Positions 1 through 64,000 of a stretch of 64,000 nt of DNA are shown here, one piece after another. Made by a program: the position numbers and the translations under genes. The stretch comes from Arthrobacter antioxidans (GTDB lineage Bacteria > Actinomycetota > Actinomycetes > Actinomycetales > Micrococcaceae): contig NZ_CP095501.1 of assembly GCF_023100725.1 (NCBI RefSeq), forward strand, positions 1,426,001 through 1,490,000, in the 5' to 3' direction. A model generated the notes under the pieces. That model had not been told where the DNA came from. It was given only the letters and a program-made list of their open reading frames with translations, and did not search any database. Positions within the stretch are counted from its first letter, which is position 1. The number at the start of each line of letters is the position of its first letter.

Positions 1-64
1 TCATCGACGTCTTGCCCACGCCGCCTTTGAGGCTGCTGATACTCACTACCTGCACGTCACCCAT
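1..64 (-). CDS. ParA/MinD-family P-loop ATPase, N-terminus only (partial)
   Basis: Only the first 21 codons lie in the window; the gene runs off the left edge. Reading the minus strand from the ATG at 62-64 gives MGDVQVVSISSLKGGVGKTS, where KGGVGKTS is the deviant Walker A motif typical of ParA/MinD/Soj ATPases. A GGATAGGT stretch just before the ATG could serve as a ribosome binding site. The gene is divergent from pyruvate carboxylase. Family membership is firm from the motif. Whether it segregates DNA or positions another cargo cannot be told from this fragment. Confidence 0.85.
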   Translation of the reverse strand, partial: MGDVQVVSISSLKGGVGKTSM

Positions 65-182
65 ACCTATCCCCGGCCGCGACGAGCGGCCCGATGTCCT
101 TGTGATCCCGTCCATCATAGGGTGGCGCGGCCCGCCGCCCGGACGGCGCCCGAGGGCCGCCCGTCCACATGGCGGCACCGTC

Positions 183-211
183 ATGGACCGGCGCGGCGCC
201 ACGGGTAGGAT
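183..211 (+). promoter_or_regulatory. Candidate promoter of pyc
   Basis: ATGGAC (183-188) and TAGGAT (206-211) are separated by 17 bases and resemble sigma-70-type -35 and -10 boxes. The predicted transcript start near 218 would leave a leader of about 38 bases before the pyc ATG. Prediction from sequence only. Confidence 0.45.
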
Positions 212-255
212 CGAGCCTGCGTGAAGAACCCGACCCGCAAGGATGCAGGAGTGCC

Positions 256-3200
256 ATGTTCTCGAAGATTCTGGTAGCCAACCGTGGCGAGATCGCCATC
301 CGCGCTTTTCGGGCCGGGCACGAGGTGGGAGCGAAGACCGTCGCGGTCTTCCCCCAGGAGGACAGGAACTCGATCCACCGCCAGAAGGCCGACGAGGCGT
401 ACCTCATCGGCGAGGAGGGCCACCCGGTCCGGGCCTACCTGGACATCGACGAGATCATCCGCGTGGCCCGCGAGTCCGGCTGCGACGCCATCTACCCCGG
501 GTACGGTTTCCTGTCCGAGAATCCCGGCCTCGCCCGGGCCGCGGCGGCGGCGGGCATCACGTTCGTGGGGCCGCCGGCCGACGTGCTGGAGCTCGCCGGG
601 AACAAGGTCAAGGCCCTCGACGCCGCCCGCGCGGCCGGCATCCCGGTCCTCGCATCGTCCCGCCCGAGTGCCGACGTCGCCGAACTGATCGCCGCGGCGG
701 AGGAGATCGGGTTCCCCGTCTTCGCGAAGGCCGTGGCCGGCGGCGGTGGCCGCGGGATGCGCCGGGTGGACACGCGCGAGGCACTGCCGGAGGCACTCGA
801 GGCCGCGATGCGGGAAGCCGAATCCGCGTTCGGGGACCCCACCATGTTCCTGGAGCAGGCGGTCCTCCGCCCGCGCCACATCGAGGTGCAGATCCTCGCG
901 GACGCAACAGGCAACGTGATGCACCTCTTCGAGCGTGACTGCTCCCTGCAGCGGCGCCACCAGAAGGTCATCGAGATCGCGCCCGCACCGAACCTCGACG
1001 AGTCCATCCGCCAGGCGCTGCACCGCGACGCCGTGAAGTTCGCGACCGCCCTGGGCTACGTGAACGCCGGGACGGTCGAGTTCCTCGTGGACACGGTCGG
1101 GGAGCGGGCGGGCCAGCACGTGTTCATCGAGATGAACCCGCGCATCCAGGTCGAACACACGGTCACGGAAGAGGTGACCGACGTCGACCTCGTCCAGTCC
1201 CAGCTGCGGATCGCCGCGGGGGAGACGCTCGCCGACCTCGGCCTGAGCCAGGACACGGTGACCCTGCGCGGCGCGGCCCTGCAGAGCCGCATCACCACGG
1301 AGGATCCCGCGAACGGGTTCCGCCCCGACGTCGGCAGGATCTCCGCCTACCGGTCCGCAGGCGGCGCCGGGGTGAGGCTCGACGGCGGCACCGTCTACGC
1401 GGGTGCCGAGATCAGCCCGCACTTCGACTCGATGCTCGTCAAGCTCACCTGCCGGGGCCGGGACTACCCCTCGGCCGTCACGCGGGCGCGGCGGGCGCTG
1501 GCGGAGTTCCGCGTGCGTGGCGTGTCGACGAACATCTCCTTCCTGCAGGCGGTCCTCGACGACCCGGACTTCATCGCGGGCAACGTGGCGACGTCCTTCA
1601 TCGACGAACGCCCCGAACTGCTGACGGCGCGCGTGCCCGCCGACCGCGGCACCAAGCTCCTCACCTGGCTCGCCGACGTGACGGTCAACCAGCCCAACGG
1701 CGCCCGGCCGGCGCACCTCGACCCCCGGGAGAAGCTGCCGCGGCTCCCCGAGGACCGGCGGGCGACCGAGGCCGACGACCCGCCGGCCGGGAGCCGGCAG
1801 CGGCTGCTCGAGCTCGGTCCCGAGGGCTTCGCGAGGGCGCTGCGTGAGCAGACCGCCGTCGCGGTCACGGACACCACGTTCCGCGACGCCCACCAGTCCC
1901 TGCTCGCCACGCGTGTCCGGACCCGCGATCTCGTCGCCGCCGGCGCGAGCGTGTCCCGGCTGACCCCCGGGCTGCTGTCCGTGGAGGCCTGGGGCGGGGC
2001 CACCTACGACGTCGCGCTCCGCTTCCTGGGCGAGGACCCGTGGGAGCGCCTGGACGCGCTGCGCCGCGAGGTCCCGAACATCTGCCTGCAGATGCTGCTG
2101 CGCGGGCGCAACACCGTCGGCTACACGCCGTACCCCGAGGCGGTGACGACGGCCTTCGTGCAGGAGGCTGCCGCGTCCGGCATCGACATCTTCCGCATCT
2201 TCGACGCCCTGAACGACGTCACGCAGATGGAGCCCGCCATCCGGGCGGTCCGGGAGACCGGGACGGCGATCGCAGAAGTGGCCCTCTGCTACACCGCCGA
2301 CATGCTCGACCCGGCGGAGACGCTATACACGCTCGAGTACTACCTCGACCTCGCGCAGAAGATGGTCGACGCCGGCGCGCACATCCTGGCCATCAAGGAC
2401 ATGGCGGGGCTGCTCCGCCCGGCCGCCGCGACCCGTCTCGTGACAGCCCTGCGGGACCGCTTCGACCTGCCCGTCCACCTGCACACCCACGACACCGCCG
2501 GTGGCCAGCTCGCCACGCTCCTCGCGGCCGTGGACGCGGGGGTCGACGCCGTCGACGTCGCCAGCGCCGCCCTGGCCGGCACCACCAGCCAGCCGTCCGC
2601 GTCCGCCCTCGTGGCGGCCCTGGCGCACACGCCCCGGGACACGGGCCTGGACCTCGACGCGGTCTGCTCCCTGGAACCGTACTGGGAGGCCGTGCGACGC
2701 ATGTACGCGCCGTTCGAGTCCGGGCTGCCCGGGCCCACGGGGCGCGTCTACCGCCACGAGATCCCCGGCGGGCAGCTGTCCAACCTGAAGCAGCAGGCCA
2801 TCGCGCTCGGCCTGGGCGAGAGGTTCGAGGCGATCGAGGACATGTACACCGCGGCGGACCGCATCCTCGGCCGGCTCGTGAAGGTGACGCCGTCCTCCAA
2901 GGTGGTGGGGGACCTCGCCCTGGCCCTGGTGGGCCGGGACGCCGACCCCGCCGAGTTCGAGGAGAACCCGCAGGCCTTCGACATCCCGGACTCCGTCATC
3001 GGGTTCCTCAACGGGGAGCTCGGCAACCCGCCCGGCGGCTGGCCGGAACCCTTCCGCACCAAGGCCCTGCAGGGCCGCGAGTTCAAGCCACGGGACGTCG
3101 AGCTCACCGCCGACGACGAGGCGAAGCTCGCCGGCTCGTCGTCGGAGCGCCGGTCCGCGCTCAACACGCTCCTGTTCGCCGGGCCTGCGAAGGACTTCCG

Positions 3201-3678
3201 GGCCACGCGCGACACCTACGGCGACGTGTCGCTGCTCGGCACGGCCGACTACCTCTACGGACTCCAGCCCGGCACCGAGCACATCATCGAGCTCGAGAAG
3301 GGCGTCCGGCTCATCGCCACCCTCGAGGCGGTCTCGGAGCCCGACGAGAAGGGCATGCGGACGGTTATGTGCACGCTCAACGGCCAGATGAGGCCGGTCA
3401 GCGTGCGCGACAGGAGCGTCCACAGCGACGTCGTGACGGCCGAGAAGGCGGACCCGGGAACCCCGGGCCAGATCGCCGCTCCGTTCGCCGGGTCCGTGAC
3501 TGTCACCCGTGCCGAGGGCGACACCGTCGAGGCCGGGGACACCGTCGCCACCATCGAGGCCATGAAGATGGAGGCCAGCATCACGACCCCCGTGGCCGGT
3601 ACGGTCCAGCGCGTCGCGTTCACCGGGGCCGCGCCCGCGCAGGGCGGCGACCTCCTGCTCGTGGTCTCGACCTCCTGA
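256..3678 (+). CDS. pyc: Pyruvate carboxylase
   Basis: This biotin enzyme carboxylates pyruvate to oxaloacetate with ATP and bicarbonate and refills the TCA cycle. The 1140-residue product has the full single-chain architecture. An N-terminal biotin carboxylase domain (from FSKILVANRGEIAIR; lysine 158 and the following glycine-rich loop KAVAGGGGRGMR) is followed by a carboxyltransferase domain starting around residue 536 (TDTTFRD, with the AIKDMAG lysine at 714). The C-terminal biotinyl domain carries EAMKM with the biotinylated lysine at 1104. The ATG at 256 is chosen because the homologous N-terminus begins there and AGGAG lies upstream; an in-frame ATG at 169 would add 29 unrelated residues. 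It is monocistronic, with a strong hairpin after the stop. Confidence 0.97.
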   Translation: MFSKILVANRGEIAIRAFRAGHEVGAKTVAVFPQEDRNSIHRQKADEAYLIGEEGHPVRAYLDIDEIIRVARESGCDAIYPGYGFLSENPGLARAAAAAGITFVGPPADVLELAGNKVKALDAARAAGIPVLASSRPSADVAELIAAAEEIGFPVFAKAVAGGGGRGMRRVDTREALPEALEAAMREAESAFGDPTMFLEQAVLRPRHIEVQILADATGNVMHLFERDCSLQRRHQKVIEIAPAPNLDESIRQALHRDAVKFATALGYVNAGTVEFLVDTVGERAGQHVFIEMNPRIQVEHTVTEEVTDVDLVQSQLRIAAGETLADLGLSQDTVTLRGAALQSRITTEDPANGFRPDVGRISAYRSAGGAGVRLDGGTVYAGAEISPHFDSMLVKLTCRGRDYPSAVTRARRALAEFRVRGVSTNISFLQAVLDDPDFIAGNVATSFIDERPELLTARVPADRGTKLLTWLADVTVNQPNGARPAHLDPREKLPRLPEDRRATEADDPPAGSRQRLLELGPEGFARALREQTAVAVTDTTFRDAHQSLLATRVRTRDLVAAGASVSRLTPGLLSVEAWGGATYDVALRFLGEDPWERLDALRREVPNICLQMLLRGRNTVGYTPYPEAVTTAFVQEAAASGIDIFRIFDALNDVTQMEPAIRAVRETGTAIAEVALCYTADMLDPAETLYTLEYYLDLAQKMVDAGAHILAIKDMAGLLRPAAATRLVTALRDRFDLPVHLHTHDTAGGQLATLLAAVDAGVDAVDVASAALAGTTSQPSASALVAALAHTPRDTGLDLDAVCSLEPYWEAVRRMYAPFESGLPGPTGRVYRHEIPGGQLSNLKQQAIALGLGERFEAIEDMYTAADRILGRLVKVTPSSKVVGDLALALVGRDADPAEFEENPQAFDIPDSVIGFLNGELGNPPGGWPEPFRTKALQGREFKPRDVELTADDEAKLAGSSSERRSALNTLLFAGPAKDFRATRDTYGDVSLLGTADYLYGLQPGTEHIIELEKGVRLIATLEAVSEPDEKGMRTVMCTLNGQMRPVSVRDRSVHSDVVTAEKADPGTPGQIAAPFAGSVTVTRAEGDTVEAGDTVATIEAMKMEASITTPVAGTVQRVAFTGAAPAQGGDLLLVVSTS

Positions 3679-3683
3679 GCGGG

Positions 3684-3720
3684 GGTCGCGGGCCGTGGGG
3701 AGGACCCGCGGCCCGCGACC
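3684..3720 (+). terminator. Hairpin after pyc
   Basis: A perfect 12-bp stem (3684-3695 with 3709-3720) encloses a G/C-rich loop directly after the pyc stop codon. There is no U-run, which is common for actinobacterial terminators. Confidence 0.6.
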
Positions 3721-3741
3721 GGCCGGCGCGCCGACCGCCGC

Positions 3742-3747
3742 TAGACT
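3742..3747 (+). promoter_or_regulatory. -10 box TAGACT, leaderless start of mtr
   Basis: TAGACT ends six bases before the GTG at 3754 and there is no Shine-Dalgarno, so transcription would start at or next to the start codon. Confidence 0.65.
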
Positions 3748-3753
3748 GCGGGT

Positions 3754-5157
3754 GTGACCCACTACGACCTCGCGATCATCGGCTCCGGCTCGGGCAACAC
3801 GCTCATCTCCCCGGAATGGGACGACCGCAAGGTGGTGCTCGTCGAGGGCGGGACCTTCGGCGGCACCTGCCTCAACGTGGGCTGCATCCCCACGAAGATG
3901 TTCGTGTACCCTGCCGGGCTGGCCACCGCCCCGGCCGAGTCCGCGCGACTCGGCGTGGACCTCTCCCTGGACGGGGTGCGCTGGCGGGACATCCGGGACC
4001 GCATCTTCACCCGCATCGACGCGATCTCGCGGGGCGGGAGGACATACCGCGCGGAGGAACTCGCGAACGTCACCCTCATCGAGGAGTACGTCCGGCTGAC
4101 GGGGGAGAAGTCCTTCGAGACGCCGGCCGGGGACGTCGTCACGGCCGACCAGCTGGTCCTGGCCACCGGCTCGCGCGCCACGCTCCCGGACATCCCGGGC
4201 ATCACCCTGCCCCAGGTGCACACCTCGGACTCCATCATGCGGATGGAGGAGCAGCCGCAGCGCCTCCTCATCATCGGCGGAGGCTATATCGCGGCGGAGT
4301 TCGCGCACGTGTTCGGCTCGTTCGGCACGCGCGTGACGCTCGCCGTCCGCTCCGCCGGCATGCTGCGCCACCTGGACGAGACCGTGTCCGAGTCCTTCAC
4401 CGAGCAGGCCGCCCAGCAGTGGGACCTCCGGGTGGACACGGACGTCACGGGCCTCCGCGCCAATGACGACGGCAGCGTCACCGCCCGGCTCAGCGGCCCG
4501 GCCGGGGTCGCCGAACTCGAGGTCGACGCCGTGCTCGTGGCCATCGGCCGCACGCCGAACACTGACCGCCTGGGGGCCTCCGAGGTGGGGCTCGACCTAC
4601 ACGACGACGGCCGACTCGCCGTGGACGAGTTCCAGCGGGTCCTGCGCAACGGGACGCCCGTGGACGGACTGTGGTCCCTCGGGGACGTGAGCAGCCCCTA
4701 CCAGCTCAAGCACGTCGCGAACCACGAGGCGAAGGTGGTGGCCCATAACCTGCTCCATCCCGACGCGCTGCGGACGAGCGACCACCGCTTCGTGCCCGCC
4801 GCGGTGTTCTCCCACCCGCAGGCGGCCTCCGTCGGCATGACGGAGGAACAGGCCCTCGCGTACGCCGAGGCCGAAGGCACGGCCGTCGTGACGGCCGTGC
4901 AGCACTACGGCTCCACCGCGTACGGGTGGGCGATGGAGGATTCACTCGGCTTCGCGAAGATCATCGCCGAGCAGCACACCGGCCGGATCCTGGGCGCCCA
5001 CATCCTCGGCCACGAGGCGTCGATGATCATCCAGCCCCTCGTCCAGGCCATGTCCTTTGGACTGGACGCGCACACGATGGCGCGGGGTCAGTACTGGATC
5101 CATCCGGCCCTCACCGAAGTGGTCGAGAACGCCCTGCTGAATCTCGCGATCGACTGA
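3754..5157 (+). CDS. mtr: Mycothione reductase
   Basis: A flavin-dependent disulfide reductase that uses NADPH to reduce oxidised mycothiol, the low-molecular-weight thiol of Actinobacteria. The 467-residue protein begins with an FAD-binding fold (IIGSGSG) and the redox-active pair Cys39/Cys44 in GGTCLNVGCIPTKMF. A second nucleotide-binding motif (IIGGGYIAAEFAHVF) lies mid-protein, and the C-terminal dimerisation domain holds the His450-Glu455 dyad in HPALTEVVENAL. The GSGSG N-terminus and KMFVYPA after the cysteine pair favour mycothione reductase over dihydrolipoyl dehydrogenase or glutathione reductase. The GTG start follows a leaderless-type -10. It is convergent with the acyl-CoA synthetase gene. 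Confidence 0.9.
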   Translation: MTHYDLAIIGSGSGNTLISPEWDDRKVVLVEGGTFGGTCLNVGCIPTKMFVYPAGLATAPAESARLGVDLSLDGVRWRDIRDRIFTRIDAISRGGRTYRAEELANVTLIEEYVRLTGEKSFETPAGDVVTADQLVLATGSRATLPDIPGITLPQVHTSDSIMRMEEQPQRLLIIGGGYIAAEFAHVFGSFGTRVTLAVRSAGMLRHLDETVSESFTEQAAQQWDLRVDTDVTGLRANDDGSVTARLSGPAGVAELEVDAVLVAIGRTPNTDRLGASEVGLDLHDDGRLAVDEFQRVLRNGTPVDGLWSLGDVSSPYQLKHVANHEAKVVAHNLLHPDALRTSDHRFVPAAVFSHPQAASVGMTEEQALAYAEAEGTAVVTAVQHYGSTAYGWAMEDSLGFAKIIAEQHTGRILGAHILGHEASMIIQPLVQAMSFGLDAHTMARGQYWIHPALTEVVENALLNLAID

Positions 5158-5160
5158 CCC

Positions 5161-5190
5161 GGGGTCCCGGCCACGAAGGGCCGGGACCCC
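5161..5190. terminator. Bidirectional terminator between mtr and fadD
   Basis: A perfect 12-bp stem (5161-5172 with 5179-5190) around a 6-base loop sits in the 39-base gap between two convergent genes and can serve both strands. Confidence 0.75.
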
Positions 5191-5196
5191 GTCAGC

Positions 5197-7005
5197 TCAG
5201 ACGGCGGCCTTGCTGTAGATGGACTCCACGACGTCCGAGTAGTCCTTGAGGACCTGGGCCCGCTTGATCTTCAGGGACGGCGTCAGGTGGCCCGTGCTCT
5301 CGGTGAAGTCGGTCGTGACGATCCGGAACTCCTTGATCGCCTCCGCCCGCGAGACCGTCGAGTTCGCGTGGTCCACCAGGACCTGGATCTCCGCCAGGAC
5401 CGCCGGGTGCTCGGCGGCCTCGGCGATCGTGGTGCCGGCCGGCAGCTGGTGCCGGTCGAGCCAGCCCGGGAGGGCCTCCTCGTCGATCGTGACGAGGGCG
5501 GAGATGAAGGGCCTGCCGTCGCCGACGACGACGCACTGGGAGACCAGGGCGTTGGCGCGGATCGCGTCCTCGAGCATCGCCGGGATCACGTTCTTCCCGC
5601 TGGCCGTCACGATGATCTCCTTCTTCCGGCCGGTGATGCGCAGGAAGCCGTCGTCGTCGAGCTCGCCGATGTCACCGGTGCGGAACCACCCGTCGAGGAA
5701 GGCCTCGGCGGTCAGGTCCGGGCGGTTGTAGTAGCCCTTCATGACGCAGACGCCCCTGGCGAGGATCTCGCCGTCGTCGGCGATCTTCACCGCGTTGCCG
5801 GGGAGGGGCGCGCCCACGGTCCCGATCTTGATGCGCTTCGGCGTGTTCACCGTGATGGGCGCGGTGGTCTCCGTCAGGCCGTAGCCCTCGAGCACCATGA
5901 GTCCGATGCCGTGGAAGAAGTGCCCGAGCCGGTCCCCGAGGGGGGCCCCGCCGGACACCGCGTGCTCCACGCGGCCGCCCATGGCCGTGCGAATCTTGCC
6001 GTACAGCAGCCGGTCGAAGACCGCGTGCTTGACCTTCAGGGTCAGGGGGATCTTCCCGGCCTGCTCGGCCTTCGACCACGCGATCGCCACATCGGCGCCC
6101 GCGTGGAAGATCTTGCCCTTGCCGCCGTCCTCGGCCTTGAGCATCGAGTTGTTGTACACCTTCTCGAAGACGCGCGGTACGGCCAGGATGAACGTGGGCC
6201 GGTAGCTCTGCAGGTCGGGGAGCAGGTTCTTGACGTCGGGTGTGTGCGCCACGGTGGCCCCGGCTGCGACGCACAGCACCGAGATGAAGCGGGCGAAGAC
6301 GTGGGCGAGGGGGAGGAACATGATGGTCTGGCCGCCCTCGCGGGCCACCTCCGGGAGGGCGGCGGCGGCGTTCTCCGACAGTTCGACGAAATTGCCGTGC
6401 GTCAGTTCGCACCCCTTGGGCCGGCCCGTGGTGCCCGAGGTGTAGATGATCGTGGCGACGTCGTCGAGCCCGGCATGCGCCCGGCGGTCCGCCAGCATCT
6501 GCTCGTCCGTCCCCACCCCGGCCGTCCGCAGCGTGTCCAGCCCGTCACCGTCGAACTGCCAGACGTGCTGCAGGGATGCGATGTCCTCCAGTGCGACGGC
6601 GTCACGGACCACGCCCTCGTGGCGTGCCGACTCGACGAAGGCTCCGACCGCACCCGAGTCGCTGAGGATCCAGGCGACCTGGGCGGGGGAGGAGGTCTCG
6701 TAGACGGGGACGGAGACCGCGCCGGCGAACCAGATCGCGAAGTCGGCCAGCGACCACTCGTACCGCGTGCGGGCCATGATGGCCACGCGGTCCCCGGGCT
6801 GGACGCCCGAGGCGATCAGGCCCTTCGCGACGTCCTCGACCTGGCGGCGGAACTCGGTGGCCGAGATGTTCTCCCATTCGCCCGAGGTCCCCTTGACGGC
6901 GAAGAGGGCCGGGTTCGAGGGCTTGGAGGCCTGCCTGATCACGAGGTCCGTGGTGTTCGTCCGGCGGGGGACGTCGACGAGGACGGGGACGCTGATGTCG
7001 CGCAC
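5197..7005 (-). CDS. Long-chain acyl-CoA synthetase (AMP-binding, FadD15-like)
   Basis: An adenylate-forming enzyme that activates fatty acids to acyl-CoA through an acyl-AMP intermediate. The 602 residues carry the phosphate-loop motif YTSGTTGRPKG (188-198), the GYGLTET motif and the C-terminal TGRKKEIIVTASGKNV segment of long-chain acyl-CoA synthetases. It has no transmembrane segment. The GTG at 7003-7005 is preceded by AAAGGAG at good spacing. It is transcribed alone, divergent from the ROK glucokinase. The chain-length preference cannot be read from sequence; FadD15-type enzymes act in general fatty acid activation. Confidence 0.88.
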   Translation of the reverse strand: MRDISVPVLVDVPRRTNTTDLVIRQASKPSNPALFAVKGTSGEWENISATEFRRQVEDVAKGLIASGVQPGDRVAIMARTRYEWSLADFAIWFAGAVSVPVYETSSPAQVAWILSDSGAVGAFVESARHEGVVRDAVALEDIASLQHVWQFDGDGLDTLRTAGVGTDEQMLADRRAHAGLDDVATIIYTSGTTGRPKGCELTHGNFVELSENAAAALPEVAREGGQTIMFLPLAHVFARFISVLCVAAGATVAHTPDVKNLLPDLQSYRPTFILAVPRVFEKVYNNSMLKAEDGGKGKIFHAGADVAIAWSKAEQAGKIPLTLKVKHAVFDRLLYGKIRTAMGGRVEHAVSGGAPLGDRLGHFFHGIGLMVLEGYGLTETTAPITVNTPKRIKIGTVGAPLPGNAVKIADDGEILARGVCVMKGYYNRPDLTAEAFLDGWFRTGDIGELDDDGFLRITGRKKEIIVTASGKNVIPAMLEDAIRANALVSQCVVVGDGRPFISALVTIDEEALPGWLDRHQLPAGTTIAEAAEHPAVLAEIQVLVDHANSTVSRAEAIKEFRIVTTDFTESTGHLTPSLKIKRAQVLKDYSDVVESIYSKAAV

Positions 7006-7117
7006 GATAGCTCCTTTGATATCTCCTCACAGCGAGGTGGTTCAACCCTATAGTGTGCCTGCCCGAAACGCTCTCCAGTAAGGTACGAATCGGTGACGGG
7101 TCCGCGCGCGTCCCGCC

Positions 7118-7126
7118 AGGAGGAGG
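7118..7126 (+). promoter_or_regulatory. Strong ribosome binding site of the ROK glucokinase
   Basis: AGGAGGAGG five bases before the ATG at 7132 decides this start against the upstream in-frame GTG at 7093. Confidence 0.75.
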
Positions 7127-7131
7127 ACCGC

Positions 7132-8220
7132 ATGTCGATCATGTCCGAGCCGGGCATCCCCCGGACCCGGCGGCAGCGCCGCGACACGGGCCTGGCGTGG
7201 CGGGGCCACGGGCCGATGGCCGCGCGTCCGGCCCGCACCGCACTCCCCAATCCGGCGCGCCGTGGCCTGTCGGTCGGCGTGGACATCGGCGGCACCAAGA
7301 TCGCCGCCGGCGTGGTGGACGTCCACGGGCGGATCCTCGCCGAGGCCCGCCGGCCGACGCCGGGCCAGGACGCGCGCGCCGTCGAGGCCGCCGTCACCGA
7401 TCTCGTCCGGGAACTGTCGCGGGAATACCGTGTCCGGTCGGTCGGCATCGGGGCAGCGGGCTGGATGGACCTGTCGAACAGCACCGTGCTGTTCAGCCCG
7501 CATCTGGCCTGGCGCAACGAGCCGGTGCGGCGCAACCTCGAGAAGCTGCTCCGCCGCCGCGTGACGGTGGTGAACGACGCCGACGCAGCCGCCTGGGCCG
7601 AGTGGCGGTTCGGCGCGGGCCGCGGGGAGTCCCGCCTGGTCTGCGTGACCCTGGGGACCGGGATCGGTGGGGCCATGATCATGGGAGGACGCGTGGAGCG
7701 TGGCCGGTACGGCGTCGCGGGCGAGTTCGGCCACCAGATCATCGTCCCGCAGGGTCAGCGCTGCGAATGCGGGAACCGGGGGTGCTGGGAACAGTACGCC
7801 TCGGGCAACGCCCTGGGACGCGAGGCACGCGAGCTGGCGGCTGCGCAGTCGCCCGTGGCGCAGGCCGTCATCGACGCCGCGGCGGCCGACGGCGGCGCGA
7901 TCACCGGGGCCCTCGTCACCCGGCTCGCCATGGAGGGGGACCCGACGTCGCGGGAACTCGTCGACGACGTCGGCCAGTGGCTGGGACTGGGGCTGGCCAA
8001 CCTGGCGGCGGCCCTCGACCCTGGCACGTTCGTCATCGGCGGCGGGCTGAGCGCGGCGGGCGATCTCCTGCTCGAGCCGGCCCGGCGCGCCTTCGGAAGG
8101 AACCTGACCGGTCGGGGCTTCCGCCCCGTGGCGCGGATCGAGCGGGCGGCCCTGGGGCCCGCCGCGGGGCTCATCGGAGCTGCGGACCTGTCCCGACTGC
8201 TCTCACGCAGCGGCACCTGA
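7132..8220 (+). CDS. ROK-family glucokinase
   Basis: Probable ATP-dependent glucose kinase feeding glycolysis, of 362 residues. The phosphate-binding motif VDIGGTK lies near residues 50-56, and the ROK zinc signature CECGNRGCWEQY starts at Cys211 (C211, C213, C218). A repressor-type N-terminal helix-turn-helix domain is not evident, so it is a kinase rather than a NagC-like regulator. The ATG at 7132 is preferred over an in-frame GTG at 7093 because a strong AGGAGGAGG (7118-7126) stands five bases before it. The N-terminal 45 residues are Arg/Pro-rich and not part of the fold. Another ROK sugar kinase would fit the same motifs, so glucose as substrate is an inference. A second ROK kinase, the polyphosphate type, lies at 47958-48770. 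Confidence 0.85.
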   Translation: MSIMSEPGIPRTRRQRRDTGLAWRGHGPMAARPARTALPNPARRGLSVGVDIGGTKIAAGVVDVHGRILAEARRPTPGQDARAVEAAVTDLVRELSREYRVRSVGIGAAGWMDLSNSTVLFSPHLAWRNEPVRRNLEKLLRRRVTVVNDADAAAWAEWRFGAGRGESRLVCVTLGTGIGGAMIMGGRVERGRYGVAGEFGHQIIVPQGQRCECGNRGCWEQYASGNALGREARELAAAQSPVAQAVIDAAAADGGAITGALVTRLAMEGDPTSRELVDDVGQWLGLGLANLAAALDPGTFVIGGGLSAAGDLLLEPARRAFGRNLTGRGFRPVARIERAALGPAAGLIGAADLSRLLSRSGT

Positions 8221-8235
8221 GCGCTGCTGCCCGCG

Positions 8236-8823
8236 TCAGACCTCGGCGCCGTCGTCGCCCATGTCCCGATGCTTGGGCAACTTGGTGACCAGGTAGCCGG
8301 CGCCGGCCAGGAAGACCGCGAGCAGGCCCAGCGTCGCGGCCATGGGCGCCGTCCGCCAGAACATGGCGATGAGGAACAGCAGGATCGGTCCGCCGGCCGC
8401 GCCGATCCAGGCGAGGACTGTGAGCGGGTCACCCGATCCGAGCGGCGGCGGGTCCTCCGGGGTGAACCCCTCGTCCTCGTCCGGGTCATCCGGCGCAGCG
8501 TAGTCGCGCGGCCCGGAAGGAAGGAGGGGCTGGTTGCGGAAGACGGCCTCCGCCCGCTCGCGGCTGGTGGCCCCCGAGGCGTCGCCCGGGGCGTCGTCCG
8601 CGCCGCGGACGGCATCGTGGGCGCCGTCGCCGGGACCGCGGGTGGAGGGTGGCCCCTGGCCGTCGGGACCGCCCGGTCGGGGGGCAGGCACTCCGTCGAT
8701 CCGCGCGCGGAACGGCGCGGCGGGGGACTCGGGATCGGCGGACGTCCCTTCCAGCCGCGCCACGAGGTCCTGCCATACGGCGTCGTCCGTGGATTCGTTC
8801 GGTTCCTGACCTCGGGGGCCCAT
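8236..8823 (-). CDS. Hypothetical membrane protein with acidic, proline-rich N-terminus
   Basis: I do not recognise a family. The 195-residue product has a long hydrophilic N-terminal region rich in Pro, Gly, Asp and Ala (to about residue 125) and two C-terminal transmembrane helices (about 132-155 and 158-180) joined by a short loop. A short charged tail ends HRDMGDDGAEV. It lies tail-to-tail with the ROK kinase and head-to-head with plsC. The ATG at 8821-8823 has only a weak ribosome binding site. Codon use and GC match its neighbours, so it is probably a real gene; its function is unknown. Confidence 0.7.
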   Translation of the reverse strand: MGPRGQEPNESTDDAVWQDLVARLEGTSADPESPAAPFRARIDGVPAPRPGGPDGQGPPSTRGPGDGAHDAVRGADDAPGDASGATSRERAEAVFRNQPLLPSGPRDYAAPDDPDEDEGFTPEDPPPLGSGDPLTVLAWIGAAGGPILLFLIAMFWRTAPMAATLGLLAVFLAGAGYLVTKLPKHRDMGDDGAEV

Positions 8824-9010
8824 ACTTTGCTACCTGCCGTCGCGTGCTGCGGCCAGGGTTCGGAGGATCTCCACCCGGCAATTTCGGACATCAGTGGGCG
8901 TGCTCGTTCAATCGTGGACACAGCACGGCGCTACGTCAACCGATATCCAGCGTGTCGGTCTTTCCCCGCCCAGGTGGCAGTGGTGCCCCCGTCCGTCACG
9001 CCGACACCCT

Positions 9011-9016
9011 TAGAGT
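9011..9016 (+). promoter_or_regulatory. Candidate -10 for plsC
   Basis: TAGAGT at 9011-9016, overlapped by TAGGCT at 9016-9021, lies about 65 bases before the plsC start. The rest of the 260-base gap (8824-9083) between the divergent genes shows no other feature I can name. Confidence 0.4.
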
Positions 9017-9083
9017 AGGCTTCCAGAGGAAAAAGCGGGCGGCATTGCCGAGTGCCGCACCGTCCATCAGGGAGGCTGGCAGC

Positions 9084-9953
9084 GTGTTCTATTGGGTGAT
9101 GAAGCGGATCATCGTCGGTCCGATCCTCAACCTCCTCTTCCGGCCGTGGGTGAAGGGACTCGACAACGTCCCGGCGTCGGGTCCCGCCGTGATCGTCAGC
9201 AACCACCTGTCCTTCTCCGACTCGATCTTCCTGCCGATCGTGGTTCCCCGGAAGGTCGTGTTCCTCGCGAAGTCCGAGTACTTCACGGGCAAGAGCCTCA
9301 AGGGCCGACTGACGGCGCTCTTCTTCCGGCTGTCCAACCAGTTGCCCATGGACCGCTCGGGCGGGGCGGCGTCGTCCTCCTCGCTGAGCGCCGGGATGGA
9401 CATCCTGAACGACGGCGGCGTCCTCGGCATCTACCCCGAGGGGACCCGCAGCCCGGACGGGCGCCTCTACCGCGGCAAGACCGGCGTCGCGAAGCTGGTC
9501 CTCGCCACCGGCGTACCGGTGATCCCCGTGGCGATGATCGGCACGGACAAGGTGCAGCCCATCGGCCGCCGCATCCCCAACATCCGCCGCGTCGGCATCA
9601 TCATCGGCGAGCCCCTCGACTTCACCCGGTACGAGGGGCTCGAGGACGACCGCTTCGTCCAGCGCTCCGTCACCGACGAGATCATGTACGAACTGATGCG
9701 CCTCTCCGGGCAGGAGTACGTCGACGCGTACGCCAGTACGGTCAAGGAGCGCCTCGCCGCGGAGAAGGCCGCGGGCCGGAAGGCGCCGAGGCCCGGGGCC
9801 GACACGCGGAGGGCCGCCGTCAGGATCTCCACCGACGCCGCCACCCCGGCACCGGGGGCCGTCACCGAGATCGGCCGCACACCCTCGGACGAGCCGCCGA
9901 CGTCCGACGAGGGGCGCGACGCCCCGCGCGACGGGACGACCGGCCCCGCCTGA
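9084..9953 (+). CDS. plsC: 1-acyl-sn-glycerol-3-phosphate acyltransferase (PlsC family)
   Basis: Transfers an acyl chain to lysophosphatidic acid to give phosphatidic acid at the membrane, the second acylation of phospholipid synthesis. The 289-residue protein has the catalytic HX4D motif at His41-Asp46 (NHLSFSD) and the substrate-binding EGTRSPDG motif at 119-126. The last 60 residues are a low-complexity Pro/Ala/Thr tail not needed for the fold. The GTG at 9084 has GGAGG eight bases upstream. The open frame extends further 5' but that part does not align with the family. Actinobacteria carry several PlsC paralogues, so the exact acceptor is uncertain. Confidence 0.88.
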   Translation: MFYWVMKRIIVGPILNLLFRPWVKGLDNVPASGPAVIVSNHLSFSDSIFLPIVVPRKVVFLAKSEYFTGKSLKGRLTALFFRLSNQLPMDRSGGAASSSSLSAGMDILNDGGVLGIYPEGTRSPDGRLYRGKTGVAKLVLATGVPVIPVAMIGTDKVQPIGRRIPNIRRVGIIIGEPLDFTRYEGLEDDRFVQRSVTDEIMYELMRLSGQEYVDAYASTVKERLAAEKAAGRKAPRPGADTRRAAVRISTDAATPAPGAVTEIGRTPSDEPPTSDEGRDAPRDGTTGPA

Positions 9954-9957
9954 TCCT

Positions 9958-9976
9958 CCTGCCCCGGGAGGGCAGG
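9958..9976 (+). terminator. Weak hairpin after plsC
   Basis: A 7-bp perfect stem (9958-9964 with 9970-9976) with a 5-base loop lies four bases after the stop codon; no U-run. Confidence 0.4.
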
Positions 9977-10092
9977 CCGCACAGCGGGCCCCGGCGCACC
10001 GGTGGCTCCGCGTGACCGGCGCGAGGTGTCGCTGTATGACACCGCCCCGGGCGGCCATGACGGGCCGAATCGGGACGTCTCCGCCCAGCCAG

Positions 10093-10098
10093 TAGAAT
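10093..10098 (+). promoter_or_regulatory. -10 box TAGAAT, leaderless start of aroG
   Basis: TAGAAT ends six bases before the GTG at 10105, with no Shine-Dalgarno between. Confidence 0.65.
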
Positions 10099-10104
10099 TC
10101 GGGT

Positions 10105-11487
10105 GTGACTGACTCACTAGCTCCCGTCCTCCCGCGCGCCGCGGATTCCGCTTCGTCCACCCTCGCCGGCCTCGATGCCTGGCGTTCGATGACCGCAGCG
10201 CAGCAGCCCTCGTGGCAGGATCCCGGAGTCTATTCGGCGTCGGTCAAGGAACTCTCGACCCTTCCGCCCCTCGTCTTCGCCGGGGAGGTGGATGTGCTGC
10301 GCGAGCGGCTCGCCGCGGCAGCCCAGGGCAAGGCGTTCCTGCTCCAGGGCGGCGACTGCGCGGAGACGTTCGACGGTGCGACGGCCGACAAGATCAGTGC
10401 CCGTGTCCGCACGATCCTCCAGATGGCCGTCGTCCTGACCTACGGCGCCTCCCTGCCGGTCATCAAGATGGGGCGCATGGCCGGCCAGTTCGCCAAGCCG
10501 CGGTCCTCCAACGACGAGACGCGCGACGGCATCACGCTGCCGGCCTACCGCGGGGACATGGTCAACGGGTACGACTTCACCCCGGAGAGCCGTGGGCACG
10601 ACGCCTCCCGGATGGTGAAGGCCTACCACACGTCGGCCTCGACCCTGAACCTGATCCGGGCCTTCACGCAGGGCGGATTCGCGGACCTCCGGCTGGTCCA
10701 CCACTGGAACAAGGGCTTCATGGCCAACCCGGCGCACTCCCGCTACGAGTCGCTCGCCCGGGAGATCGACCGCGCCGTGCGTTTCATGGACGCCTGCGGC
10801 ACGGACTTCGAAGCCCTCAAGCGCGTGGAGTTCTTCGCCAGCCACGAAGCCCTGCTCCTGGACTACGAGCGTGCGCTGACGCGGATCGACTCCCGCACCT
10901 CCCTCCCGTACGACACCTCCGCGCACTTCCTGTGGATCGGGGAGCGCACCCGCGAGATCGACGGCGCCCACGTGGACTTCCTGTCCCGGGTGCGGAACCC
11001 GATCGGCGTCAAGCTCGGTCCGTCGACGTCGGGGGACGACGCCCTCGCGCTCATCGACAAGCTCGACCCGAACCGCGAGCCGGGCAGGCTCACGTTCATC
11101 ACGCGCATGGGCGCGAAGAACATCCGCGAGAAGCTGCCGCAGCTCGTGGAACGCGTCACGGCTTCGGGGGCGCAGGTCCTCTGGGTGACGGATCCCATGC
11201 ACGGCAACACGGTGACCTCACCCAACGGCTACAAGACGCGCAACTTCGACGACGTCATCGACGAGGTGCGCGGGTTCTTCGAGGTGCACAACTCCCTCGG
11301 CACGTTCCCGGGCGGGCTGCACGTCGAGATGACCGGCGACGATGTGGCAGAGTGCCTGGGCGGCGCCGACCCGATCGACCAGGACGCCTTCCTGGAGCGG
11401 TACGAGTCCGTGTGCGACCCGCGCCTCAACCACATGCAGTCCCTCGAGATGGCGTTCCTCGTCGCCGGAGCGCTCTCGAAGAGCTGA
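10105..11487 (+). CDS. aroG: Class II 3-deoxy-7-phosphoheptulonate synthase (DAHP synthase)
   Basis: Condenses phosphoenolpyruvate and erythrose 4-phosphate, the first step of the shikimate pathway to aromatic amino acids. The 460-residue size and motifs are those of the plant-like class II enzyme (as in Mycobacterium AroG): LLQGGDCAETFDG with the metal-binding cysteine, PVIKMGRMAGQFAKPRSS, SRVRNPIGVKLGPS and WVTDPMHGNT. The GTG start directly follows a leaderless-type -10. Downstream is a convergent PASTA kinase gene behind a palindromic terminator. The aroG-kinase-Rv2175c-prenyl synthase neighbourhood is shared in outline with mycobacteria. Confidence 0.95.
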   Translation: MTDSLAPVLPRAADSASSTLAGLDAWRSMTAAQQPSWQDPGVYSASVKELSTLPPLVFAGEVDVLRERLAAAAQGKAFLLQGGDCAETFDGATADKISARVRTILQMAVVLTYGASLPVIKMGRMAGQFAKPRSSNDETRDGITLPAYRGDMVNGYDFTPESRGHDASRMVKAYHTSASTLNLIRAFTQGGFADLRLVHHWNKGFMANPAHSRYESLAREIDRAVRFMDACGTDFEALKRVEFFASHEALLLDYERALTRIDSRTSLPYDTSAHFLWIGERTREIDGAHVDFLSRVRNPIGVKLGPSTSGDDALALIDKLDPNREPGRLTFITRMGAKNIREKLPQLVERVTASGAQVLWVTDPMHGNTVTSPNGYKTRNFDDVIDEVRGFFEVHNSLGTFPGGLHVEMTGDDVAECLGGADPIDQDAFLERYESVCDPRLNHMQSLEMAFLVAGALSKS

Positions 11488-11520
11488 ACCTCCGAGGACA
11501 CCCCTCGATCAGGAGCATCC

Positions 11521-11550
11521 CGAAGGCGGCCACCGCGGTGGCCGCCTTCG
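11521..11550. terminator. 30-bp perfect palindrome, bidirectional terminator
   Basis: Bases 11521-11535 and 11536-11550 are exact reverse complements, giving a 15-bp stem whose centre forms a tight loop. It sits between the convergent aroG and kinase genes. Confidence 0.75.
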
Positions 11551-11570
11551 GCGTTCCGGGGGACCGCGCC

Positions 11571-13724
11571 TCAGGTGACCGTGATGCGGATGACGCTTCC
11601 TTCGGGCTGTTCGCCCGACGGGCTCTGCCCGGCGACGAGTCCCAGGACCGCGCTGCCGAAGGTGTAGTCGACCTGCACCTCGAAACCGGCGGCTTCCAGG
11701 ACGTCCACGGCACGCTCCTCCGACAGCGAGAAGACGCTCGGCACCTGCACCAGGCGCGGGCCGCGGGAGAGCGTCAGCGTGACGCCGGTCCCGCGCTGGA
11801 CCTCGGTGCCGGAAGGGCTCTGGCCCGCGACGGCGCCGGCCGGCACCGTCCGGCTGTACTCGCGGGCCTCGCCCACGACCGGCACGAGCCCCGCCTCCTC
11901 GAGCGCGTCCACGGCGTCCTGCTCGGCGAGCCCGACGACGTCGGGGACGGCGATCGGCGCGGGGCCGAGGGACACCACGAGATCCACCACGGAACCGCGC
12001 CGGAGCTCGGCGCCCTGCGCCGGGTCCTGCCGCAGGATCCCGCCGGCCGGCACGCTCTCGCTGTACTCCTCGTCCAGCGCGCCGACGGCCAGGCCCGCGG
12101 CCTCGAGCTCCGCGGTGGCCTCGGCCTGCGACCGGCCGCCGAGCTCCGGGACGGCGAACAGCTCGGGCCCTCTCGAGACGAGCAGGTCCACGCGCTGGAA
12201 GCGCCGGACCTCGGTGTTCGCGGCCGGGTCAGTGCCGATCACGAGGCCGGCGAGGACCTCCTCGTCGAAGGCCTCCTCCGTGGACACGGAGACGAGCCCC
12301 TGGTCCTCGAGGACGGCGCGCGCCTCCCCGAGCGGGACGTTCGCGACGTCGGGAAGGGTGACCACCCCGGCCGGTCCTGCCCCGAAGATCCAGCCGAGCC
12401 CGGCGACCAGGCCGGCGAGGAGGATCAGCAGGGCCACGAGCAGCCGGACGGACCGACGCCCGGTCCGCCCGCGCAGCGTCTTCTGCGGGCGCTGCGCCTG
12501 GCGTGCCTGCTGCCGTTTCGACAGCTGACGGGCCGTGCTTCCTCCTGGACCGCCGGCCGCGGTCGCCGTGCTGCCCGGCCGTCCCTGGTCCCCGGACGGT
12601 GCCGACGGGCCCGACGCCGGCGGGACGGCTGGCATCGCCCCGATGACGCGGGTCGCGTTGCGGTCCCTGCTGATGACGCTGGTGCGGTGGTCCTCGTATG
12701 CCGTGCGCGGCAGGACCTCCGTCCTGCCGGGGATCCCGTCGGTGTCTTCGGGACCCGCCGCCACGGTCCGGGTGTCGTCGTCCGTGAGTTGCGGCACGAC
12801 GGCGACGGTGAGCTGATCCTGTTCCGGGACGACGTCGGGCGCGTCCTCGGGTGCGAAGTCGAGCTCCTCGTCGGTGAGCGTCCGGCGGATGTGCCGGAGT
12901 TCGCCGAGCAGCGCGGCGCCGTCCACCGGGCGGGCCTCGGGATCCCTGGAGGTGCACCACTGCACCAGTTCGTCGATGTCCGGCGCGAGGCCGGGAAGGA
13001 GCACGGAGGGCGCGGGCACATCCGCATGCGCATGCTGGATGGCCACCTGGATGGGCGTCTCGCCCGTGAAGGGCTGCTGCCCGGTGAGGAGTTCGAAGAG
13101 CATGACGCCCGTCGAGTAGATGTCGCTCTGCGCTTCGGCGGGCCGGCCGAGGACGAGCTCGGGGGAAAGATAGGCGACGGTCCCCACGAGGGTCGCGGTG
13201 CCCGTGGTCGCCGACACGGCGCGGGCCAGCCCGAAGTCGGCGATCTTCACCCGGCCCGTGTCGGAGAGGAGGACGTTCTCCGGCTTCACGTCGCGGTGGA
13301 TCAGGCCTGCATCATGGGCGGCCGCCAGCCCCTCCACCACCGCGTCGAGCAGGTCGAGGGCACGGCGGGGCGTGAGCCTGCCGTGCTCGCGCAGGACATC
13401 GCGCAGGGTCCGGCCCTCGACGAACTCCATGACGAGGTAGGCGATGTTCTGCCCCCCGACGTCGTCCACGCCCTGGTCGAGGACGCCGACGACGTGCGGG
13501 TGGGACAGCCGGGCGGCGGACTTCGCCTCCTGCTCGAAGCGGTCGATGAAGCCGGGCTCCTCGGCCAGGTGGGGATACAGGACCTTGAGCGCCACGCGCC
13601 GGTCCAGCCGGCGGTCGGTGGCGAGGTAGACGGTGGACATGCCCCCGCGGGCCAACCGCGAGTGGACGACATAGCGCCCGTCGACAGTTGCCCCCTCGAG
13701 GGGGTCCTTCCGTTGCTGGTGCAC
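11571..13724 (-). CDS. Ser/Thr protein kinase with four PASTA domains (PknB/PknL type)
   Basis: Membrane receptor-type Hanks kinase thought to sense muropeptides or lipid II and to regulate wall growth. Of 717 residues, the kinase domain spans 18-280: ARGGMSTVYLA glycine loop, Lys47 in VALKVL, catalytic HRDVKPEN at 143-150, DFG at 163-165 and GTVAYLSPE in the activation segment. A basic juxtamembrane stretch (400-425) precedes a transmembrane helix (about 427-447). Four PASTA repeats of about 66 residues follow (455 to the end), predicted extracellular. The GTG start at 13724 follows a leaderless -10. It neighbours aroG and an Rv2175c-like gene, as mycobacterial pknL does; in M. tuberculosis Rv2175c is a PknL substrate. 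Orthology to PknL rather than PknB rests on this synteny and is an inference. Confidence 0.92.
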   Translation of the reverse strand: MHQQRKDPLEGATVDGRYVVHSRLARGGMSTVYLATDRRLDRRVALKVLYPHLAEEPGFIDRFEQEAKSAARLSHPHVVGVLDQGVDDVGGQNIAYLVMEFVEGRTLRDVLREHGRLTPRRALDLLDAVVEGLAAAHDAGLIHRDVKPENVLLSDTGRVKIADFGLARAVSATTGTATLVGTVAYLSPELVLGRPAEAQSDIYSTGVMLFELLTGQQPFTGETPIQVAIQHAHADVPAPSVLLPGLAPDIDELVQWCTSRDPEARPVDGAALLGELRHIRRTLTDEELDFAPEDAPDVVPEQDQLTVAVVPQLTDDDTRTVAAGPEDTDGIPGRTEVLPRTAYEDHRTSVISRDRNATRVIGAMPAVPPASGPSAPSGDQGRPGSTATAAGGPGGSTARQLSKRQQARQAQRPQKTLRGRTGRRSVRLLVALLILLAGLVAGLGWIFGAGPAGVVTLPDVANVPLGEARAVLEDQGLVSVSTEEAFDEEVLAGLVIGTDPAANTEVRRFQRVDLLVSRGPELFAVPELGGRSQAEATAELEAAGLAVGALDEEYSESVPAGGILRQDPAQGAELRRGSVVDLVVSLGPAPIAVPDVVGLAEQDAVDALEEAGLVPVVGEAREYSRTVPAGAVAGQSPSGTEVQRGTGVTLTLSRGPRLVQVPSVFSLSEERAVDVLEAAGFEVQVDYTFGSAVLGLVAGQSPSGEQPEGSVIRITVT

Positions 13725-13730
13725 CCTTCG

Positions 13731-13736
13731 ATACTA
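13731..13736 (-). promoter_or_regulatory. -10 box TAGTAT, leaderless start of the PASTA kinase
   Basis: On the minus strand TAGTAT is followed by six bases and then the GTG at 13722-13724. Confidence 0.65.
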
Positions 13737-13753
13737 AACGGGAGCAGCGAAAA

Positions 13754-13783
13754 GGGGGTGGGGCCACACGCGGCCCCACCCCC
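13754..13783 (-). terminator. Intrinsic terminator of the LysM transglycosylase gene
   Basis: A perfect 12-bp G/C stem (13754-13765 with 13772-13783), 6-base loop. On the minus strand the stem is followed by TTTT, so it suits termination of the gene ending at 13811. Confidence 0.75.
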
Positions 13784-13810
13784 CCTCACCGGTACAGGAC
13801 CGGAGCGGAC

Positions 13811-15379
13811 CTACCGGAAATTCTTCTGGTGGGCCTTGATCGACGCGACGTACTGCTTGGTGTCCGAGAACATGCCGCGGGTCTGCACCGAGTACTGGCC
13901 CTGGTAGTAGGACGCGATCGCGATGTCCAGCGACGGGCTGGTGCGAGTGAGTGCGCGGATGATCGCGACGCCGGCCGTGGCGTTGTCGTACGGGTCCAGG
14001 AGGTTGAGCTTGCGACCCACGAGGTCGCTGGCCCACCGACCGGACGAGGGGATGACCTGCATGGTGCCGATGGCGTTCGCCGGCGAGACCGCACGCTGGT
14101 TGAAGCCTGATTCCTGGTGGGCGAACGCCATCGCGAGGCTCGGATCGACACCCATGGAGCGTGCGGTGTCGGCGACGATCTTCTTCATGTCGGCCTGCGA
14201 CGGCGCGGGAAGCGAGTTGAGCAGCGCCTTGTTGGCGTTCGCGTCCGCCACCACCTTGTCCGGGTACGTGAAGCCGAGGAAGGTCGAGGGCACGAGGCCG
14301 GTCGGCGCGGGGGCGGGTGCGGGCGTGGTGCCCGGGCCCGGGATGGTGAGCTTCTGGCCCGGGTAGATGACGGTCGTCATGCTCATGCGGTTGGCGGTGA
14401 GCAGGCTGGAGAGGCCCACTCCGTTGCGGGAGGCGATGGCGCCCAGCGTGTCGCCGGCCTTCACGACGTACGAGCCGGCTGCGGGCGCGGGCGCGGGGGC
14501 AGGGGCCGGTGCCTTCGGGGGAGTCGCCTGCGGCGTGACGGAACCGGTGAGCTTGAGCTTCTGGCCGGGGTAGATGATCGACGACCTCGAGAGGCCGTTG
14601 GCGGTCAGCAGCGCATCGAGGCCGATGCCGTTGCGGGAGGCGATGGCGCCCAGCGTGTCGCCGGATTTCACGACATACGTGCCGCCGGCCGGTGCCGGTG
14701 CGGGCGTCGACTTGGTGGGCGCCGGCGCCGGGGCGGGAGCAGGTGCCTTGCCGCCGAGGCTGAGCTTCTGGCCCGGGTAGATGATCGAGGTCATCGACAG
14801 CTTGTTGGCCGTGAGGACGCTCTGGAGGCTCACGCCGTGGCGGGAAGCGATGGCGCCCAGGGTGTCGCCGGGCTTGACCACGTAGGTGGATCCGGCCGTC
14901 GGTACCGCCGGTGCCGCGGGGGCGGGCTTCGCCACGGGGGAGGACTTCCCGGTCAGCAGGATCTTCTGTCCGGGGTAGATGATGGTGCGCGCGGTCATGC
15001 CGTTGCGCGTCAGGACGGCGTCGGTGGACAGCCCGTACCGCTTGGCGATCGCGCCGATGGTGTCACCGGACTTGACGACGTAGGTGCTGGGCACCGTCTG
15101 CGTGACGACGGCGATCTTCTGCGCGGGGACCTGGGCGGCGACGAGGGCGGCCGGGACGACGGCCCGCGGGGGAAGGGCGGTTGCTGTTGCTCCGAGGTGC
15201 CGGGTGACCGGAGCCTGAACGGCAGGTGCTGCCGTGGCCGGCTGGGCGAGAGCCACGGAGGAGAGAAGCACCGCGGGCAGGGCGGCGGTGGTCACGGCGA
15301 CATTCAGGCGGCGTCGGCTCGCGCCGTCGACCTTCCTGCGGGTGCCGTTCAGCGGTGCGTTCGATCGCTGGGCAGTCAT
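13811..15379 (-). CDS. Secreted lytic transglycosylase with four LysM domains
   Basis: Predicted exported peptidoglycan hydrolase of 522 residues. A basic N-terminus and hydrophobic stretch (about 25-50, ending ATAAPA) form a signal peptide. LysM repeats lie at about 99-143, 165-209, 234-278 and 303-347, each starting YVVKxGDTxGAIA and ending IYPGQK, joined by Pro/Ala linkers. A C-terminal SLT-type domain (about 370-522) has the catalytic glutamate 423 in HQESGFN, then IGTMQVIPSSG. Repeats 2-4 follow an exact 69-residue (207-bp) period. The ATG at 15379 has GAGGAA upstream. It lies between the PASTA kinase and the Rv2175c-like gene, suggesting a role in wall remodelling. Confidence 0.92.
   Translation of the reverse strand: MTAQRSNAPLNGTRRKVDGASRRRLNVAVTTAALPAVLLSSVALAQPATAAPAVQAPVTRHLGATATALPPRAVVPAALVAAQVPAQKIAVVTQTVPSTYVVKSGDTIGAIAKRYGLSTDAVLTRNGMTARTIIYPGQKILLTGKSSPVAKPAPAAPAVPTAGSTYVVKPGDTLGAIASRHGVSLQSVLTANKLSMTSIIYPGQKLSLGGKAPAPAPAPAPTKSTPAPAPAGGTYVVKSGDTLGAIASRNGIGLDALLTANGLSRSSIIYPGQKLKLTGSVTPQATPPKAPAPAPAPAPAAGSYVVKAGDTLGAIASRNGVGLSSLLTANRMSMTTVIYPGQKLTIPGPGTTPAPAPAPTGLVPSTFLGFTYPDKVVADANANKALLNSLPAPSQADMKKIVADTARSMGVDPSLAMAFAHQESGFNQRAVSPANAIGTMQVIPSSGRWASDLVGRKLNLLDPYDNATAGVAIIRALTRTSPSLDIAIASYYQGQYSVQTRGMFSDTKQYVASIKAHQKNFR
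14367..14987 (-). repeat. In-gene tandem LysM repeats with 207-bp period
   Basis: Three LysM-plus-linker units follow each other at exactly 69 codons; the most N-terminal LysM is offset by 66 codons. Near-identical strings such as GDTLGAIAS recur in units 2-4, pointing to recent duplication or gene conversion. Confidence 0.7.
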
Positions 15380-15546
15380 GTTTGGTTCCTCGTCTGTTGG
15401 CGGCTGAGTCCGCGCGGACGCATGCCCCGGGGTGACTCTTCCTGTCCGGGATCATGCTGTGCTGATGATGCTGGTGTTACACGTGTTGATAGTGTGACTT
15501 GTGCGACTCAAGTGAATCTACACGATGGGTTCGTTAGCACAAGGGC

Positions 15547-16014
15547 ATGAAAATGCAGCGAATCGTCAAGATCGGCGTGTCCTACCCCCCGGTTCTTGAG
15601 GAGTCCTTGCCGGAGGGCGGCCGAGTGGAGTTGGGTGCGGGAGCATGGCACCCTTGGACGGTGACTGAACTCGAACAACTCGTCCCGGCCTGGCTCAATC
15701 TCCCCGAGGTGGCCGAGGCGCTCGATCTGCCCATCACCCGCGTGCACTCGCTCGTCAGCGAGCGATCCCTCGTGAGCGTGCGGATCGGAGAGCGCAACAT
15801 CCGCAGCGTCCCGGCGGATTTCCTCGTCGACGGAGGCGTCCTCGACAGCCTCAAGGGCACCGTGGTGGTGCTGGCGGACAGCGGCTACGGCGACGAGGAC
15901 ATCATCCGGTGGCTGTACACCGAGGACGAGTCGCTGCCGGGCCGGCCCATCGACGCGCTGCGGGAGGGCCGCAAGACCGAGATCCGCCGCCGCGCCCAGG
16001 CCGCCGCCTGGTAG
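15547..16014 (+). CDS. Rv2175c-family winged-helix DNA-binding protein
   Basis: Small DNA-binding protein of the Rv2175c type, which in M. tuberculosis is phosphorylated by the kinase PknL. From the GTG at 15661 the product is 117 residues: LVPAWLNLPEVAEALDLPITRVHSL forms a helix-turn-helix, and the C-terminal GYGDEDIIRWLYTEDESLPGRPIDALREGRKTEIRRRAQA half is the most conserved part. The open frame begins at an ATG at 15547, which would add 38 residues I do not recognise. I give the longest frame, but 15661 is the likelier start; neither has a clear ribosome binding site. Synteny with the kinase gene on the other side of the LysM gene supports the family call. Confidence 0.75.
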   Translation: MKMQRIVKIGVSYPPVLEESLPEGGRVELGAGAWHPWTVTELEQLVPAWLNLPEVAEALDLPITRVHSLVSERSLVSVRIGERNIRSVPADFLVDGGVLDSLKGTVVVLADSGYGDEDIIRWLYTEDESLPGRPIDALREGRKTEIRRRAQAAAW

Positions 16015-16022
16015 AGGCCCCC

Positions 16023-16101
16023 GTCCCGCCCGGGACGAGCCGGGCGGGACCCCGGGACGAGCCGGGCGGGTGACTTCCGGTGACCGCCTCGTCAGGCGGT
16101 C
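16023..16101. terminator. Hairpins and 20-bp tandem repeat between Rv2175c-like gene and prenyl synthase
   Basis: An 11-bp stem (16023-16033 with 16040-16050) is followed by a tandem copy of its sequence: 16029-16048 and 16051-16070 are identical over 20 bases, 22 bases apart. A further 8-bp stem (16082-16089 with 16094-16101) overlaps the stop codon of the convergent gene. Together they can terminate both strands. Confidence 0.65.
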
Positions 16102-17225
16102 CTGGTCACCGCCGCCTCCGCGAGCAGTCGCAGCGCGCGCAGCGAGACGGGGTCCACGGTGAGGTCCTCGAGTGCCGCGAACGCCTCTTCCGATTTCTGC
16201 CCGATGAGCTGCTCCGTGTGCGCCAGCGCTCCGCTGTCCACGATGAGCGCCCGCAGGTCATCCACGGCGTCCGAGTCGAGGGAGGTGTCGCCGAGCATCG
16301 CGTTGATCCGGGCACGCCCGGTCTCACTGCTGGATCCGAGGGCACGCGCGATCAGGAAGGTCCGCTTGCCCTCGCGCAGATCGTCTCCGGCGGGCTTGCC
16401 CGTGACCGACGGGTCACCGAAGACGCCCAGGACGTCGTCGCGCAACTGGAACGCCTCACCCAGCGGTAGGGAGAACGCCGAGTAGGCGGCGAGCAGCGCG
16501 TCGTCGGCGCCGGCGAGCGCCCCGCCGAGCATGAGGGGCCGTTCCATCGAGTACTTGGCCGACTTGAAGCGGAGGATGTTGAGGGCCCGGTCCTCGGCCA
16601 CCGCGGGGGTCTGGTCCGGGCCGACGGCTTCTTCCAGCAGGTCCAGGTACTGGCCGGCCATCACCTCCGTGCGCATGCGGTTGAAGATCGCGCGCGCCGC
16701 GGACCCGGCGTCGCCCGTGACGCCGGAGCAGCAACCCGTGAAGAGCTCCTCGCTGAAGGCGAGGCACAGATCGCCTGCCAGGATGGCGGAGGAGACCCCG
16801 AACCGCTCCGCGTCGAGATGCCACCCCGCGTCCGCATGCCGGGCCGTGAACTGCCGGTGGACGCTCGGGCGCCCGCGCCGGGTGTCGGACCGGTCGATGA
16901 TGTCGTCGTGGATCAGGGCCGCGGCCTGGAAGAACTCGAGGGCCGTGCCTGCCGTCACCGGAGCGGACGCCAGGGCTGATCCGCCCGCCGCCCGCCAGCC
17001 CCAGTAGCACAGCAGCGCCCGCATCCTCTTCCCCCCGCTCGTCAGGGTGGCGATGCTCGAGATGAGGGGGAGTGCCTCGTCGGAGATGGAGGCCAGCACG
17101 GAGCGCTGCTCGCCGAGGAAGTCCTCGATGGTCCGGGTGAGGGAGGACCTGAACCGTTCCTGCTCCACGGTGATGGCATCGGGAGCGGGGCCGCCCTGGT
17201 CGGGGATGGCGGGTGCGGACAGCAT
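16092..17225 (-). CDS. Polyprenyl (geranylgeranyl-type) diphosphate synthase
   Basis: Elongates allylic diphosphates with isopentenyl diphosphate for menaquinone, carotenoid or polyprenyl lipid synthesis. The 377-residue protein has GGKRMR (64-69) and the first aspartate-rich motif DDIID (107-111), followed by RRGRPSVH. The second aspartate-rich motif is DDVLG (263-267), and GDDLREGKRT closes the active site. Bulky aromatic residues (Phe98, Phe99) before the first DDIID suggest a limited product length, but this is not decisive. The ATG at 17225 is preceded by GGGAG; a longer frame to 17534 crosses the dinB promoter and is not real. It resembles IdsA-type enzymes in the same mycobacterial neighbourhood. 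Confidence 0.88.
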   Translation of the reverse strand: MLSAPAIPDQGGPAPDAITVEQERFRSSLTRTIEDFLGEQRSVLASISDEALPLISSIATLTSGGKRMRALLCYWGWRAAGGSALASAPVTAGTALEFFQAAALIHDDIIDRSDTRRGRPSVHRQFTARHADAGWHLDAERFGVSSAILAGDLCLAFSEELFTGCCSGVTGDAGSAARAIFNRMRTEVMAGQYLDLLEEAVGPDQTPAVAEDRALNILRFKSAKYSMERPLMLGGALAGADDALLAAYSAFSLPLGEAFQLRDDVLGVFGDPSVTGKPAGDDLREGKRTFLIARALGSSSETGRARINAMLGDTSLDSDAVDDLRALIVDSGALAHTEQLIGQKSEEAFAALEDLTVDPVSLRALRLLAEAAVTRTA

Positions 17226-17262
17226 GAATCTCCCGTGCAGTTCGTCTTTCGGTGGTGTCCCC

Positions 17263-17268
17263 ACTCTA
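17263..17268 (-). promoter_or_regulatory. Candidate -10 of the prenyl synthase gene
   Basis: TAGAGT on the minus strand about 38 bases before the ATG, giving a short leader containing the GGGAG ribosome binding site. Confidence 0.45.
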
Positions 17269-17353
17269 ACCGGCGCCCCGGCCGGTTCTCCCGGGGTGCG
17301 CCTGCGGCAGGCGCTCGAGGGCTGCGCCGGGAGCCCGAGGGGCTGCCGATGCC

Positions 17354-17408
17354 GTGTAGGTCCGGTGTGGGTCCGGTGTAGGTCGGGTGTGGGTCCGGTG
17401 TGGGTGCG
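17354..17408 (+). repeat. Five tandem 11-bp direct repeats upstream of dinB
   Basis: Five head-to-tail units with consensus GTGTRGGTCCG occupy 17354-17408 (17354, 17365, 17376, 17387, 17398), differing at one or two positions. They end six bases before the dinB -10 box and would cover its -35 region. Confidence 0.8.
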
Positions 17409-17414
17409 GGTGCG

Positions 17415-17420
17415 TACGAT
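17415..17420 (+). promoter_or_regulatory. -10 box TACGAT, leaderless start of dinB
   Basis: TACGAT, six bases, then the GTG at 17427; no Shine-Dalgarno. Confidence 0.6.
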
Positions 17421-17426
17421 GAAGGC

Positions 17427-18794
17427 GTGCCAAAGGATGCGGGGCAGGAACCTGTCGAGTACGCGGAGTGCCACATCCTGCACATCGACATGGATGCCTT
17501 CTACGTCTCCGTGGAACTGCTCGACCACCCGCACCTACGTGGCGTGCCGGTGGTCGTGGGGTCCCCGTCCGGACGGTCGGTGGTGCTGTCGGCCTCCTAC
17601 GAAGCCCGCCGCTTCGGCGTGCGGTCCGCGATGCCGATGGCGGTCGCGATGCGGCAATGCCCCACCGCCGTCATCCTCCCCCCGCACCACGACCGGTACG
17701 CGGAGGTCTCCGGGCAGGTGATGGGGATCTTCCGATCGGTCACGCCGGAGGTCGAGCAGTTGAGCGTGGACGAGGCCTTCCTCGACGTCGCCGGTTCCCT
17801 CCGGCGGCTGGGCAGCCCGCGGGAGATCGGCGAGCAGGTCCGTGCGGAGATCCACTCGACGCTGGGTATCACGGCGAGCGTCGGGGCCGCGACGACGAAG
17901 TTCGTGGCGAAGATCGCCTCGACGAGGGCCAAACCGGACGGCCTCCTGCTCATCCCGGGCGACCGGACGGTCGCCTACCTCCACACGCTCCCCGTCTCCG
18001 CCCTCTGGGGCGTGGGCGCGAAGACGCAGGAGGTCCTGGCGCGTATCGGCATCCGCACCGTGGAGGACGTCGCGCTCACCCCGGTACCCACCCTCCGCAG
18101 GCTGCTGGGTGCTGCCGGCGAGCACGTGCATCATCTGGCCTGGGGCCGTGACCCGAGGCGGGTCGTGGTCTCGCGCCCGGAGAAGAGCATCGGCGCGGAG
18201 GAGACGTTCTCCCGCGACGTCGAGGACTCCGACGTCCTCCGCCGGGAGCTGCTGAGGCTCGCCCACCGGACGGCGGCGAGGCTGCGGGCGTCCGGTCACC
18301 GTGCCGGGACGGTGGCGCTCAAGCTCCGCTACGAGGACTTCTCGACCCTCACCCGATCGAAGAAGCTCGACGAACCCGTGGACAACGCGAATGCCCTCTA
18401 CCGGGCGGCAACGGCGCTGCTCGCCGGCCTGGGCGACAGGCCCATGGCGGTGCGGCTGATCGGCCTCCGCGCCGAGTCGCTCGAGACCGGCGGCGACGGC
18501 TCCACGCAGCTGACGATCGACCGGCAGGACGACAACTGGAGGCTGGCCGAACGGGTCCTCGACGACGTCAACCGGAAGTTCGGGGACGCCGGCGTCATGC
18601 CGGCGGGCCTGCTCGCCCGAGCGCGTCCGCAGGCGTCTCCGAGCGGGCCCGGCGGCGGGCAGCCGGCGGCCGACGACGACGAGCGGACGCGCACTCCGCA
18701 CGGGGCCCGCGCCGGTGATCGGCCACAACGGTCCGGACCTCCCGGAGCATCGCCGCGAGGCCCGGTGCAGGGCGATCACGATCCTCGCCGTTGA
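17427..18794 (+). CDS. dinB: DNA polymerase IV (Y-family translesion polymerase)
   Basis: Error-prone polymerase that copies past damaged bases. The 455-residue protein has the palm motifs HIDMDAFYVSVE (catalytic Asp21) and SVDEAFLDV (Asp115, Glu116). ASVGAATTKFVAKIAS, a helix-hairpin-helix region (LWGVGAKTQEVLARIGI) and a little-finger domain follow. A TQLTID segment near residue 370 could be a degenerate beta-clamp motif. The last 55 residues are low complexity. The GTG at 17427 is preferred because it is six bases after a -10; a frame start at 17400 lies inside the repeat array. I see no LexA box here, so SOS control is not supported for this copy. Confidence 0.9.
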   Translation: MPKDAGQEPVEYAECHILHIDMDAFYVSVELLDHPHLRGVPVVVGSPSGRSVVLSASYEARRFGVRSAMPMAVAMRQCPTAVILPPHHDRYAEVSGQVMGIFRSVTPEVEQLSVDEAFLDVAGSLRRLGSPREIGEQVRAEIHSTLGITASVGAATTKFVAKIASTRAKPDGLLLIPGDRTVAYLHTLPVSALWGVGAKTQEVLARIGIRTVEDVALTPVPTLRRLLGAAGEHVHHLAWGRDPRRVVVSRPEKSIGAEETFSRDVEDSDVLRRELLRLAHRTAARLRASGHRAGTVALKLRYEDFSTLTRSKKLDEPVDNANALYRAATALLAGLGDRPMAVRLIGLRAESLETGGDGSTQLTIDRQDDNWRLAERVLDDVNRKFGDAGVMPAGLLARARPQASPSGPGGGQPAADDDERTRTPHGARAGDRPQRSGPPGASPRGPVQGDHDPRR

Positions 18795-18851
18795 GCGCCG
18801 GGACGGGTCTATATCATCCAGAAGAGGTGGCTCCCAACACCGCATTGTGAC

Positions 18852-18880
18852 TTTGCTCCCACGCGGTAGCACACTAGTCT
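18852..18880 (+). promoter_or_regulatory. Candidate promoter of the DUF3040 gene
   Basis: TTTGCT (18852-18857) and TAGTCT (18875-18880) are 17 bases apart. Transcription from here would give a leader of about 140 bases before the ATG at 19025. No other element is clear in the 230-base gap after dinB. Confidence 0.5.
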
Positions 18881-19024
18881 TTAACCCGGTAGTCCAACTG
18901 CCGGTCGTGACGCAAATCCACCACCCGGAACCCGGGGTCCCGGAGCCTCCCATCGGGAACCGGGGCAGCGTCAGGAGCGTTGGTTGGGTGAAGGAACGTT
19001 GGTACCCATATCAAGGAGGCGGTC

Positions 19025-19402
19025 ATGGCACTCTCGGAACACGAGCAGAGGTTGCTTGATCAGCTTGAACAGCAGTTACACGCCGACGATCCCAAGTTCG
19101 CGCACTCCATGGCCTCGGACAGTCGCAAGTCGATGTCGACCAGGCGTCTTGTCATCGGTTCACTCATCACGATCGCCGGCATCCTCGTCCTCCTGGCGGG
19201 TATCGTCTGGCAGAACATCTTCATCGGCGTCGCCGGCTTCCTGATCATGGGAGCCGGCGTGTACTTCGCCACGACGAAGTCGAAGCAGGTCGACACCGGC
19301 CAGCCGATCGGCAAACCGTCCAAGGCGGCCACCGGAGGCAAGAGCGGTTTCATGTCCAGCCTCGAGGACAAATGGGACGAACGGAAGCGCGACCAGTCAT
19401 AG
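19025..19402 (+). CDS. DUF3040 membrane protein
   Basis: Small actinobacterial membrane protein regularly found just upstream of mraZ; function unknown. The 125 residues start with the family signature ALSEHEQRLLDQLEQQL, then two transmembrane helices (about 42-60 and 64-83), then a basic hydrophilic tail. The ATG is preceded by a near-perfect AAGGAGG. It has its own promoter and a terminator, so it is probably not cotranscribed with the dcw cluster. Its conserved position hints at a link to envelope growth; that is an inference. Confidence 0.85.
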   Translation: MALSEHEQRLLDQLEQQLHADDPKFAHSMASDSRKSMSTRRLVIGSLITIAGILVLLAGIVWQNIFIGVAGFLIMGAGVYFATTKSKQVDTGQPIGKPSKAATGGKSGFMSSLEDKWDERKRDQS

Positions 19403-19427
19403 GAGCCTGAGCACTCCACCGCACTGC

Positions 19428-19461
19428 AGAAGGATCCGCCTCGGCGGGTCCTTCTTCGTTT
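19428..19461 (+). terminator. Intrinsic terminator after the DUF3040 gene
   Basis: AAGGATCCGCC and GGCGGGTCCTT (19430-19440 and 19443-19453) form a stem with one G-U pair, followed by the T-rich CTTCGTTT. Confidence 0.75.
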
Positions 19462-19576
19462 AAGTCCTCCACTTCGCTCCCCACGGGATCGGGGGGCGCC
19501 AGTACGCCGTCACCAGCCGCCCGACCGCGACACGCGCCGACGAAAAGCGGCGCGGCGCGCCCCCATGAACGTTGAC

Positions 19577-19611
19577 CGGGGAGAGTTGTGGAGTAAAGTG
19601 GGGAATATAAG
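19577..19611 (+). promoter_or_regulatory. mraZ promoter with MraZ-type direct repeats
   Basis: GGGGA, TGGAG (19589) and TGGGG (19599) stand in the same orientation with 10-12-base spacing, including AAAGTGG at 19595-19601. This is the pattern of MraZ boxes, through which MraZ represses its own cluster. TATAAG (19606-19611) follows as a -10, so the repeats lie over the -35 region. Confidence 0.65.
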
Positions 19612-19662
19612 AGCGAAGCGGCACCACGCCGGGCTTGGTGGACTCAGAACAGGCGGTCATGG

Positions 19663-20094
19663 ATGTTCCTCGGAACTCATAACCCCCGCCTGGATGAAAA
19701 AGGCAGGCTCATTCTCCCTGCGAAGTTCCGTGAGGAACTGAGCGAGGGGCTGGTCCTCACGAGGGGCCAGGAGCGGTGCATCTACGTCTTCAGCATGAGT
19801 GAGTTCGAGAGGGTTCACGAACAGATGCGCACGGCTCCCATCTCGTCACGCCAGGCGAGGGACTACAACCGCATCTTCCTCTCGGGAGCCTCGGACGAGG
19901 TACCCGACAAGCAGGGCAGGATCACCATCCCGCCCGCACTGAGGACCTACGCGGGACTCGACCGGGACCTGGCGGTGATCGGGGCGGGAAGCCGCGCGGA
20001 GATCTGGGCGGCGGACGCCTGGGACTCCTACCTGACGGAGAAGGAGACGGCGTTCTCCGAGACGGACGAGGACGCCTTCCCGGGCATCATCTGA
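19663..20094 (+). CDS. mraZ: Transcriptional regulator MraZ
   Basis: First gene of the dcw cluster; a DNA-binding protein that forms rings and represses the mraZ promoter. The 143-residue product has the two AbrB-like half-domains: [23 protein letters not shown] at the N-terminus and [24 protein letters not shown] in the second half, each with the diagnostic DxKGR(L/I) turn. The ATG at 19663 is chosen from the conserved MFLGT start; a nearby ATG at 19659 is out of frame. Confidence 0.95.
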
Positions 20095-20137
20095 ACGACA
20101 GCACGACAGCACGACGGCGCAGGTGGGAACGTCCCTT

Positions 20138-20231
20138 GGATGAGATCTCCAGCCGCCGGATCCGGTACGCCTCCTGGCTTCACTTCCCCGAAGCCAGGCG
20201 ACGACCTTCCGGCCGGATGGGGGTCTGATCC
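20138..20231 (+). ncRNA. Long structured leader RNA before rsmH (mraW RNA motif candidate)
   Basis: The 209-base mraZ-rsmH gap can fold into one long hairpin. The outer stem is 20138-20150 with 20219-20231 (13 positions, one G/G mismatch, two G-U pairs). A middle stem joins 20153-20160 with 20208-20216 (one bulge). The apical hairpin is a perfect 9-bp stem, 20173-20181 with 20190-20198, with loop ACTTCCCC. A structured element called the mraW RNA motif has been described at this place in actinobacteria. I assign it by position and structure, not by alignment to its consensus. Confidence 0.6.
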
Positions 20232-20248
20232 AAGAAGGCCGACCTCCC

Positions 20249-20293
20249 TTCCTGCCTGCAGTGAAACCCGAGACGAGTACCGACTGCAGGAAG
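20249..20293 (+). repeat. Inverted repeat next to the rsmH ribosome binding site
   Basis: CTTCCTGC(CTGC)AGT at 20249-20263 is complementary to ACTGCAGGAAG at 20283-20293 apart from a 4-base insertion. The right arm abuts the AGAGGA ribosome binding site of rsmH, so this fold could compete with translation or with the upstream hairpin. Confidence 0.5.
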
Positions 20294-20303
20294 AAGAGGA
20301 CGC

Positions 20304-21305
20304 ATGAGCGGTGACCGGCCGACGGGGGAGCGTCACGTCCCCGTCCTCCGCGACCGCTGCGTCTCCCTCCTCGCGCCTGCCGTCGCTGCAGCGGAAGCCG
20401 CCGGTCGGCGCGCGGTCGTCGTCGATGCCACGCTCGGCATGGGGGGCCACTCCGAGAGCATGCTCCAGCGTTTCCCCGATGCACACCTCGTCGGCATCGA
20501 CCGCGACACCGAGGCGCTCGTGCTCGCCGGCGAACGGCTCGCCCCGTACGCGGCACGCACCGACCTGGTCCACGCCGTGTACGACGAACTGCCAGAGGTG
20601 CTCGAGGACCTCGGGATCGACGGCGTGGACGGCGTCCTCTTCGATCTCGGCGTCTCCTCCCTGCAGCTCGACGAACGCGAGCGGGGGTTCGCCTACTCCT
20701 ACGACGCGCCGCTCGACATGCGCATGGACACGAGCCGGGGCATCACGGCGGCCGAGGTGGTCAACACCTACCGCGAGGACGAACTCCTCCGCATCATCCG
20801 CACCTGGGGCGAGGAGAAGTTCGCCGGGAGGATCGCATCGGCGATCGTGCGGGCGAGGGAGACCGAGCCGTTCCGGACCACGTCCCAGCTCGTGGACGTC
20901 ATCCGCGGCGTCGTGCCTGCTGCCGCGGCCCGCACCGGTGGCCACCCCGCCAAGCGCACGTTCCAGGCGTTGCGGATCGAGGTCAACGAGGAACTCACCG
21001 TCCTCGAACGGGCCATCCCCGCAGCCATCGGCTCCATCCTGACCGGCGGCCGCGTCGTCGCGATGTCCTACCACTCCCTGGAGGACCGCATCGTGAAGAG
21101 CGCGTTCACCGCCGGAACGAAGTCCTCTGCGCCCGTCGGATTCCCGGTGGAACTCGAGGAGCACAAGCCCTACCTCCGATCCCTGACCCGCGGCACAGAA
21201 GCGCCCACCGCGGCGGAGATCGAGGAGAACCCGCGTGCGGCATCGGCCAAGCTGCGGGCAGTTGAACGAATCAAAGCCGGACCCGTCGACAGGAAGACCA
21301 CATGA
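20304..21305 (+). CDS. rsmH: 16S rRNA (cytosine(1402)-N(4))-methyltransferase RsmH
   Basis: SAM-dependent methylation of C1402 in the ribosomal P site. The 333-residue protein begins HVPVLRDRC, has the SAM-binding loop [16 protein letters not shown], then [34 protein letters not shown] and [18 protein letters not shown], all family signatures. The C-terminal part has the conserved [14 protein letters not shown] at 20304 with AGAGGA upstream. Its stop overlaps the ftsL start by four bases (ATGA), so the two are translationally coupled. Confidence 0.96.
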
Positions 21306-21907
21306 GCCAGGCACTGACCGTGGAGAAGCGACACAGCGCCGCGGCCTTCTCCGGGAACGGCGCTCTCGCGCTGGCTCCGGGACGGCTGACCGGGCCGGCC
21401 ACCGAGGCCCCCGCCACCACGAGGACCCGCACGCCACTGTCCGTGGTCCCGGCACGCCCTGCGCGGCGCAAGGTGCCCTTCGCCGTCTTCAGTCTGCTCG
21501 TGCTCGCCGCGGCACTCGCCACGGTGCTCATGCTCAACATCTCCGTCTCCGGCACGCAGTACGAACTCGTGCAGCTCCGGAACCAGCAGACGGCCCTGAG
21601 CCAGGAGAACGAGGCGCTCGTGCTCGCCATCGAGGCGAAGGAGGCACCCCAGAACCTGGCCGCGGCTGCGACGAAACTCGGCATGGTGTCCTCCCCGACC
21701 TTCGGGACCATTGAGCTAGATTCGAAGAAGGTGACCGGTACGCCGGAACCCGCGACGGAGGGCCCCAAGCCCGAGGTCCTCATCGCTGCGCCGGACCTCG
21801 GCGCGAACCCGACCTCTCCCGTAGCCGGAGAACCCGCGGCGGACGCGGCGTCGAGCGCCGAGTCGGGGACGATCCCGGGTCCCGAGCAGCTCGGCTCCGG
21901 CCAGTAG
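21302..21907 (+). CDS. ftsL: FtsL-like septal membrane protein
   Basis: Bitopic divisome protein expected to pair with the FtsB/DivIC-type partner and FtsQ. The 201 residues hold a cytoplasmic N-terminal part of about 58 residues and one transmembrane helix (59-80). A short coiled coil follows (about 85-115: [28 protein letters not shown]) and then a Pro-rich C-terminal tail that is longer than usual. Sequence conservation in this family is low; the call rests on topology and on the position between rsmH and ftsI. Confidence 0.8.
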
Positions 21908-21960
21908 CAGGAACGGCTCCAGAGCACCGCACCGGATGTACTGATCGACAAGGATTCTTC

Positions 21961-23748
21961 GTGACCCCTGCACGCCTCGGCAGCCCCGACAGCCTCCGTC
22001 TGACCCTGGGCTCCACCCGGCTCCGCGTGGGGCTCGCGTTCGTCCTCGTCCTCCTGATGGTCCTCGGCGTGCGCCTCTTCCAGCTGCAGGCCCTCGATCT
22101 CAACGGCATGGCGCAGGCAGGTCTGTCCAAGCGGCTCACGACCACCGCCGTGCAGCCCGTCCGGGGTTCGATCGTCGACATGAACGGCAAGTACTTCGCA
22201 CGGAGCGTCGAACGCTACGACCTCGTGGTCGACCAGCGCCTGAGCGACGTCGAGGAGTTCCGCCGGTACAACGAGGACCTCGAGGAGTGGGAGGTCATCC
22301 CGATGGACCAGGCACTCGGGGAGCTCTCCGCCGTCATCGGCATCGACGGGGAGACGCTGAGGGGTGCCGTCCTCGGTGACAGGAGCTTCAACTACATCCT
22401 CAAATCGGTGACGCCCGAGGTCAAGAACCGGGCTCTCGCCGTCAAGATCCCCGGCGTCTACGCCGACGAGACCAGTGTGCGGACCTACCCCGCGGGCGCG
22501 GTCGGGGGGTCGATCATCGGCTTCGTATCCGAGAACGGCAAGCCGCAGGAGGGCCTCGAGTACTCGCTCAACGACGCGCTCGAGGGCACCGCCGGCAGCA
22601 GGACCTTCGAAATCGGCGGGGACGGCATCCGCATCCCGTACGCCACGAACGAGGACGTACCGGCGGTCGACGGCCAGAACGTACGGCTCACGATCGACCA
22701 GGACCTGCAGTGGTTCGCGCAGCAGACGATCGCGTCGCAGGTCGAGGAGTACGACGCCGAATGGGGGAACATCGTCGTCGTCGAGGCGGACACCGGCGCC
22801 ATCCGCGCGATGGCCGAGTCCACGACGCCGGATCCCAACGACCCGACGGCGACGCCGGCCGAGCAGCGCCGCCCCAACTCCGTCAGCGCGTCCTTCGAGC
22901 CGGGCTCCACGACCAAGGTCATCACGATGGCCGCCGCACTGGAGCAGGGACTCATCGAGCCGACCTCCAGGTTCACCCTCGACAACCGCTACACCATCGA
23001 CGGACAGACGTTCAAGGACGCCTTCGAGCACAAGACGGAGAAGCGCACGGCCGCGGGCATCCTGGCGAAGTCGATGAACACCGGGACCGTGCAGGTGGGC
23101 CAGCAGCTGACCAAGCAGGAGCGGTACGACTGGCTGAAGAAGTTCGGCATCGGCGAGCCGCTCGGAACCGGGCTCAACGAGGAGAACCAGGGTCTGCTGA
23201 CGACGCCGGACAACTGGGACGAGCGCCAGCAGTACACCGTCCTGTTCGGTCAGGGCCTCGCGCAGACCGCGCTGCACACCGCCATGGTGTACCAGACGAT
23301 CGCCAACGACGGGGTGCGGCTGCAGCCGCGGCTGATCGACGCCTACATCGACCCGGACGGCACCGAACACCCGGTCCCCCAGGCGGAGGGCACGAAGGTG
23401 GTGTCGCCGGAGACCGCCGCCAAGACGCTGAAGATGCTCGAGACGGTGACCCAGGAAGGCTCGGGCAAGACGGGGCAGCTCGAGCAGTACCGCGTGGGAT
23501 CGAAGACCGGCACCGCCGAGGCTCCCAGCCCCGCCGGCGGCTACGATGGCTACACCCTCTCCTATGCCGGGATCGCGCCGATCGAGGACCCCGAATACGT
23601 GGTCGTGGTCACCCTCCAGCGCCCGCAGGGCGACCTGTACTACCTCATCCCGGGCCTGTCGTTCCAGAAGGTCATGAAGCAGGTCCTCAATTCCAACAAC
23701 GTCCCGGCCTCGACGACGAAGCCGGACATCTATCCGGTCGAGTTCTGA
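21961..23748 (+). CDS. ftsI: Septal peptidoglycan transpeptidase FtsI (PBP3, class B)
   Basis: Class B penicillin-binding protein that crosslinks septal peptidoglycan with FtsW as glycosyltransferase partner. The 595-residue protein has one N-terminal transmembrane helix (about 22-40), a dimerisation domain (RGSIVDMNGKYFA) and a transpeptidase domain. Its active-site motifs are STTK (Ser316-Lys319), SMN (371-373) and KTGT (515-518). GTG start at 21961, 53 bases after ftsL. No PASTA repeats follow. Confidence 0.95.
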   Translation: MTPARLGSPDSLRLTLGSTRLRVGLAFVLVLLMVLGVRLFQLQALDLNGMAQAGLSKRLTTTAVQPVRGSIVDMNGKYFARSVERYDLVVDQRLSDVEEFRRYNEDLEEWEVIPMDQALGELSAVIGIDGETLRGAVLGDRSFNYILKSVTPEVKNRALAVKIPGVYADETSVRTYPAGAVGGSIIGFVSENGKPQEGLEYSLNDALEGTAGSRTFEIGGDGIRIPYATNEDVPAVDGQNVRLTIDQDLQWFAQQTIASQVEEYDAEWGNIVVVEADTGAIRAMAESTTPDPNDPTATPAEQRRPNSVSASFEPGSTTKVITMAAALEQGLIEPTSRFTLDNRYTIDGQTFKDAFEHKTEKRTAAGILAKSMNTGTVQVGQQLTKQERYDWLKKFGIGEPLGTGLNEENQGLLTTPDNWDERQQYTVLFGQGLAQTALHTAMVYQTIANDGVRLQPRLIDAYIDPDGTEHPVPQAEGTKVVSPETAAKTLKMLETVTQEGSGKTGQLEQYRVGSKTGTAEAPSPAGGYDGYTLSYAGIAPIEDPEYVVVVTLQRPQGDLYYLIPGLSFQKVMKQVLNSNNVPASTTKPDIYPVEF

Positions 23749-23767
23749 TCCCGGAGGCCGGAGCATC

Positions 23768-25399
23768 GTGCAATCCAACAACTCGCAGGGGGGCGGCGCC
23801 TCCCTGATGCGACCGCGCACTCCGCATCCGGTCGCCCTCTCCGAGGCCCTCGCGGCGATCGGGCCCCTGGCCGGACCGGCCGGGCCGGCGGAACTCCCCG
23901 TGGTCACGGGCCTCACCCTCGATTCGCGGTCGGTGCTCCCCGGCGACGTGTACGCGGCCGTACCCGGAGCCGCCCGCCACGGCGCGGACTTCGCCGAACA
24001 GGCCGTACGGGCGGGGGCCGTGGCCGTCCTGACGGACGAGGCAGGCGCGGCGATCCTGGCCCGCGCCGCGGCGGCGGGCGGCTTCGAGGCGCCACCCGTC
24101 GTCGTCGTCCCCGACCCCCGCCGGGCGGCCGGCCCGCTCGCGGGCGTGATCTTCGACAGCCAGTCGGACGCCGCCCCGACCCTCTACGGGATCACGGGGA
24201 CCAACGGGAAGACGACGTCGACCTACTTCCTCACTGCGCTCCTCGGCGCACTGGGCCGGACCACGGGGCTCATCGGCACGATCGAGATCCGCGCCGGCGC
24301 GGACGCCATCCCCAGTGCGCTCACCACGCCCGAGTCCCCGCAGGTCCACTCCCTGCTCGCCCTCATGCGGGAACGGGGACTCGACGCGGCGTCCATGGAG
24401 GTCTCCTCGCACGCCCTCGAGTTCGGGCGGGTCGACGGCGTCCGGTTCGACGTCGCGGGTTTCACCAACCTGACCCAGGACCACCTCGACCTGCACGGGA
24501 CCATGGAGGACTACTTCGCCGTGAAGGCCGCGCTCTTCACGCCGGCCCGCTGCCATCGCGCCGTCGTCCTCGTCGACGACGCCTGGGGGCGCCGCCTCGC
24601 AGCGACGGCCGACGTGCCCGTCCTCTCACTGCGCACCGGGCGGGCCGCCGGCACCGACCCGGTGGCCGACTGGACCGTGGTCGACGTCGAGCCCAGCGGC
24701 CTGGGGCATGCCTTCACCCTCGAGGGACGCGCGGGGGAGCGGCTGCGGGTCCGCACCGGCCTCCCCGGGACCTTCAACGTCTCCAACGCCGCCCTGGCCA
24801 CGGTCATGGTCCTCGCGTCCGGCGTGCCCGTCGAGGACGTCCAGCGCGCCCTGGACGCTCACGACCCGTTCACCACCGAGGTCCCGGGACGCATGCAGCT
24901 CATCGGCGAGGAGCCCGCGGCGATCGTCGACTTCGCGCACAACCCCGACGCGCTCGAACGGACCCTGGCCTCGGTCCGGCGTCCCGGCGGCCGGGTCATC
25001 TCCGTGTTCGGTGCCACCGGGCAGCGCGACGAGTCCAAGCGGCCCGTCATGGGCGCCGTCGGAGCCCGGCTGTCCGACATCCTCATCGTCACCGACGACG
25101 ATCCGCACGACGAGGACGAAGCGGCCATCCGGCAGGCGGTCCGATCGGGTGCCGACGCGGCGGTCCGCAGGGAGGGGCTCGCGTGCGAGGTGCTGGAGGT
25201 CTTCCCCCGGGCGGAGGCGATCGAGCGCGCCGTGGCCCTGGCCCGCGCGTCCGACACCATCATCGTCGCGGGCCGCGGCCACGAGGTCTGGCAGGAGGTC
25301 AAGGGCGTCAACCTGTCACTCGACGATCGGGAGGAACTGCGTTCCGCGTTGACAAGGCACGGATTCTCTGGGCTTTCCCGCCCCGGGATAGAGTCCTGA
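23768..25399 (+). CDS. murE: UDP-MurNAc-L-Ala-D-Glu ligase MurE (probably lysine-adding)
   Basis: Adds the third stem-peptide residue to the cytoplasmic UDP-MurNAc dipeptide. The 543 residues carry the Mur ligase ATP loop [11 protein letters not shown] (142-152), HNPDALERTL, and the substrate-specificity motif, which reads DDDPHDED (443-450). In diaminopimelate-adding enzymes this is DNPR, where Arg contacts the DAP carboxylate. His447 here argues for L-lysine, matching the lysine-type wall of Arthrobacter relatives. GTG start at 23768. Automatic annotation would call it DAP-adding; the motif speaks against that. Confidence 0.93.
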   Translation: MQSNNSQGGGASLMRPRTPHPVALSEALAAIGPLAGPAGPAELPVVTGLTLDSRSVLPGDVYAAVPGAARHGADFAEQAVRAGAVAVLTDEAGAAILARAAAAGGFEAPPVVVVPDPRRAAGPLAGVIFDSQSDAAPTLYGITGTNGKTTSTYFLTALLGALGRTTGLIGTIEIRAGADAIPSALTTPESPQVHSLLALMRERGLDAASMEVSSHALEFGRVDGVRFDVAGFTNLTQDHLDLHGTMEDYFAVKAALFTPARCHRAVVLVDDAWGRRLAATADVPVLSLRTGRAAGTDPVADWTVVDVEPSGLGHAFTLEGRAGERLRVRTGLPGTFNVSNAALATVMVLASGVPVEDVQRALDAHDPFTTEVPGRMQLIGEEPAAIVDFAHNPDALERTLASVRRPGGRVISVFGATGQRDESKRPVMGAVGARLSDILIVTDDDPHDEDEAAIRQAVRSGADAAVRREGLACEVLEVFPRAEAIERAVALARASDTIIVAGRGHEVWQEVKGVNLSLDDREELRSALTRHGFSGLSRPGIES

Positions 25400-25405
25400 A
25401 CCGTC

Positions 25406-26947
25406 ATGATTGAATTCAGCGCAGCCGAGATCGCGGCACTCACGGGCGGACGACTGGTCGGGGTCGATCCTGCCGGCCCCGCCATCACCGTCACCTCCGC
25501 CGCCACCGATTCGCGCGAGTGCGTCCCGGGGTCGCTCTTCGTCGCCAAGCCCGGCGAGGCCTCCGACGGGCACCTCCACATCGGATCGGCCTTCGGGTGC
25601 GGCGCCGTCCTCGCACTGGCCGAGCGGGAGGTCGCGGGACCGGACGGCGTCCCCCACCCCTCCGTCGTCGTCCCCGACGCGGTCCTCGCCATGGGCGAAC
25701 TCGCCGCGGAGACGGTCCGCCGGCTGCGGGCCGCGGGCGACCTCACCGTCATCGGCATCACGGGCTCGGCAGGGAAGACCACCACCAAGGACCTCCTCGC
25801 AGGCATCCTCGCCGCGGCGGGTCCCACGGTCGCGCCGCGCGGCTCCTACAACGGCGAGGTCGGCGTGCCGCTGACCGTCTTCCAGGCCACCTGGGACACG
25901 CGCTACCTCGTGATCGAGATGGGCGCCACCAAGCCCGGGCACATCGCCTACCTCGCCTCGCTGGTCCAGCCCGACGTCGGCGTGGTCCTCGGGGTCGGCT
26001 CGGCCCACGCCGGTGAGTTCGGCGGCGTCGAGAACATCGCCCGGGCGAAGGGGGAGCTCTTCGAGGCCCTCGCCCCGACGGGCACGGCCGTCATCAACGC
26101 CGACGACGAGCGTGTCCTCGCGATGCGGTCCCGGACCGGTGCCCGCACCGCGTTCTTCACCTCCTCGGACGACTTCGCGGCGGAGGGCGGCGTGGTGCGG
26201 GCGAGGAACAGCACGACGACACCCGAGGGGCATCCCTCGTTCACCCTCACCTTCCCGGACGGCGGCGAGCACGAGGTCGTGTCCCCGCTCCTCGGGCTGC
26301 ACCACACCACGAACCTGCTGGCCGCGGCGACCGCCGCCTACGAGGTCGGGTGCCCGCCCGCGCGGATCGCGGAGGGCCTGCGCAGCCTGACGGCCGCGAG
26401 CCGCTGGCGCATGGAGCGCTCCGAGCGTGCCGACGGCGTGACCGTCATCAACGACGCCTACAACGCCAACCCCGAGTCGATGCGTGCGGCCCTGCGGACC
26501 CTCGCCGAACTCGGCCGCGGGCGCCGGCGGACCTGGGCGGTGCTGGGGGAGATGCTCGAGCTGGGCGGGAGCACCATCGAGGAGCACGACCTCCTGGGAC
26601 GCGTGGTCGTGCGGCTCAACATCTCGAAGCTCGTCTGCGTGGGGCCCAACACCCGAGCGCTCTTCAACGGCGCCGTGCTCGAGGGGTCGTGGGGCAGCGA
26701 AGCCGTGCACGTCGACGACGTCGGGGCGGCGGAGCAGCTGCTCGCGGCGGAGCTCGAACCCGGGGACATCGTCCTGTTCAAGTCCTCGAACGGGGCCGGC
26801 CTCCGGTTCCTCGGGGACCGGATCGCGCAGCAGGCCGGCCCGGACGGCAGCCCGGAGCACCGCACCGACCACAGTTCGAACCACCCAGCAGCAGACTCTG
26901 AAGCGGTCAGTGGACCTGACGCTTCCGGAAAGGCCACCCAGCCGTGA
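25406..26947 (+). CDS. murF: UDP-MurNAc-tripeptide--D-Ala-D-Ala ligase MurF
   Basis: Adds D-Ala-D-Ala to finish the UDP-MurNAc pentapeptide. The 513-residue protein has the three Mur ligase domains, with the ATP loop [13 protein letters not shown], the [10 protein letters not shown] motif and [15 protein letters not shown] typical of MurF. The last 45 residues are a hydrophilic tail. ATG at 25406, six bases after the murE stop. The stop overlaps the mraY GTG by four bases. Confidence 0.95.
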
Positions 26948-28044
26948 TCGCAATCCTCATCGGCTCGGCCGCCGCCCTGATCTTCGCCTTCGTCGGGACG
27001 CCCCTGTTCATCAGGCTCCTCGTGAAGAAGAGCTACGGCCAGTTCATCCGCGACGACGGGCCGACCGCGCACCACACCAAGCGCGGGACGCCGACCATGG
27101 GTGGCGCCGTGATCGTCGGGTCCGTGCTGCTGGCCTACTTCCTCACGCACCTGCTGATGATGGCGATCGGGGCCCCGGCCTCCGGACCCAGCGCCTCGGG
27201 GCTGCTGCTGCTCTTCCTCGCCGGCGGCATGGGCCTCGTGGGCTTCGCCGACGACTACATCAAGATCTCCAAGCAACGCAGCCTCGGGCTGTCCGCCCCG
27301 GCGAAGATCGCCGGCCAGACCGCCGTCGGCGTCGCCTTCGCCGTCATGGCCCTGATGTTCCCCAACGAGGAAGGGCGCACCCCGGCCTCGACCGCGATCT
27401 CGTTCATCCGCGACACCCCGATCGACCTCGCGTTCGCCGGGACGGTCCTCGGCGCCATCCTCTTCGTCATCTGGTCCAACCTCATCATCACCGGCGCCAG
27501 CAACGGCGTGAACCTCGCGGACGGCCTGGACGGACTCGCGGCGGGTGCCTCGATCCTCGTCTTCGGCGCCTACATGCTGATCGGTATCTGGCAGAGCAAC
27601 CAGAGCTGCGGCTCGCCGGGCGCGGGCAGCGTCTGCTACGAGGTGCGCGACCCCCTGGACCTGGCCCTGATCGCCGGGTCGATGTGCGGCGCGCTCGTCG
27701 GCTTCCTGTGGTGGAACACCTCGCCCGCCAGGATCTTCATGGGCGACACCGGGTCCCTCGCGATCGGCGGCGCGATCGCCGGCTTCGCGATCCTCTCCCG
27801 CACCGAGCTGCTCCTAGTGATCCTGGCCGGCCTGTTCGTCATGATCACGCTGTCCGTCATCATCCAGGTGGGCTACTTCAAACTCTCGGGCGGCAAGCGC
27901 GTCTTCAAGATGGCACCGCTCCAGCACCACTTCGAGCTCAAGGGCTGGCAGGAGGTCACCGTGGTGGTCCGGTTCTGGATCCTGGCGGGCCTCTTCGTGG
28001 CCGCGGCGCTCGGCATCTTCTACGCGGAATGGGTCGTCGGATGA
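26944..28044 (+). CDS. mraY: Phospho-MurNAc-pentapeptide transferase MraY
   Basis: Polytopic membrane enzyme that transfers phospho-MurNAc-pentapeptide to undecaprenyl phosphate, forming lipid I. The 366 residues show about ten transmembrane helices and the catalytic loops [12 protein letters not shown] (Mg-binding aspartates), [12 protein letters not shown] and [11 protein letters not shown], plus [10 protein letters not shown] at the C-terminal end. GTG start overlapping the murF stop; its own stop overlaps the murD ATG (ATGA). Confidence 0.97.
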
Positions 28045-29621
28045 GCGGATCGCACGGGGAGACCGTCCCCAACACCTGGGAGACCCCGCGCCTCGCGAAC
28101 CTCACGTCGTGGGACGCCGACTGGGCCGGACTGCGGGTCGTCGTCGCCGGCCTCGGGGCCTCCGGCTTCTCCGCCGCGGACACGCTCATCGAGCTCGGCG
28201 CCGTGGTCGTGGTCGTCGACGCCGGCGTGACGCCCGCGAACGAGGCGAAGGCCGACACCCTGCGGATCGTCGGTGCCCGCGACGTCCTGCTCGGCGCCGG
28301 CCACGCGGCCGCCCTGCCCCTGGTCGACGGCGGGCAGCCCGACCTCGTGGTCACCTCGCCCGGGTGGCCGCCCACCCAGCCGCTGCTCGCCGAGGCAGCT
28401 GCGGCCGGGATCCCCATCTGGGGCGACGTCGAGCTGGCGTGGCGCGTCCGGATCCGCGAGGGCCGCCGCACCGCGGAGTGGCTCACGATCACCGGGACCA
28501 ACGGGAAGACGACGACGGTGGGACTGGCCGAGTCCATGCTGATCGCGGCCGGCAAGCGCGCGGTCGCCGCAGGCAACGTCGGCACCCCGATCCTCGACGT
28601 CATCCGCGACCCGCAGGGCTACGACGTGCTCGCCGTCGAACTGTCCAGCTTCCAGCTGCACTGGGCCCATTCGATCGAGCCCCTGGCAAGCGTGTGCCTC
28701 AACATCGCCGAGGACCACGTCGACTGGCACGGCAGCTACGAGGCCTACCTCGCGGCCAAGGCCTCGGTCTACGAGCGGACGAAGATCGCCTGCATCTACA
28801 ACGTGGAGCAGCGCGAGACGGAGACCATGGTCGAGGACGCCGAGGTCATGGACGGCTGCCGCGCCGTGGGGTTCACCACCGGCATGCCGTCGATCAGCAT
28901 GATGGGCGTCGTGGAGGACCTGCTGGTGGACCGCGCCTTCATCGAGCAGCGCAAGGACTCCGCCGCGGAACTGGCGTCGATCCGTGAGCTCGGCGACGTG
29001 GTGCCCCGCCACCTCGTCGCCAACGCACTGGCCGCCGCCGCGCTCGTCCGGGCCGCCGGCGTCCCCGCCGCAGCGGTGCGCGACGGGATCCGCGCCTTCC
29101 AGCCGGGCGACCACCGCATCCAGGTGGTCGCCAACGAGGACGGCGTGCTCTGGATCAACGATTCGAAGGCCACCAACCCGCACGCCGCCTCCGCGTCCCT
29201 CGCCTCCTTCCAGTCCGTCGTCTGGATCGCCGGCGGCCTGTCCAAGGGGGTCTCCTACGAGGACCTCGTGCGGGACCACGCCGGGCGGCTCCGCGCCGTC
29301 GTCCTGCTCGGCGAGGATCCTGCCCCCCTCCAGGGGGCGCTCTCCCGACACGCACCCGATGTTCCTGTCTCGCTCCCGCCGAGCCATCACACTGGACGGG
29401 GGCACGACGCCGGCGGGTCACCCGACCCGGCCGCCGCGGACGCCCTGATGCAATGGGCCGTGGCGGAAGCCGCGCGGCTCGCCCAGGACGGCGACACGGT
29501 GCTCATGGCGCCTGCCGCCGCGTCGATGGACCAGTTCTCCTCCTACGCGCACCGGGGGGCGGCCTTCACGGCCGCCGTCCACGCCCGCGGCGGACAGGGG
29601 ACAACCGCTAAGGAGTCGTAA
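28041..29621 (+). CDS. murD: UDP-N-acetylmuramoylalanine--D-glutamate ligase MurD
   Basis: Adds D-glutamate to UDP-MurNAc-L-Ala. The 526-residue product is longer than the E. coli enzyme because of an N-terminal extension and insertions, but has [16 protein letters not shown] (UDP site), [15 protein letters not shown] (ATP loop), [20 protein letters not shown] and [14 protein letters not shown] at 28041 inside the mraY stop. The stop TAA shares one base with the ftsW ATG (TAATG). Confidence 0.95.
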
Positions 29622-31006
29622 TGGCCACGCCAACCCGTCCGGGAGGACGCAAGCCCTCCGTCCGGTCCGCCCGGACCACGGGGGCGGGGCGGTCGGCCCT
29701 GTCCGGGGGCACACCCGTCTCGCCGTCGACGCCCCGCCCGCCGGTCGCGGGGAGGACCGTCCGCGGCGGCGCCACCACGGCGGCGCCGGGCGGGAGCGCA
29801 GGTGCACCCGCGCGCAGGCCGGCGAAGGGCCTGCGCGCCCGGGTCCGGCGCGGCTGGGAGATCCTCGAGGGCTCGGACCACTCGCCCACCGGATCCAGCT
29901 ACTACCTGATCCTGGGCGCCGCCCTGGCACTCACGGCCATCGGCCTCATGATGGTGCTCTCGGCATCCTCCGTCGAGGCGATCTCCGAAGGCAAGGACAC
30001 GTTCGACCTCTTCCTCAAGCAGGCCGTCTGGGCCGGTGCCGGCTTGATCCTGATGCTGGTGCTGTCGCGGCTCGGCCCCCGTGCCTACAAGGCCCTGGCC
30101 TGGCCGAGCCTCGGGATCGCCATCGTGCTGCTCGTCCTCGTGCTGGTCATCGGCGTCGAGATCAACGGCAACAAGAACTGGATCCGGATCGGCTCGCAGA
30201 CGCTCCAGCCCTCCGAACCGGCGAAGCTCGCGCTGGCCCTCTGGTTCGCGTCGGTGCTCGAGCGCAAGAAGGCCCTGATCCGCGACTGGAAGCACGCACT
30301 GATCCCCGCCGTGCCGTTGGGCGGCCTGCCCATCGGCCTCGTCCTGATCGGCGGGGACCTCGGGACCGGGCTCGTCCTCATGATGATCGCCGCCGCGGCC
30401 CTGTTCTTCGCGGGCGCGCCGCTGAAGATGTTCTCCCTGGTGGGGATCGTCGCCGCCGTCGGCGCCCTCCTGATGGTCGCGACCAGCTCGAACCGTGGCG
30501 GGCGCATCGCCGCCTGGCTCCGGCTCAACTGCGACGACGGGACGGACCTGTGCATGCAGTCCGACAACGGGCTGTTCGCCATGGCCTCCGGCAGCTGGTT
30601 CGGGGTGGGGATCGGCCAGAGCCGGCAGAAGTGGAACTGGATCCCCGAGGCCCACAACGACTTCATCTTCGCCATCATCGGCGAGGAGTTCGGGCTGCTC
30701 GGCACCTTCGTGGTGGTGCTGCTCTTCGGCATCCTCGCCGTGGCGACCATCCGGGTGGCGATGCGCTACACCGACCCCTTCGTACGGATCCTCATGGGAT
30801 CCATCCTCGTCTGGCTCATCGGCCAGGCGTTCGTCAACATCGGCATGGTGACGGGCCTGCTGCCCGTCATCGGCGTGCCGCTGCCCTTCATCTCCTACGG
30901 CGGGTCAGCGCTGACCTTCACCCTCGCCGCCGTCGGCGTCCTGCTCTCCTTCGCGCGGAAGACCCCGCACTCCGCCGTCACGGCGCCGGACCGGTCCGCG
31001 TCCTAA
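29621..31006 (+). CDS. ftsW: Septal peptidoglycan polymerase FtsW (SEDS family)
   Basis: Lipid II polymerase of the divisome, acting with FtsI. The 461-residue protein has a Pro/Ala/Arg-rich cytoplasmic N-terminus (about 90 residues) and then about ten transmembrane helices. SEDS landmarks include [23 protein letters not shown]-like [26 protein letters not shown] and the C-terminal [21 protein letters not shown] stands before the ATG inside murD. Confidence 0.95.
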
Positions 31007-31031
31007 CCTCCGGAAGAGGCCCCGCACTCCC

Positions 31032-32153
31032 ATGACACACCCCACCACCGACGACCGCGCGGTGTCCGTCGTCCTCGCCGGCGGCGGGACGGCCGGCCAC
31101 ATCAGCCCGCTGCTCGCCATCGCGGGGGCCATCCTCGACGAGGTGCCCGGCACGCGCATCACGGCGGTCGGCACGGAAGCGGGCATGGAGACCCGCCTCG
31201 TCCCGGCGGCCGGGTTCGAGCTGCGGACCATCGACCGGGTGCCGATGCCACGACGACCGTCGACGGACCTCCTCAAGCTCCCGGTGCGCCTCCTCCGGGC
31301 CGTCCGCCAGGCGCGGGCCATCGTGGTGGACGCCGGTGCCGACGTCGTCGTCGGGGTGGGCGGCTACGTGTCGACGCCCGTGTACCTCGCCGCGTGGACG
31401 CGCCGCATCCCCGTGGTGATCCACGAAGCGAACGCCCGCCCCGGGATCGCCAACCGGGTGGGCGCGCGGATCGCGGCGCGCGTCGCCGTCGCGTTCGACG
31501 GTACGGGCCTCGCCGACGCCGTGCTGGTGGGCATGCCGATGCGCCGCAGCATCGCCGACCTCGACCGCTCCGGCGGGCGCGCCGACGCCCGTGCCTCCCT
31601 CGGGCTCCACCCGGACCGGCCCACGCTCATCGTCACGGGAGGCTCCTCCGGCGCGGCGAGCCTGAACCGCGCCGTGGCCGCCGCGGTGCCCGCACTCATC
31701 GCCGCCGGCATCCAGATCCTGCACATCACCGGCCGGGGCAAGCAGATCCCCGACGACGACGGCACGCCGCTGTCGGTGCCCGGGTACCATCAGGTCGAGT
31801 TCGTGGACGGGATGGAGCGCGTGTACGCGGCGGCCGATCTGCTGGTCGCCCGCGCCGGTGCCGCCACCGTGAGCGAGGTCGGCGCCGTGGGGCTGCCCGC
31901 CGTCCTGGTCCCGCTGCCCCACGGCAACGGCGAGCAGCGGCTCAACGCGGCAGGACTCGTGGACCGCGGCGGGGCGATCCTCGTCGACGACGCCGCGTTC
32001 ACCGCCGACTGGATCCGCCAGAACGTCCTGCCGCTGGTCACCGACGCACCACGGCTCGCCGCGATGTCGACGGCATCCTACGCGCAGGGCGTCCGGGACG
32101 CGGACCGGCGCATGGCGGAACTCGTCCTGGCCGTCGCGGAGGCCCGCCGATGA
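31032..32153 (+). CDS. murG: Lipid II synthase MurG (GlcNAc transferase)
   Basis: Peripheral membrane glycosyltransferase that adds GlcNAc to lipid I. The 373 residues have the N-terminal glycine loop [43 protein letters not shown], the second glycine-rich loop [13 protein letters not shown] and the UDP-GlcNAc-binding [24 protein letters not shown] near the C-terminus. ATG at 31032, 25 bases after ftsW. Overlaps murC by four bases. Confidence 0.96.
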
Positions 32154-33661
32154 GCGCCGGACACCACAGGGGCGCCGGCGACGCGACCATGACGCCCGCA
32201 GGCGGCACGACGGAAGGCACGAGCATCACCACCACGAGCAGCACCGCAGCACCCGACGCGGTCCTGACCGAACCCGTCCACTTCATCGGGCTGGGGGGCG
32301 CCGGCATGTCCGCCGTCGCCCGCGTGCTCCTCGGCCGGGGCCTGCGCGTCTCGGGGTCCGACGCCGCGGAATCCAGGGGGCTGCGGGCCCTCGCCGCCCT
32401 CGGCGCCGAGGTGCACGTGGGCCACTCCGTGGCCGCGGTCCCCGAAAGCGGAACCGTCGTCGTCTCCTCCGCGATCCGCGAGAGCAACCCGGAACTCGCC
32501 GAGGCGCGGCGCCGGGGCCTGCCCGTGCTCCACCGGTCGGAAGCACTCGCCGCGGCGATGAGCGGCCGGCTCGCCGTCGCCGTCGCGGGCACCCACGGCA
32601 AGACGACGACGACGGCCATGATCACGGTCCTGCTGCGGCAGGCGGGGCTCGACCCGTCGTTCGCGATCGGGGGAGACGTGGCCGCCCTCGGCGTCAACGC
32701 GGAGTGGACCGGCGGGGAGGTCTTCGTCGCCGAGGCCGACGAGTCCGACGGCTCCTTCCTGAACTACTCGCCGCGCATCAGCGTCGTGACCAACGCCGAA
32801 GCGGACCACCTGGACCACTACGGCACCGCCGAGGCCGTGCATGCCGCGTTCCGGCGGTTCGCGGACCGGCTGCCCGAGGACGGCCTCCTGGTCGCGTGCG
32901 CCGACGATCCGGGGGCTGCCGCGCTGGCCGCGGCCATCCCCGGGACGCGCCGTGTGCGGACCTACGGCTACGCCGAGACGGCCGACATCCGGATCGGCGC
33001 CACGCGGGCGGTCGGCAGCACCACGAGCAGCGTCCTGTCCTTCGCCGTCGACGGCCTGGACGCCGAACAGGACCTGCAGCTGAGCGTCCCGGGGCGGCAC
33101 AACATCCTGAACGCCGCGGCGGCCTTCGCGGTCGCACTGGAACTCGGCGTCGACCCGGCTGTCGCAGCGACAGGGCTGTCCCTGTTCTCGGGCGCCGCAC
33201 GCCGGTTCGAGGCGCGCGGCGAGGGCGACGGCGTACGGGTCTTCGACGACTACGCGCACCACCCGACCGAGGTGCAGGCGGCGCTCACCGCGGCGCGCAC
33301 CGTGGCGGGGGAGCACCGCGTCCACGTCCTGTTCCAGCCGCACCTCTTCTCCCGGACGCGCGAGTTCGCCGCCGGGTTCGCCGAGGCGCTCTCCCTCGCC
33401 GACACGGCCGTCGTCCTGCCGGTCTACGCGGCGCGGGAGGACCCGGTGGACGACGTGGGGGGCTGGACGATCACCGACCTCATGCGCGGCGCCGCGTACG
33501 TCGCGGACCCGGACGAGGCCCTGCAGGCCGTGATCGACAGCGCCCGGTCCGGCGACATCGTCCTCACGATCGGCGCGGGGGACGTCACGCAGTACGGGAC
33601 ACGGCTCGTCGGCCTGCTGGCGGAGCGGGCTGCGGGCGCGGGCCCGGGGGCCGCCGGATGA
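32150..33661 (+). CDS. murC: UDP-N-acetylmuramate--L-alanine ligase MurC
   Basis: Adds the first stem residue, L-alanine, to UDP-MurNAc. The 503 residues include [19 protein letters not shown] (UDP site), [15 protein letters not shown] (ATP loop), [14 protein letters not shown] and [15 protein letters not shown]. There is a 40-residue Thr/Ala/Gly-rich N-terminal extension before the fold; the ATG at 32150 is chosen for its four-base overlap with murG (ATGA). A later in-frame ATG at 32189 would trim 13 residues. Confidence 0.94.
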
Positions 33662-34518
33662 CGCCGAGGAAGCCTCCCGCGACGCGGGCGACCGGGGCAC
33701 CGGGTACGAGAGGCACGCGGGCTCCGGGCACCGGCGGCGCGACCGGCACCCGCGGCAGCACCGCCACGCTCACAGGATCTCCGGGGCGGGGCGCCTCCGG
33801 GACGGTCCTCGACTTCCCGGCCCCTCGGCGCTCCCGCCGCCTCAGGAACACCGTCATCGCCGTCGCGGCCGTGGTGCTCGTCCTCGGAGGCCTCGTGGCG
33901 TACGTGGTCTTCTCGCCGGCCCTCGCCCTGCGCACGGTCTCCGTGCAGGGCAACGCACTGGTCCCCACGTCGGAAGTCGAAGCGGCCCTCGCGCCCCTGA
34001 CCGGGACCCCGCTCACCAGGATCTCGCGCGAGCAGGTCGCGGACCTGCTCGCCGACAAGGCACCCATCGAGGACGTCAGGATCGCTGCGGAACCGCCCTC
34101 GACGCTCGTCGTCACCGTGGAGGAGCGCGTGCCCGTCGCCGTCCTGCAGACCGGCCGGGAGTTCATGCTCATCGACGCGGAGGGTCGGCAGCTCATGCAG
34201 GTCGCCCAGCGGGGCGATGCCAAGCTGCCCCTGATCGACGGCGGCGCCAACGCGGTCAACTCCGAGGTGTTCTCCTCGATCACCGCGGTCCTGGCAGAAC
34301 TGCCGGTCAGCATCCTGTCGCGCCTCAACAGCGCATCGGCGTCGAGCGTCGATTCCATCCAGCTGTCCCTGTCGGGAGAGCAGAGGATCTTCTGGGGCAG
34401 CGCCGAGCGCAGCGCGGAGAAGGCGGGGGTCCTCGAGGCCATGCTGTCACTGCCGACGGCGGACCCGCCCGTCGAGGTGTTCGACGTCAGCACACCGGAT
34501 CGGCCGGTGACACGATGA
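33658..34518 (+). CDS. ftsQ: Cell division protein FtsQ (DivIB)
   Basis: Bitopic divisome scaffold linking early and late division proteins. The 286-residue product has a basic, Gly/Thr-rich cytoplasmic segment (about 62 residues), a transmembrane helix (about 63-85) and a POTRA domain starting LRTVSVQGNALVPTSEVEAAL. A beta-rich FtsQ domain follows, with VEERVPVAVLQTGREFMLID. The ATG lies in the murC stop (ATGA). Confidence 0.92.
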   Translation: MTPRKPPATRATGAPGTRGTRAPGTGGATGTRGSTATLTGSPGRGASGTVLDFPAPRRSRRLRNTVIAVAAVVLVLGGLVAYVVFSPALALRTVSVQGNALVPTSEVEAALAPLTGTPLTRISREQVADLLADKAPIEDVRIAAEPPSTLVVTVEERVPVAVLQTGREFMLIDAEGRQLMQVAQRGDAKLPLIDGGANAVNSEVFSSITAVLAELPVSILSRLNSASASSVDSIQLSLSGEQRIFWGSAERSAEKAGVLEAMLSLPTADPPVEVFDVSTPDRPVTR

Positions 34519-34577
34519 CGCCGCAGAGCCCCGCGACACGGAGGATCGGGGGCCGACACGCCGACACACGGCGCGCG

Positions 34578-34740
34578 GTCTTTGCAACGGGATGCGTATG
34601 CACCTAGCGTCGAACATAGAAGTTACTTGACATAACGTTAACCCTCAACCTGAACGTTAACGTTATCTCGGGTGAAGGTCGACGCCGGAGCACCGGCGGG
34701 CCCCCGTACAGCACACAGATTCGAACAAGGGACACAGGAC
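34578..34740 (+). promoter_or_regulatory. ftsZ upstream region with 11-bp inverted repeat
   Basis: This AT-richer gap between ftsQ and ftsZ contains ATAACGTTAAC (34632-34642) and its exact reverse complement GTTAACGTTAT (34656-34666), 13 bases apart. TTGACA (34627-34632) touches the left arm. A separate TTTGCA/TAGCGT pair stands near 34578-34607. Both suggest a dedicated ftsZ promoter with an operator or conserved leader element. Confidence 0.6.
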
Positions 34741-35940
34741 GTGGCAGCACCTCAGAATTACTTGGCCGTCATCAAGGTCGTCGGCATCGGCGGCGGCGGC
34801 GTCAATGCCGTCAACCGGATGATCGAGGTCGGACTCCGTGGCGTGGAGTTCATTGCCATCAACACCGACGCCCAGGCCCTGCTCATGAGCGACGCCGACG
34901 TCAAGCTCGACGTCGGCCGCGAGCTCACGCGCGGCCTCGGTGCCGGGGCGGATCCCGAGGTCGGCCGCCGGGCCGCCGAGGACCACTCCGAGGAGATCGA
35001 GGAGGTCCTGCGCGGGGCCGACATGGTCTTCGTCACCGCGGGTGAGGGTGGCGGAACCGGCACCGGTGGCGCCCCCGTCGTCGCCCGGATCGCCCGGTCC
35101 CTCGGCGCCCTCACGATCGGCGTGGTCACGCGTCCGTTCACCTTCGAGGGACGCCGCCGGTCCAACCAGGCGGAGAGCGGGATCGACACGCTCCGCGAAG
35201 AGGTCGACACGCTCATCGTGATCCCGAACGACCGCCTGCTGTCCATCAGCGACCGCAACGTCTCGATGCTCGACGCGTTCCGGTCCGCGGACCAGGTCCT
35301 GCTCTCCGGTGTCCAGGGCATCACCGACCTCATCACCACGCCGGGCCTGATCAACCTCGACTTCGCCGACGTGAAGTCCGTGATGCAGGGCGCGGGCTCC
35401 GCGCTCATGGGCATCGGCTCCGCCCGCGGCGAGGACCGTGCCGTCAAGGCGGCGGAACTCGCCATCGCGTCGCCGCTGCTCGAGGCCTCCATCGACGGCG
35501 CCCACGGTGTCCTGCTGTCCATCCAGGGCGGTTCGGACCTCGGCCTCTTCGAGATCAACGAGGCCGCGCGCCTCGTCCAGGAGGTCGCGCACCCCGAGGC
35601 GAACATCATCTTCGGCGCCGTCATCGACGACGCCCTCGGCGACGAGGCCCGGGTCACGGTGATCGCGGCCGGCTTCGACCAGGTGGACGCAACGTCCCAG
35701 CCCGCCGCTGCAGCGGCACCGGCGGCCCGGCCGGCCGTCGCACCCCGCGTGGGCGGCGACCAGCAGCGCATGGCCGGTGCGGCGACCGCGGGCCTCGGTG
35801 CCTGGTCGCAGCAGCGTGCACAGAACGTGCAGGCCGTCCCCGCCGACTCGGGCTTCGACGTCGACCTGCCGGCGATCGTCGAGCCCGACCTGTCGGCCGG
35901 TCGCTCGGACGACCTCGACGTGCCCGACTTCCTCAAGTAG
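34741..35940 (+). CDS. ftsZ: Cell division GTPase FtsZ
   Basis: Tubulin-like GTPase that forms the Z-ring. The 399-residue protein has [17 protein letters not shown] at the N-terminus, the tubulin signature GEGGGTGTG (101-109), the T7-loop region and a C-terminal linker followed by the conserved tail [10 protein letters not shown] that binds partners such as SepF. GTG at 34741 gives the canonical [15 protein letters not shown] start; an in-frame ATG-like start at 34672 would add 23 unrelated residues. It has its own upstream regulatory region and is followed three bases later by pgeF. Confidence 0.97.
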
Positions 35941-35943
35941 TCG

Positions 35944-36693
35944 GTGGACACAGGCGGCGTGCCCGGGCGGACCTCCGCGTTCCACTGGAACGCGGAGGTC
36001 CGCCCGGGGCTCAGGGTCGCGTTCACGGCGGTGGGTGCGGGCAACCTCGCCCTCCACGTGGGTGCCGAGCCCGACGCCGTCCGCGGCAACCGCCGTCGGC
36101 TGGAGTCGGCGATGGGCGTGCCCGGCGGAACCCTGCGGTTCATGAGCCAGACCCATTCGGACCGCGTGGCCGTCGTCGACCGGACCGCGCAGGACGCGCC
36201 CGACGCCGACGGCATGGTGTCGCCGGACGGCAGCGAGCCGCTCGCCGTCCTCGTCGCCGACTGCGTCCCGATCGTCCTGGCGGACGCCCCGGTCGCTGAC
36301 GGCGGGACCGGGGCCACGGCCGTCGTGCACGCCGGGCGTGCGGGCGTGGGCAACGGGATCGTCGAGCACGCGGTCAGGACGCTCCGCGGCCACGGCGCGC
36401 GTGACGTCGCGGCGTGGATCGGCCCGTCCGTCTGCGGGTCCTGCTACGAGGTGCCCGGGGACATGATGGAGACGATGGCCCGCGTCCTCCCCGAAGCCGC
36501 CTCCCGGACGCGTCGGGGGACGCCGGCGCTCGACCTGCCGGCGGCCGTGCAGGTGCAGCTCGTGCGGGCCGGCGCCAGGGTGGAGCCCCTGGTGGGCAGC
36601 GGCATCTGCTGCACCGTCGAGAGCCCGGACCTGTACTCCCACCGGCGGGAGCCCGGCGCGGGGCGGATCGCGGGCCTCGTGTGGCGGACGTGA
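35944..36693 (+). CDS. pgeF: PgeF/YfiH-family purine nucleoside phosphorylase (laccase domain)
   Basis: Zinc-dependent enzyme of the YfiH/YlmD family, linked to peptidoglycan fidelity (removing wrongly built UDP-MurNAc-L-Ser) and with purine nucleoside phosphorylase/adenosine deaminase activity in vitro. The 249 residues have the metal ligands His71 (SQTHSDRV), Cys107 (VADCVPIVL) and His129 (VVHAGRAGVGNGIV), then WIGPSVCGSCYEVP. GTG at 35944 directly after ftsZ. GTGA overlap with the next gene. Confidence 0.93.
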   Translation: MDTGGVPGRTSAFHWNAEVRPGLRVAFTAVGAGNLALHVGAEPDAVRGNRRRLESAMGVPGGTLRFMSQTHSDRVAVVDRTAQDAPDADGMVSPDGSEPLAVLVADCVPIVLADAPVADGGTGATAVVHAGRAGVGNGIVEHAVRTLRGHGARDVAAWIGPSVCGSCYEVPGDMMETMARVLPEAASRTRRGTPALDLPAAVQVQLVRAGARVEPLVGSGICCTVESPDLYSHRREPGAGRIAGLVWRT

Positions 36694-37436
36694 GCCCGGA
36701 TCCGGCCCGTGCGCGCGAGCTCGAGGAACGCCTGCGGGCCGTCCGGACGCGTATCTCGTCCGCCGCGCTGTCGGCCGGACGCGACGAACCGGCGCTGGTC
36801 GTCGTCACCAAGTACTTCCCGGCCTCCGATGTGCGGATCCTCGCCGCGCTGGGCGTCACCGACGTCGGCGAGAACCGCGACCAGGAGGCGGCGGCGAAGG
36901 CGGCCGAGCTCCAGGACCTGGACCTGGCCTGGCACTTCATCGGGCAGCTGCAGACCAACAAGGCCAGATCGGTGGTCCGCTACGCCCACAGCGTGCATTC
37001 CGTGGACCGCCTGCCGCTCATCACGGCCCTCGGCAAAGCGGTCACGGCGGAGCAGGAGCGGCGGGCTGCGGCGGGGATGGGGGCCCGCGGGGACCTCCAC
37101 TGCTTCCTCCAGTTCACGCTCGACGCCGGAGCCGACCCTGCGTCGGCGGGCAGGGGAGGGGCCCTTCCCGGAGATGCGGCACACCTGGCCGAGGCCTGCG
37201 CCGCGACGGAGGGTCTGCGGCTCGCGGGTGTGATGGCCGTGGCGCCCCTGGGTGCCGACCCGGCCGGGGCCTTCGAACGGCTCCTGAGCATCTCCGCCGA
37301 GGTCCGCGCCGTCGACCCGGCCGCCTCGGCCGTCTCGGCGGGGATGAGCGCGGACCTCGAGGAAGCCGTCGCCGCCGGGGCGACACACCTCAGGATCGGA
37401 TCTGATGTCCTCGGTCCGCGTCCGGCCGTGAGGTAG
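36690..37436 (+). CDS. PLP-binding homeostasis protein YggS
   Basis: Alanine-racemase-fold protein that binds pyridoxal phosphate and keeps its cellular level balanced; no catalytic activity is established. The 248 residues have the PLP lysine 41 in LVVVTKYFP, VGENRDQEAAAKA, WHFIGQLQTNKARSVV, and the C-terminal MSADLEEAVAAGATHLRIGSDVLG phosphate-binding motif. The GTG at 36690 overlaps the pgeF stop; a second in-frame GTG lies at 36681. It is usual between pgeF and sepF in actinobacteria. Confidence 0.93.
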   Translation: MSPDPARARELEERLRAVRTRISSAALSAGRDEPALVVVTKYFPASDVRILAALGVTDVGENRDQEAAAKAAELQDLDLAWHFIGQLQTNKARSVVRYAHSVHSVDRLPLITALGKAVTAEQERRAAAGMGARGDLHCFLQFTLDAGADPASAGRGGALPGDAAHLAEACAATEGLRLAGVMAVAPLGADPAGAFERLLSISAEVRAVDPAASAVSAGMSADLEEAVAAGATHLRIGSDVLGPRPAVR

Positions 37437-37529
37437 CGTCGTGCTAGAACGGCGGTACGACGGGCACCGTGTTGGTGGCCTGTGGCACGACCCCGAACCC
37501 ACCGATCCACTTTCAGGACAGGAGTCACC

Positions 37530-38051
37530 ATGGCTGGCGCACTGCGCAAGACGATGATCTACCTTGGGCTCGCCGATGGTGATGAGCACTACGAGCCCGA
37601 AACGAAAAGCGCGCAGAGCAGGAACGAGGACTACACGGTGGATTACGATCGCGACGAGCGTCACCTCGAGCCGGCCCCGGCCGCGGTCCGCGTGGCCCCC
37701 GCCGAGGAATACCGGGCCCCGGTCACGCCGATCAAGCGTGCGCCGTCGTCCCGCGAGGATTCCGGTGCCCTGCGCCAGATCACCACGATCCACCCGCGTT
37801 CGTACAACGACGCGAAGCTCATCGGCGAGAGCTTCCGCGACGGCATCCCCGTGATCATGAACGTCACCGACATGGGCGAGGCCGACGCCAAGCGCCTCGT
37901 CGACTTCTCGGCGGGCCTCGTCTTCGGCCTCCACGGCAGCATCGAGAGGGTCACCAATAAGGTGTTCCTGCTCTCGCCGTCGTATATTGAAGTACTCGGC
38001 GAGGACCTGAAGGCAAGCGAAGGACAAACCAGCTTCTTCAACCAGAGCTGA
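37530..38051 (+). CDS. sepF: Cell division protein SepF
   Basis: Membrane-tethered FtsZ anchor essential for actinobacterial Z-rings. The 173 residues start with an amphipathic membrane-targeting helix ([14 protein letters not shown]), continue with an acidic, variable linker, and end with the SepF domain ([27 protein letters not shown] ... [20 protein letters not shown]). ATG at 37530 with CAGGAG upstream. A weak -10 (TAGAAC, 37445-37450) precedes it, so it may be transcribed apart from yggS. Confidence 0.95.
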
Positions 38052-38108
38052 GCTGCGGCCCTCCGGTCGCGCAAGACCCTCCAAGGCCCGAAGGACTGAA
38101 ACTGCTCT

Positions 38109-38399
38109 GTGAGTCTGGTATTCGCCCTGATCTACCTGGTACTGATGCTGTTCCAGCTCGCCCTGATCCTGCGCATCATCTATGACGCCGTCCAGGGATT
38201 CGCCCGGGACTGGCGTCCGCAGAAATCGGCGCTGGTGCTGGCGTCGGGCATCTACTCCGTGACGGATCCGCCCATCAAGGCCCTGCGCCGCCTCATCCCG
38301 CCCCTCCGCCTCGGTGGGGTCCAGCTGGATCTCGCGTTCCTCGCCCTGTTCGTCCTGGTGCTGATCCTGATGTCCGTGTCCGCAGGCCTCGCGCGCTAG
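38109..38399 (+). CDS. YggT-family membrane protein
   Basis: Small membrane protein of 96 residues, two to three hydrophobic helices (about 1-20, 40-55 and 72-93), with the family motif SVTDPPIKALRRLIPPLRLGG in the loop. Function is not established; it is regularly encoded between sepF and divIVA. GTG start at 38109. Confidence 0.9.
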   Translation: MSLVFALIYLVLMLFQLALILRIIYDAVQGFARDWRPQKSALVLASGIYSVTDPPIKALRRLIPPLRLGGVQLDLAFLALFVLVLILMSVSAGLAR

Positions 38400-38412
38400 C
38401 GTCCGGGTCCGT

Positions 38413-38441
38413 TTCGGCAATGACGCCGGGGACGATATACG
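38413..38441 (+). promoter_or_regulatory. Candidate divIVA promoter
   Basis: TTCGGC (38413-38418) and TATACG (38436-38441) with a 17-base spacer, about 100 bases before the divIVA ATG. Confidence 0.4.
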
Positions 38442-38546
38442 CTGAAGCACAGATCGACGTGAGTCCAGCGGTTCATGTCCACAATCCGGTACCGCAGCCA
38501 CGACCGCCAGCCGGCGGGCCGGCTTCTATCAGTATGAGGTGACCAC

Positions 38547-39191
38547 ATGGCCTTGACGCCAGAAGACGTTCTTAACAAGAGGTTCCAGCCGACGAAGTTC
38601 CGTGAGGGCTACGACCAGGACGAGGTGGACGACTTCCTCGACGAGGTCGTCGTCGAACTCCGCCGCCTGGCCTCCGAGAACGACGAACTGCGCCGCAGGC
38701 TCGGGGAGGATTCCCCGGAGGCCTCGAAGACCACCGCGATCCCGGCGCCGGTCGCGGCGAGCCCGCAGGCCGCGACGGCGACCGACGGGAAGGCCGAGTC
38801 CCAGCTCACGCAGGCCGACGACGAGACCGGTCCCGCCGGGATCCCGGCCGAAGCGGCTCCCGCGGCTTCCGTCACCTCGACCGACGCCGCCGCCGGTGTC
38901 CTCGCCATGGCCCAGCGCCTGCACGACGAGTACGTCACCGCGGGCGTCGAGCAGCGCGACAGGATCATCGCCGAAGCGCAGCTCGAGGCCACCGGGCTCG
39001 TCGACGACGCCGAGGAGAAGAGCCGCAAGACCCTTGGCGACCTCGAGGAGCAGAAGACGGTGCTCGAGAGCACGGTCGAGCAGCTCCGCGGCTTCGAGCG
39101 CGACTACCGCGCACGCCTGAAGGCCTACATCGAGGGACAGCTCCGCGACCTCGATGCCCGCGACTCCCTCGCGACCGAGTCCACCTCCTAG
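38547..39191 (+). CDS. divIVA: Polar growth protein DivIVA (Wag31)
   Basis: Coiled-coil protein that gathers at poles and septa and directs wall growth in actinobacteria. The 214 residues begin with the membrane-binding domain ALTPEDVLNKRFQPTKFREGYDQDEVDDFLDE (a DivIVA signature), then a Pro/Ala-rich linker (about 60-110), then a long coiled coil (about 115-205). ATG at 38547 with GAGGTGA upstream. It closes the dcw block and is followed by a strong hairpin. Confidence 0.95.
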   Translation: MALTPEDVLNKRFQPTKFREGYDQDEVDDFLDEVVVELRRLASENDELRRRLGEDSPEASKTTAIPAPVAASPQAATATDGKAESQLTQADDETGPAGIPAEAAPAASVTSTDAAAGVLAMAQRLHDEYVTAGVEQRDRIIAEAQLEATGLVDDAEEKSRKTLGDLEEQKTVLESTVEQLRGFERDYRARLKAYIEGQLRDLDARDSLATESTS

Positions 39192-39227
39192 CAGGACGTC
39201 CTGGCCCGACCCGCGTCGGGCAGCAGC

Positions 39228-39272
39228 GGAAGGGCCGGTTGCCGGGGCACGACCCCGGGGACCGGCCCTTCC
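39228..39272 (+). terminator. Strong hairpin after divIVA
   Basis: A perfect 12-bp stem (39228-39239 with 39261-39272) encloses a second 6-bp stem (39242-39247 with 39253-39258). It marks the end of the dcw transcription block; no U-run. Confidence 0.7.
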
Positions 39273-39365
39273 CGCGTCAGGGCCGCCGGGACCCGACCCG
39301 CGGCCCCGCCGACGGCTCCGGGCGCACGACGACAGACCATGCAGCGCCGACCCCTTGGATGGACC

Positions 39366-39995
39366 GTGAACGAGCACCAGCCCGCCGACACCACCCCCGA
39401 TCCCGACGGCGACCCGTCGGCAGCAGCGGACAGCACCTCGGCGGACGGGCCGGGACGCGCGCGTCGCAGCCCGGCGCGCTACGGGCTCCTGATGCTCGCG
39501 TGCTCCCTGGTCGTCTATGTGGCGGACCAGCTCACCAAGTGGTGGGTCGTGTCCACGATGACCGAGGGGCAGATCACGCCGGTCCTCCCGCCCCTGCTCA
39601 GCTGGCGCTTCTTCCGCAACCCGGGCGCCGCGTTCTCGATCGGCACGGACTACACGTGGGTCTTCACGATCATCATGGTCGTCGTCTCCACCGCCCTCAT
39701 CCTGCAGGTGACGAAGGTCGCCTCCCGCGGGTGGTCCGTGGCGCTCGGGCTCGTCCTCGGGGGTGCCCTCGGCAACCTGACGGACCGCCTCCTGCGGGAA
39801 CCCTCGTTCGGCCAGGGCCATGTGGTGGACTTCATCGCCCTGCCGAACTTCGCCATCTTCAACATCGCCGATTCGGCGGTCGTCAGCGGCGTGGTGCTCA
39901 TCTGCATCCTGACCCTGCGGGGCATCGGCCTGGACGGTCGCCGCGACAACGAGCCGACCGGCCCGACGCCGGACCGTGACGATCATGGCCGGTGA
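39366..39995 (+). CDS. lspA: Lipoprotein signal peptidase LspA
   Basis: Aspartyl protease of the membrane that cuts the signal peptide of prolipoproteins. From the GTG at 39366 the product is 209 residues: a hydrophilic N-terminal extension, then four transmembrane helices with [20 protein letters not shown], the catalytic aspartates in [10 protein letters not shown] and [11 protein letters not shown], and [14 protein letters not shown] between them. An in-frame ATG at 39339 would add nine residues and neither start has a convincing ribosome binding site. The 3' end overlaps the pseudouridine synthase gene. Confidence 0.9.
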
Positions 39996-40920
39996 CCGCC
40001 GGGAGCTCACCGTTCCCGAGGCCGAGGCCGGGAACCGGGCCGATGCCGCCCTCGCCCGCCTGCTGGACGCCTCCCGTTCCGCCGTCGCGCAGTGGTGCGC
40101 GGACGGGCGCGTCCTCCGCGGGGGTGCTCCGGTGGCGAAGTCGGACCGCGTCCACGCCGGCGAGCGCATCGACGTCGACCTGCCGGATCCCGAGGACCGG
40201 TACCGCGTCGTCCCCGAGGCGGTGGACGGCATGGGCATCCTGCTCGACGACGAGGACTTCGTGGTCGTGGACAAGCCCGTCGGCGTCGCCGCCCACCCGT
40301 CGCCGGGCTGGGTGGGCCCCACCGTCGTCGGGGCACTCGCCGCGGCCGGCTACCGCATCTCCACGTCTGGCGCCCCGGAGCGCGTCGGGATCGTCCACCG
40401 GCTCGACGTCGGGACCTCGGGTGCGATGGTCGTCGCCAAGACCGAACCCGCCTACACGGCACTGAAGCGCGCCTTCAAGGAGCGCACGGTGGACAAGGTG
40501 TACCACGCCGTCGTGCAGGGGCTGCCGGAGCCGCTCAAGGGCACCATCGACGCGCCGATCGGGCGCCACCCGCACCACGAGTGGCGTTTCGCGGTCATGG
40601 AGGGCGGCCGCGACTCCGTGACGCACTACGAGGTGCTCGAGGCCTTCGGCCGGGCGAGCCTCGTCGAGGTGCACCTCGAGACCGGCCGGACCCACCAGAT
40701 CCGCGTCCACTTCTCCGCCCTCCGCCATCCCTGCGCGGGAGACCTCACGTACGGCGCTGACCCCCGGCTCGCGGCCGAACTCGGCCTCACCCGGCAGTGG
40801 CTCCACGCCCACCGCCTGGGCTTCGCGCATCCGCGCACGGGCGAGCCGGTCACGGCGACCAGCCCGTACCCGGTGGATCTGGCGTACGCCCTGATGGCAC
40901 TGTCCGACGGCCTGGTCTGA
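39976..40920 (+). CDS. RluD-type 23S rRNA pseudouridine synthase
   Basis: Isomerises uridines to pseudouridine, probably in 23S rRNA. The 314 residues have an N-terminal S4 RNA-binding domain (about 12-75) and an RluA-family catalytic domain with Asp144 in [15 protein letters not shown], then [13 protein letters not shown]. The start is GTG 39976 or, nine bases later, ATG 39985; both overlap the lspA end. The lspA-rluD pairing is widespread. The exact target uridines cannot be told from sequence. Confidence 0.92.
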
Positions 40921-40978
40921 CACGCCCGGGCGGTCCCGGGCGACACGCCCCGGGGCCCGTCACGGGGCCGGGGAGCAC

Positions 40979-40984
40979 TAGACT
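40979..40984 (+). promoter_or_regulatory. -10 box TAGACT, leaderless start of dnaE
   Basis: TAGACT, six bases (CGGGGG), then the GTG at 40991. Confidence 0.65.
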
Positions 40985-40990
40985 CGGGGG

Positions 40991-43900
40991 GTGGCTACTC
41001 CTGCATCAACAGATTCGTTCGTCCACCTCCACAACCACACCGAGTACTCGATGCTCGACGGCGCGGCCCGGCTGACGGACCTCTTCGCCCATACCGAGGA
41101 ACTCGGGATGAAGGCCCTCGCGACCACCGACCACGGGTTCGTGTTCGGTGCCTTCGACTTCTGGAGCAAGGCCACCAGCGCGGGCATCAAGCCCATCATC
41201 GGCGTGGAGGCCTACCTCACCCCGGGGACCGCCCGGAACGACCGCACCCGCGTGCAGTGGGGCGGCGGCGGGCGCGACGACGTCTCCGGTGCCGGCGCGT
41301 ACACCCACATGACCCTGTGGTCCGAGACCACCCAGGGCATGCACAACCTCTTCCGGATGTCCTCGCTCGCCTCCCTCGAGGGCTATCTCTACAAGCCCCG
41401 CATGGACCGCGACCTGCTGCAGACGTACGGGGAGGGCCTGATCGCGACGACGGGCTGCCCGTCCGGCGAGGTCCAGACCAAGCTCCGGCTCGGCCTGTAC
41501 GACGAGGCGCGGCAGGCGGCGTCGGACTTCCGGGACATCTTCGGGGCGGAGAACTACTTCTGCGAGCTGATGGACCACGGGCTCGACATCGAGCGGAACG
41601 TCAAGGCGGACCTGATCCGGCTCGCGAAGGACCTGGGGCTGCCGCTCGTGGCCACCAACGACCTGCACTACACGCACGCGGAGGACTCCAAGGCCCACGC
41701 GGCCCTGCTGTGCGTCCAGTCGGGGTCCACCCTCGCGGACCCCAAGCGCTTCAAGTTCGACGCCGACGAGTTCTACCTGAAGTCGCCCGCAGAGATGCGC
41801 GCGATCTTCCGCGACTACCCGGAGGCCTGCGACAACACCCTGCTCATCGCCGAGCGGTGCGACGTCGAGTTCAACACCAAGGCCAACTACATGCCCCGGT
41901 TCCCCGTACCGGAGGGCGAGAACGAGCAGTCCTGGTTCGTCAAGGAGGTCGAGACCGGCCTGCAGTACCGCTACCCGGCGGGCGTGCCCGACGACGTCCG
42001 CAAGCAGGCGGAGTTCGAGGTCGGCGTCATCACGCAGATGGGCTTCCCCGGCTACTTCCTCGTGGTCGCGGACTTCATCAACTGGGCGAAGAACAACGGG
42101 ATCCGGGTGGGGCCCGGCCGCGGCTCGGGTGCAGGGTCCATGGTGGCGTACGCGATGCGCATCACCGACCTCGACCCCCTGAAGCACGGCCTGATCTTCG
42201 AGCGCTTCCTCAACCCCGAGCGCGTCTCCATGCCCGACTTCGACGTCGACTTCGATGACCGGCGCCGTGCCGAGGTCATCCGGTACGTGACCGAGAAGTA
42301 CGGCGACGAGCGCGTGGCCATGATCGTCACCTACGGCACCATCAAGGCCAAGCAGGCGCTCAAGGACTCCTCCCGCGTGATGGGATACCCGTTCTCCACG
42401 GGGGAGCGGCTCACCAAGGCCATGCCGCCGGACGTCATGGGCAAGGGCCTCGCCCTGGCCGACGTGCACAACAAGCAGGCCAAGCGCTACTCCGAGGCGG
42501 AGGAGCTGCGCGAGCTCCTGAAGACCGACGCCGACTCCGAGAAGGTGTTCGAGACGGCCCTCGGCCTCGAGGGGCTGAAGCGCCAGTGGGGCGTGCACGC
42601 CGCCGGCGTCATCATGTCCTCCGACCCGCTGATCGACATCATCCCGATCATGCGCCGTGAGCAGGACGGCCAGATCATCACGCAGTTCGACTACCCCACG
42701 TGCGAGGGCCTCGGGCTGATCAAGATGGACTTCCTCGGCCTGAGGAACCTGACGATCATCACGGACGCCGTCGAGAACATCAAGGCCAACAAGGGCGCGG
42801 ACCTCGTCCTCGAGGACCTCGAGCTCGACGACAAGGAGTCCTACGAACTCCTGGCCCGCGGCGACACGCTGGGCGTCTTCCAGCTCGACGGCGGTCCCAT
42901 GCGGTCGCTGCTGAAGCTCATGCGTCCCGACAACTTCGAGGACATCTCCGCCGTCCTGGCGCTGTACCGGCCGGGTCCGATGGGCGTGAACTCGCACACG
43001 AACTACGCCCTGCGCAAGAACGGCCTGCAGGACATCGAGCCGATCCACCCCGAGCTCGAGGGTCCGCTCGAGGAGATCCTCGGCGGCACGTACGGCCTCA
43101 TCGTGTACCAGGAGCAGGTGATGAGCGCCGCCCAGAAGCTGGCGAACTTCACGCTCGGCCAGGCGGACATGCTCCGCCGCGCGATGGGCAAGAAGAAGAA
43201 GTCGGAGCTGGACAAGCAGCAGGCCGACTTCTTCGCCGGCATGAAGGCCAACGGCTACTCGCAGGCCGCGATGGACAAGCTGTGGATCGTCCTCGAATCC
43301 TTCTCCGACTACGCGTTCAACAAGGCGCACACCGCGGCGTACGGCCTCGTGTCCTACTGGACGGCGTACCTGAAGGCGCACTTCCCCGCCGAGTACATGG
43401 CGGCCCTGCTCACGAGCGTCGGCGACGACAAGGACAAGCTGGCGATCTACCTCAACGAGTGCCGCCGCATGGGCATCACCGTCCTGCCGCCGGACGTCAA
43501 CGAGTCCAGCGTGAATTTCACCCCGGTCGGGAAGGACATCCGCTTCGGCATGGGCGCCATCCGCAACGTCGGCGCGAACGTCGTCGGCGCGATGGTGGGG
43601 GCGCGGGAGGAGAAGGGGGCGTTCACCTCGTTCAGCGACTTCCTGCAGAAGGTGCCCGCCGTCGTGTGCAACAAGCGCACCATCGAATCGCTCATCAAGG
43701 CCGGCGCCTTCGACTCGCTCCGGCATCCGCGGCGGGCCCTGGCGATGATCCACGAGGAGGCCGTGGACTCGGTGATCGTCCTCAAGCGCAACGAGGCGGC
43801 CAACCAGTTCGATCTCTTCAGCGCGTTCGACGACGCCGGGGGCGCCGTGGGGGGCCTGTCCGTCGAGGTGCCGGACCTGCCCGAGTGGGACAAGAAGGAC

Positions 43901-44530
43901 AAGCTGTCCTTCGAACGCGACATGCTCGGCCTGTACGTCTCGGACCACCCCCTCCAGGGACTGGAGGGAATCCTCAGCCAGCACGCCGACTCCTCCATCC
44001 CGTCCATCATCAGCGAGGAGGGCCCGGCGGACGGTGCGATCGTCACCATCGCCGGCATGATCACCTCGCTCCAGCGCCGGATCGCCAAGAACAGCGGCAA
44101 CGCCTACGCGCGGGCCGAGGTGGAGGACCTGGCCGGGTCCATGGAGGTCATGTTCTTCGGACAGGTCTACGGGCCCATCTCGGCGGTCCTCGCGGAGGAC
44201 CTGATCGTCGTCGTGCGGGGGCGCCTGCAGCGTCGCGACGACGGCGCGGTGATGCTCAACGCGCAGGAGCTCACGGTGCCGGACCTCAGCGAGGGGCATT
44301 CCGGGCCCGTGGTGATCTCCATGCTGCAGCACAAGGCGACGGAGACCGCGGTCACGGCGCTCGGCGACGTGCTCAGGACGCACCCGGGGACCAGCGAGGT
44401 GCTGATCCGGCTCAACGGCTCACGCAAGGTCGAGGTCATGAAGCTGGGCGTGGACCTGCGCGTCAACCCGACGCCGGGCCTCTTCGGGGACCTCAAGATC
44501 CTGTTCGGGCCGGCCTGCCTCGACGCCTGA
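40991..44530 (+). CDS. dnaE: DNA polymerase III alpha subunit DnaE
   Basis: Catalytic subunit of the replicative polymerase. The 1179 residues have an N-terminal PHP domain beginning SFVHLHNHTEYSMLDGAARL, then the polymerase palm (GPGRGSGAGSMVAYAM and PDFDVDFDDRRRAEVIRYV with catalytic aspartates). LKRQWGVHAAGVIMS, fingers and beta-binding regions, and an OB fold near residues 1000-1090 follow. It is of the DnaE1 replicative length; the PHP metal-binding HLHNH motif is intact, so proofreading by PHP is possible. GTG start six bases after a -10. Confidence 0.97.
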   Translation: MATPASTDSFVHLHNHTEYSMLDGAARLTDLFAHTEELGMKALATTDHGFVFGAFDFWSKATSAGIKPIIGVEAYLTPGTARNDRTRVQWGGGGRDDVSGAGAYTHMTLWSETTQGMHNLFRMSSLASLEGYLYKPRMDRDLLQTYGEGLIATTGCPSGEVQTKLRLGLYDEARQAASDFRDIFGAENYFCELMDHGLDIERNVKADLIRLAKDLGLPLVATNDLHYTHAEDSKAHAALLCVQSGSTLADPKRFKFDADEFYLKSPAEMRAIFRDYPEACDNTLLIAERCDVEFNTKANYMPRFPVPEGENEQSWFVKEVETGLQYRYPAGVPDDVRKQAEFEVGVITQMGFPGYFLVVADFINWAKNNGIRVGPGRGSGAGSMVAYAMRITDLDPLKHGLIFERFLNPERVSMPDFDVDFDDRRRAEVIRYVTEKYGDERVAMIVTYGTIKAKQALKDSSRVMGYPFSTGERLTKAMPPDVMGKGLALADVHNKQAKRYSEAEELRELLKTDADSEKVFETALGLEGLKRQWGVHAAGVIMSSDPLIDIIPIMRREQDGQIITQFDYPTCEGLGLIKMDFLGLRNLTIITDAVENIKANKGADLVLEDLELDDKESYELLARGDTLGVFQLDGGPMRSLLKLMRPDNFEDISAVLALYRPGPMGVNSHTNYALRKNGLQDIEPIHPELEGPLEEILGGTYGLIVYQEQVMSAAQKLANFTLGQADMLRRAMGKKKKSELDKQQADFFAGMKANGYSQAAMDKLWIVLESFSDYAFNKAHTAAYGLVSYWTAYLKAHFPAEYMAALLTSVGDDKDKLAIYLNECRRMGITVLPPDVNESSVNFTPVGKDIRFGMGAIRNVGANVVGAMVGAREEKGAFTSFSDFLQKVPAVVCNKRTIESLIKAGAFDSLRHPRRALAMIHEEAVDSVIVLKRNEAANQFDLFSAFDDAGGAVGGLSVEVPDLPEWDKKDKLSFERDMLGLYVSDHPLQGLEGILSQHADSSIPSIISEEGPADGAIVTIAGMITSLQRRIAKNSGNAYARAEVEDLAGSMEVMFFGQVYGPISAVLAEDLIVVVRGRLQRRDDGAVMLNAQELTVPDLSEGHSGPVVISMLQHKATETAVTALGDVLRTHPGTSEVLIRLNGSRKVEVMKLGVDLRVNPTPGLFGDLKILFGPACLDA

Positions 44531-44545
44531 CCGGCAGGTCCGGGG

Positions 44546-44566
44546 CGGGCCCGACCGGCAGGCCCG
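44546..44566. terminator. Hairpin between dnaE and the flavin reductase gene
   Basis: CGGGCC (44546-44551) pairs with GGCCCG (44561-44566). It lies within two direct copies of a 15-base segment (44529-44543 and 44553-44567, one mismatch) between convergent genes. Confidence 0.5.
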
Positions 44567-44581
44567 GCCCGCGGACGTGCG

Positions 44582-45112
44582 TCAGATGACGTAGTCGGTG
44601 GCCGTCGGCGTGCCGTAGCTGCCGCCGTGGTACAGCAGGGGAGCGCCGTCGGAGCCGATGGTCCCGGCGACCACCTCCGCGACGACCACGGCGTTGTTCT
44701 CGAAGGACAGGCGCATGCTGATGCGTCCCACGAGCCAGCCGGCGACGTCCCGGAGGATCGGGACGCCCTCCGGTCCCGGCTCCCAGTGGTCGCCCGTGAA
44801 CCGGTCCTTCGTGCGCGCGAAGCGGTTCGCCAGGCCCTCGTTCTCGGTGCTGAGCATGTGGACGCCCACGAAGTTCGTGTTCGCGACCGCCGGCCACGAG
44901 GAGGAGGACCGTGCCATGTTGAACGTGAAGCGTGGCGGTTCGGCGGACAGCGACGCCACGGACGTCGCCGTGAAGCCGTAGGGGACACCGTCGTAGGTGG
45001 CGGTGATGATGGCCACGCCGGCGGCGTGGCGCCGGAAGACCTCGCGGAAGGACTCCGCGTGCGCGCCGGGCATCGAGGTCACGACCGGCGCTGTGGTACC
45101 TGGGTTGCTCAT
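44582..45112 (-). CDS. Flavin reductase family protein (FMN-binding split barrel)
   Basis: Probably reduces FMN or FAD with NAD(P)H, supplying reduced flavin to a monooxygenase. The 176 residues match the flavin reductase-like domain: FRRHAAGVAIITATYDGVPYGFTATSVASLSAEPPRFTFNMARSSSSW at the N-terminus (flavin contact) and FVGVHMLSTENEGLANRFAR after it. No partner oxygenase gene is nearby, so the physiological role is open. ATG at 45112 with GGAGG upstream. Confidence 0.85.
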   Translation of the reverse strand: MSNPGTTAPVVTSMPGAHAESFREVFRRHAAGVAIITATYDGVPYGFTATSVASLSAEPPRFTFNMARSSSSWPAVANTNFVGVHMLSTENEGLANRFARTKDRFTGDHWEPGPEGVPILRDVAGWLVGRISMRLSFENNAVVVAEVVAGTIGSDGAPLLYHGGSYGTPTATDYVI

Positions 45113-45184
45113 TGGTTCCTCCGAAGGCTCTGGACGTGGGACACCCCAACCCTAGGCGCGCACCCCGGACGCGGAGCGGTTTGT

Positions 45185-45190
45185 TAATGT
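45185..45190 (+). promoter_or_regulatory. -10 box TAATGT before the 45198 gene
   Basis: TAATGT ends seven bases before the ATG at 45198; there is no Shine-Dalgarno. Confidence 0.5.
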
Positions 45191-45197
45191 AGAAGTC

Positions 45198-45725
45198 ATG
45201 CGCGCCAGCCAGGAGTCGGACACCGGACCCAGCAACTACCCGCCTCCCGTGTACTCCGTGGCCGAGGACCGGCGAACAGTGCCGCCGGCGGGTGTGTACT
45301 GGTGGCTCGGGTCCACGATCCTCCTGGGTGCCGTCCTGGGGGTCGCCTGGTGGCTGCTCGCTCCCACCGGACGCCTGTTCGGCGACCCGTCCTCCGCCGA
45401 CCAGTGGCTGCTCCGGGACCTCACCCTCGCGGGCCTCGGACTCGCCGCCGGGATCGCCGTCGGTACCGTGGTGGCCGTGCGGCTCACGCTGCCCGCCCCG
45501 GTGTCGCGCATCCTGGCCGCCGTCGGCGGGTCGGTCCTCGGCTCCCTCCTCGCCCTCGGCGTCGGGGAGGGCCTCGCCTACCTGTTCGGCCCCCACGGGC
45601 AGGACGGGCGGCCCGGCTCCGACTTCCTGCTGCATTCCTACGGCGCCCTGGCCATCTGGCCTGCCGTCGCCGCCGTCATCATCTTCGTCACGGCCCTCGT
45701 CGGCCTCGCACGCCGCCGGACCTGA
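45198..45725 (+). CDS. Hypothetical four-helix membrane protein
   Basis: Family not recognised. The 175 residues have a Pro-rich cytoplasmic N-terminus (1-30) and four predicted transmembrane helices (about 34-55, 73-95, 103-128, 147-170), with a charged loop GPHGQDGRPGSD between the last two. It has a leaderless-type start and stands 76 bases before hisD, which has its own -10. Function unknown. Confidence 0.75.
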   Translation: MRASQESDTGPSNYPPPVYSVAEDRRTVPPAGVYWWLGSTILLGAVLGVAWWLLAPTGRLFGDPSSADQWLLRDLTLAGLGLAAGIAVGTVVAVRLTLPAPVSRILAAVGGSVLGSLLALGVGEGLAYLFGPHGQDGRPGSDFLLHSYGALAIWPAVAAVIIFVTALVGLARRRT

Positions 45726-45789
45726 CGGCGGGCCCGCCGTCGGCGCACCGGCAGCCGTCCTCGGGTGAACCCGCGGGCGGCGCTCCCGA

Positions 45790-45795
45790 TAGACT
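45790..45795 (+). promoter_or_regulatory. -10 box TAGACT, leaderless start of hisD
   Basis: TAGACT, six bases (CTCAGG), then the GTG at 45802. The AGG could in principle help initiation but stands too close to the start codon. Confidence 0.65.
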
Positions 45796-45801
45796 CTCAG
45801 G

Positions 45802-47166
45802 GTGAATCCACCGTCCAGCACCTCCCCGACCGTCGGCTTCCGCACCATCGACCTGCGGGGCCGTACCCTGTCGCCCGGCGACCTGAAGCGCGCCATGCCC
45901 CGTGCCGCCGCGGACGCCCGGTCCTCGGAAGCCGCCGTGCAGGCCATCATCGACGACGTCCGCGCCCGCGGCGTCGAGACCCTCCGCGACCTCGCCCTGC
46001 GCTTCGACGGCGTCGAGCAGGACCACCCCCGGGTGCCGGCCGACATCATCGACGCCGCCCTCGCGGGCCTGGACGACGGCGTCCGGGCCGCGCTCGAGGA
46101 GGCCATCCGGCGGGCGCGCCTCTTCGCCCGGGCCCAGGTGCCGGACGACGTGGAGGTGCAGGTCGCTCCCGGGGCCCACCTGACGCACCGGTGGATCCCG
46201 GTGGACCGCGTGGGCCTCTACGTGCCCGGCGGGCTCGCCGTCTACCCGTCCTCCGTGGTCATGAACGTGGTGCCCGCCCAGGCGGCCGGCGTCGGGTCCA
46301 TCGCCCTCGCCTCGCCCCCGCAGAAGGAGTTCGGCGGCTGGCCGCACCCCGTGATCCTCGCCGCCGCCGCCATGCTCGGCGTCACCGAGGTGTACGCGAT
46401 GGGCGGCGCCCAGGCCGTCGCCGCCCTCGCCTACGGGATCCGCGACGACGCCGGGACCGGCCGGGACATCGATCCCGTGGATGTCATCACGGGGCCCGGC
46501 AACGTGTTCGTGGCCACGGCCAAACGGCTGGTCCGCGGGCAGGTGGGCATCGACTCGGAAGCCGGCACCACCGAGATCGCCGTCCTCGCCGACGCGACGG
46601 CCGACCCCGGCCTCGTCGCCGCGGACCTGGTGAGCCAGGCGGAACACGACCCGCAGGCCGCGTCCGTCCTGGTGACGGACTCGGAGGAGCTCGCGGCCGC
46701 CGTCGTCGGTGCGCTCGAGGTGCGTGCCGCCCGGACGCGGCACGCCGACCGGGTCCGCACCGCCCTGTCCGGGCCGCAGTCCGGGGTGATCCTGGTCGAC
46801 GACGTCGAGCACGGCATCGCCGTGTGTGACGCCTACGCGGCCGAGCACCTCGAGATCCAGACCGCGGACGCGGCAGCCGTGGCCGGACGCATCCGCAACG
46901 CCGGGGCCGTCTTCATCGGCGCCTACAGCCCGGTCAGCCTCGGGGACTACTGTGCGGGGTCCAACCACGTGCTGCCCACCGGCGGGACGGCCGCGTTCGC
47001 CTCCGGACTCAACGTGACGACGTTCCTGCGGGCCGTCCAGCTCGTCCACTACGACCGCGAGGCGCTGCGCGGGGTCGCCTCCTCGATCCTCGCCCTGTCC
47101 GAGGCGGAGAACCTCCCCGCGCACGGGGAGGCCGTCGCGGCCCGTTTCGAGGCCGACGCGACCTGA
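45802..47166 (+). CDS. hisD: Histidinol dehydrogenase
   Basis: Zinc enzyme that performs the last two NAD-dependent oxidations of histidine biosynthesis. The 454 residues include [67 protein letters not shown] and the C-terminal AEHLEIQT and FSPYS-like [23 protein letters not shown] signatures. GTG start directly after a -10. The other his genes are not in the window; nrdR follows on the same strand with its own control region. Confidence 0.96.
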
Positions 47167-47196
47167 CCCGCCGACACACCGGTTCCGGCGGATGGC

Positions 47197-47249
47197 CACT
47201 ACATCTGGTAATTACAGTGTTGTTGTTTCACTACATGTAGTCCTAAACT
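47197..47249 (+). promoter_or_regulatory. Tandem NrdR boxes and -10 upstream of nrdR
   Basis: CACTACATCTGGT (47197-47209) and CACTACATGTAGT (47229-47241) start 32 bases apart, three helical turns, as known NrdR box pairs do. The second is almost a perfect palindrome. TAAACT (47244-47249) directly follows as a -10, so NrdR bound here would block RNA polymerase: autoregulation. Confidence 0.75.
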
Positions 47250-47295
47250 GGTCACGGCACGTTGTTCGGACGGGCCACGGAGCGGGAGGGGAGCC

Positions 47296-47796
47296 ATGTA
47301 CTGTCCGTACTGCCGCAATGCCGACTCCCGCGTCGTCGACAGCCGTCTCGCGGATGACGGATCGGCGATCCGACGCCGGCGCCAGTGCCCCCAGTGCGGC
47401 CGCCGCTTCAGCACCGTGGAGACCACGACCCTCAGCGTCATCAAGCGCTCCGGGGCGGGCGAGGCGTTCAGCCGGTCCAAGATCATCAACGGTGTCCGCA
47501 AGGCCTGCCAGGGCCGCCCGGTGACGGAGGACGACCTCGCCCTCCTGGCGCAGGAGGTCGAGGAGAACGTCCGGGCCAGCGGCGTCGCGGAGATCGACGC
47601 GCACGAGGTGGGGCTCGCCATCCTCGAGCCGCTGCGCAAGCTCGACCAGATCGCCTACCTGCGGTTCGCCAGCGTGTACCAGGGCTTCGAGTCCCTCGAG
47701 GATTTCGAGGAGGCCATCGGGACCCTGCGACGACAGAACGAGGACAACGGGCAGCGCGTCCCCACCGGGATGCAGCGGCCGTTGACGGCGCACTAG
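47296..47796 (+). CDS. nrdR: Transcriptional repressor NrdR
   Basis: Nucleotide-sensing repressor of ribonucleotide reductase genes. The 166 residues have an N-terminal zinc ribbon (Cys3, Cys6, Cys31, Cys34) and an ATP-cone domain starting [29 protein letters not shown] at 47296 with GGGAGGGGAG upstream. Upstream NrdR boxes suggest it controls itself. No nrd structural gene is in the window, so the targets lie elsewhere. Confidence 0.96.
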
Positions 47797-47897
47797 CGCC
47801 CTACAAGACCCCGGTGGTGGCTGCGGAGGGGAAGCCGACGCCACCACCGGTTCCACCTCCCGTCGCCGAGGCGTACGAGCAGCGGTCTCCGAAGGAC

Positions 47898-47934
47898 AGA
47901 AGCCCGGTGCGGATGCGATCCGTACCGGGCTTCT
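47898..47934. terminator. Bidirectional terminator between nrdR and ppgK
   Basis: Eleven perfect base pairs (47898-47908 with 47924-47934), one G-T, then five more (47910-47914 with 47918-47922) around a 3-base loop. Among the strongest hairpins in the window; it serves both convergent genes. Confidence 0.85.
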
Positions 47935-47957
47935 GCGTACCGTGGTTCCCGCGGTGG

Positions 47958-48770
47958 TCAGGCCTTCGTGCCGGAGAGCAGGGCGGCCTGCAGCGCTCCG
48001 CCGACGATCCCGGCCTGGTTCTTCAGCTGCGCCGGGATGATCGGGGTGCGCAGGTCCAGCGACGGCAGGTACTCGCTGCTCCGCTTCGAGATCCCACCCC
48101 CCACGATGAACAGCTCGGGGGAGAAGAGGAACTCCACGTGCGAGAAGTAGCGCTGGAGGCGGACGGCGTACTCGTCCCAGCCGATGCCCTCCCGCTCGCG
48201 GGCGACGGCGGACGCCTTCGTCTCCGCGTCGTGCCCGTCGATCTCGAGGTGGCCGAGCTCGGCGTTCGGCACCAGCTTGCCGTCGAAGATGAACGCCGAG
48301 CCGATGCCCGTGCCCAGGGTGATCACGAGGACCGTGCCCATCCTGCCCTTGCCGGCTCCGTAGCGGACCTCGGCGAGTCCGGCGGCATCGGCGTCGTTGA
48401 TCACGTGGACGTCCCGCCCGAGGACCTTGCTGAACAGGCCGTCGACGTCGGTGTCGACCCAGCTCTTGTCCACGTTCGCCGCGGACCGGGCGATGCCGTG
48501 CTGGATGATGGCCGGGAAGGTGACCCCGACCGGGACGTCGGCCGCCGGGCCTTCGGGCCGTGAGGAGAGCTCCGCGACGATCTGGGCGACCACCTCGGCG
48601 ACGGCCTCCGGCGTCGAGGGCTTCGGCGTCGGGATCCGGTAGCGTTCGCCGACGATCACTCCCTTCTCGAGGTCGACGATGCCGCCCTTGATGCCCGTGC
48701 CGCCGATGTCCACGCCGATGACCGTGGCGGGGAGCTTCTTCGATTTCTTCTTGTCGGTGTCCTTGGCCAT
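47958..48770 (-). CDS. ppgK: Polyphosphate glucokinase (ROK family)
   Basis: Phosphorylates glucose with inorganic polyphosphate (and often ATP). The 270 residues match the short actinobacterial PpgK type: VIGVDIGGTGIKGGIVDLEKG near the N-terminus, NDADAAGLAEVRYGAGKG with the catalytic aspartate, VITLGTGIGSAFIFDG and ELGHLEIDG. The ROK CxCGxxGC zinc motif is absent, as expected for this subgroup. ATG at 48770, 90 bases after map on the same strand; the gap has a 7-bp inverted repeat (48802-48817). Confidence 0.92.
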   Translation of the reverse strand: MAKDTDKKKSKKLPATVIGVDIGGTGIKGGIVDLEKGVIVGERYRIPTPKPSTPEAVAEVVAQIVAELSSRPEGPAADVPVGVTFPAIIQHGIARSAANVDKSWVDTDVDGLFSKVLGRDVHVINDADAAGLAEVRYGAGKGRMGTVLVITLGTGIGSAFIFDGKLVPNAELGHLEIDGHDAETKASAVAREREGIGWDEYAVRLQRYFSHVEFLFSPELFIVGGGISKRSSEYLPSLDLRTPIIPAQLKNQAGIVGGALQAALLSGTKA

Positions 48771-48860
48771 GGCTCTCTCTCGGCGGGTGGGGTGGGGCGT
48801 CGTCCGGCGGGCCGGACATGGTCGTGGTGCGGCGTCCGGGGTGGACTGCCGGGTGTGGTG

Positions 48861-49739
48861 CTACGGGAGGGTCAGGATCTCCGCGCCGCGGTCCGTGACC
48901 AGGAGAGTGTGCTCGAACTGCGCGGTCCTCTTCCGGTCCTTCGTGACGACGGTCCAGTCGTCCGCCCACATGGTCCACTCGACGGTCCCGAGCGTGAGCA
49001 TCGGCTCGATCGTGAAGACCATCCCCGGCTCGATCACGCGGTTGTACGCCGGGGCGGCGTCGTAGTGCGGGATGATCAGGCCGGTGTGGAACGCCTCGCC
49101 GACGCCGTGCCCGGTGAAGTCACGGACAACACCATAACCGAAGCGCTTCGCGTAGGACTCGATGGTGCGGCCGATGACGTTGATCTCGCGGCCCGGGGCC
49201 ACCGCGCGGATGGCGCGGTTGAGGGATTCCTGCGTGCGCTCGACGAGCAGGCGGGACTCGACGTCGACGTCGCCGATGCAGAAGGTGTAGTTCGTGTCGC
49301 CGTGCACGCCGTCCTTGTAGGCCGTGATGTCGATGTTCAGGATGTCCCCGTCCTCGATCACCGTGGAGTCCGGGATGCCGTGGCAGATGACCTCGTTGAG
49401 CGACGAGCACAGCGACTTCGGGAACCCCCGGTACCCGAGCGTCGAGGGGTAGGCGCCGTGGTCGAGCAGGAACTCGTGCCCGATCCGGTCGAGGTGGTCG
49501 GTGGTGACGCCGGGTTTCGCATGGTTGCCGACCTCGACGATGGCCTGGGCGGCGATCCTGGCGGCCACGCGGATCTTCTCGATCGTCTCCGGCGTCTTCA
49601 CCTCGGACCCGGTGAAGGGTGCGGGCGCCGTGCGGCCCACGTACTCCGGGCGTGCGATGCCCCGGGGAACGGGGCGCTGGGGCGAGAGGGTGCCTGGTGT
49701 CAGGGTCCCAAGGGGCGCGGCGGCGGAAGTCTGGGGCAT
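48861..49739 (-). CDS. map: Methionine aminopeptidase (type I, extended N-terminus)
   Basis: Removes the initiator methionine from nascent proteins. The 292 residues carry all five metal ligands: Asp137, Asp148, His211, Glu245, Glu276, plus His120. A 40-residue N-terminal extension with [13 protein letters not shown] is typical of the actinobacterial MapB-type enzyme. The ATG at 49737-49739 stands six bases after TAGAAT on the minus strand, and no ribosome binding site is present. Confidence 0.95.
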
Positions 49740-49745
49740 ACCCTG

Positions 49746-49751
49746 ATTCTA
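49746..49751 (-). promoter_or_regulatory. -10 box TAGAAT, leaderless start of map
   Basis: On the minus strand TAGAAT is followed by CAGGGT (six bases) and the ATG at 49739. Confidence 0.65.
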
Positions 49752-49835
49752 TAGTGGGCGCTGGTCGGTGGCCGAAAGGCGCCACCGGACCGCCCGGCGG
49801 ATGACACGGTCCGCGCCCGGATCGAGGAGGTCGGC

Positions 49836-50000
49836 ATGACGGAGTACTGGTTCAACGTGCGCACGCACGAGATCGAGGAGGACCGGCTGTCGGACTGGTC
49901 GCAGCTCATTGGCCCGTACGCGACGAGGGCCGAGGCCGAGAAGGCCCTCGAAAAGGTCCAGCAGCGCAACGATGCCTGGGACCGGGACGACGACGCCTAG
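49836..50000 (+). CDS. Small SPOR-like hypothetical protein (54 residues)
   Basis: A short frame starting MTEYWFNVRTHEIEEDRLSDW and ending WDRDDDA. It has a strong GAGGAGG (49824-49830) at the right distance from the ATG at 49836. The segment IGPYATRAEAEKALEKVQQR resembles the GPYATRAEAEAA signature of small SPOR-like actinobacterial proteins. No membrane segment or signal peptide, acidic tail. Function unknown; the good ribosome binding site and typical amino acid composition make it a real gene. Confidence 0.75.
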   Translation: MTEYWFNVRTHEIEEDRLSDWSQLIGPYATRAEAEKALEKVQQRNDAWDRDDDA

Positions 50001-50019
50001 GCACCGTCCCGTCCATCGG

Positions 50020-50889
50020 CTAGAACGTGTGCTCGGGCCCGGGGAACGTGCCCGCCCGCACCTCGTCCGCGTAGGCGCGGGCGGCGTCCGTGAGGACCGT
50101 CCGGACGTCCGCGTACTGCTTGACGAACCTCGCCTGCCTGCCGCCGCGCAGCCCCGCCATGTCCTGCCACACCAGCACCTGCCCCGTGGTGCCCGGGCCG
50201 GCGCCGATGCCGATCGTCGGCACACGCACCGCGGCCTCGACGGCGTCCGCCGTCGCGGTGGGCACCATCTCCATGAGGACGCAGAACGCGCCGGCGTCGG
50301 CGAGGGCGACGGCGTCGTCGATGATGCGCTGCGACGCGTCCCCGCGCCCCTGGACCCGGTACCCGCCGAGGGCGTGTTCGCTCTGCGGCGTGAAGCCGAT
50401 GTGCGCCATGACCGGGATGCCGGCGCGTACGAGCGCCCGCACCGTCCCGGCGTACTCGGCGCCGCCCTCCATCTTCACGGCGTGCACCAGGCCCTCCTTC
50501 AGGAGGCGGACCGAGGACTCGACGGCCTGCTGGGGTGAGACCTCGTAGCTGCCGAAGGGCAGGTCGGCGACGACGAGGGCCCGCCGTGCCGCCGTGCTCA
50601 CCGCCCGGCTGAAGAGGATCATCTCGTCCAGCGTGATGGGCAGCGTCGTGGCATGGCCGAGGACGTTGTTGGCCGCCGAATCGCCGACCAGGAGCACCTC
50701 GATGCCGGCCTCGTCGAACACCTGCGCCGCGTACTGGTCGTACGCCGTCAGCATCGCGAAGCGCGTGCCGTTGTCCTTCGCCTGCTGCAGGTGGTGGATG
50801 CGGATGCGACCGGTCGGGGCGCCGGTCGGCGGGGTCGGCGTCGTGCCTGCGCCCGCTCCGTAGGGGGCGGGCAATTCGGCGGAAGTCAT
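50020..50889 (-). CDS. panB: 3-methyl-2-oxobutanoate hydroxymethyltransferase
   Basis: First committed step to pantothenate: transfers a hydroxymethyl group from methylene-tetrahydrofolate to ketoisovalerate. The 289 residues include RFAMLTAYDQYAAQVFDEAGIEVLLVGDSAANNVLGHATTLPIT, VVADLPFGSY, AVKMEGG, GFTPQSEHALGGYRVQGRG and GIGAGPGTTGQVLVWQD, all PanB signatures, with Mg-binding Asp in VGDS. ATG six bases after a -10 on the minus strand. Divergent from glnA2. Confidence 0.95.
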   Translation of the reverse strand: MTSAELPAPYGAGAGTTPTPPTGAPTGRIRIHHLQQAKDNGTRFAMLTAYDQYAAQVFDEAGIEVLLVGDSAANNVLGHATTLPITLDEMILFSRAVSTAARRALVVADLPFGSYEVSPQQAVESSVRLLKEGLVHAVKMEGGAEYAGTVRALVRAGIPVMAHIGFTPQSEHALGGYRVQGRGDASQRIIDDAVALADAGAFCVLMEMVPTATADAVEAAVRVPTIGIGAGPGTTGQVLVWQDMAGLRGGRQARFVKQYADVRTVLTDAARAYADEVRAGTFPGPEHTF

Positions 50890-50895
50890 GACACG

Positions 50896-50901
50896 AGACT
50901 A
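50896..50901 (-). promoter_or_regulatory. -10 box TAGTCT, leaderless start of panB
   Basis: On the minus strand TAGTCT, then CGTGTC (six bases), then the ATG at 50889. Confidence 0.6.
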
Positions 50902-50955
50902 TCGGACGGTGCTGCGCCGTCCCGCGGCCCGCTGCCCCGCCGCAACCCACCGCAA

Positions 50956-51053
50956 GCCGTAACCACCCGTAGGCCGTAACCGCCCGTTAACACGGACGCG
51001 CGAGAATGGCGAGGCGCGGCCGCGCCTGTTCTGCGCCTGCGGATCAGTAGAGT
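50956..51053 (+). promoter_or_regulatory. glnA2 control region with 17-bp direct repeat and GlnR-like box
   Basis: The 311-base panB-glnA2 gap holds two consecutive 17-base copies of GCCGTAACCrCCCGTwr (50956-50972 and 50973-50989). The second completes GTAAC-CGCCCG-TTAAC (50976-50991), close to the actinobacterial GlnR consensus GTnAC-n6-GnAAC. TAGAGT (51048-51053) is a candidate -10. About 140 bases of G/C-rich leader then lead to the ATG; I see nothing else definite there. Confidence 0.5.
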
Positions 51054-51200
51054 GATGACGGCGCCGCACGCGTGCTCGAGGCGGCCCGTGGGCCCTGCGG
51101 GTCCCCGCGGCGCCGGAGCAGGACGTATAGGACGCCGGACAGGGATTGCCGGCCGCCCCGACCGAGCGGTCCGGGCGTCGATTCGAGGAATGAGGTTGTC

Positions 51201-52541
51201 ATGGACCGCCAGCAGGAGTTCGTACTGCGCACCATCGAGGAGCGGGACGTGCGCTACGTACGGCTGTGGTTCACCGACGTCGTCGGCTCCCTGAAGTCGG
51301 TGGCGCTCGCACCGGCCGAGGTCGAGGGGGCGTTCGAGGAGGGCCTCGGGTTCGACGGGTCCTCCATCGAGGGGCTCGCCCGGGTGTACGAGTCGGACAT
51401 GCTGGCCCAGCCGGACCCCTCGACGTTCCAGATCCTGCCCTGGCGCGGGGAGAAGGAGCAGACGTCCCGGATGTTCTGCGACATCCTCACCCCGGACGGC
51501 CAGCCGTCCACCGCCGACCCGCGCGGGGTCCTCAAGAAGACCCTCGCGAAGGCCGCCGACATGGGCTTCACCTGCTACACGCACCCGGAGATCGAGTTCT
51601 ACCTGCTGAAGTCCGCGGAACCGGGCGCGGACGGCCAGCCCGTGCCGGTGGACCAGGCGGGCTACTTCGACCACGTGCCGGGCGGCGTGGCCCAGGACTT
51701 CCGGCGCACGGCGGTGGCGATGCTGGAGTCCGTGGGCATCTCCGTCGAGTTCAGCCACCACGAGGCGGGCCCGGGGCAGAACGAGATCGACCTGCGGTAC
51801 GCCGACGCGCTGCAGACCGCCGACAACATCATGACGTTCCGCACCATCATCAAGGAGGTCGCGCTGACCTCCGGCAGCTACGCGACCTTCATGCCCAAGC
51901 CCTTCTCGGATCACCCCGGGTCGGGGATGCACACCCACTTCTCGCTGTTCGAGGGTGACACGAACGCGTTCTACGAGGCCGGGGCCGAGTTCCAGCTGTC
52001 GAAGACCGCGCGCCAGTTCATCGCGGGCATCCTCCGGCACGCCCCCGAGTTCACCGCCGTGACCAACCAGTTCGTGAACTCCTTCAAGCGGCTCTGGGGC
52101 GGCGGGGAGGCGCCGAGCTACCTGTCCTGGGGCCACAACAACCGCTCCGCCCTGGTCCGCGTGCCCCTGTACAAGCCCAACAAGGGCCAGTCCGCGCGCA
52201 TCGAGTACCGTGGCATCGACTCCGCGAGCAACCCCTACCTCGCGTACTCGGTGCTCCTCGGGGCGGGGCTGAAGGGCATCGAGGAGGGCTACGACCTGCC
52301 GCCGGCCGCCGAGGACGACGTCTGGAGCCTGACCGCCGCCGAGCGCCGCGCCATGGGACACGACCCGCTGCCCGCCAGCCTGCACGACGCCATCCGCGTC
52401 ATGGAGGAGTCCGAGCTCGTCGCGGACATCCTGGGGGAGCAGGTCTTCGAGAACTTCCTGCGGAACAAGCGGGCGGAGTGGCACGACTACCGCATCCAGG
52501 TGACCCCCTACGAGCTGCGCCGGAACCTCAACATCCTGTAA
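51201..52541 (+). CDS. glnA2: Glutamine synthetase family protein, GlnA2 type
   Basis: Resembles mycobacterial GlnA2 in its 446-residue length and its place beside glnE. Catalytic features are GFDGSSIEGLARVYESDM, EIEFYLL, HHEAGPGQNEIDL, MPKPFSDHPGSGMHTHFSLF and RIEYRGID. At the position where type I enzymes carry the adenylylated tyrosine (KDLYELP), this protein has DDVWSLT (Trp375), so control by adenylylation is unlikely. ATG at 51201 with GAGGAATGAGG upstream. Its main activity could be glutamine synthesis or a related ligase reaction; mycobacterial GlnA2 is nonessential. Confidence 0.9.
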   Translation: MDRQQEFVLRTIEERDVRYVRLWFTDVVGSLKSVALAPAEVEGAFEEGLGFDGSSIEGLARVYESDMLAQPDPSTFQILPWRGEKEQTSRMFCDILTPDGQPSTADPRGVLKKTLAKAADMGFTCYTHPEIEFYLLKSAEPGADGQPVPVDQAGYFDHVPGGVAQDFRRTAVAMLESVGISVEFSHHEAGPGQNEIDLRYADALQTADNIMTFRTIIKEVALTSGSYATFMPKPFSDHPGSGMHTHFSLFEGDTNAFYEAGAEFQLSKTARQFIAGILRHAPEFTAVTNQFVNSFKRLWGGGEAPSYLSWGHNNRSALVRVPLYKPNKGQSARIEYRGIDSASNPYLAYSVLLGAGLKGIEEGYDLPPAAEDDVWSLTAAERRAMGHDPLPASLHDAIRVMEESELVADILGEQVFENFLRNKRAEWHDYRIQVTPYELRRNLNIL

Positions 52542-52561
52542 GGCCCTTCCGGGGACATGGC

Positions 52562-52567
52562 TAGGGT
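52562..52567 (+). promoter_or_regulatory. -10 box TAGGGT, leaderless start of glnE
   Basis: TAGGGT, six bases (TGGACC), then the ATG at 52574. Confidence 0.6.
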
Positions 52568-52573
52568 TGGACC

Positions 52574-55500
52574 ATGAGCCTTAACCGCAAGCTGATCAGT
52601 TACGGCTTCACGGACCTCGAGAAGAGCCGGCGTTTCCTCGACGCCCCGGAGCTGCGGGGTCTCAACGACGACGACCTCTTCGCCGGCCTCGCCCTGGCCG
52701 CCAACCCGGACATGGCGCTGCAGTCCTTCGTGCGCCTCCTCGCGGTGGAGCGCACGGCGGTCGCGGCGGCCTTCGCCGACGTCGGCCGGCGCGGTCTCCT
52801 GTTCCGGCTGCTGGGCGCCACCGAGGCGCTCGGGGAGTTCCTCATGCGGCGCCCCGAGCACTTGGACGTCGTGAGGACCCGGCCGGCGACCCCTCCGGTC
52901 GTCGCTCCGGAGGACCTGCGCGCGGAGCTGCTCCGCTCCGTCGACGCAGACCCGGCCGCGGCCAACCCCGTCGCGGGCGTCGTCGGCGTCGACGCGTACT
53001 GCCGGCTCCGGGTGGCCTACCGGAGGCTCCTCACGGACCTCGCCGTCCGCGACCTCGGCCACTGCATCCCCGTCGACTACCTGCCCGTCGTCGGGCGTGA
53101 ACTCGCGGACCTCGCCGCCGCCGCCCTGGAGGCCTCCCTCGCCGTCGCACGCGCGGAACTGGGCGAGGTGTACGGACCGGACGTCGTCGCCCGGGTGAGG
53201 CTCGCCGTGATCGCGATGGGCAAGTGCGGAGCCCGCGAACTGAACTACATCTCCGACGTCGACGTCGTCTACGTGGTGGAGGGCGAGGACCTCGACGACA
53301 CGACGCTCACCCGGATCGGGACGGGGCTCGCGTCGGGGATGACCCGCGGCGTCTACTCGCCCGGACCGGAGCCCGCCCTGTGGGAGGTGGACGCGAACCT
53401 CCGGCCCGAGGGCAAGGACGGCCAGCTCGTCCGGACGCTGCAGTCCCACGTGTCCTACTACGAGCGGTGGGCGAAGACCTGGGAGTTCCAGGCCCTCCTC
53501 AAGGCCCGGGCCGCGGCAGGGGACCCCGACCTCGGCCTGCGGTACGAGGAAGCCGTCGCCCCGCTCATCTGGGCGTCGTCGCAGCGGGAGGGCTTCGTGG
53601 AGGGCGTCCGTGCCATGCGCCGCCGGGTCACGGACAACATCGCCCGCGACGAGGAGGCCCGCCAGCTGAAGCTCGGGCCGGGCGGCCTCCGCGACGTCGA
53701 GTTCACCGTGCAGCTGCTGCAGCTCGTGCACGGACGGCTGGACGACTCGCTGCGGGTGCGTGACACCGTCTCCGCCATCGCCGCCCTGAGCGCCGCCGGG
53801 TACGTGGGACGCTCCGACGCGCTGGACCTCGACGACGCCTACCGGTACCTGCGGGTCCTCGAGCACAGGATCCAGCTCATGCAGATGCGCCGCACCCACC
53901 TGATGCCCGAGGACGAGGCGTCGCTGCGCGCCCTTGCGCGGTCCTCGGAGGGGTGCATGGTGAGGGTGCGACCGAGCGCCCAGAGCCTCCACGACAAGTG
54001 GCAGTCCACGCGGCGGCTCGTCAAGCGCCTCCACGAGTCGATCTTCTACCGGCCGCTGCTCAACAACGCGGCGACGCTCCGGCCCGAGGACGTGCAGCTC
54101 ACGGCGGAGGCGGCGCAGGCGCGCCTCGCGGCCCTGGGCTACCAGGATCCGCGCGGGGCGATGCGCCACATCGAGGCGCTCACGGGCGGGCTGCGGCGCC
54201 GGGCGCTGCTGCAGCGGCAGCTCCTGCCCATCCTGCTGGGCTGGTTCGCCGACGGCGTGGATCCCGACGCCGGACTCCTCGGGTTCCGCCGCCTCAGCGA
54301 GTCGCTCGGCGAGAGCCACTGGTACCTGGGCATGCTGCGCGATTCGAACGCCGCGGCGGAGCGGCTCTGCGCCGTCCTGTCCAGCAGCCGGTTCATCACC
54401 GACCTGCTGGAGGTGTCGCCGGAGTCGACGCAGTGGCTCGGCTCCGACGCCGAGCTCGTCCCCGAGACCTTCGAGGCCCAGTGGCACGAGATCCGGTCCA
54501 AGATGTCGCGGCACCCCGAACCGGAGGAGGCCATGCGCCTGATCCGGCTCATCCGGCGTCGGGAGCTGCTGCGGATCGCCATCGCGGACAGCTCGGGCCT
54601 GCTCTCCCAGGCGGAGGTGGGGGAGGCGCTGTCCGACACCGACCGGGCGGCGGTCCTCGGTGCCCTGCACGTGGCGGAGAACCAGGTGTTGGCCGGTGAG
54701 GAGCAGCTCACCGACGTCGTCGTGATGGCGATGGGACGCCAGGGCGGCCGCGAGATCACGTACGGGTCCGACGCCGACGTCATCTACGTGCACCGGCCGC
54801 GACCCGGGGTGGACGAGTCCGCGGCGCAGAAGCAGGCGGAGGCGATCGTCGCCCGGCTGGTCGCGCTGCTCACGCAGCCCTGCAAGCCGGCCGTGCTCGC
54901 CGAACGCGTGCTGGAGATCGACGCAGCCCTCCGCCCGGAGGGCAAGCAGGGGCCCATGGTGCGCTCCATCGCCTCCTTCCGCGAGTACTACCGCCGCTGG
55001 TCGCTCGTGTGGGAGGCGCAGGCGCTCCTGAGGGCCCGGCCCCTGGCGGGTGACGACAGCCTGGCCGCCGAGTTCCTCGAGCTCATCGACCCGGTGCGGT
55101 ATCCCCGGGAGCTGGCCGAGACCGACGTCCGTGAGATCCGGCGCATCAAGGCGCGCGTGGAAGCGGAACGGCTGCCGCGCGGGGCGGACCCGTCACGGCA
55201 CCTGAAGCTGGGCCGCGGCGCGCTCAGCGACGTCGAGTGGCTGGTGCAGCTCCTCCAACTGCAGCACGCGCACGCGATCCCGGCCCTGCGGGTGCAGTCC
55301 ACGCTCGCGGCGCTGCAGGTGATCGAGGCCGAGGGGCTGGTCCCGGCGGAGGATGTGGCCATGCTGCGCGGCAGCTGGACCCTGGCCACCCGGATCCGCG
55401 GGGCGAACGTCATCTGGAGCGGCCGGGGGTCCGATCTGCTGCCCTCCTCGCGCCGCGACCTCGAGGCGGTGGCGCGGTGGTGCGGCTACGGTCCGGACAG

Positions 55501-55582
55501 CGGCTCCCACCTGGAGGAGGACTACCTCCGGATGACCAGGCGCAGCCGGAGCATCTTCGAGCGGCATTTCTACGGGTACTAG
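52574..55582 (+). CDS. glnE: Bifunctional glutamine synthetase adenylyltransferase/deadenylylase
   Basis: Switches glutamine synthetase off and on by adding or removing AMP on a tyrosine. The 1002 residues hold two nucleotidyltransferase domains: the N-terminal one with MGKCGARELNYISDVDVVYV (deadenylylating) and the C-terminal one with MGRQGGREITYGSDADVIYVH (adenylylating), each followed by a helical GlnD-like domain (KLGPGGLRDVEF and KLGRGALSDVEW). It lies between the two glutamine synthetase genes; its target is expected to be GlnA1, which keeps the tyrosine, not GlnA2. Confidence 0.96.
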   Translation: MSLNRKLISYGFTDLEKSRRFLDAPELRGLNDDDLFAGLALAANPDMALQSFVRLLAVERTAVAAAFADVGRRGLLFRLLGATEALGEFLMRRPEHLDVVRTRPATPPVVAPEDLRAELLRSVDADPAAANPVAGVVGVDAYCRLRVAYRRLLTDLAVRDLGHCIPVDYLPVVGRELADLAAAALEASLAVARAELGEVYGPDVVARVRLAVIAMGKCGARELNYISDVDVVYVVEGEDLDDTTLTRIGTGLASGMTRGVYSPGPEPALWEVDANLRPEGKDGQLVRTLQSHVSYYERWAKTWEFQALLKARAAAGDPDLGLRYEEAVAPLIWASSQREGFVEGVRAMRRRVTDNIARDEEARQLKLGPGGLRDVEFTVQLLQLVHGRLDDSLRVRDTVSAIAALSAAGYVGRSDALDLDDAYRYLRVLEHRIQLMQMRRTHLMPEDEASLRALARSSEGCMVRVRPSAQSLHDKWQSTRRLVKRLHESIFYRPLLNNAATLRPEDVQLTAEAAQARLAALGYQDPRGAMRHIEALTGGLRRRALLQRQLLPILLGWFADGVDPDAGLLGFRRLSESLGESHWYLGMLRDSNAAAERLCAVLSSSRFITDLLEVSPESTQWLGSDAELVPETFEAQWHEIRSKMSRHPEPEEAMRLIRLIRRRELLRIAIADSSGLLSQAEVGEALSDTDRAAVLGALHVAENQVLAGEEQLTDVVVMAMGRQGGREITYGSDADVIYVHRPRPGVDESAAQKQAEAIVARLVALLTQPCKPAVLAERVLEIDAALRPEGKQGPMVRSIASFREYYRRWSLVWEAQALLRARPLAGDDSLAAEFLELIDPVRYPRELAETDVREIRRIKARVEAERLPRGADPSRHLKLGRGALSDVEWLVQLLQLQHAHAIPALRVQSTLAALQVIEAEGLVPAEDVAMLRGSWTLATRIRGANVIWSGRGSDLLPSSRRDLEAVARWCGYGPDSGSHLEEDYLRMTRRSRSIFERHFYGY

Positions 55583-55588
55583 CGGTCC

Positions 55589-55646
55589 CGTTCCCCGTGC
55601 GGGAACGGCGACGGCGGCCGCCCCCGCCAGGGGAGCGGCCGCCGTC
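55589..55646. terminator. Hairpins between glnE and glnA1
   Basis: A 7-bp stem (55589-55595 with 55601-55607) is followed by a 12-bp stem (55610-55621 with 55635-55646) with further pairing inside. The two genes converge here. Confidence 0.7.
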
Positions 55647-55672
55647 GTCGGTGCCTGTGGTGCCGGGTGCTG

Positions 55673-57097
55673 CTAGACGCCGTAGTAGAGCTCGAACTCG
55701 TAGGGGTTCGGGCGCAGGGAGAGCGGCTTGATCTCCATCTCGCGCTTGTACTCGATCCACGTGTCGATCAGGTCCTGCGTGAAGACGTCGCCCGCCTGCA
55801 GGAACTCGTTGTCCGCCTCGAGGGCCAGCAGGGCCTCCTCGAGCGAGCCGGGGGCCTTCTGGATGTCCTTGGCCTCCTCGGCGGGGAGCTCGTAGAGGTC
55901 CTTGTCGATGGGATCCGCGGGCTCGATGCGGTTCTTGATCCCGTCGAGGCCGGCCATGAGCTGCGCGGCGAAGGCCAGGTACGGGTTCGACGACGGGTCC
56001 GGCGCGCGGAACTCGATGCGCTTGGCCTTCGGGTTGGACCCGGTGATCGGGATGCGGATGCCGGCGGAGCGGTTGCCCTGCGAGTAGACCATGTTGACCG
56101 GGGCTTCGAAGCCCTTGACCAGGCGGCGGTAGGAGTTGACCGTCGGGTTGGTGAAGGCCAGGACGGCGGACGCGTGCTTGAGCAGGCCGCCGATGTACCA
56201 GCGGGCCATGTCGGAGAGACCGGCGTAGCCGCGCTCGTCGTAGAACAGCGGCACGCCGTTGCTCCACAGGGACTGGTGGCAGTGCATGCCGGAGCCGTTG
56301 TCGCCGAAGACGGGCTTCGGCATGAAGGTGGCGGACTTGCCCCAGGCGTTCGAGACGTTCTTGACGATGTACTTGAACTTCTGCAGGTCATCCGCAGCGT
56401 GCGTCATGGTCGTGAACTTGTAGTTGATCTCGGCCTGGCCGGCGCCGCCGACCTCGTGGTGGGACCGCTCGACCTCGAGGCCCGCCTTGTCCAGCTCGAC
56501 GCAGATCGCGTCGCGCAGGTCCGCCTGCTTGTCGACGGGGGACACCGGGAAGTAGCCGCCCTTGAACGGCGTCTTGTTGCCGAGGTTGCCGCCGACTTCC
56601 TCGCGGCCGCTGTTCCAGGGCGCCTCGATGGAGTCCACCTTGTAGAAGCTGCCCTGCGGGGAGGATTCGTACTGCACGTTGTCGAAGATGAAGAACTCGG
56701 CCTCGGGGGCGAAGAACGCCGTGTCCGCGATGCCGGTCGAGGAGAGGTACGCCTCCGCACGCTCGGCGACGCTGCGGGGATCGCGGTGGTAGGGGTCGCC
56801 GGTGCGCGGGTTGACGATGGAGAAGTTCAGCGCGAGGGTCTTCTCGGCGCGGAACGTGTCGATGAACGCCGTCGTCACGTCCGGGATCAGCTGCATGTCC
56901 GACTCGGCGATGCCCTGGAAGCCGCGGATGGAGGAGCCGTCGAAGAGCTGCCCGTGGATGAAGAAGTCCGCGTCGACCGTCTTGGCGGGGACGTTGAAGT
57001 GCTGCTGCACGCCGGGCAGGTCGGTGAATCGGACATCGACAAACCTGATGTCTTCGTCGGCGATGAACTTGAGGACCTCGTCCGCATTCTTAAACAT
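55673..57097 (-). CDS. glnA: Glutamine synthetase type I
   Basis: Main ammonia-assimilating enzyme, a dodecamer that joins ammonia and glutamate using ATP. The 474 residues include [81 protein letters not shown] and the adenylylation site Tyr402 in [11 protein letters not shown]. The C-terminal end is the usual [14 protein letters not shown] at 57097 with a leader of about 110 bases. A GlnR-like box lies upstream. The adenylyltransferase gene is its convergent neighbour. Confidence 0.97.
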
Positions 57098-57212
57098 CGA
57101 TTCGTGCTCCTATCGCATGGCTGGGGGGAAACTGGACGCCAGCGCGTGCCCCTGCATCGCGCGGGAAGTCACGAGCTCTGGCGGAGTGGGACACTGCCGC
57201 CGTCTCGCTCCC

Positions 57213-57266
57213 ACTGTAGGAGCGGGCAGTTTCTCGCTGGTGTCGCCGTTGTTTCCGGGACGTTAC
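57213..57266 (-). promoter_or_regulatory. glnA promoter with GlnR-like box
   Basis: Minus strand: GTAAC-GTCCCG-GAAAC (57251-57266) matches the GlnR consensus GTnAC-n6-GnAAC exactly. TACAGT (57213-57218) is a candidate -10, which puts the box about 50 bases before the predicted transcript start, the usual place for GlnR activation. No good -35 is present, as expected for an activated promoter. Confidence 0.65.
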
Positions 57267-57339
57267 ATGAGGGGAAGTGCGCTTCCTACCCTAGCGCGTT
57301 CGCGAGGTCGGGGGCATAATGCGGCCGCTTGCCGCCGGG

Positions 57340-57345
57340 TAGGCT
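57340..57345 (+). promoter_or_regulatory. -10 box TAGGCT, leaderless start of the RDD gene
   Basis: TAGGCT, six bases (GGAGGC), then the GTG at 57352. The GGAGG between them is too close to the start codon to act as a normal ribosome binding site. Confidence 0.55.
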
Positions 57346-57351
57346 GGAGGC

Positions 57352-57789
57352 GTGGTAAGTAGACATGACATCGGCTCGTGGATGGAAGGCCCCTCGCCGT
57401 CGGGCAACCAGCAGTGGCCCGGCCAGCGGCTCGGACGGCCCGCATCGGGTCCCGGGTCGATCGCCCGGTTCCCGCCGAGGGCCGCGGCGCTCCTGATCGA
57501 CTGGGTCCTCTGTTCGCTGCTGTCCGCAGCGTTCTTCGACTACGACTCCTTCGCCACGCTGTACATCTTCCTCATCGAACAGATCCTGTTCGTCGGCTTC
57601 TTCGGCTACAGCATCGGGCATCGCCTGCTGCGCATGCAGGTGCAGACTCTGGACGGCCGGCCTGCGGGCTACCTCACCGCGATCATCCGGAGCGTGCTCC
57701 TGTGCCTCGTGATCCCGGCACTGATCATCGACGCGGACCAGCGCGGGATCCACGACCGGGCGCGAGGCACCGGACTCTTCCGCATCTAG
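57352..57789 (+). CDS. RDD-family membrane protein
   Basis: Membrane protein of 145 residues with the RDD domain: an Arg before the first helix (PPRAAALLIDWVL, with the paired Asp), hydrophobic helices at about 44-62, 67-85 and 108-124, and a C-terminal DADQRGIHDRARGTGLF that carries the final conserved Asp. Members of this family occur next to diverse genes and some act as ion exchangers; the role here is unknown. GTG start. Confidence 0.85.
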   Translation: MVSRHDIGSWMEGPSPSGNQQWPGQRLGRPASGPGSIARFPPRAAALLIDWVLCSLLSAAFFDYDSFATLYIFLIEQILFVGFFGYSIGHRLLRMQVQTLDGRPAGYLTAIIRSVLLCLVIPALIIDADQRGIHDRARGTGLFRI

Positions 57790-57812
57790 GCGGAAGCGGC
57801 GGGCCGGACGCA

Positions 57813-57843
57813 GAAGAGCCCCTCCCATCGGGAGGGGCTCTTC
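57813..57843. terminator. Bidirectional terminator between the RDD and DUF4191 genes
   Basis: A perfect 14-bp stem (57813-57826 with 57830-57843) around a 3-base loop, between convergent genes. Confidence 0.85.
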
Positions 57844-57855
57844 GTCCGTCGAGGG

Positions 57856-58608
57856 TCAGCGTCCGCGCATCGCCTTGCGGTCAGGACGGGCCTTGAACGG
57901 ATCCACGCCCTTGGGGATCGGCAGCTTCGTCCCGAGGGCACTCAGTCGCTTGTCGACGGCCGACACCTCCTGCTTGGTGAGGGTCTTCTTGAGTTTCTGC
58001 ACGGTCTTCGGGAGCTTGGACAGGGGGACCTGGCGCTCGTCGCGACCGGTCTCGATGACGTGGATGGGCACGTTCGGGATGATGCGGGCCATCTTGCGCT
58101 TCTCGCCGTCCACGAGCTGCTTGACCCGGGTGGACGGGCCCTCCGAGACGAGGATGACTCCCGGGCGGCCGATGACGCGGAACACGGCGTCCTGGGTGCG
58201 CGGGTTGACTGCGACGGGCTGCTCCTGGAGGATCCAGCCGCGCCGCAGGACGCTCAGGGCAGCACCGGCCGCGCCCGGCTTCCCCTCGATCTGGGAGAAC
58301 GCCGCGCGTTCGGCCCGACGGGACAGGATGAAGATCGCCGCGAGGAACGCGAGCGGGATGGCGATGATCATCAGGGTGATGACGTTGTCGATCAGCAGCC
58401 CGATCAGCAGCCCCAGCGCGATGATGCCCACGAACGCCAGCAGCATGAACCAGACGACGCTCGGATCGTTGCGCCGCGTCATCTTGAAGACCTCGGAGAC
58501 CTGCTTCATGCGGCCGGTCTTCTTGGGGCCCTTCGCGGCCTTCGGCTTGCGCGAGAAGAGACGGCGTTTGGGCGTGGGGGAACCGGAAGGATCGATCGTG
58601 TGCGACAT
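57856..58608 (-). CDS. DUF4191 membrane protein
   Basis: Actinobacterial protein of unknown function, regularly encoded beside lipA. The 250 residues have a basic N-terminus (1-35), MKQVSEVFKMTRRNDPSVVWF, two transmembrane helices (about 51-73 and 76-96) and a cytoplasmic basic domain containing LRRGWILQEQPVAVNPRTQDAVFRVIGRPGVILVSEG. On the minus strand TAGAAT (58618-58623) stands nine bases before the ATG, so the leader would be very short. Confidence 0.85.
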   Translation of the reverse strand: MSHTIDPSGSPTPKRRLFSRKPKAAKGPKKTGRMKQVSEVFKMTRRNDPSVVWFMLLAFVGIIALGLLIGLLIDNVITLMIIAIPLAFLAAIFILSRRAERAAFSQIEGKPGAAGAALSVLRRGWILQEQPVAVNPRTQDAVFRVIGRPGVILVSEGPSTRVKQLVDGEKRKMARIIPNVPIHVIETGRDERQVPLSKLPKTVQKLKKTLTKQEVSAVDKRLSALGTKLPIPKGVDPFKARPDRKAMRGR

Positions 58609-58679
58609 AGTTCTTCGATTCTACGGGATGGCGGAGGAGCGGCGGCCGGACTGCCCGCCGTCGTGGACGGCGGGCGACG

Positions 58680-59681
58680 TCAGCCGGCGAGGAGCGAGGA
58701 CGCTTCCTGCAGGGCGGATCCGGACTCGTCCAGGTGCGCGAGTTCCGGGGGGAGCTCGAGGCCCTTCTTGCGCATGGCGCGTGCCCAGAGGCGGCCCGCG
58801 CGGTACGACGAGCGCACGAGGGGGCCGCTCATCACGCCGAGGAAACCGATCGCCTCGGCCTCCTCGCTCAGTTCGACGAACTCGGCGGGCTTCACCCAGC
58901 GGTCCACGGGGAGGTGGCGCTCGCTCGGGCGCAGGTACTGCGTGATCGTGATGAGGTCGCAGCCGGCGTCGTGGAGGTCGCGGAGGGCCTCGGAGATCTC
59001 CTCCCTGGTCTCGCCCATCCCCAGGATGAGGTTCGACTTCGTGACCATGCCGCGGTCGCGCCCCTGGGTGATGACGTCGAGGGAACGCTCGTACCGGAAC
59101 GCCGGGCGGATCCGCTTGAAGATGCGGGGGACGGTCTCGACGTTGTGCGCGAAGACCTCCGGGGCGGCATCGCAGATCGCCGCGATGTGCTCGGGGCGAC
59201 CGGAGAAATCGGGGATCAGGATCTCGACGCCGGTGCCCGGGTTCATGCTGTGGATCTGCCGGATGGTCTCGGCGTAGAGCCAGACACCCTCGTCGGGCAG
59301 GTCGTCCCGCGCGACGCCCGTGACCGTCGCGTAGCGCAGGTTCATCGACTGCACCGACTGGGCGACCTTGAAGGGCTCACTGCGGTCCAGGGGCTGCGGC
59401 TTGCCGGTGTCGATCTGGCAGAAGTCGCACCGCCGGGTGCACTCGGAGCCGCCGATGAGGAACGTGGCCTCCCGGTCCTCCCAGCACTCGAAGATGTTGG
59501 GGCAGCCTGCCTCCTCGCAGACGGTGTGCAGGCCCTCCTTCTTCACCAGGTTCTTCATGGCCACGAATTCCGGGCCGATGTTGACCTTGGCCTTGATCCA
59601 GTCGGGCTTTCGCTCCACCGGTGTCTCGGCGTTGCGCGCCTCGACGCGCAGCAGCCGGCGGCCCTCGGGTGCAAGACTCAC
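58680..59681 (-). CDS. lipA: Lipoyl synthase
   Basis: Radical SAM enzyme that inserts two sulfurs into protein-bound octanoyl chains, the last step of lipoate synthesis. The 333 residues contain both iron-sulfur cluster motifs: Cys55/Cys60/Cys66 ([12 protein letters not shown], auxiliary cluster) and Cys81/Cys85/Cys88 ([11 protein letters not shown] cluster), and the C-terminal RSSYRAG with the cluster-binding serine. ATG overlaps the lipB stop by four bases, so the two are coupled. Confidence 0.97.
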
Positions 59682-60415
59682 AGGGAAGCTCCTTCTGGCT
59701 GGTTCTGGACGGGGCCGGGCGTACCGCCGGCTCCGGCAGGGTCGTGGTCGGGTGCTTCGGCGTCATCCTTGCCCACCAGCACCGCCTCATTCTTGCGCAG
59801 TTCGGCCTCGATCGACGAAACGAGATCGGCCGGTGTGACCGTGCGGCCGCATTCGGCGGAGATGGTGGTGACTCCGGCGTCCGCGATGCCGCAGGGGACG
59901 ATCTGCTGGAAGGGCGCCAGATCGTTGCTGCAGTTGATGGCGAAGCCGTGCATGGTGACGCGGTTCCTCACGCGGATCCCGATGGCCGCGATCTTGCGGG
60001 CGGGCTGCGTGTCGGTCTCCGCGAGCCAGACCCCGGACCGCCCGTCGATCCTGATGCCGTCGATCCCGAGGGGGCGCAGGGAGGCGATGATGACCTCCTC
60101 CAGGGTGTGGACGTAGTCGGCGACACGCGCCGGATCCCGCAGCGCGAGGATGGGGTAGCCGACCAGTTGTCCCGGGCCGTGCCAGGTGAGTTTCCCGCCG
60201 CGGTCGACGGCCACGACGGGAGTGCCGTCGAAGGGCCTCTCGTGATCCTCGGTGCGTTTGCCCGCCGTGTACACGGCGGCGTGCTCGAGGAGGAGGACGG
60301 TGCTCGGTGCGGCGCCCCCCACCACCCGGGCGTGGAGTGCCTGCTGCATCTCCCACCCCTGCGTGTACTCGATGTAGTCCGGAGCGAGGCCGACGCGCGA
60401 CAGCACAAGAGTCAT
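59678..60415 (-). CDS. lipB: Octanoyl-ACP:protein N-octanoyltransferase
   Basis: Moves octanoyl chains from acyl carrier protein to the lipoyl domains of dehydrogenase complexes, ahead of LipA. The 245 residues have [36 protein letters not shown], and the catalytic Lys/Cys region [37 protein letters not shown]. The ATG at 60415 stands six bases after TAGGCT on the minus strand, so it is a leaderless first gene of lipB-lipA. Confidence 0.95.
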
Positions 60416-60421
60416 GGGACA

Positions 60422-60427
60422 AGCCTA
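60422..60427 (-). promoter_or_regulatory. -10 box TAGGCT, leaderless start of lipB
   Basis: On the minus strand TAGGCT, then TGTCCC (six bases), then the ATG at 60415. Confidence 0.6.
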
Positions 60428-60516
60428 GTCCTGCGCGGTGACACCTTCCTGCCGCAGGCCTCCTGGTCCCGGCCGCTCGGCCTGCAGGGTCAGCACAGGG
60501 TGCCGTGCGGGTGGCC

Positions 60517-60897
60517 TTACGGGTGGCCGTGCTGGTGTTCGGGCCGGCCGGGGAGGTCGAAGGTCGCGCCGAGGCGGACCAGCCGCCAGTCCGTCCCGGC
60601 ACGGCGCACCTCGAAGTGGAGGATCGGGGACACGGGGCCGGTCTGGGCCTCGAATCTCCAGAAATCGGCCCGCCACGGGTGGATGGGCCGCACGTCCTCC
60701 GATCCTGCCGGCGTCGAGGGCAGTGCCCGCCACGTGGACCAGTGGCGGCGCGGGCCCACCACCTGCCACAGGGAGCCGCGCCAGCGCAGCCGGCAGGGCT
60801 GCGGGACGCCGTCGACGTCCTCGAAGGCGAGCCCGACGGTCTCGTCCACCGGACGCCAGGCCTCGGTCGTGTCATCGGGAGTGCGTTCCATGATCAC
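60517..60897 (-). CDS. DUF6504-family protein, SOS-boxed
   Basis: Small actinobacterial protein of unknown function with the signature CRLRWRGSLWQVVGPRRHWSTWR and a C-terminal HFEVRRAGTDWRLVRLGATFD. Similar proteins are often encoded close to DNA-repair polymerase genes, so a link to DNA damage is plausible. The 126-residue frame starts at GTG 60897 (ATG 60891 is an alternative) after GGAGGAG. A perfect LexA-type palindrome lies 30 bases upstream. No transmembrane segment. Confidence 0.75.
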   Translation of the reverse strand: MIMERTPDDTTEAWRPVDETVGLAFEDVDGVPQPCRLRWRGSLWQVVGPRRHWSTWRALPSTPAGSEDVRPIHPWRADFWRFEAQTGPVSPILHFEVRRAGTDWRLVRLGATFDLPGRPEHQHGHP

Positions 60898-60926
60898 CTG
60901 TCTCCTCCGGAACCGTTCGTTAAAAA

Positions 60927-60942
60927 TAGAACAAATGTTCTA
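60927..60942 (-). promoter_or_regulatory. LexA/SOS box
   Basis: TAGAACAAATGTTCTA is a perfect 16-base palindrome containing GAAC-n4-GTTC, the core of the actinobacterial and Gram-positive SOS box. It stands just upstream of the DUF6504 gene and about 85 bases before the divergent kinase gene. Confidence 0.8.
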
Positions 60943-61013
60943 GTGATGCAATCGATTCCGGGGGTCAGTCGTCCCGGGCTGTGGATAACGCCGAGGGCAG
61001 CGTCACGGTGGCC

Positions 61014-61019
61014 TAGAAC
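61014..61019 (+). promoter_or_regulatory. -10-like box TAGAAC, leaderless start of the atypical kinase
   Basis: TAGAAC, six bases (TGAACC), then the ATG at 61026. The last base deviates from T. Confidence 0.45.
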
Positions 61020-61025
61020 TGAACC

Positions 61026-63137
61026 ATGGACGAAGACACCCGATCCACGCCGACGGGATCATCAGCGGACGTCACGGCGGGCACCCCGGCGGGCGCTGCG
61101 GTGAGGGCCGCCGCATCGTCGTCGGGCATGCCGGACGACGCCTGGAACACCGATCCCGACGGCGCGGAGCGGCCCGCTGTCCCGGGGCTGCGGGTCGGAC
61201 GCCTCCTGGGCCGGGGCGGTTCCTCCGCGGTGTGGCTGGTGACGGACGACGGCGGACGGCGCTTCGCGCTCAAGGTGATCACGCCGGTTCCGCCGGGTCC
61301 CGCGGAGGGACGTGGCGGGCAGCGCGCTGCGGCGCCGACACGTCGCGGGAGACGCGCTGCCACCGGGGCCGCGCCGTTCGTCGCGGCAGCGCCCGCGCCC
61401 TCGTCGGGCACCGGCCGCCGCGCGGGCACGGGCGCGCGGACAGGCGGCGACGGGGCGGACGTGCTCGCGCGCGAACTGACGCTCCTCCAGCGCTTCACCC
61501 ATGACCACCTCGTCAGGGTGCACCGCCTCGTCGGGACGGACCAGGGCCCCGGGCTGCTGATGGACCTCGCCCCGGGCGGTTCGTTGCTCGGCCTCGTGAC
61601 GAGTCGCGGCCCCCTGCCGGTCCCCGAGGTCGTGACGGCCCTGGTCCCGGTGGCGCAGGTGCTCGGCTACCTGCACGGCGCCGGAGCCCTGCACGGCGAC
61701 GTGACACCGGGGAACATCCTGTTCACGGCCGAGGGCAAGCCGCTCCTCGGCGATCTCGGGACGGGGCGCCTCCTGGGGGCCGAGCGTGATGGCCACGCGG
61801 GGACACCCGGCTTCCTCGATCCGCTCCACGACGGGTCGTTCGACGCCGGCGCCGACGTCTTCGCCCTGGCGGCCGTGGCCTGGTTCGCGCTGACCGGCCG
61901 GGTCCCCGGACCCGCCGAGCAGCGGCCGCCCCTCGCACTGATCGTCCCGGAGATACCGCGGGAGCTCATGCAGCTCATCGAGGATGCGCTGAGCTCCAGC
62001 CGGGACCGGCGCCCCACCGCGGACGACTTCGCCCGCGGCCTGCTGGCCGGCGCCACGCCGGTCCCCGTCGACCTCGTTCCGGCCGTGCATACGAGCGTCC
62101 TGCCGGAACTGCTGACCCGGCGCGCGGACCCTCCGCCCAGCGCTCCGCCGTCCCGATGGACGCGGCTGGCCGGCATCCGCCCGCGCTCCGACGGGGGAGT
62201 ACCCGGAGCGCCCGGAGCCGGGCGGGGACGACGCCCCGCAGGGGGGCGCCCGCGGGAAGCACTCCTGTGGGCACCCGGGCCGGGAGCACGCCCGTTTGAA
62301 GGACGCTCGCGAGAACCGCTCCGGGGCGCAGGGCAGGCCTCCGCCCCCCGACGGGCGGCGCGCCAGCAGGAGTCGGGCCGTACAGGGCGGGAGCGACGCA
62401 CCCGGGGCGTGCTGGCGATCCTGGCGGGAGTGGCGGCGGTCGTGCTGCTCATCGCGGGGATGGCCCTGACCGTCGACGTCGTCCGTTCCGCGGAGCCCGC
62501 GGCCGACAGTGCACCCGGTGCCGTGCCCGGTGCCGTTCCCGACGCTGCTCCCGGCGCCGCCACCGATGCGTCGCCGTCCGGTGCCGGGTCCGACCGTGCG
62601 GATCCCGTCCCGACGGACCGGACCGAGGCAGGCGGCGGGGACGACCCGCCGGGAGCGGACCCGGGCCGGGCCGCGCCGGCCGCCGATCCCGCCGCAGCGC
62701 TGGACGGCCTGGCCGCCGTGCGCGCGCGGGCCTTCGCCGAGGCCGATCCGGACCTGCTCGCGATGGTCGACGTCGAGGGGTCCCCTGCGATGGCGGTGGA
62801 CCGTGAAGCGGTCGGGGCGCTCGCGGAGACGGGCAGGACCCTCCGTGACCTGTCGATCGACATCCGGGACGCGGCCGCCCTGACGGACGCGGAGCTGGCG
62901 GGCCTCCCGGCGCTCGCGAGCCTGGCGGCGGTCACCGACCCGCCCCCGACCATCGAGGTGTCCGTGGTCCGGGCGACGGCGGCGCTCTCCTCCTACACCG
63001 AGACGGCGGCGGGGACGGGGCCGCCGCGGTCCGGGCCGAGCCCGCTCACGGCGGCCGGTCGGCAGGAGCTGATCTTCGTCCTCTGGAGTTCCGCCGACGG
63101 CTGGCGGATCCACTCCGTCGTCGCGCCGCCCGCCTGA
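61026..63137 (+). CDS. Atypical membrane Ser/Thr protein kinase
   Basis: Hanks-type kinase fold with altered motifs, 703 residues. Kinase domain about 54-345: LGRGGSSAVWLV glycine loop, Lys83 in FALKVI, a 60-residue Arg/Ala/Gly-rich insertion (86-146), helix-C Glu150, the catalytic loop LHGDVTPGN (HRD changed to HGD, Asp225 and Asn230 kept) and GDLG at 242-245 in place of DFG. A Pro/Arg-rich juxtamembrane stretch leads to one transmembrane helix (about 461-482). The extracellular part is low complexity followed by a conserved-looking 140-residue C-terminal domain (LDGLAAVRARAFAEADPDLLAMVDVEGSPA onward). No PASTA repeats. Weak or non-canonical activity is possible; substrate unknown. Confidence 0.8.
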   Translation: MDEDTRSTPTGSSADVTAGTPAGAAVRAAASSSGMPDDAWNTDPDGAERPAVPGLRVGRLLGRGGSSAVWLVTDDGGRRFALKVITPVPPGPAEGRGGQRAAAPTRRGRRAATGAAPFVAAAPAPSSGTGRRAGTGARTGGDGADVLARELTLLQRFTHDHLVRVHRLVGTDQGPGLLMDLAPGGSLLGLVTSRGPLPVPEVVTALVPVAQVLGYLHGAGALHGDVTPGNILFTAEGKPLLGDLGTGRLLGAERDGHAGTPGFLDPLHDGSFDAGADVFALAAVAWFALTGRVPGPAEQRPPLALIVPEIPRELMQLIEDALSSSRDRRPTADDFARGLLAGATPVPVDLVPAVHTSVLPELLTRRADPPPSAPPSRWTRLAGIRPRSDGGVPGAPGAGRGRRPAGGRPREALLWAPGPGARPFEGRSREPLRGAGQASAPRRAARQQESGRTGRERRTRGVLAILAGVAAVVLLIAGMALTVDVVRSAEPAADSAPGAVPGAVPDAAPGAATDASPSGAGSDRADPVPTDRTEAGGGDDPPGADPGRAAPAADPAAALDGLAAVRARAFAEADPDLLAMVDVEGSPAMAVDREAVGALAETGRTLRDLSIDIRDAAALTDAELAGLPALASLAAVTDPPPTIEVSVVRATAALSSYTETAAGTGPPRSGPSPLTAAGRQELIFVLWSSADGWRIHSVVAPPA

Positions 63138-63156
63138 GGCGTGGTGCCCGCAGGGT

Positions 63157-64000
63157 TCAGGACGTCACGGTGCGGTGCACCCAGGCGGCGAGGGCCTCCG
63201 GTGTGGGCTCGCCGAAGGTGAAGCCGGCCCGGGTCAGCGCGCGAGGCTCCATCCGGGAGCTGACCAGCAGGAGTTCGTAGGCGAGCTGCCCGATGACGGT
63301 GGTCAGGATCGGGCCGGGGACGCGGAACCACACCGGCCGGTGAAGTGCCTCGCCGAGGTGCAGGGTGATCGCATCCAGGGTCGCGGGCGCAGGAGCGCTC
63401 AGGTTGACCGGCCCCGACAGCGGTGCCGTGAGGAGGAACTCGAGCGCCCTGACCTCGTCGTCGAGGCTGATCCATGGCCACCACTGGCGGCCGGAACCGA
63501 GCGAGGTCCCGGCGAAGAATCGGATTGGGGTCAGCAGTTTGGGCAGCGCGCCGCCCTTTTCCGACATGACGATCCCGGTGCGGGCGAGCACGACACGGAC
63601 GGTGTCGGGAGCGCGGAGCGCTTCGGCCTCCCACCGGCGGCAGATGTCGGCGAGCAGCGTCCCGCCGGAGGACGAACCCTCGGTCAGCACCTCGTCACCG
63701 CGGTCCCCGTAGTAGCCCGACGCGGACTGGCTGATGAAGACAGCGGGCGGGTTCGCGGCCTTCCGCATCGCGTCGACGAGCGTGCGGGTGGGCAGGATAC
63801 GCGAGGAGTAGAGCGTCTCCCTGTAGCTCCTCGTCCAGAGTCCGCCCGCGATGCCCGCCCCGGAGAGGTTGATGACGGCGTCCGCCCAGTCGACGGCGTC
63901 GACGTCGAGCTCCCCGGCGGAGGGGTGCCACCGGACCTCCTGCGGACCCTTTGGAGCCCTGCGCACCAGGCGTCGGACCTCATGGTTCGTCTCGAGCTGG
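63157..64000 (-). CDS. SDR-type epimerase, TIGR01777 family (partial)
   Basis: NAD(P)-binding short-chain dehydrogenase of the YfcH/TIGR01777 group; the 5' end lies beyond the window, as the frame continues upstream through HEVRRLVRRAP to 64000. Visible parts are DWADAVINLSGAGIAGGLWT, ISQSASGYYGDRGDEVLTE (the SDR active-site Ser/Tyr region), RTGIVMSEKGGALPKLL and the C-terminal DUF1731 segment with the usual GFxF turn. The substrate is not known for this family. It is convergent with the kinase gene, 19 bases apart. Confidence 0.88.
   Translation of the reverse strand, partial: QLETNHEVRRLVRRAPKGPQEVRWHPSAGELDVDAVDWADAVINLSGAGIAGGLWTRSYRETLYSSRILPTRTLVDAMRKAANPPAVFISQSASGYYGDRGDEVLTEGSSSGGTLLADICRRWEAEALRAPDTVRVVLARTGIVMSEKGGALPKLLTPIRFFAGTSLGSGRQWWPWISLDDEVRALEFLLTAPLSGPVNLSAPAPATLDAITLHLGEALHRPVWFRVPGPILTTVIGQLAYELLLVSSRMEPRALTRAGFTFGEPTPEALAAWVHRTVTS

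Follow-up and report, generated by a model that had tools for sequence, protein, structure and literature searches.

The window (the whole 64 kb stretch of DNA analysed) carries mraZ followed on the same strand by rsmH, also called mraW, with a leader of 209 bases separating the mraZ stop at 20094 from the rsmH ATG at 20304. FtsL is encoded at the same locus (NCBIfam match NF053549). The features of the locus are:

19572..19599, + strand: promoter-like site upstream of mraZ (TTGACC, 16 bases, TAAAGT; a consensus match only)
19663..20094, + strand: mraZ (NCBIfam match MraZ TIGR00242)
20127..20246, + strand: mraW RNA, match to RF01746 (Rfam covariance model)
20135..20234, + strand: hairpin 1, outer and nested stems (inverted repeat, fold, compensatory changes)
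20173..20198, + strand: head hairpin, the innermost of the mraW RNA (fold; head pattern scan)
20183..20189, + strand: CUUCCCC of the head loop (sequence; leader comparison)
20245..20300, + strand: second inverted repeat, arms 20245-20262 and 20283-20300, specific to a subclade
about 20290..20300, + strand: purine-rich ribosome binding site of rsmH (sequence)
20304..21305, + strand: rsmH, ATG at 20304 (NCBIfam RsmH TIGR00006)

The promoter-like site is overlapped by the word GTGGAGTAAAGTGGGG (19588-19603), which we take to resemble MraZ boxes. Scanned with a simple consensus, the interval 19400-20500 showed nothing terminator-like on the coding strand: no G+C-rich hairpin with a U run behind it, the mark of an intrinsic attenuator, came up.

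The only Rfam match over the cut-off in the 64 kb was RF01746, the mraW RNA, at 20127-20246. All 107 model positions were aligned, and the score of 50.3 bits exceeded the gathering cut-off of 50 by a small margin (0.3 bits). The original prediction had recognized a hairpin here, named it the actinobacterial mraW RNA, and was to be given up if neither a covariance-model match nor compensatory changes in related genomes were found. The match was found and the name holds, as does the hairpin, whose outer stem (20135-20141 paired with 20228-20234) is three pairs longer than the 20138-20231 first proposed. Folding of 20127-20246 gave -66.6 kcal/mol (z -5.9), which none of 200 shuffles equalled. As in RF01746, the model is matched over its full length, the element lies upstream of rsmH in an actinobacterial host (the relatives are Actinomycetes), and the loop is CUUCCCC, flanked in the window by CCUG and CAGG; unlike RF01746, the window scores barely over the cut-off and adds the second repeat at the ribosome binding site. 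It is close to certain that hairpin 1 belongs to the mraW RNA, a known family to which the window adds a new member, ordinary and well supported. Known since 2010, the family has had no function assigned to it, and in the relevant part of the original description the table gives its riboswitch status as '?' (Weinberg et al. 2010, PMC2864571). The motif is also given as one of the core RNAs of mycobacteria (in the relevant part of PMC9569102) and predicted in C. pseudotuberculosis (likewise in PMC3890534).

RF01746 matched 51 of 57 genomes (that of the window plus 56 relatives), over the cut-off in 22, and matched all 34 other genomes of the window's genus. In an alignment of 35 leaders from the genus (33 distinct rows), the 39 scored pairs of hairpin 1 were formed in 89.1% of cells, compared with 84.6% in shuffles. 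Both sides had changed in 15 of the 39 pairs (12.4±1.4 in shuffles, 24 of 500 reaching 15). Cells with a double-sided change numbered 67, which none of 500 shuffles reached (31.5±4.1). Registers slid along the stem gave at most 18 such cells. In the short helix in the middle (columns 35-39 with 77-80), only 59% of cells are paired. Hairpin 1 thus keeps its structure through compensatory changes. At the junction between mraZ and the rsmH-dcw genes lies a conserved, structurally constrained RNA hairpin with an almost invariant CUUCCCC loop. Could the palindrome instead act as DNA, as a protein-binding or promoter element? It is well placed for this, near the transcript start reported in corynebacteria (in the parts of those reports that treat this locus). 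The compensatory changes, however, preserve pairs and not sequence, the loop is strand-specific, and a simple scan found no + strand promoter-like site inside the element, so that we consider action as DNA very improbable.

In the wider class, 188 of 296 genomes drawn matched RF01746 (82 over the cut-off). Leaders were taken for part of the matching genomes and rsmH loci for most of the non-matching ones; the survey was later enlarged by one family, two genera and 80 named records found via RsmH. This gave 381 loci, 374 of them with a usable RsmH match, standing for 372 genomes or records. The element lay between an upstream mraZ and a downstream rsmH in all of the first 79 loci (the window's included). 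The loop core TTCCCC was present in 322 of the 325 leaders with mraZ upstream, the other three leaders being 39, 9 and 24 bases long by an approximate measure. Choosing loci with the RNA model selects for the loop, so the sets found via RsmH were counted separately: TTCCCC was present in 64 of 66 leaders from genomes without an Rfam match and in 55 of 56 leaders of named records. With one head taken per genus label (141 heads), TTCCCC was preceded by C in 99%. At least one head was called in 318 of the 325 leaders by a stem-score rule of our own, which found such a hairpin in 2.1 of 294 shuffled leaders; head counts exclude a local-folding caller, which missed clear heads. Two extra RF01746 matches, in G515 and G583, proved to be an unrelated perfect inverted repeat. 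An origin of the loop from MraZ boxes, considered in a by-eye comparison, was discarded, the shared word not being general.

The survey leaders varied in other respects. In L149, L150 and L357, mraZ and rsmH overlap or almost touch, and the mraW RNA is absent. Five leaders (L131, L160, L214, L283 and L291) have a second CUUCCCC close 3' of the head with no called hairpin of its own. In 48 of the 322 leaders with mraZ and the loop (for example L138, L140, L078, L084 and L332), a small ORF that is not seen in the window lies between the mraW RNA and rsmH. It ends at the rsmH start and has one hydrophobic segment (43-75 amino acids among the 21 shown); three products tested had no Pfam or NCBIfam match over the cut-off. 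A ribosome-binding-site word like GGGUCGAG precedes rsmH or the small ORF in 41 of the 322 leaders (for example L018, L086, L117 and L140).

The distance from the last loop to the rsmH start, measured in 322 leaders with approximate starts, ranged from 25 to 392 bases (median 136), a spread that speaks against a general mechanism in which the ribosome binding site is masked directly. This bears on the second inverted repeat, which had been predicted beside the rsmH ribosome binding site and is indeed there. Its arms (20245-20262 and 20283-20300) are 78% complementary and hold a perfect 8-base pair of arms (20248-20255 with 20286-20293), and the right arm extends into the purine-rich site at about 20290-20300. 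The stretch 20240-20310 folded with z -3.4, none of 200 shuffles being as good, and the longer 20225-20325 with z -2.4 (4 of 200). The original prediction read the two hairpins as a translational or attenuation switch, opening and closing the rsmH site. The position of the repeat against that site and its local fold speak for such a switch. So does the retention of the CCUGC/GCAGG core in all 18 leaders of one subclade, where the mean pairing probability of the ribosome binding site was 0.64, compared with 0.44 in the 17 genus leaders without the core. Yet the core is limited to 18 of the 35 genus leaders; the remaining 17 all lack it, and three of them (L039, L042 and L043) have a different hairpin. 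Within the 18 leaders, the whole stem paired in 63.8% of cells versus 63.5% in shuffles, and 143 of 500 shuffles equalled the covariation score. Eight pairs had changed on both sides, a mild excess over shuffles (5.4±1.5; 43 of 500 as high). RNAalifold kept six core pairs in these leaders, with compensated changes in none. Slid registers paired in at most 49.2% of cells, as expected for a stem derived from one of the aligned sequences. Compensatory changes, which the original prediction had proposed to look for in both stems, were thus found in hairpin 1 and were missing from the conserved core of the second repeat. In addition, both hairpins coexist in one predicted minimum-energy fold of the leader rather than excluding each other. 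With a core confined to about half of the genus, pairing at the shuffle level, no competing folds, no terminator-like site in the scanned interval and the variable spacing noted above, the switch was not borne out, and we regard it as improbable. The second repeat is a subclade addition and not part of the general mechanism of the family. Because the rsmH site is more paired in leaders with the core, the repeat may lower rsmH translation in this lineage, as far as pairing predictions go.

A C-rich loop might also act by base pairing. In S. aureus, pairing between the 3'UTR and 5'UTR of icaR can bring a C-rich motif downstream of this regulator gene to its own Shine-Dalgarno sequence. The CUUCCCC loop could pair with the Shine-Dalgarno sequence of mraZ or rsmH and block the translation site. 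The mean duplex energy over 241 loci was -10.4 kcal/mol at the mraZ site and -7.7 at the rsmH site, compared with -6.9 at shuffled rsmH sites, with many of the start codons approximate and several of the mraZ starts not start codons. In L135 (genus code g93) and L164 (genus code g52), both of f44, the mraZ ribosome binding site contains a perfect 9-base complement of the extended loop. But GGGGAAG occurs in 3 of 114 mraZ sites, the loop ranks fifth among 21 orders of the same letters when G-U pairs are allowed, and the duplex in the window is weak (-4.1 at mraZ and -6.7 at rsmH). Unlike in icaR, such pairing is here no better overall than that of permuted words, which did equally well or better save for L135 and L164. 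We rejected it as a candidate, and hold it to be an unlikely mode of action.

We then asked what becomes of the element where mraZ is missing. No mraZ preceded rsmH in 47 loci, from Streptomyces (24) and the genus code g45 (23). A Pfam MraZ search of 10 g45 genomes found nothing in nine and, in the tenth, one match at the cut-off level far from rsmH. TTCCCC was missing within 200 bases of rsmH in 30 of the 47 leaders; in the other 17 it was present, not always in a head. The 3' arm of the outer stem was kept in 16 of the 47 loci, nine of which lacked TTCCCC within 160 bases. Stem and loop are both kept in three loci without mraZ (S. griseus, L316; Streptomyces sp. XM4193, L327; S. morookaense, L343), and Streptomyces sp. 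DvalAA-14 (L362) has both mraZ and the element. The comparison suggests, without amounting to proof, that the loop comes under relaxed constraint after loss of mraZ: the losses are related, and few of them are independent, all of these loci being from Streptomyces or g45. In 40 of the 47, a word of the GTGGACTAAAGT type, resembling the window's word before mraZ, lies 108-292 bases upstream. Three leaders without mraZ (L116, L327 and L343) also show a second CUUCCCC close 3' of the head with no called hairpin of its own.

The stem-score rule called two head hairpins in 44 of the 325 mraZ leaders. Most of these (31) came from one genus code, g95, where RF01746 matched all 37 genomes and all 30 loci fetched alongside have two heads. 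Since Rhodococcus yunnanensis (L376, listed under Rhodococcoides) has head sequences identical to those of g95, this genus is probably Rhodococcoides. The other two-headed leaders are L142, L147, L148, L151, L163, L191 and L376 and, from named records, those of Citricoccus sp. CH26A (L308), Nocardioides sp. Root682 (L347), a Rhodococcus MAG (L349), Prescottella subtropica (L360), Herbiconiux oxytropis (L374) and a Microbacteriaceae bacterium (L375). Doubling is fixed in a Rhodococcoides-like genus and occurs also in Citricoccus, Herbiconiux, Prescottella, Nocardioides and others. On a FastTree tree (the quickest tree type) of 137 MraZ plus RsmH rows, 16 of them two-headed, the one- or two-head label required 10 changes, gains and losses taken together and at least 9 by starred branches, compared with 15.3 for shuffled labels. 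For L147 and L148, whose heads differ in stem sequence, separate hairpins are predicted. In the g95 type the two heads are nearly identical, and the predicted fold pairs one with the other in place of two hairpins, which counts against two separate heads there. With the Rfam model, which is single-headed, a search of 13 two-headed loci at E 0.01 recovered 5, of which two exceeded the cut-off. In the three alignments shown, the extra head, which sets these relatives apart from RF01746, was placed as an insert of 34, 40 or 42 bases. The portions of the mraW RNA literature surveyed, in which doubling was itself no subject of search, hold no mention of two-headed forms.

How might the element work? 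A 26-base head pattern (up to two mismatches) had exactly one match per genome in the 35 genomes of the genus, and among more distant relatives G048 had two, side by side. The single match makes a partner dedicated to this locus likelier than a regulon. The reading we prefer, plausible if a little short of probable, is that of a cis-acting element at the mraZ-rsmH junction, which would set rsmH-ftsL output relative to mraZ and be read through its head loop by such a partner. The hairpin would act within the transcript from the mraZ promoter and determine the amount of the rsmH-ftsL part made. The head hairpin with its loop would be the working part, presented by the long stem, and the putative partner could be a protein or an RNA; the second repeat would be an extra outside this mechanism. 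A junction role is supported by the 30 of 47 mraZ-less leaders without TTCCCC, by the nine without it among the 16 that keep the 3' arm of the outer stem, and by the absence of the element where mraZ and rsmH nearly touch.

The main rival to the junction-element reading is RNA processing, in which the hairpin would be a cut site (for example, of RNase III) parting mraZ from the rsmH-dcw message, and might free a short, stable RNA with the C-rich loop, possibly acting in trans. Transcripts of the motif are reported in the passages on it in studies of C. glutamicum (PMC3890552; PMC4046766, where it is among the leader RNAs) and C. diphtheriae (PMC5784534). The rsmH transcript of C. glutamicum starts 16 bases before the motif end (PMC3890552), so that its 5' end falls within the 3' portion of the motif, as it would after a cut, and in C. 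diphtheriae the start follows the motif (PMC5784534). Both studies target primary 5' ends, however, which points to a promoter rather than to cutting. Such starts inside or after the motif also tell against the junction element, because part of the rsmH mRNA would then lack the hairpin. The rsmH leader of M. tuberculosis gives rise to a 60/30-nt RNA that is high on arrays (in the part of PMC3526491 describing it), but the authors see a sigma-B-like promoter upstream of it, and it is not placed exactly on the hairpin. RNase III cleaves the C. glutamicum mraZ message, but the cut sits in the mraZ coding region (as cited in PMC8247434). Finally, cutting alone leaves the unchanging loop unexplained. 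Processing is in our view rather unlikely, yet weightier than pairing, switching or action as DNA. A known leader RNA comparable to the mraW RNA is UpsM of the Rhodobacter sphaeroides dcw cluster, which is structured, processed and placed before dcw genes. According to the relevant part of its description (PMC5089854), UpsM differs in sitting before mraZ and having a Rho-independent terminator; the scan of the mraW leader here showed no terminator-like site on the coding strand.

A broader, tentative possibility, to which we give less credence than to the junction element itself, takes the head as a self-contained, one-locus module, doubled at about ten places in the tree with its loops intact and with a loop that decays after mraZ loss. 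Such a module could be a dose-sensitive control point that, throughout Actinobacteria, couples mraZ to the genes of cell division, through an RNA-binding partner or a released RNA with the C-rich loop. What deserves following is the doubling of the heads and what becomes of the loop once mraZ is lost; the second repeat is a local addition. Many two-headed members escape the current covariance model. The comparison points to the head loop as the likely active part of the mraW RNA. The natural variants now on hand, namely one-headed, two-headed, loop-decayed (Streptomyces without mraZ) and element-less (mraZ and rsmH nearly touching), make reporter and pull-down experiments interpretable.
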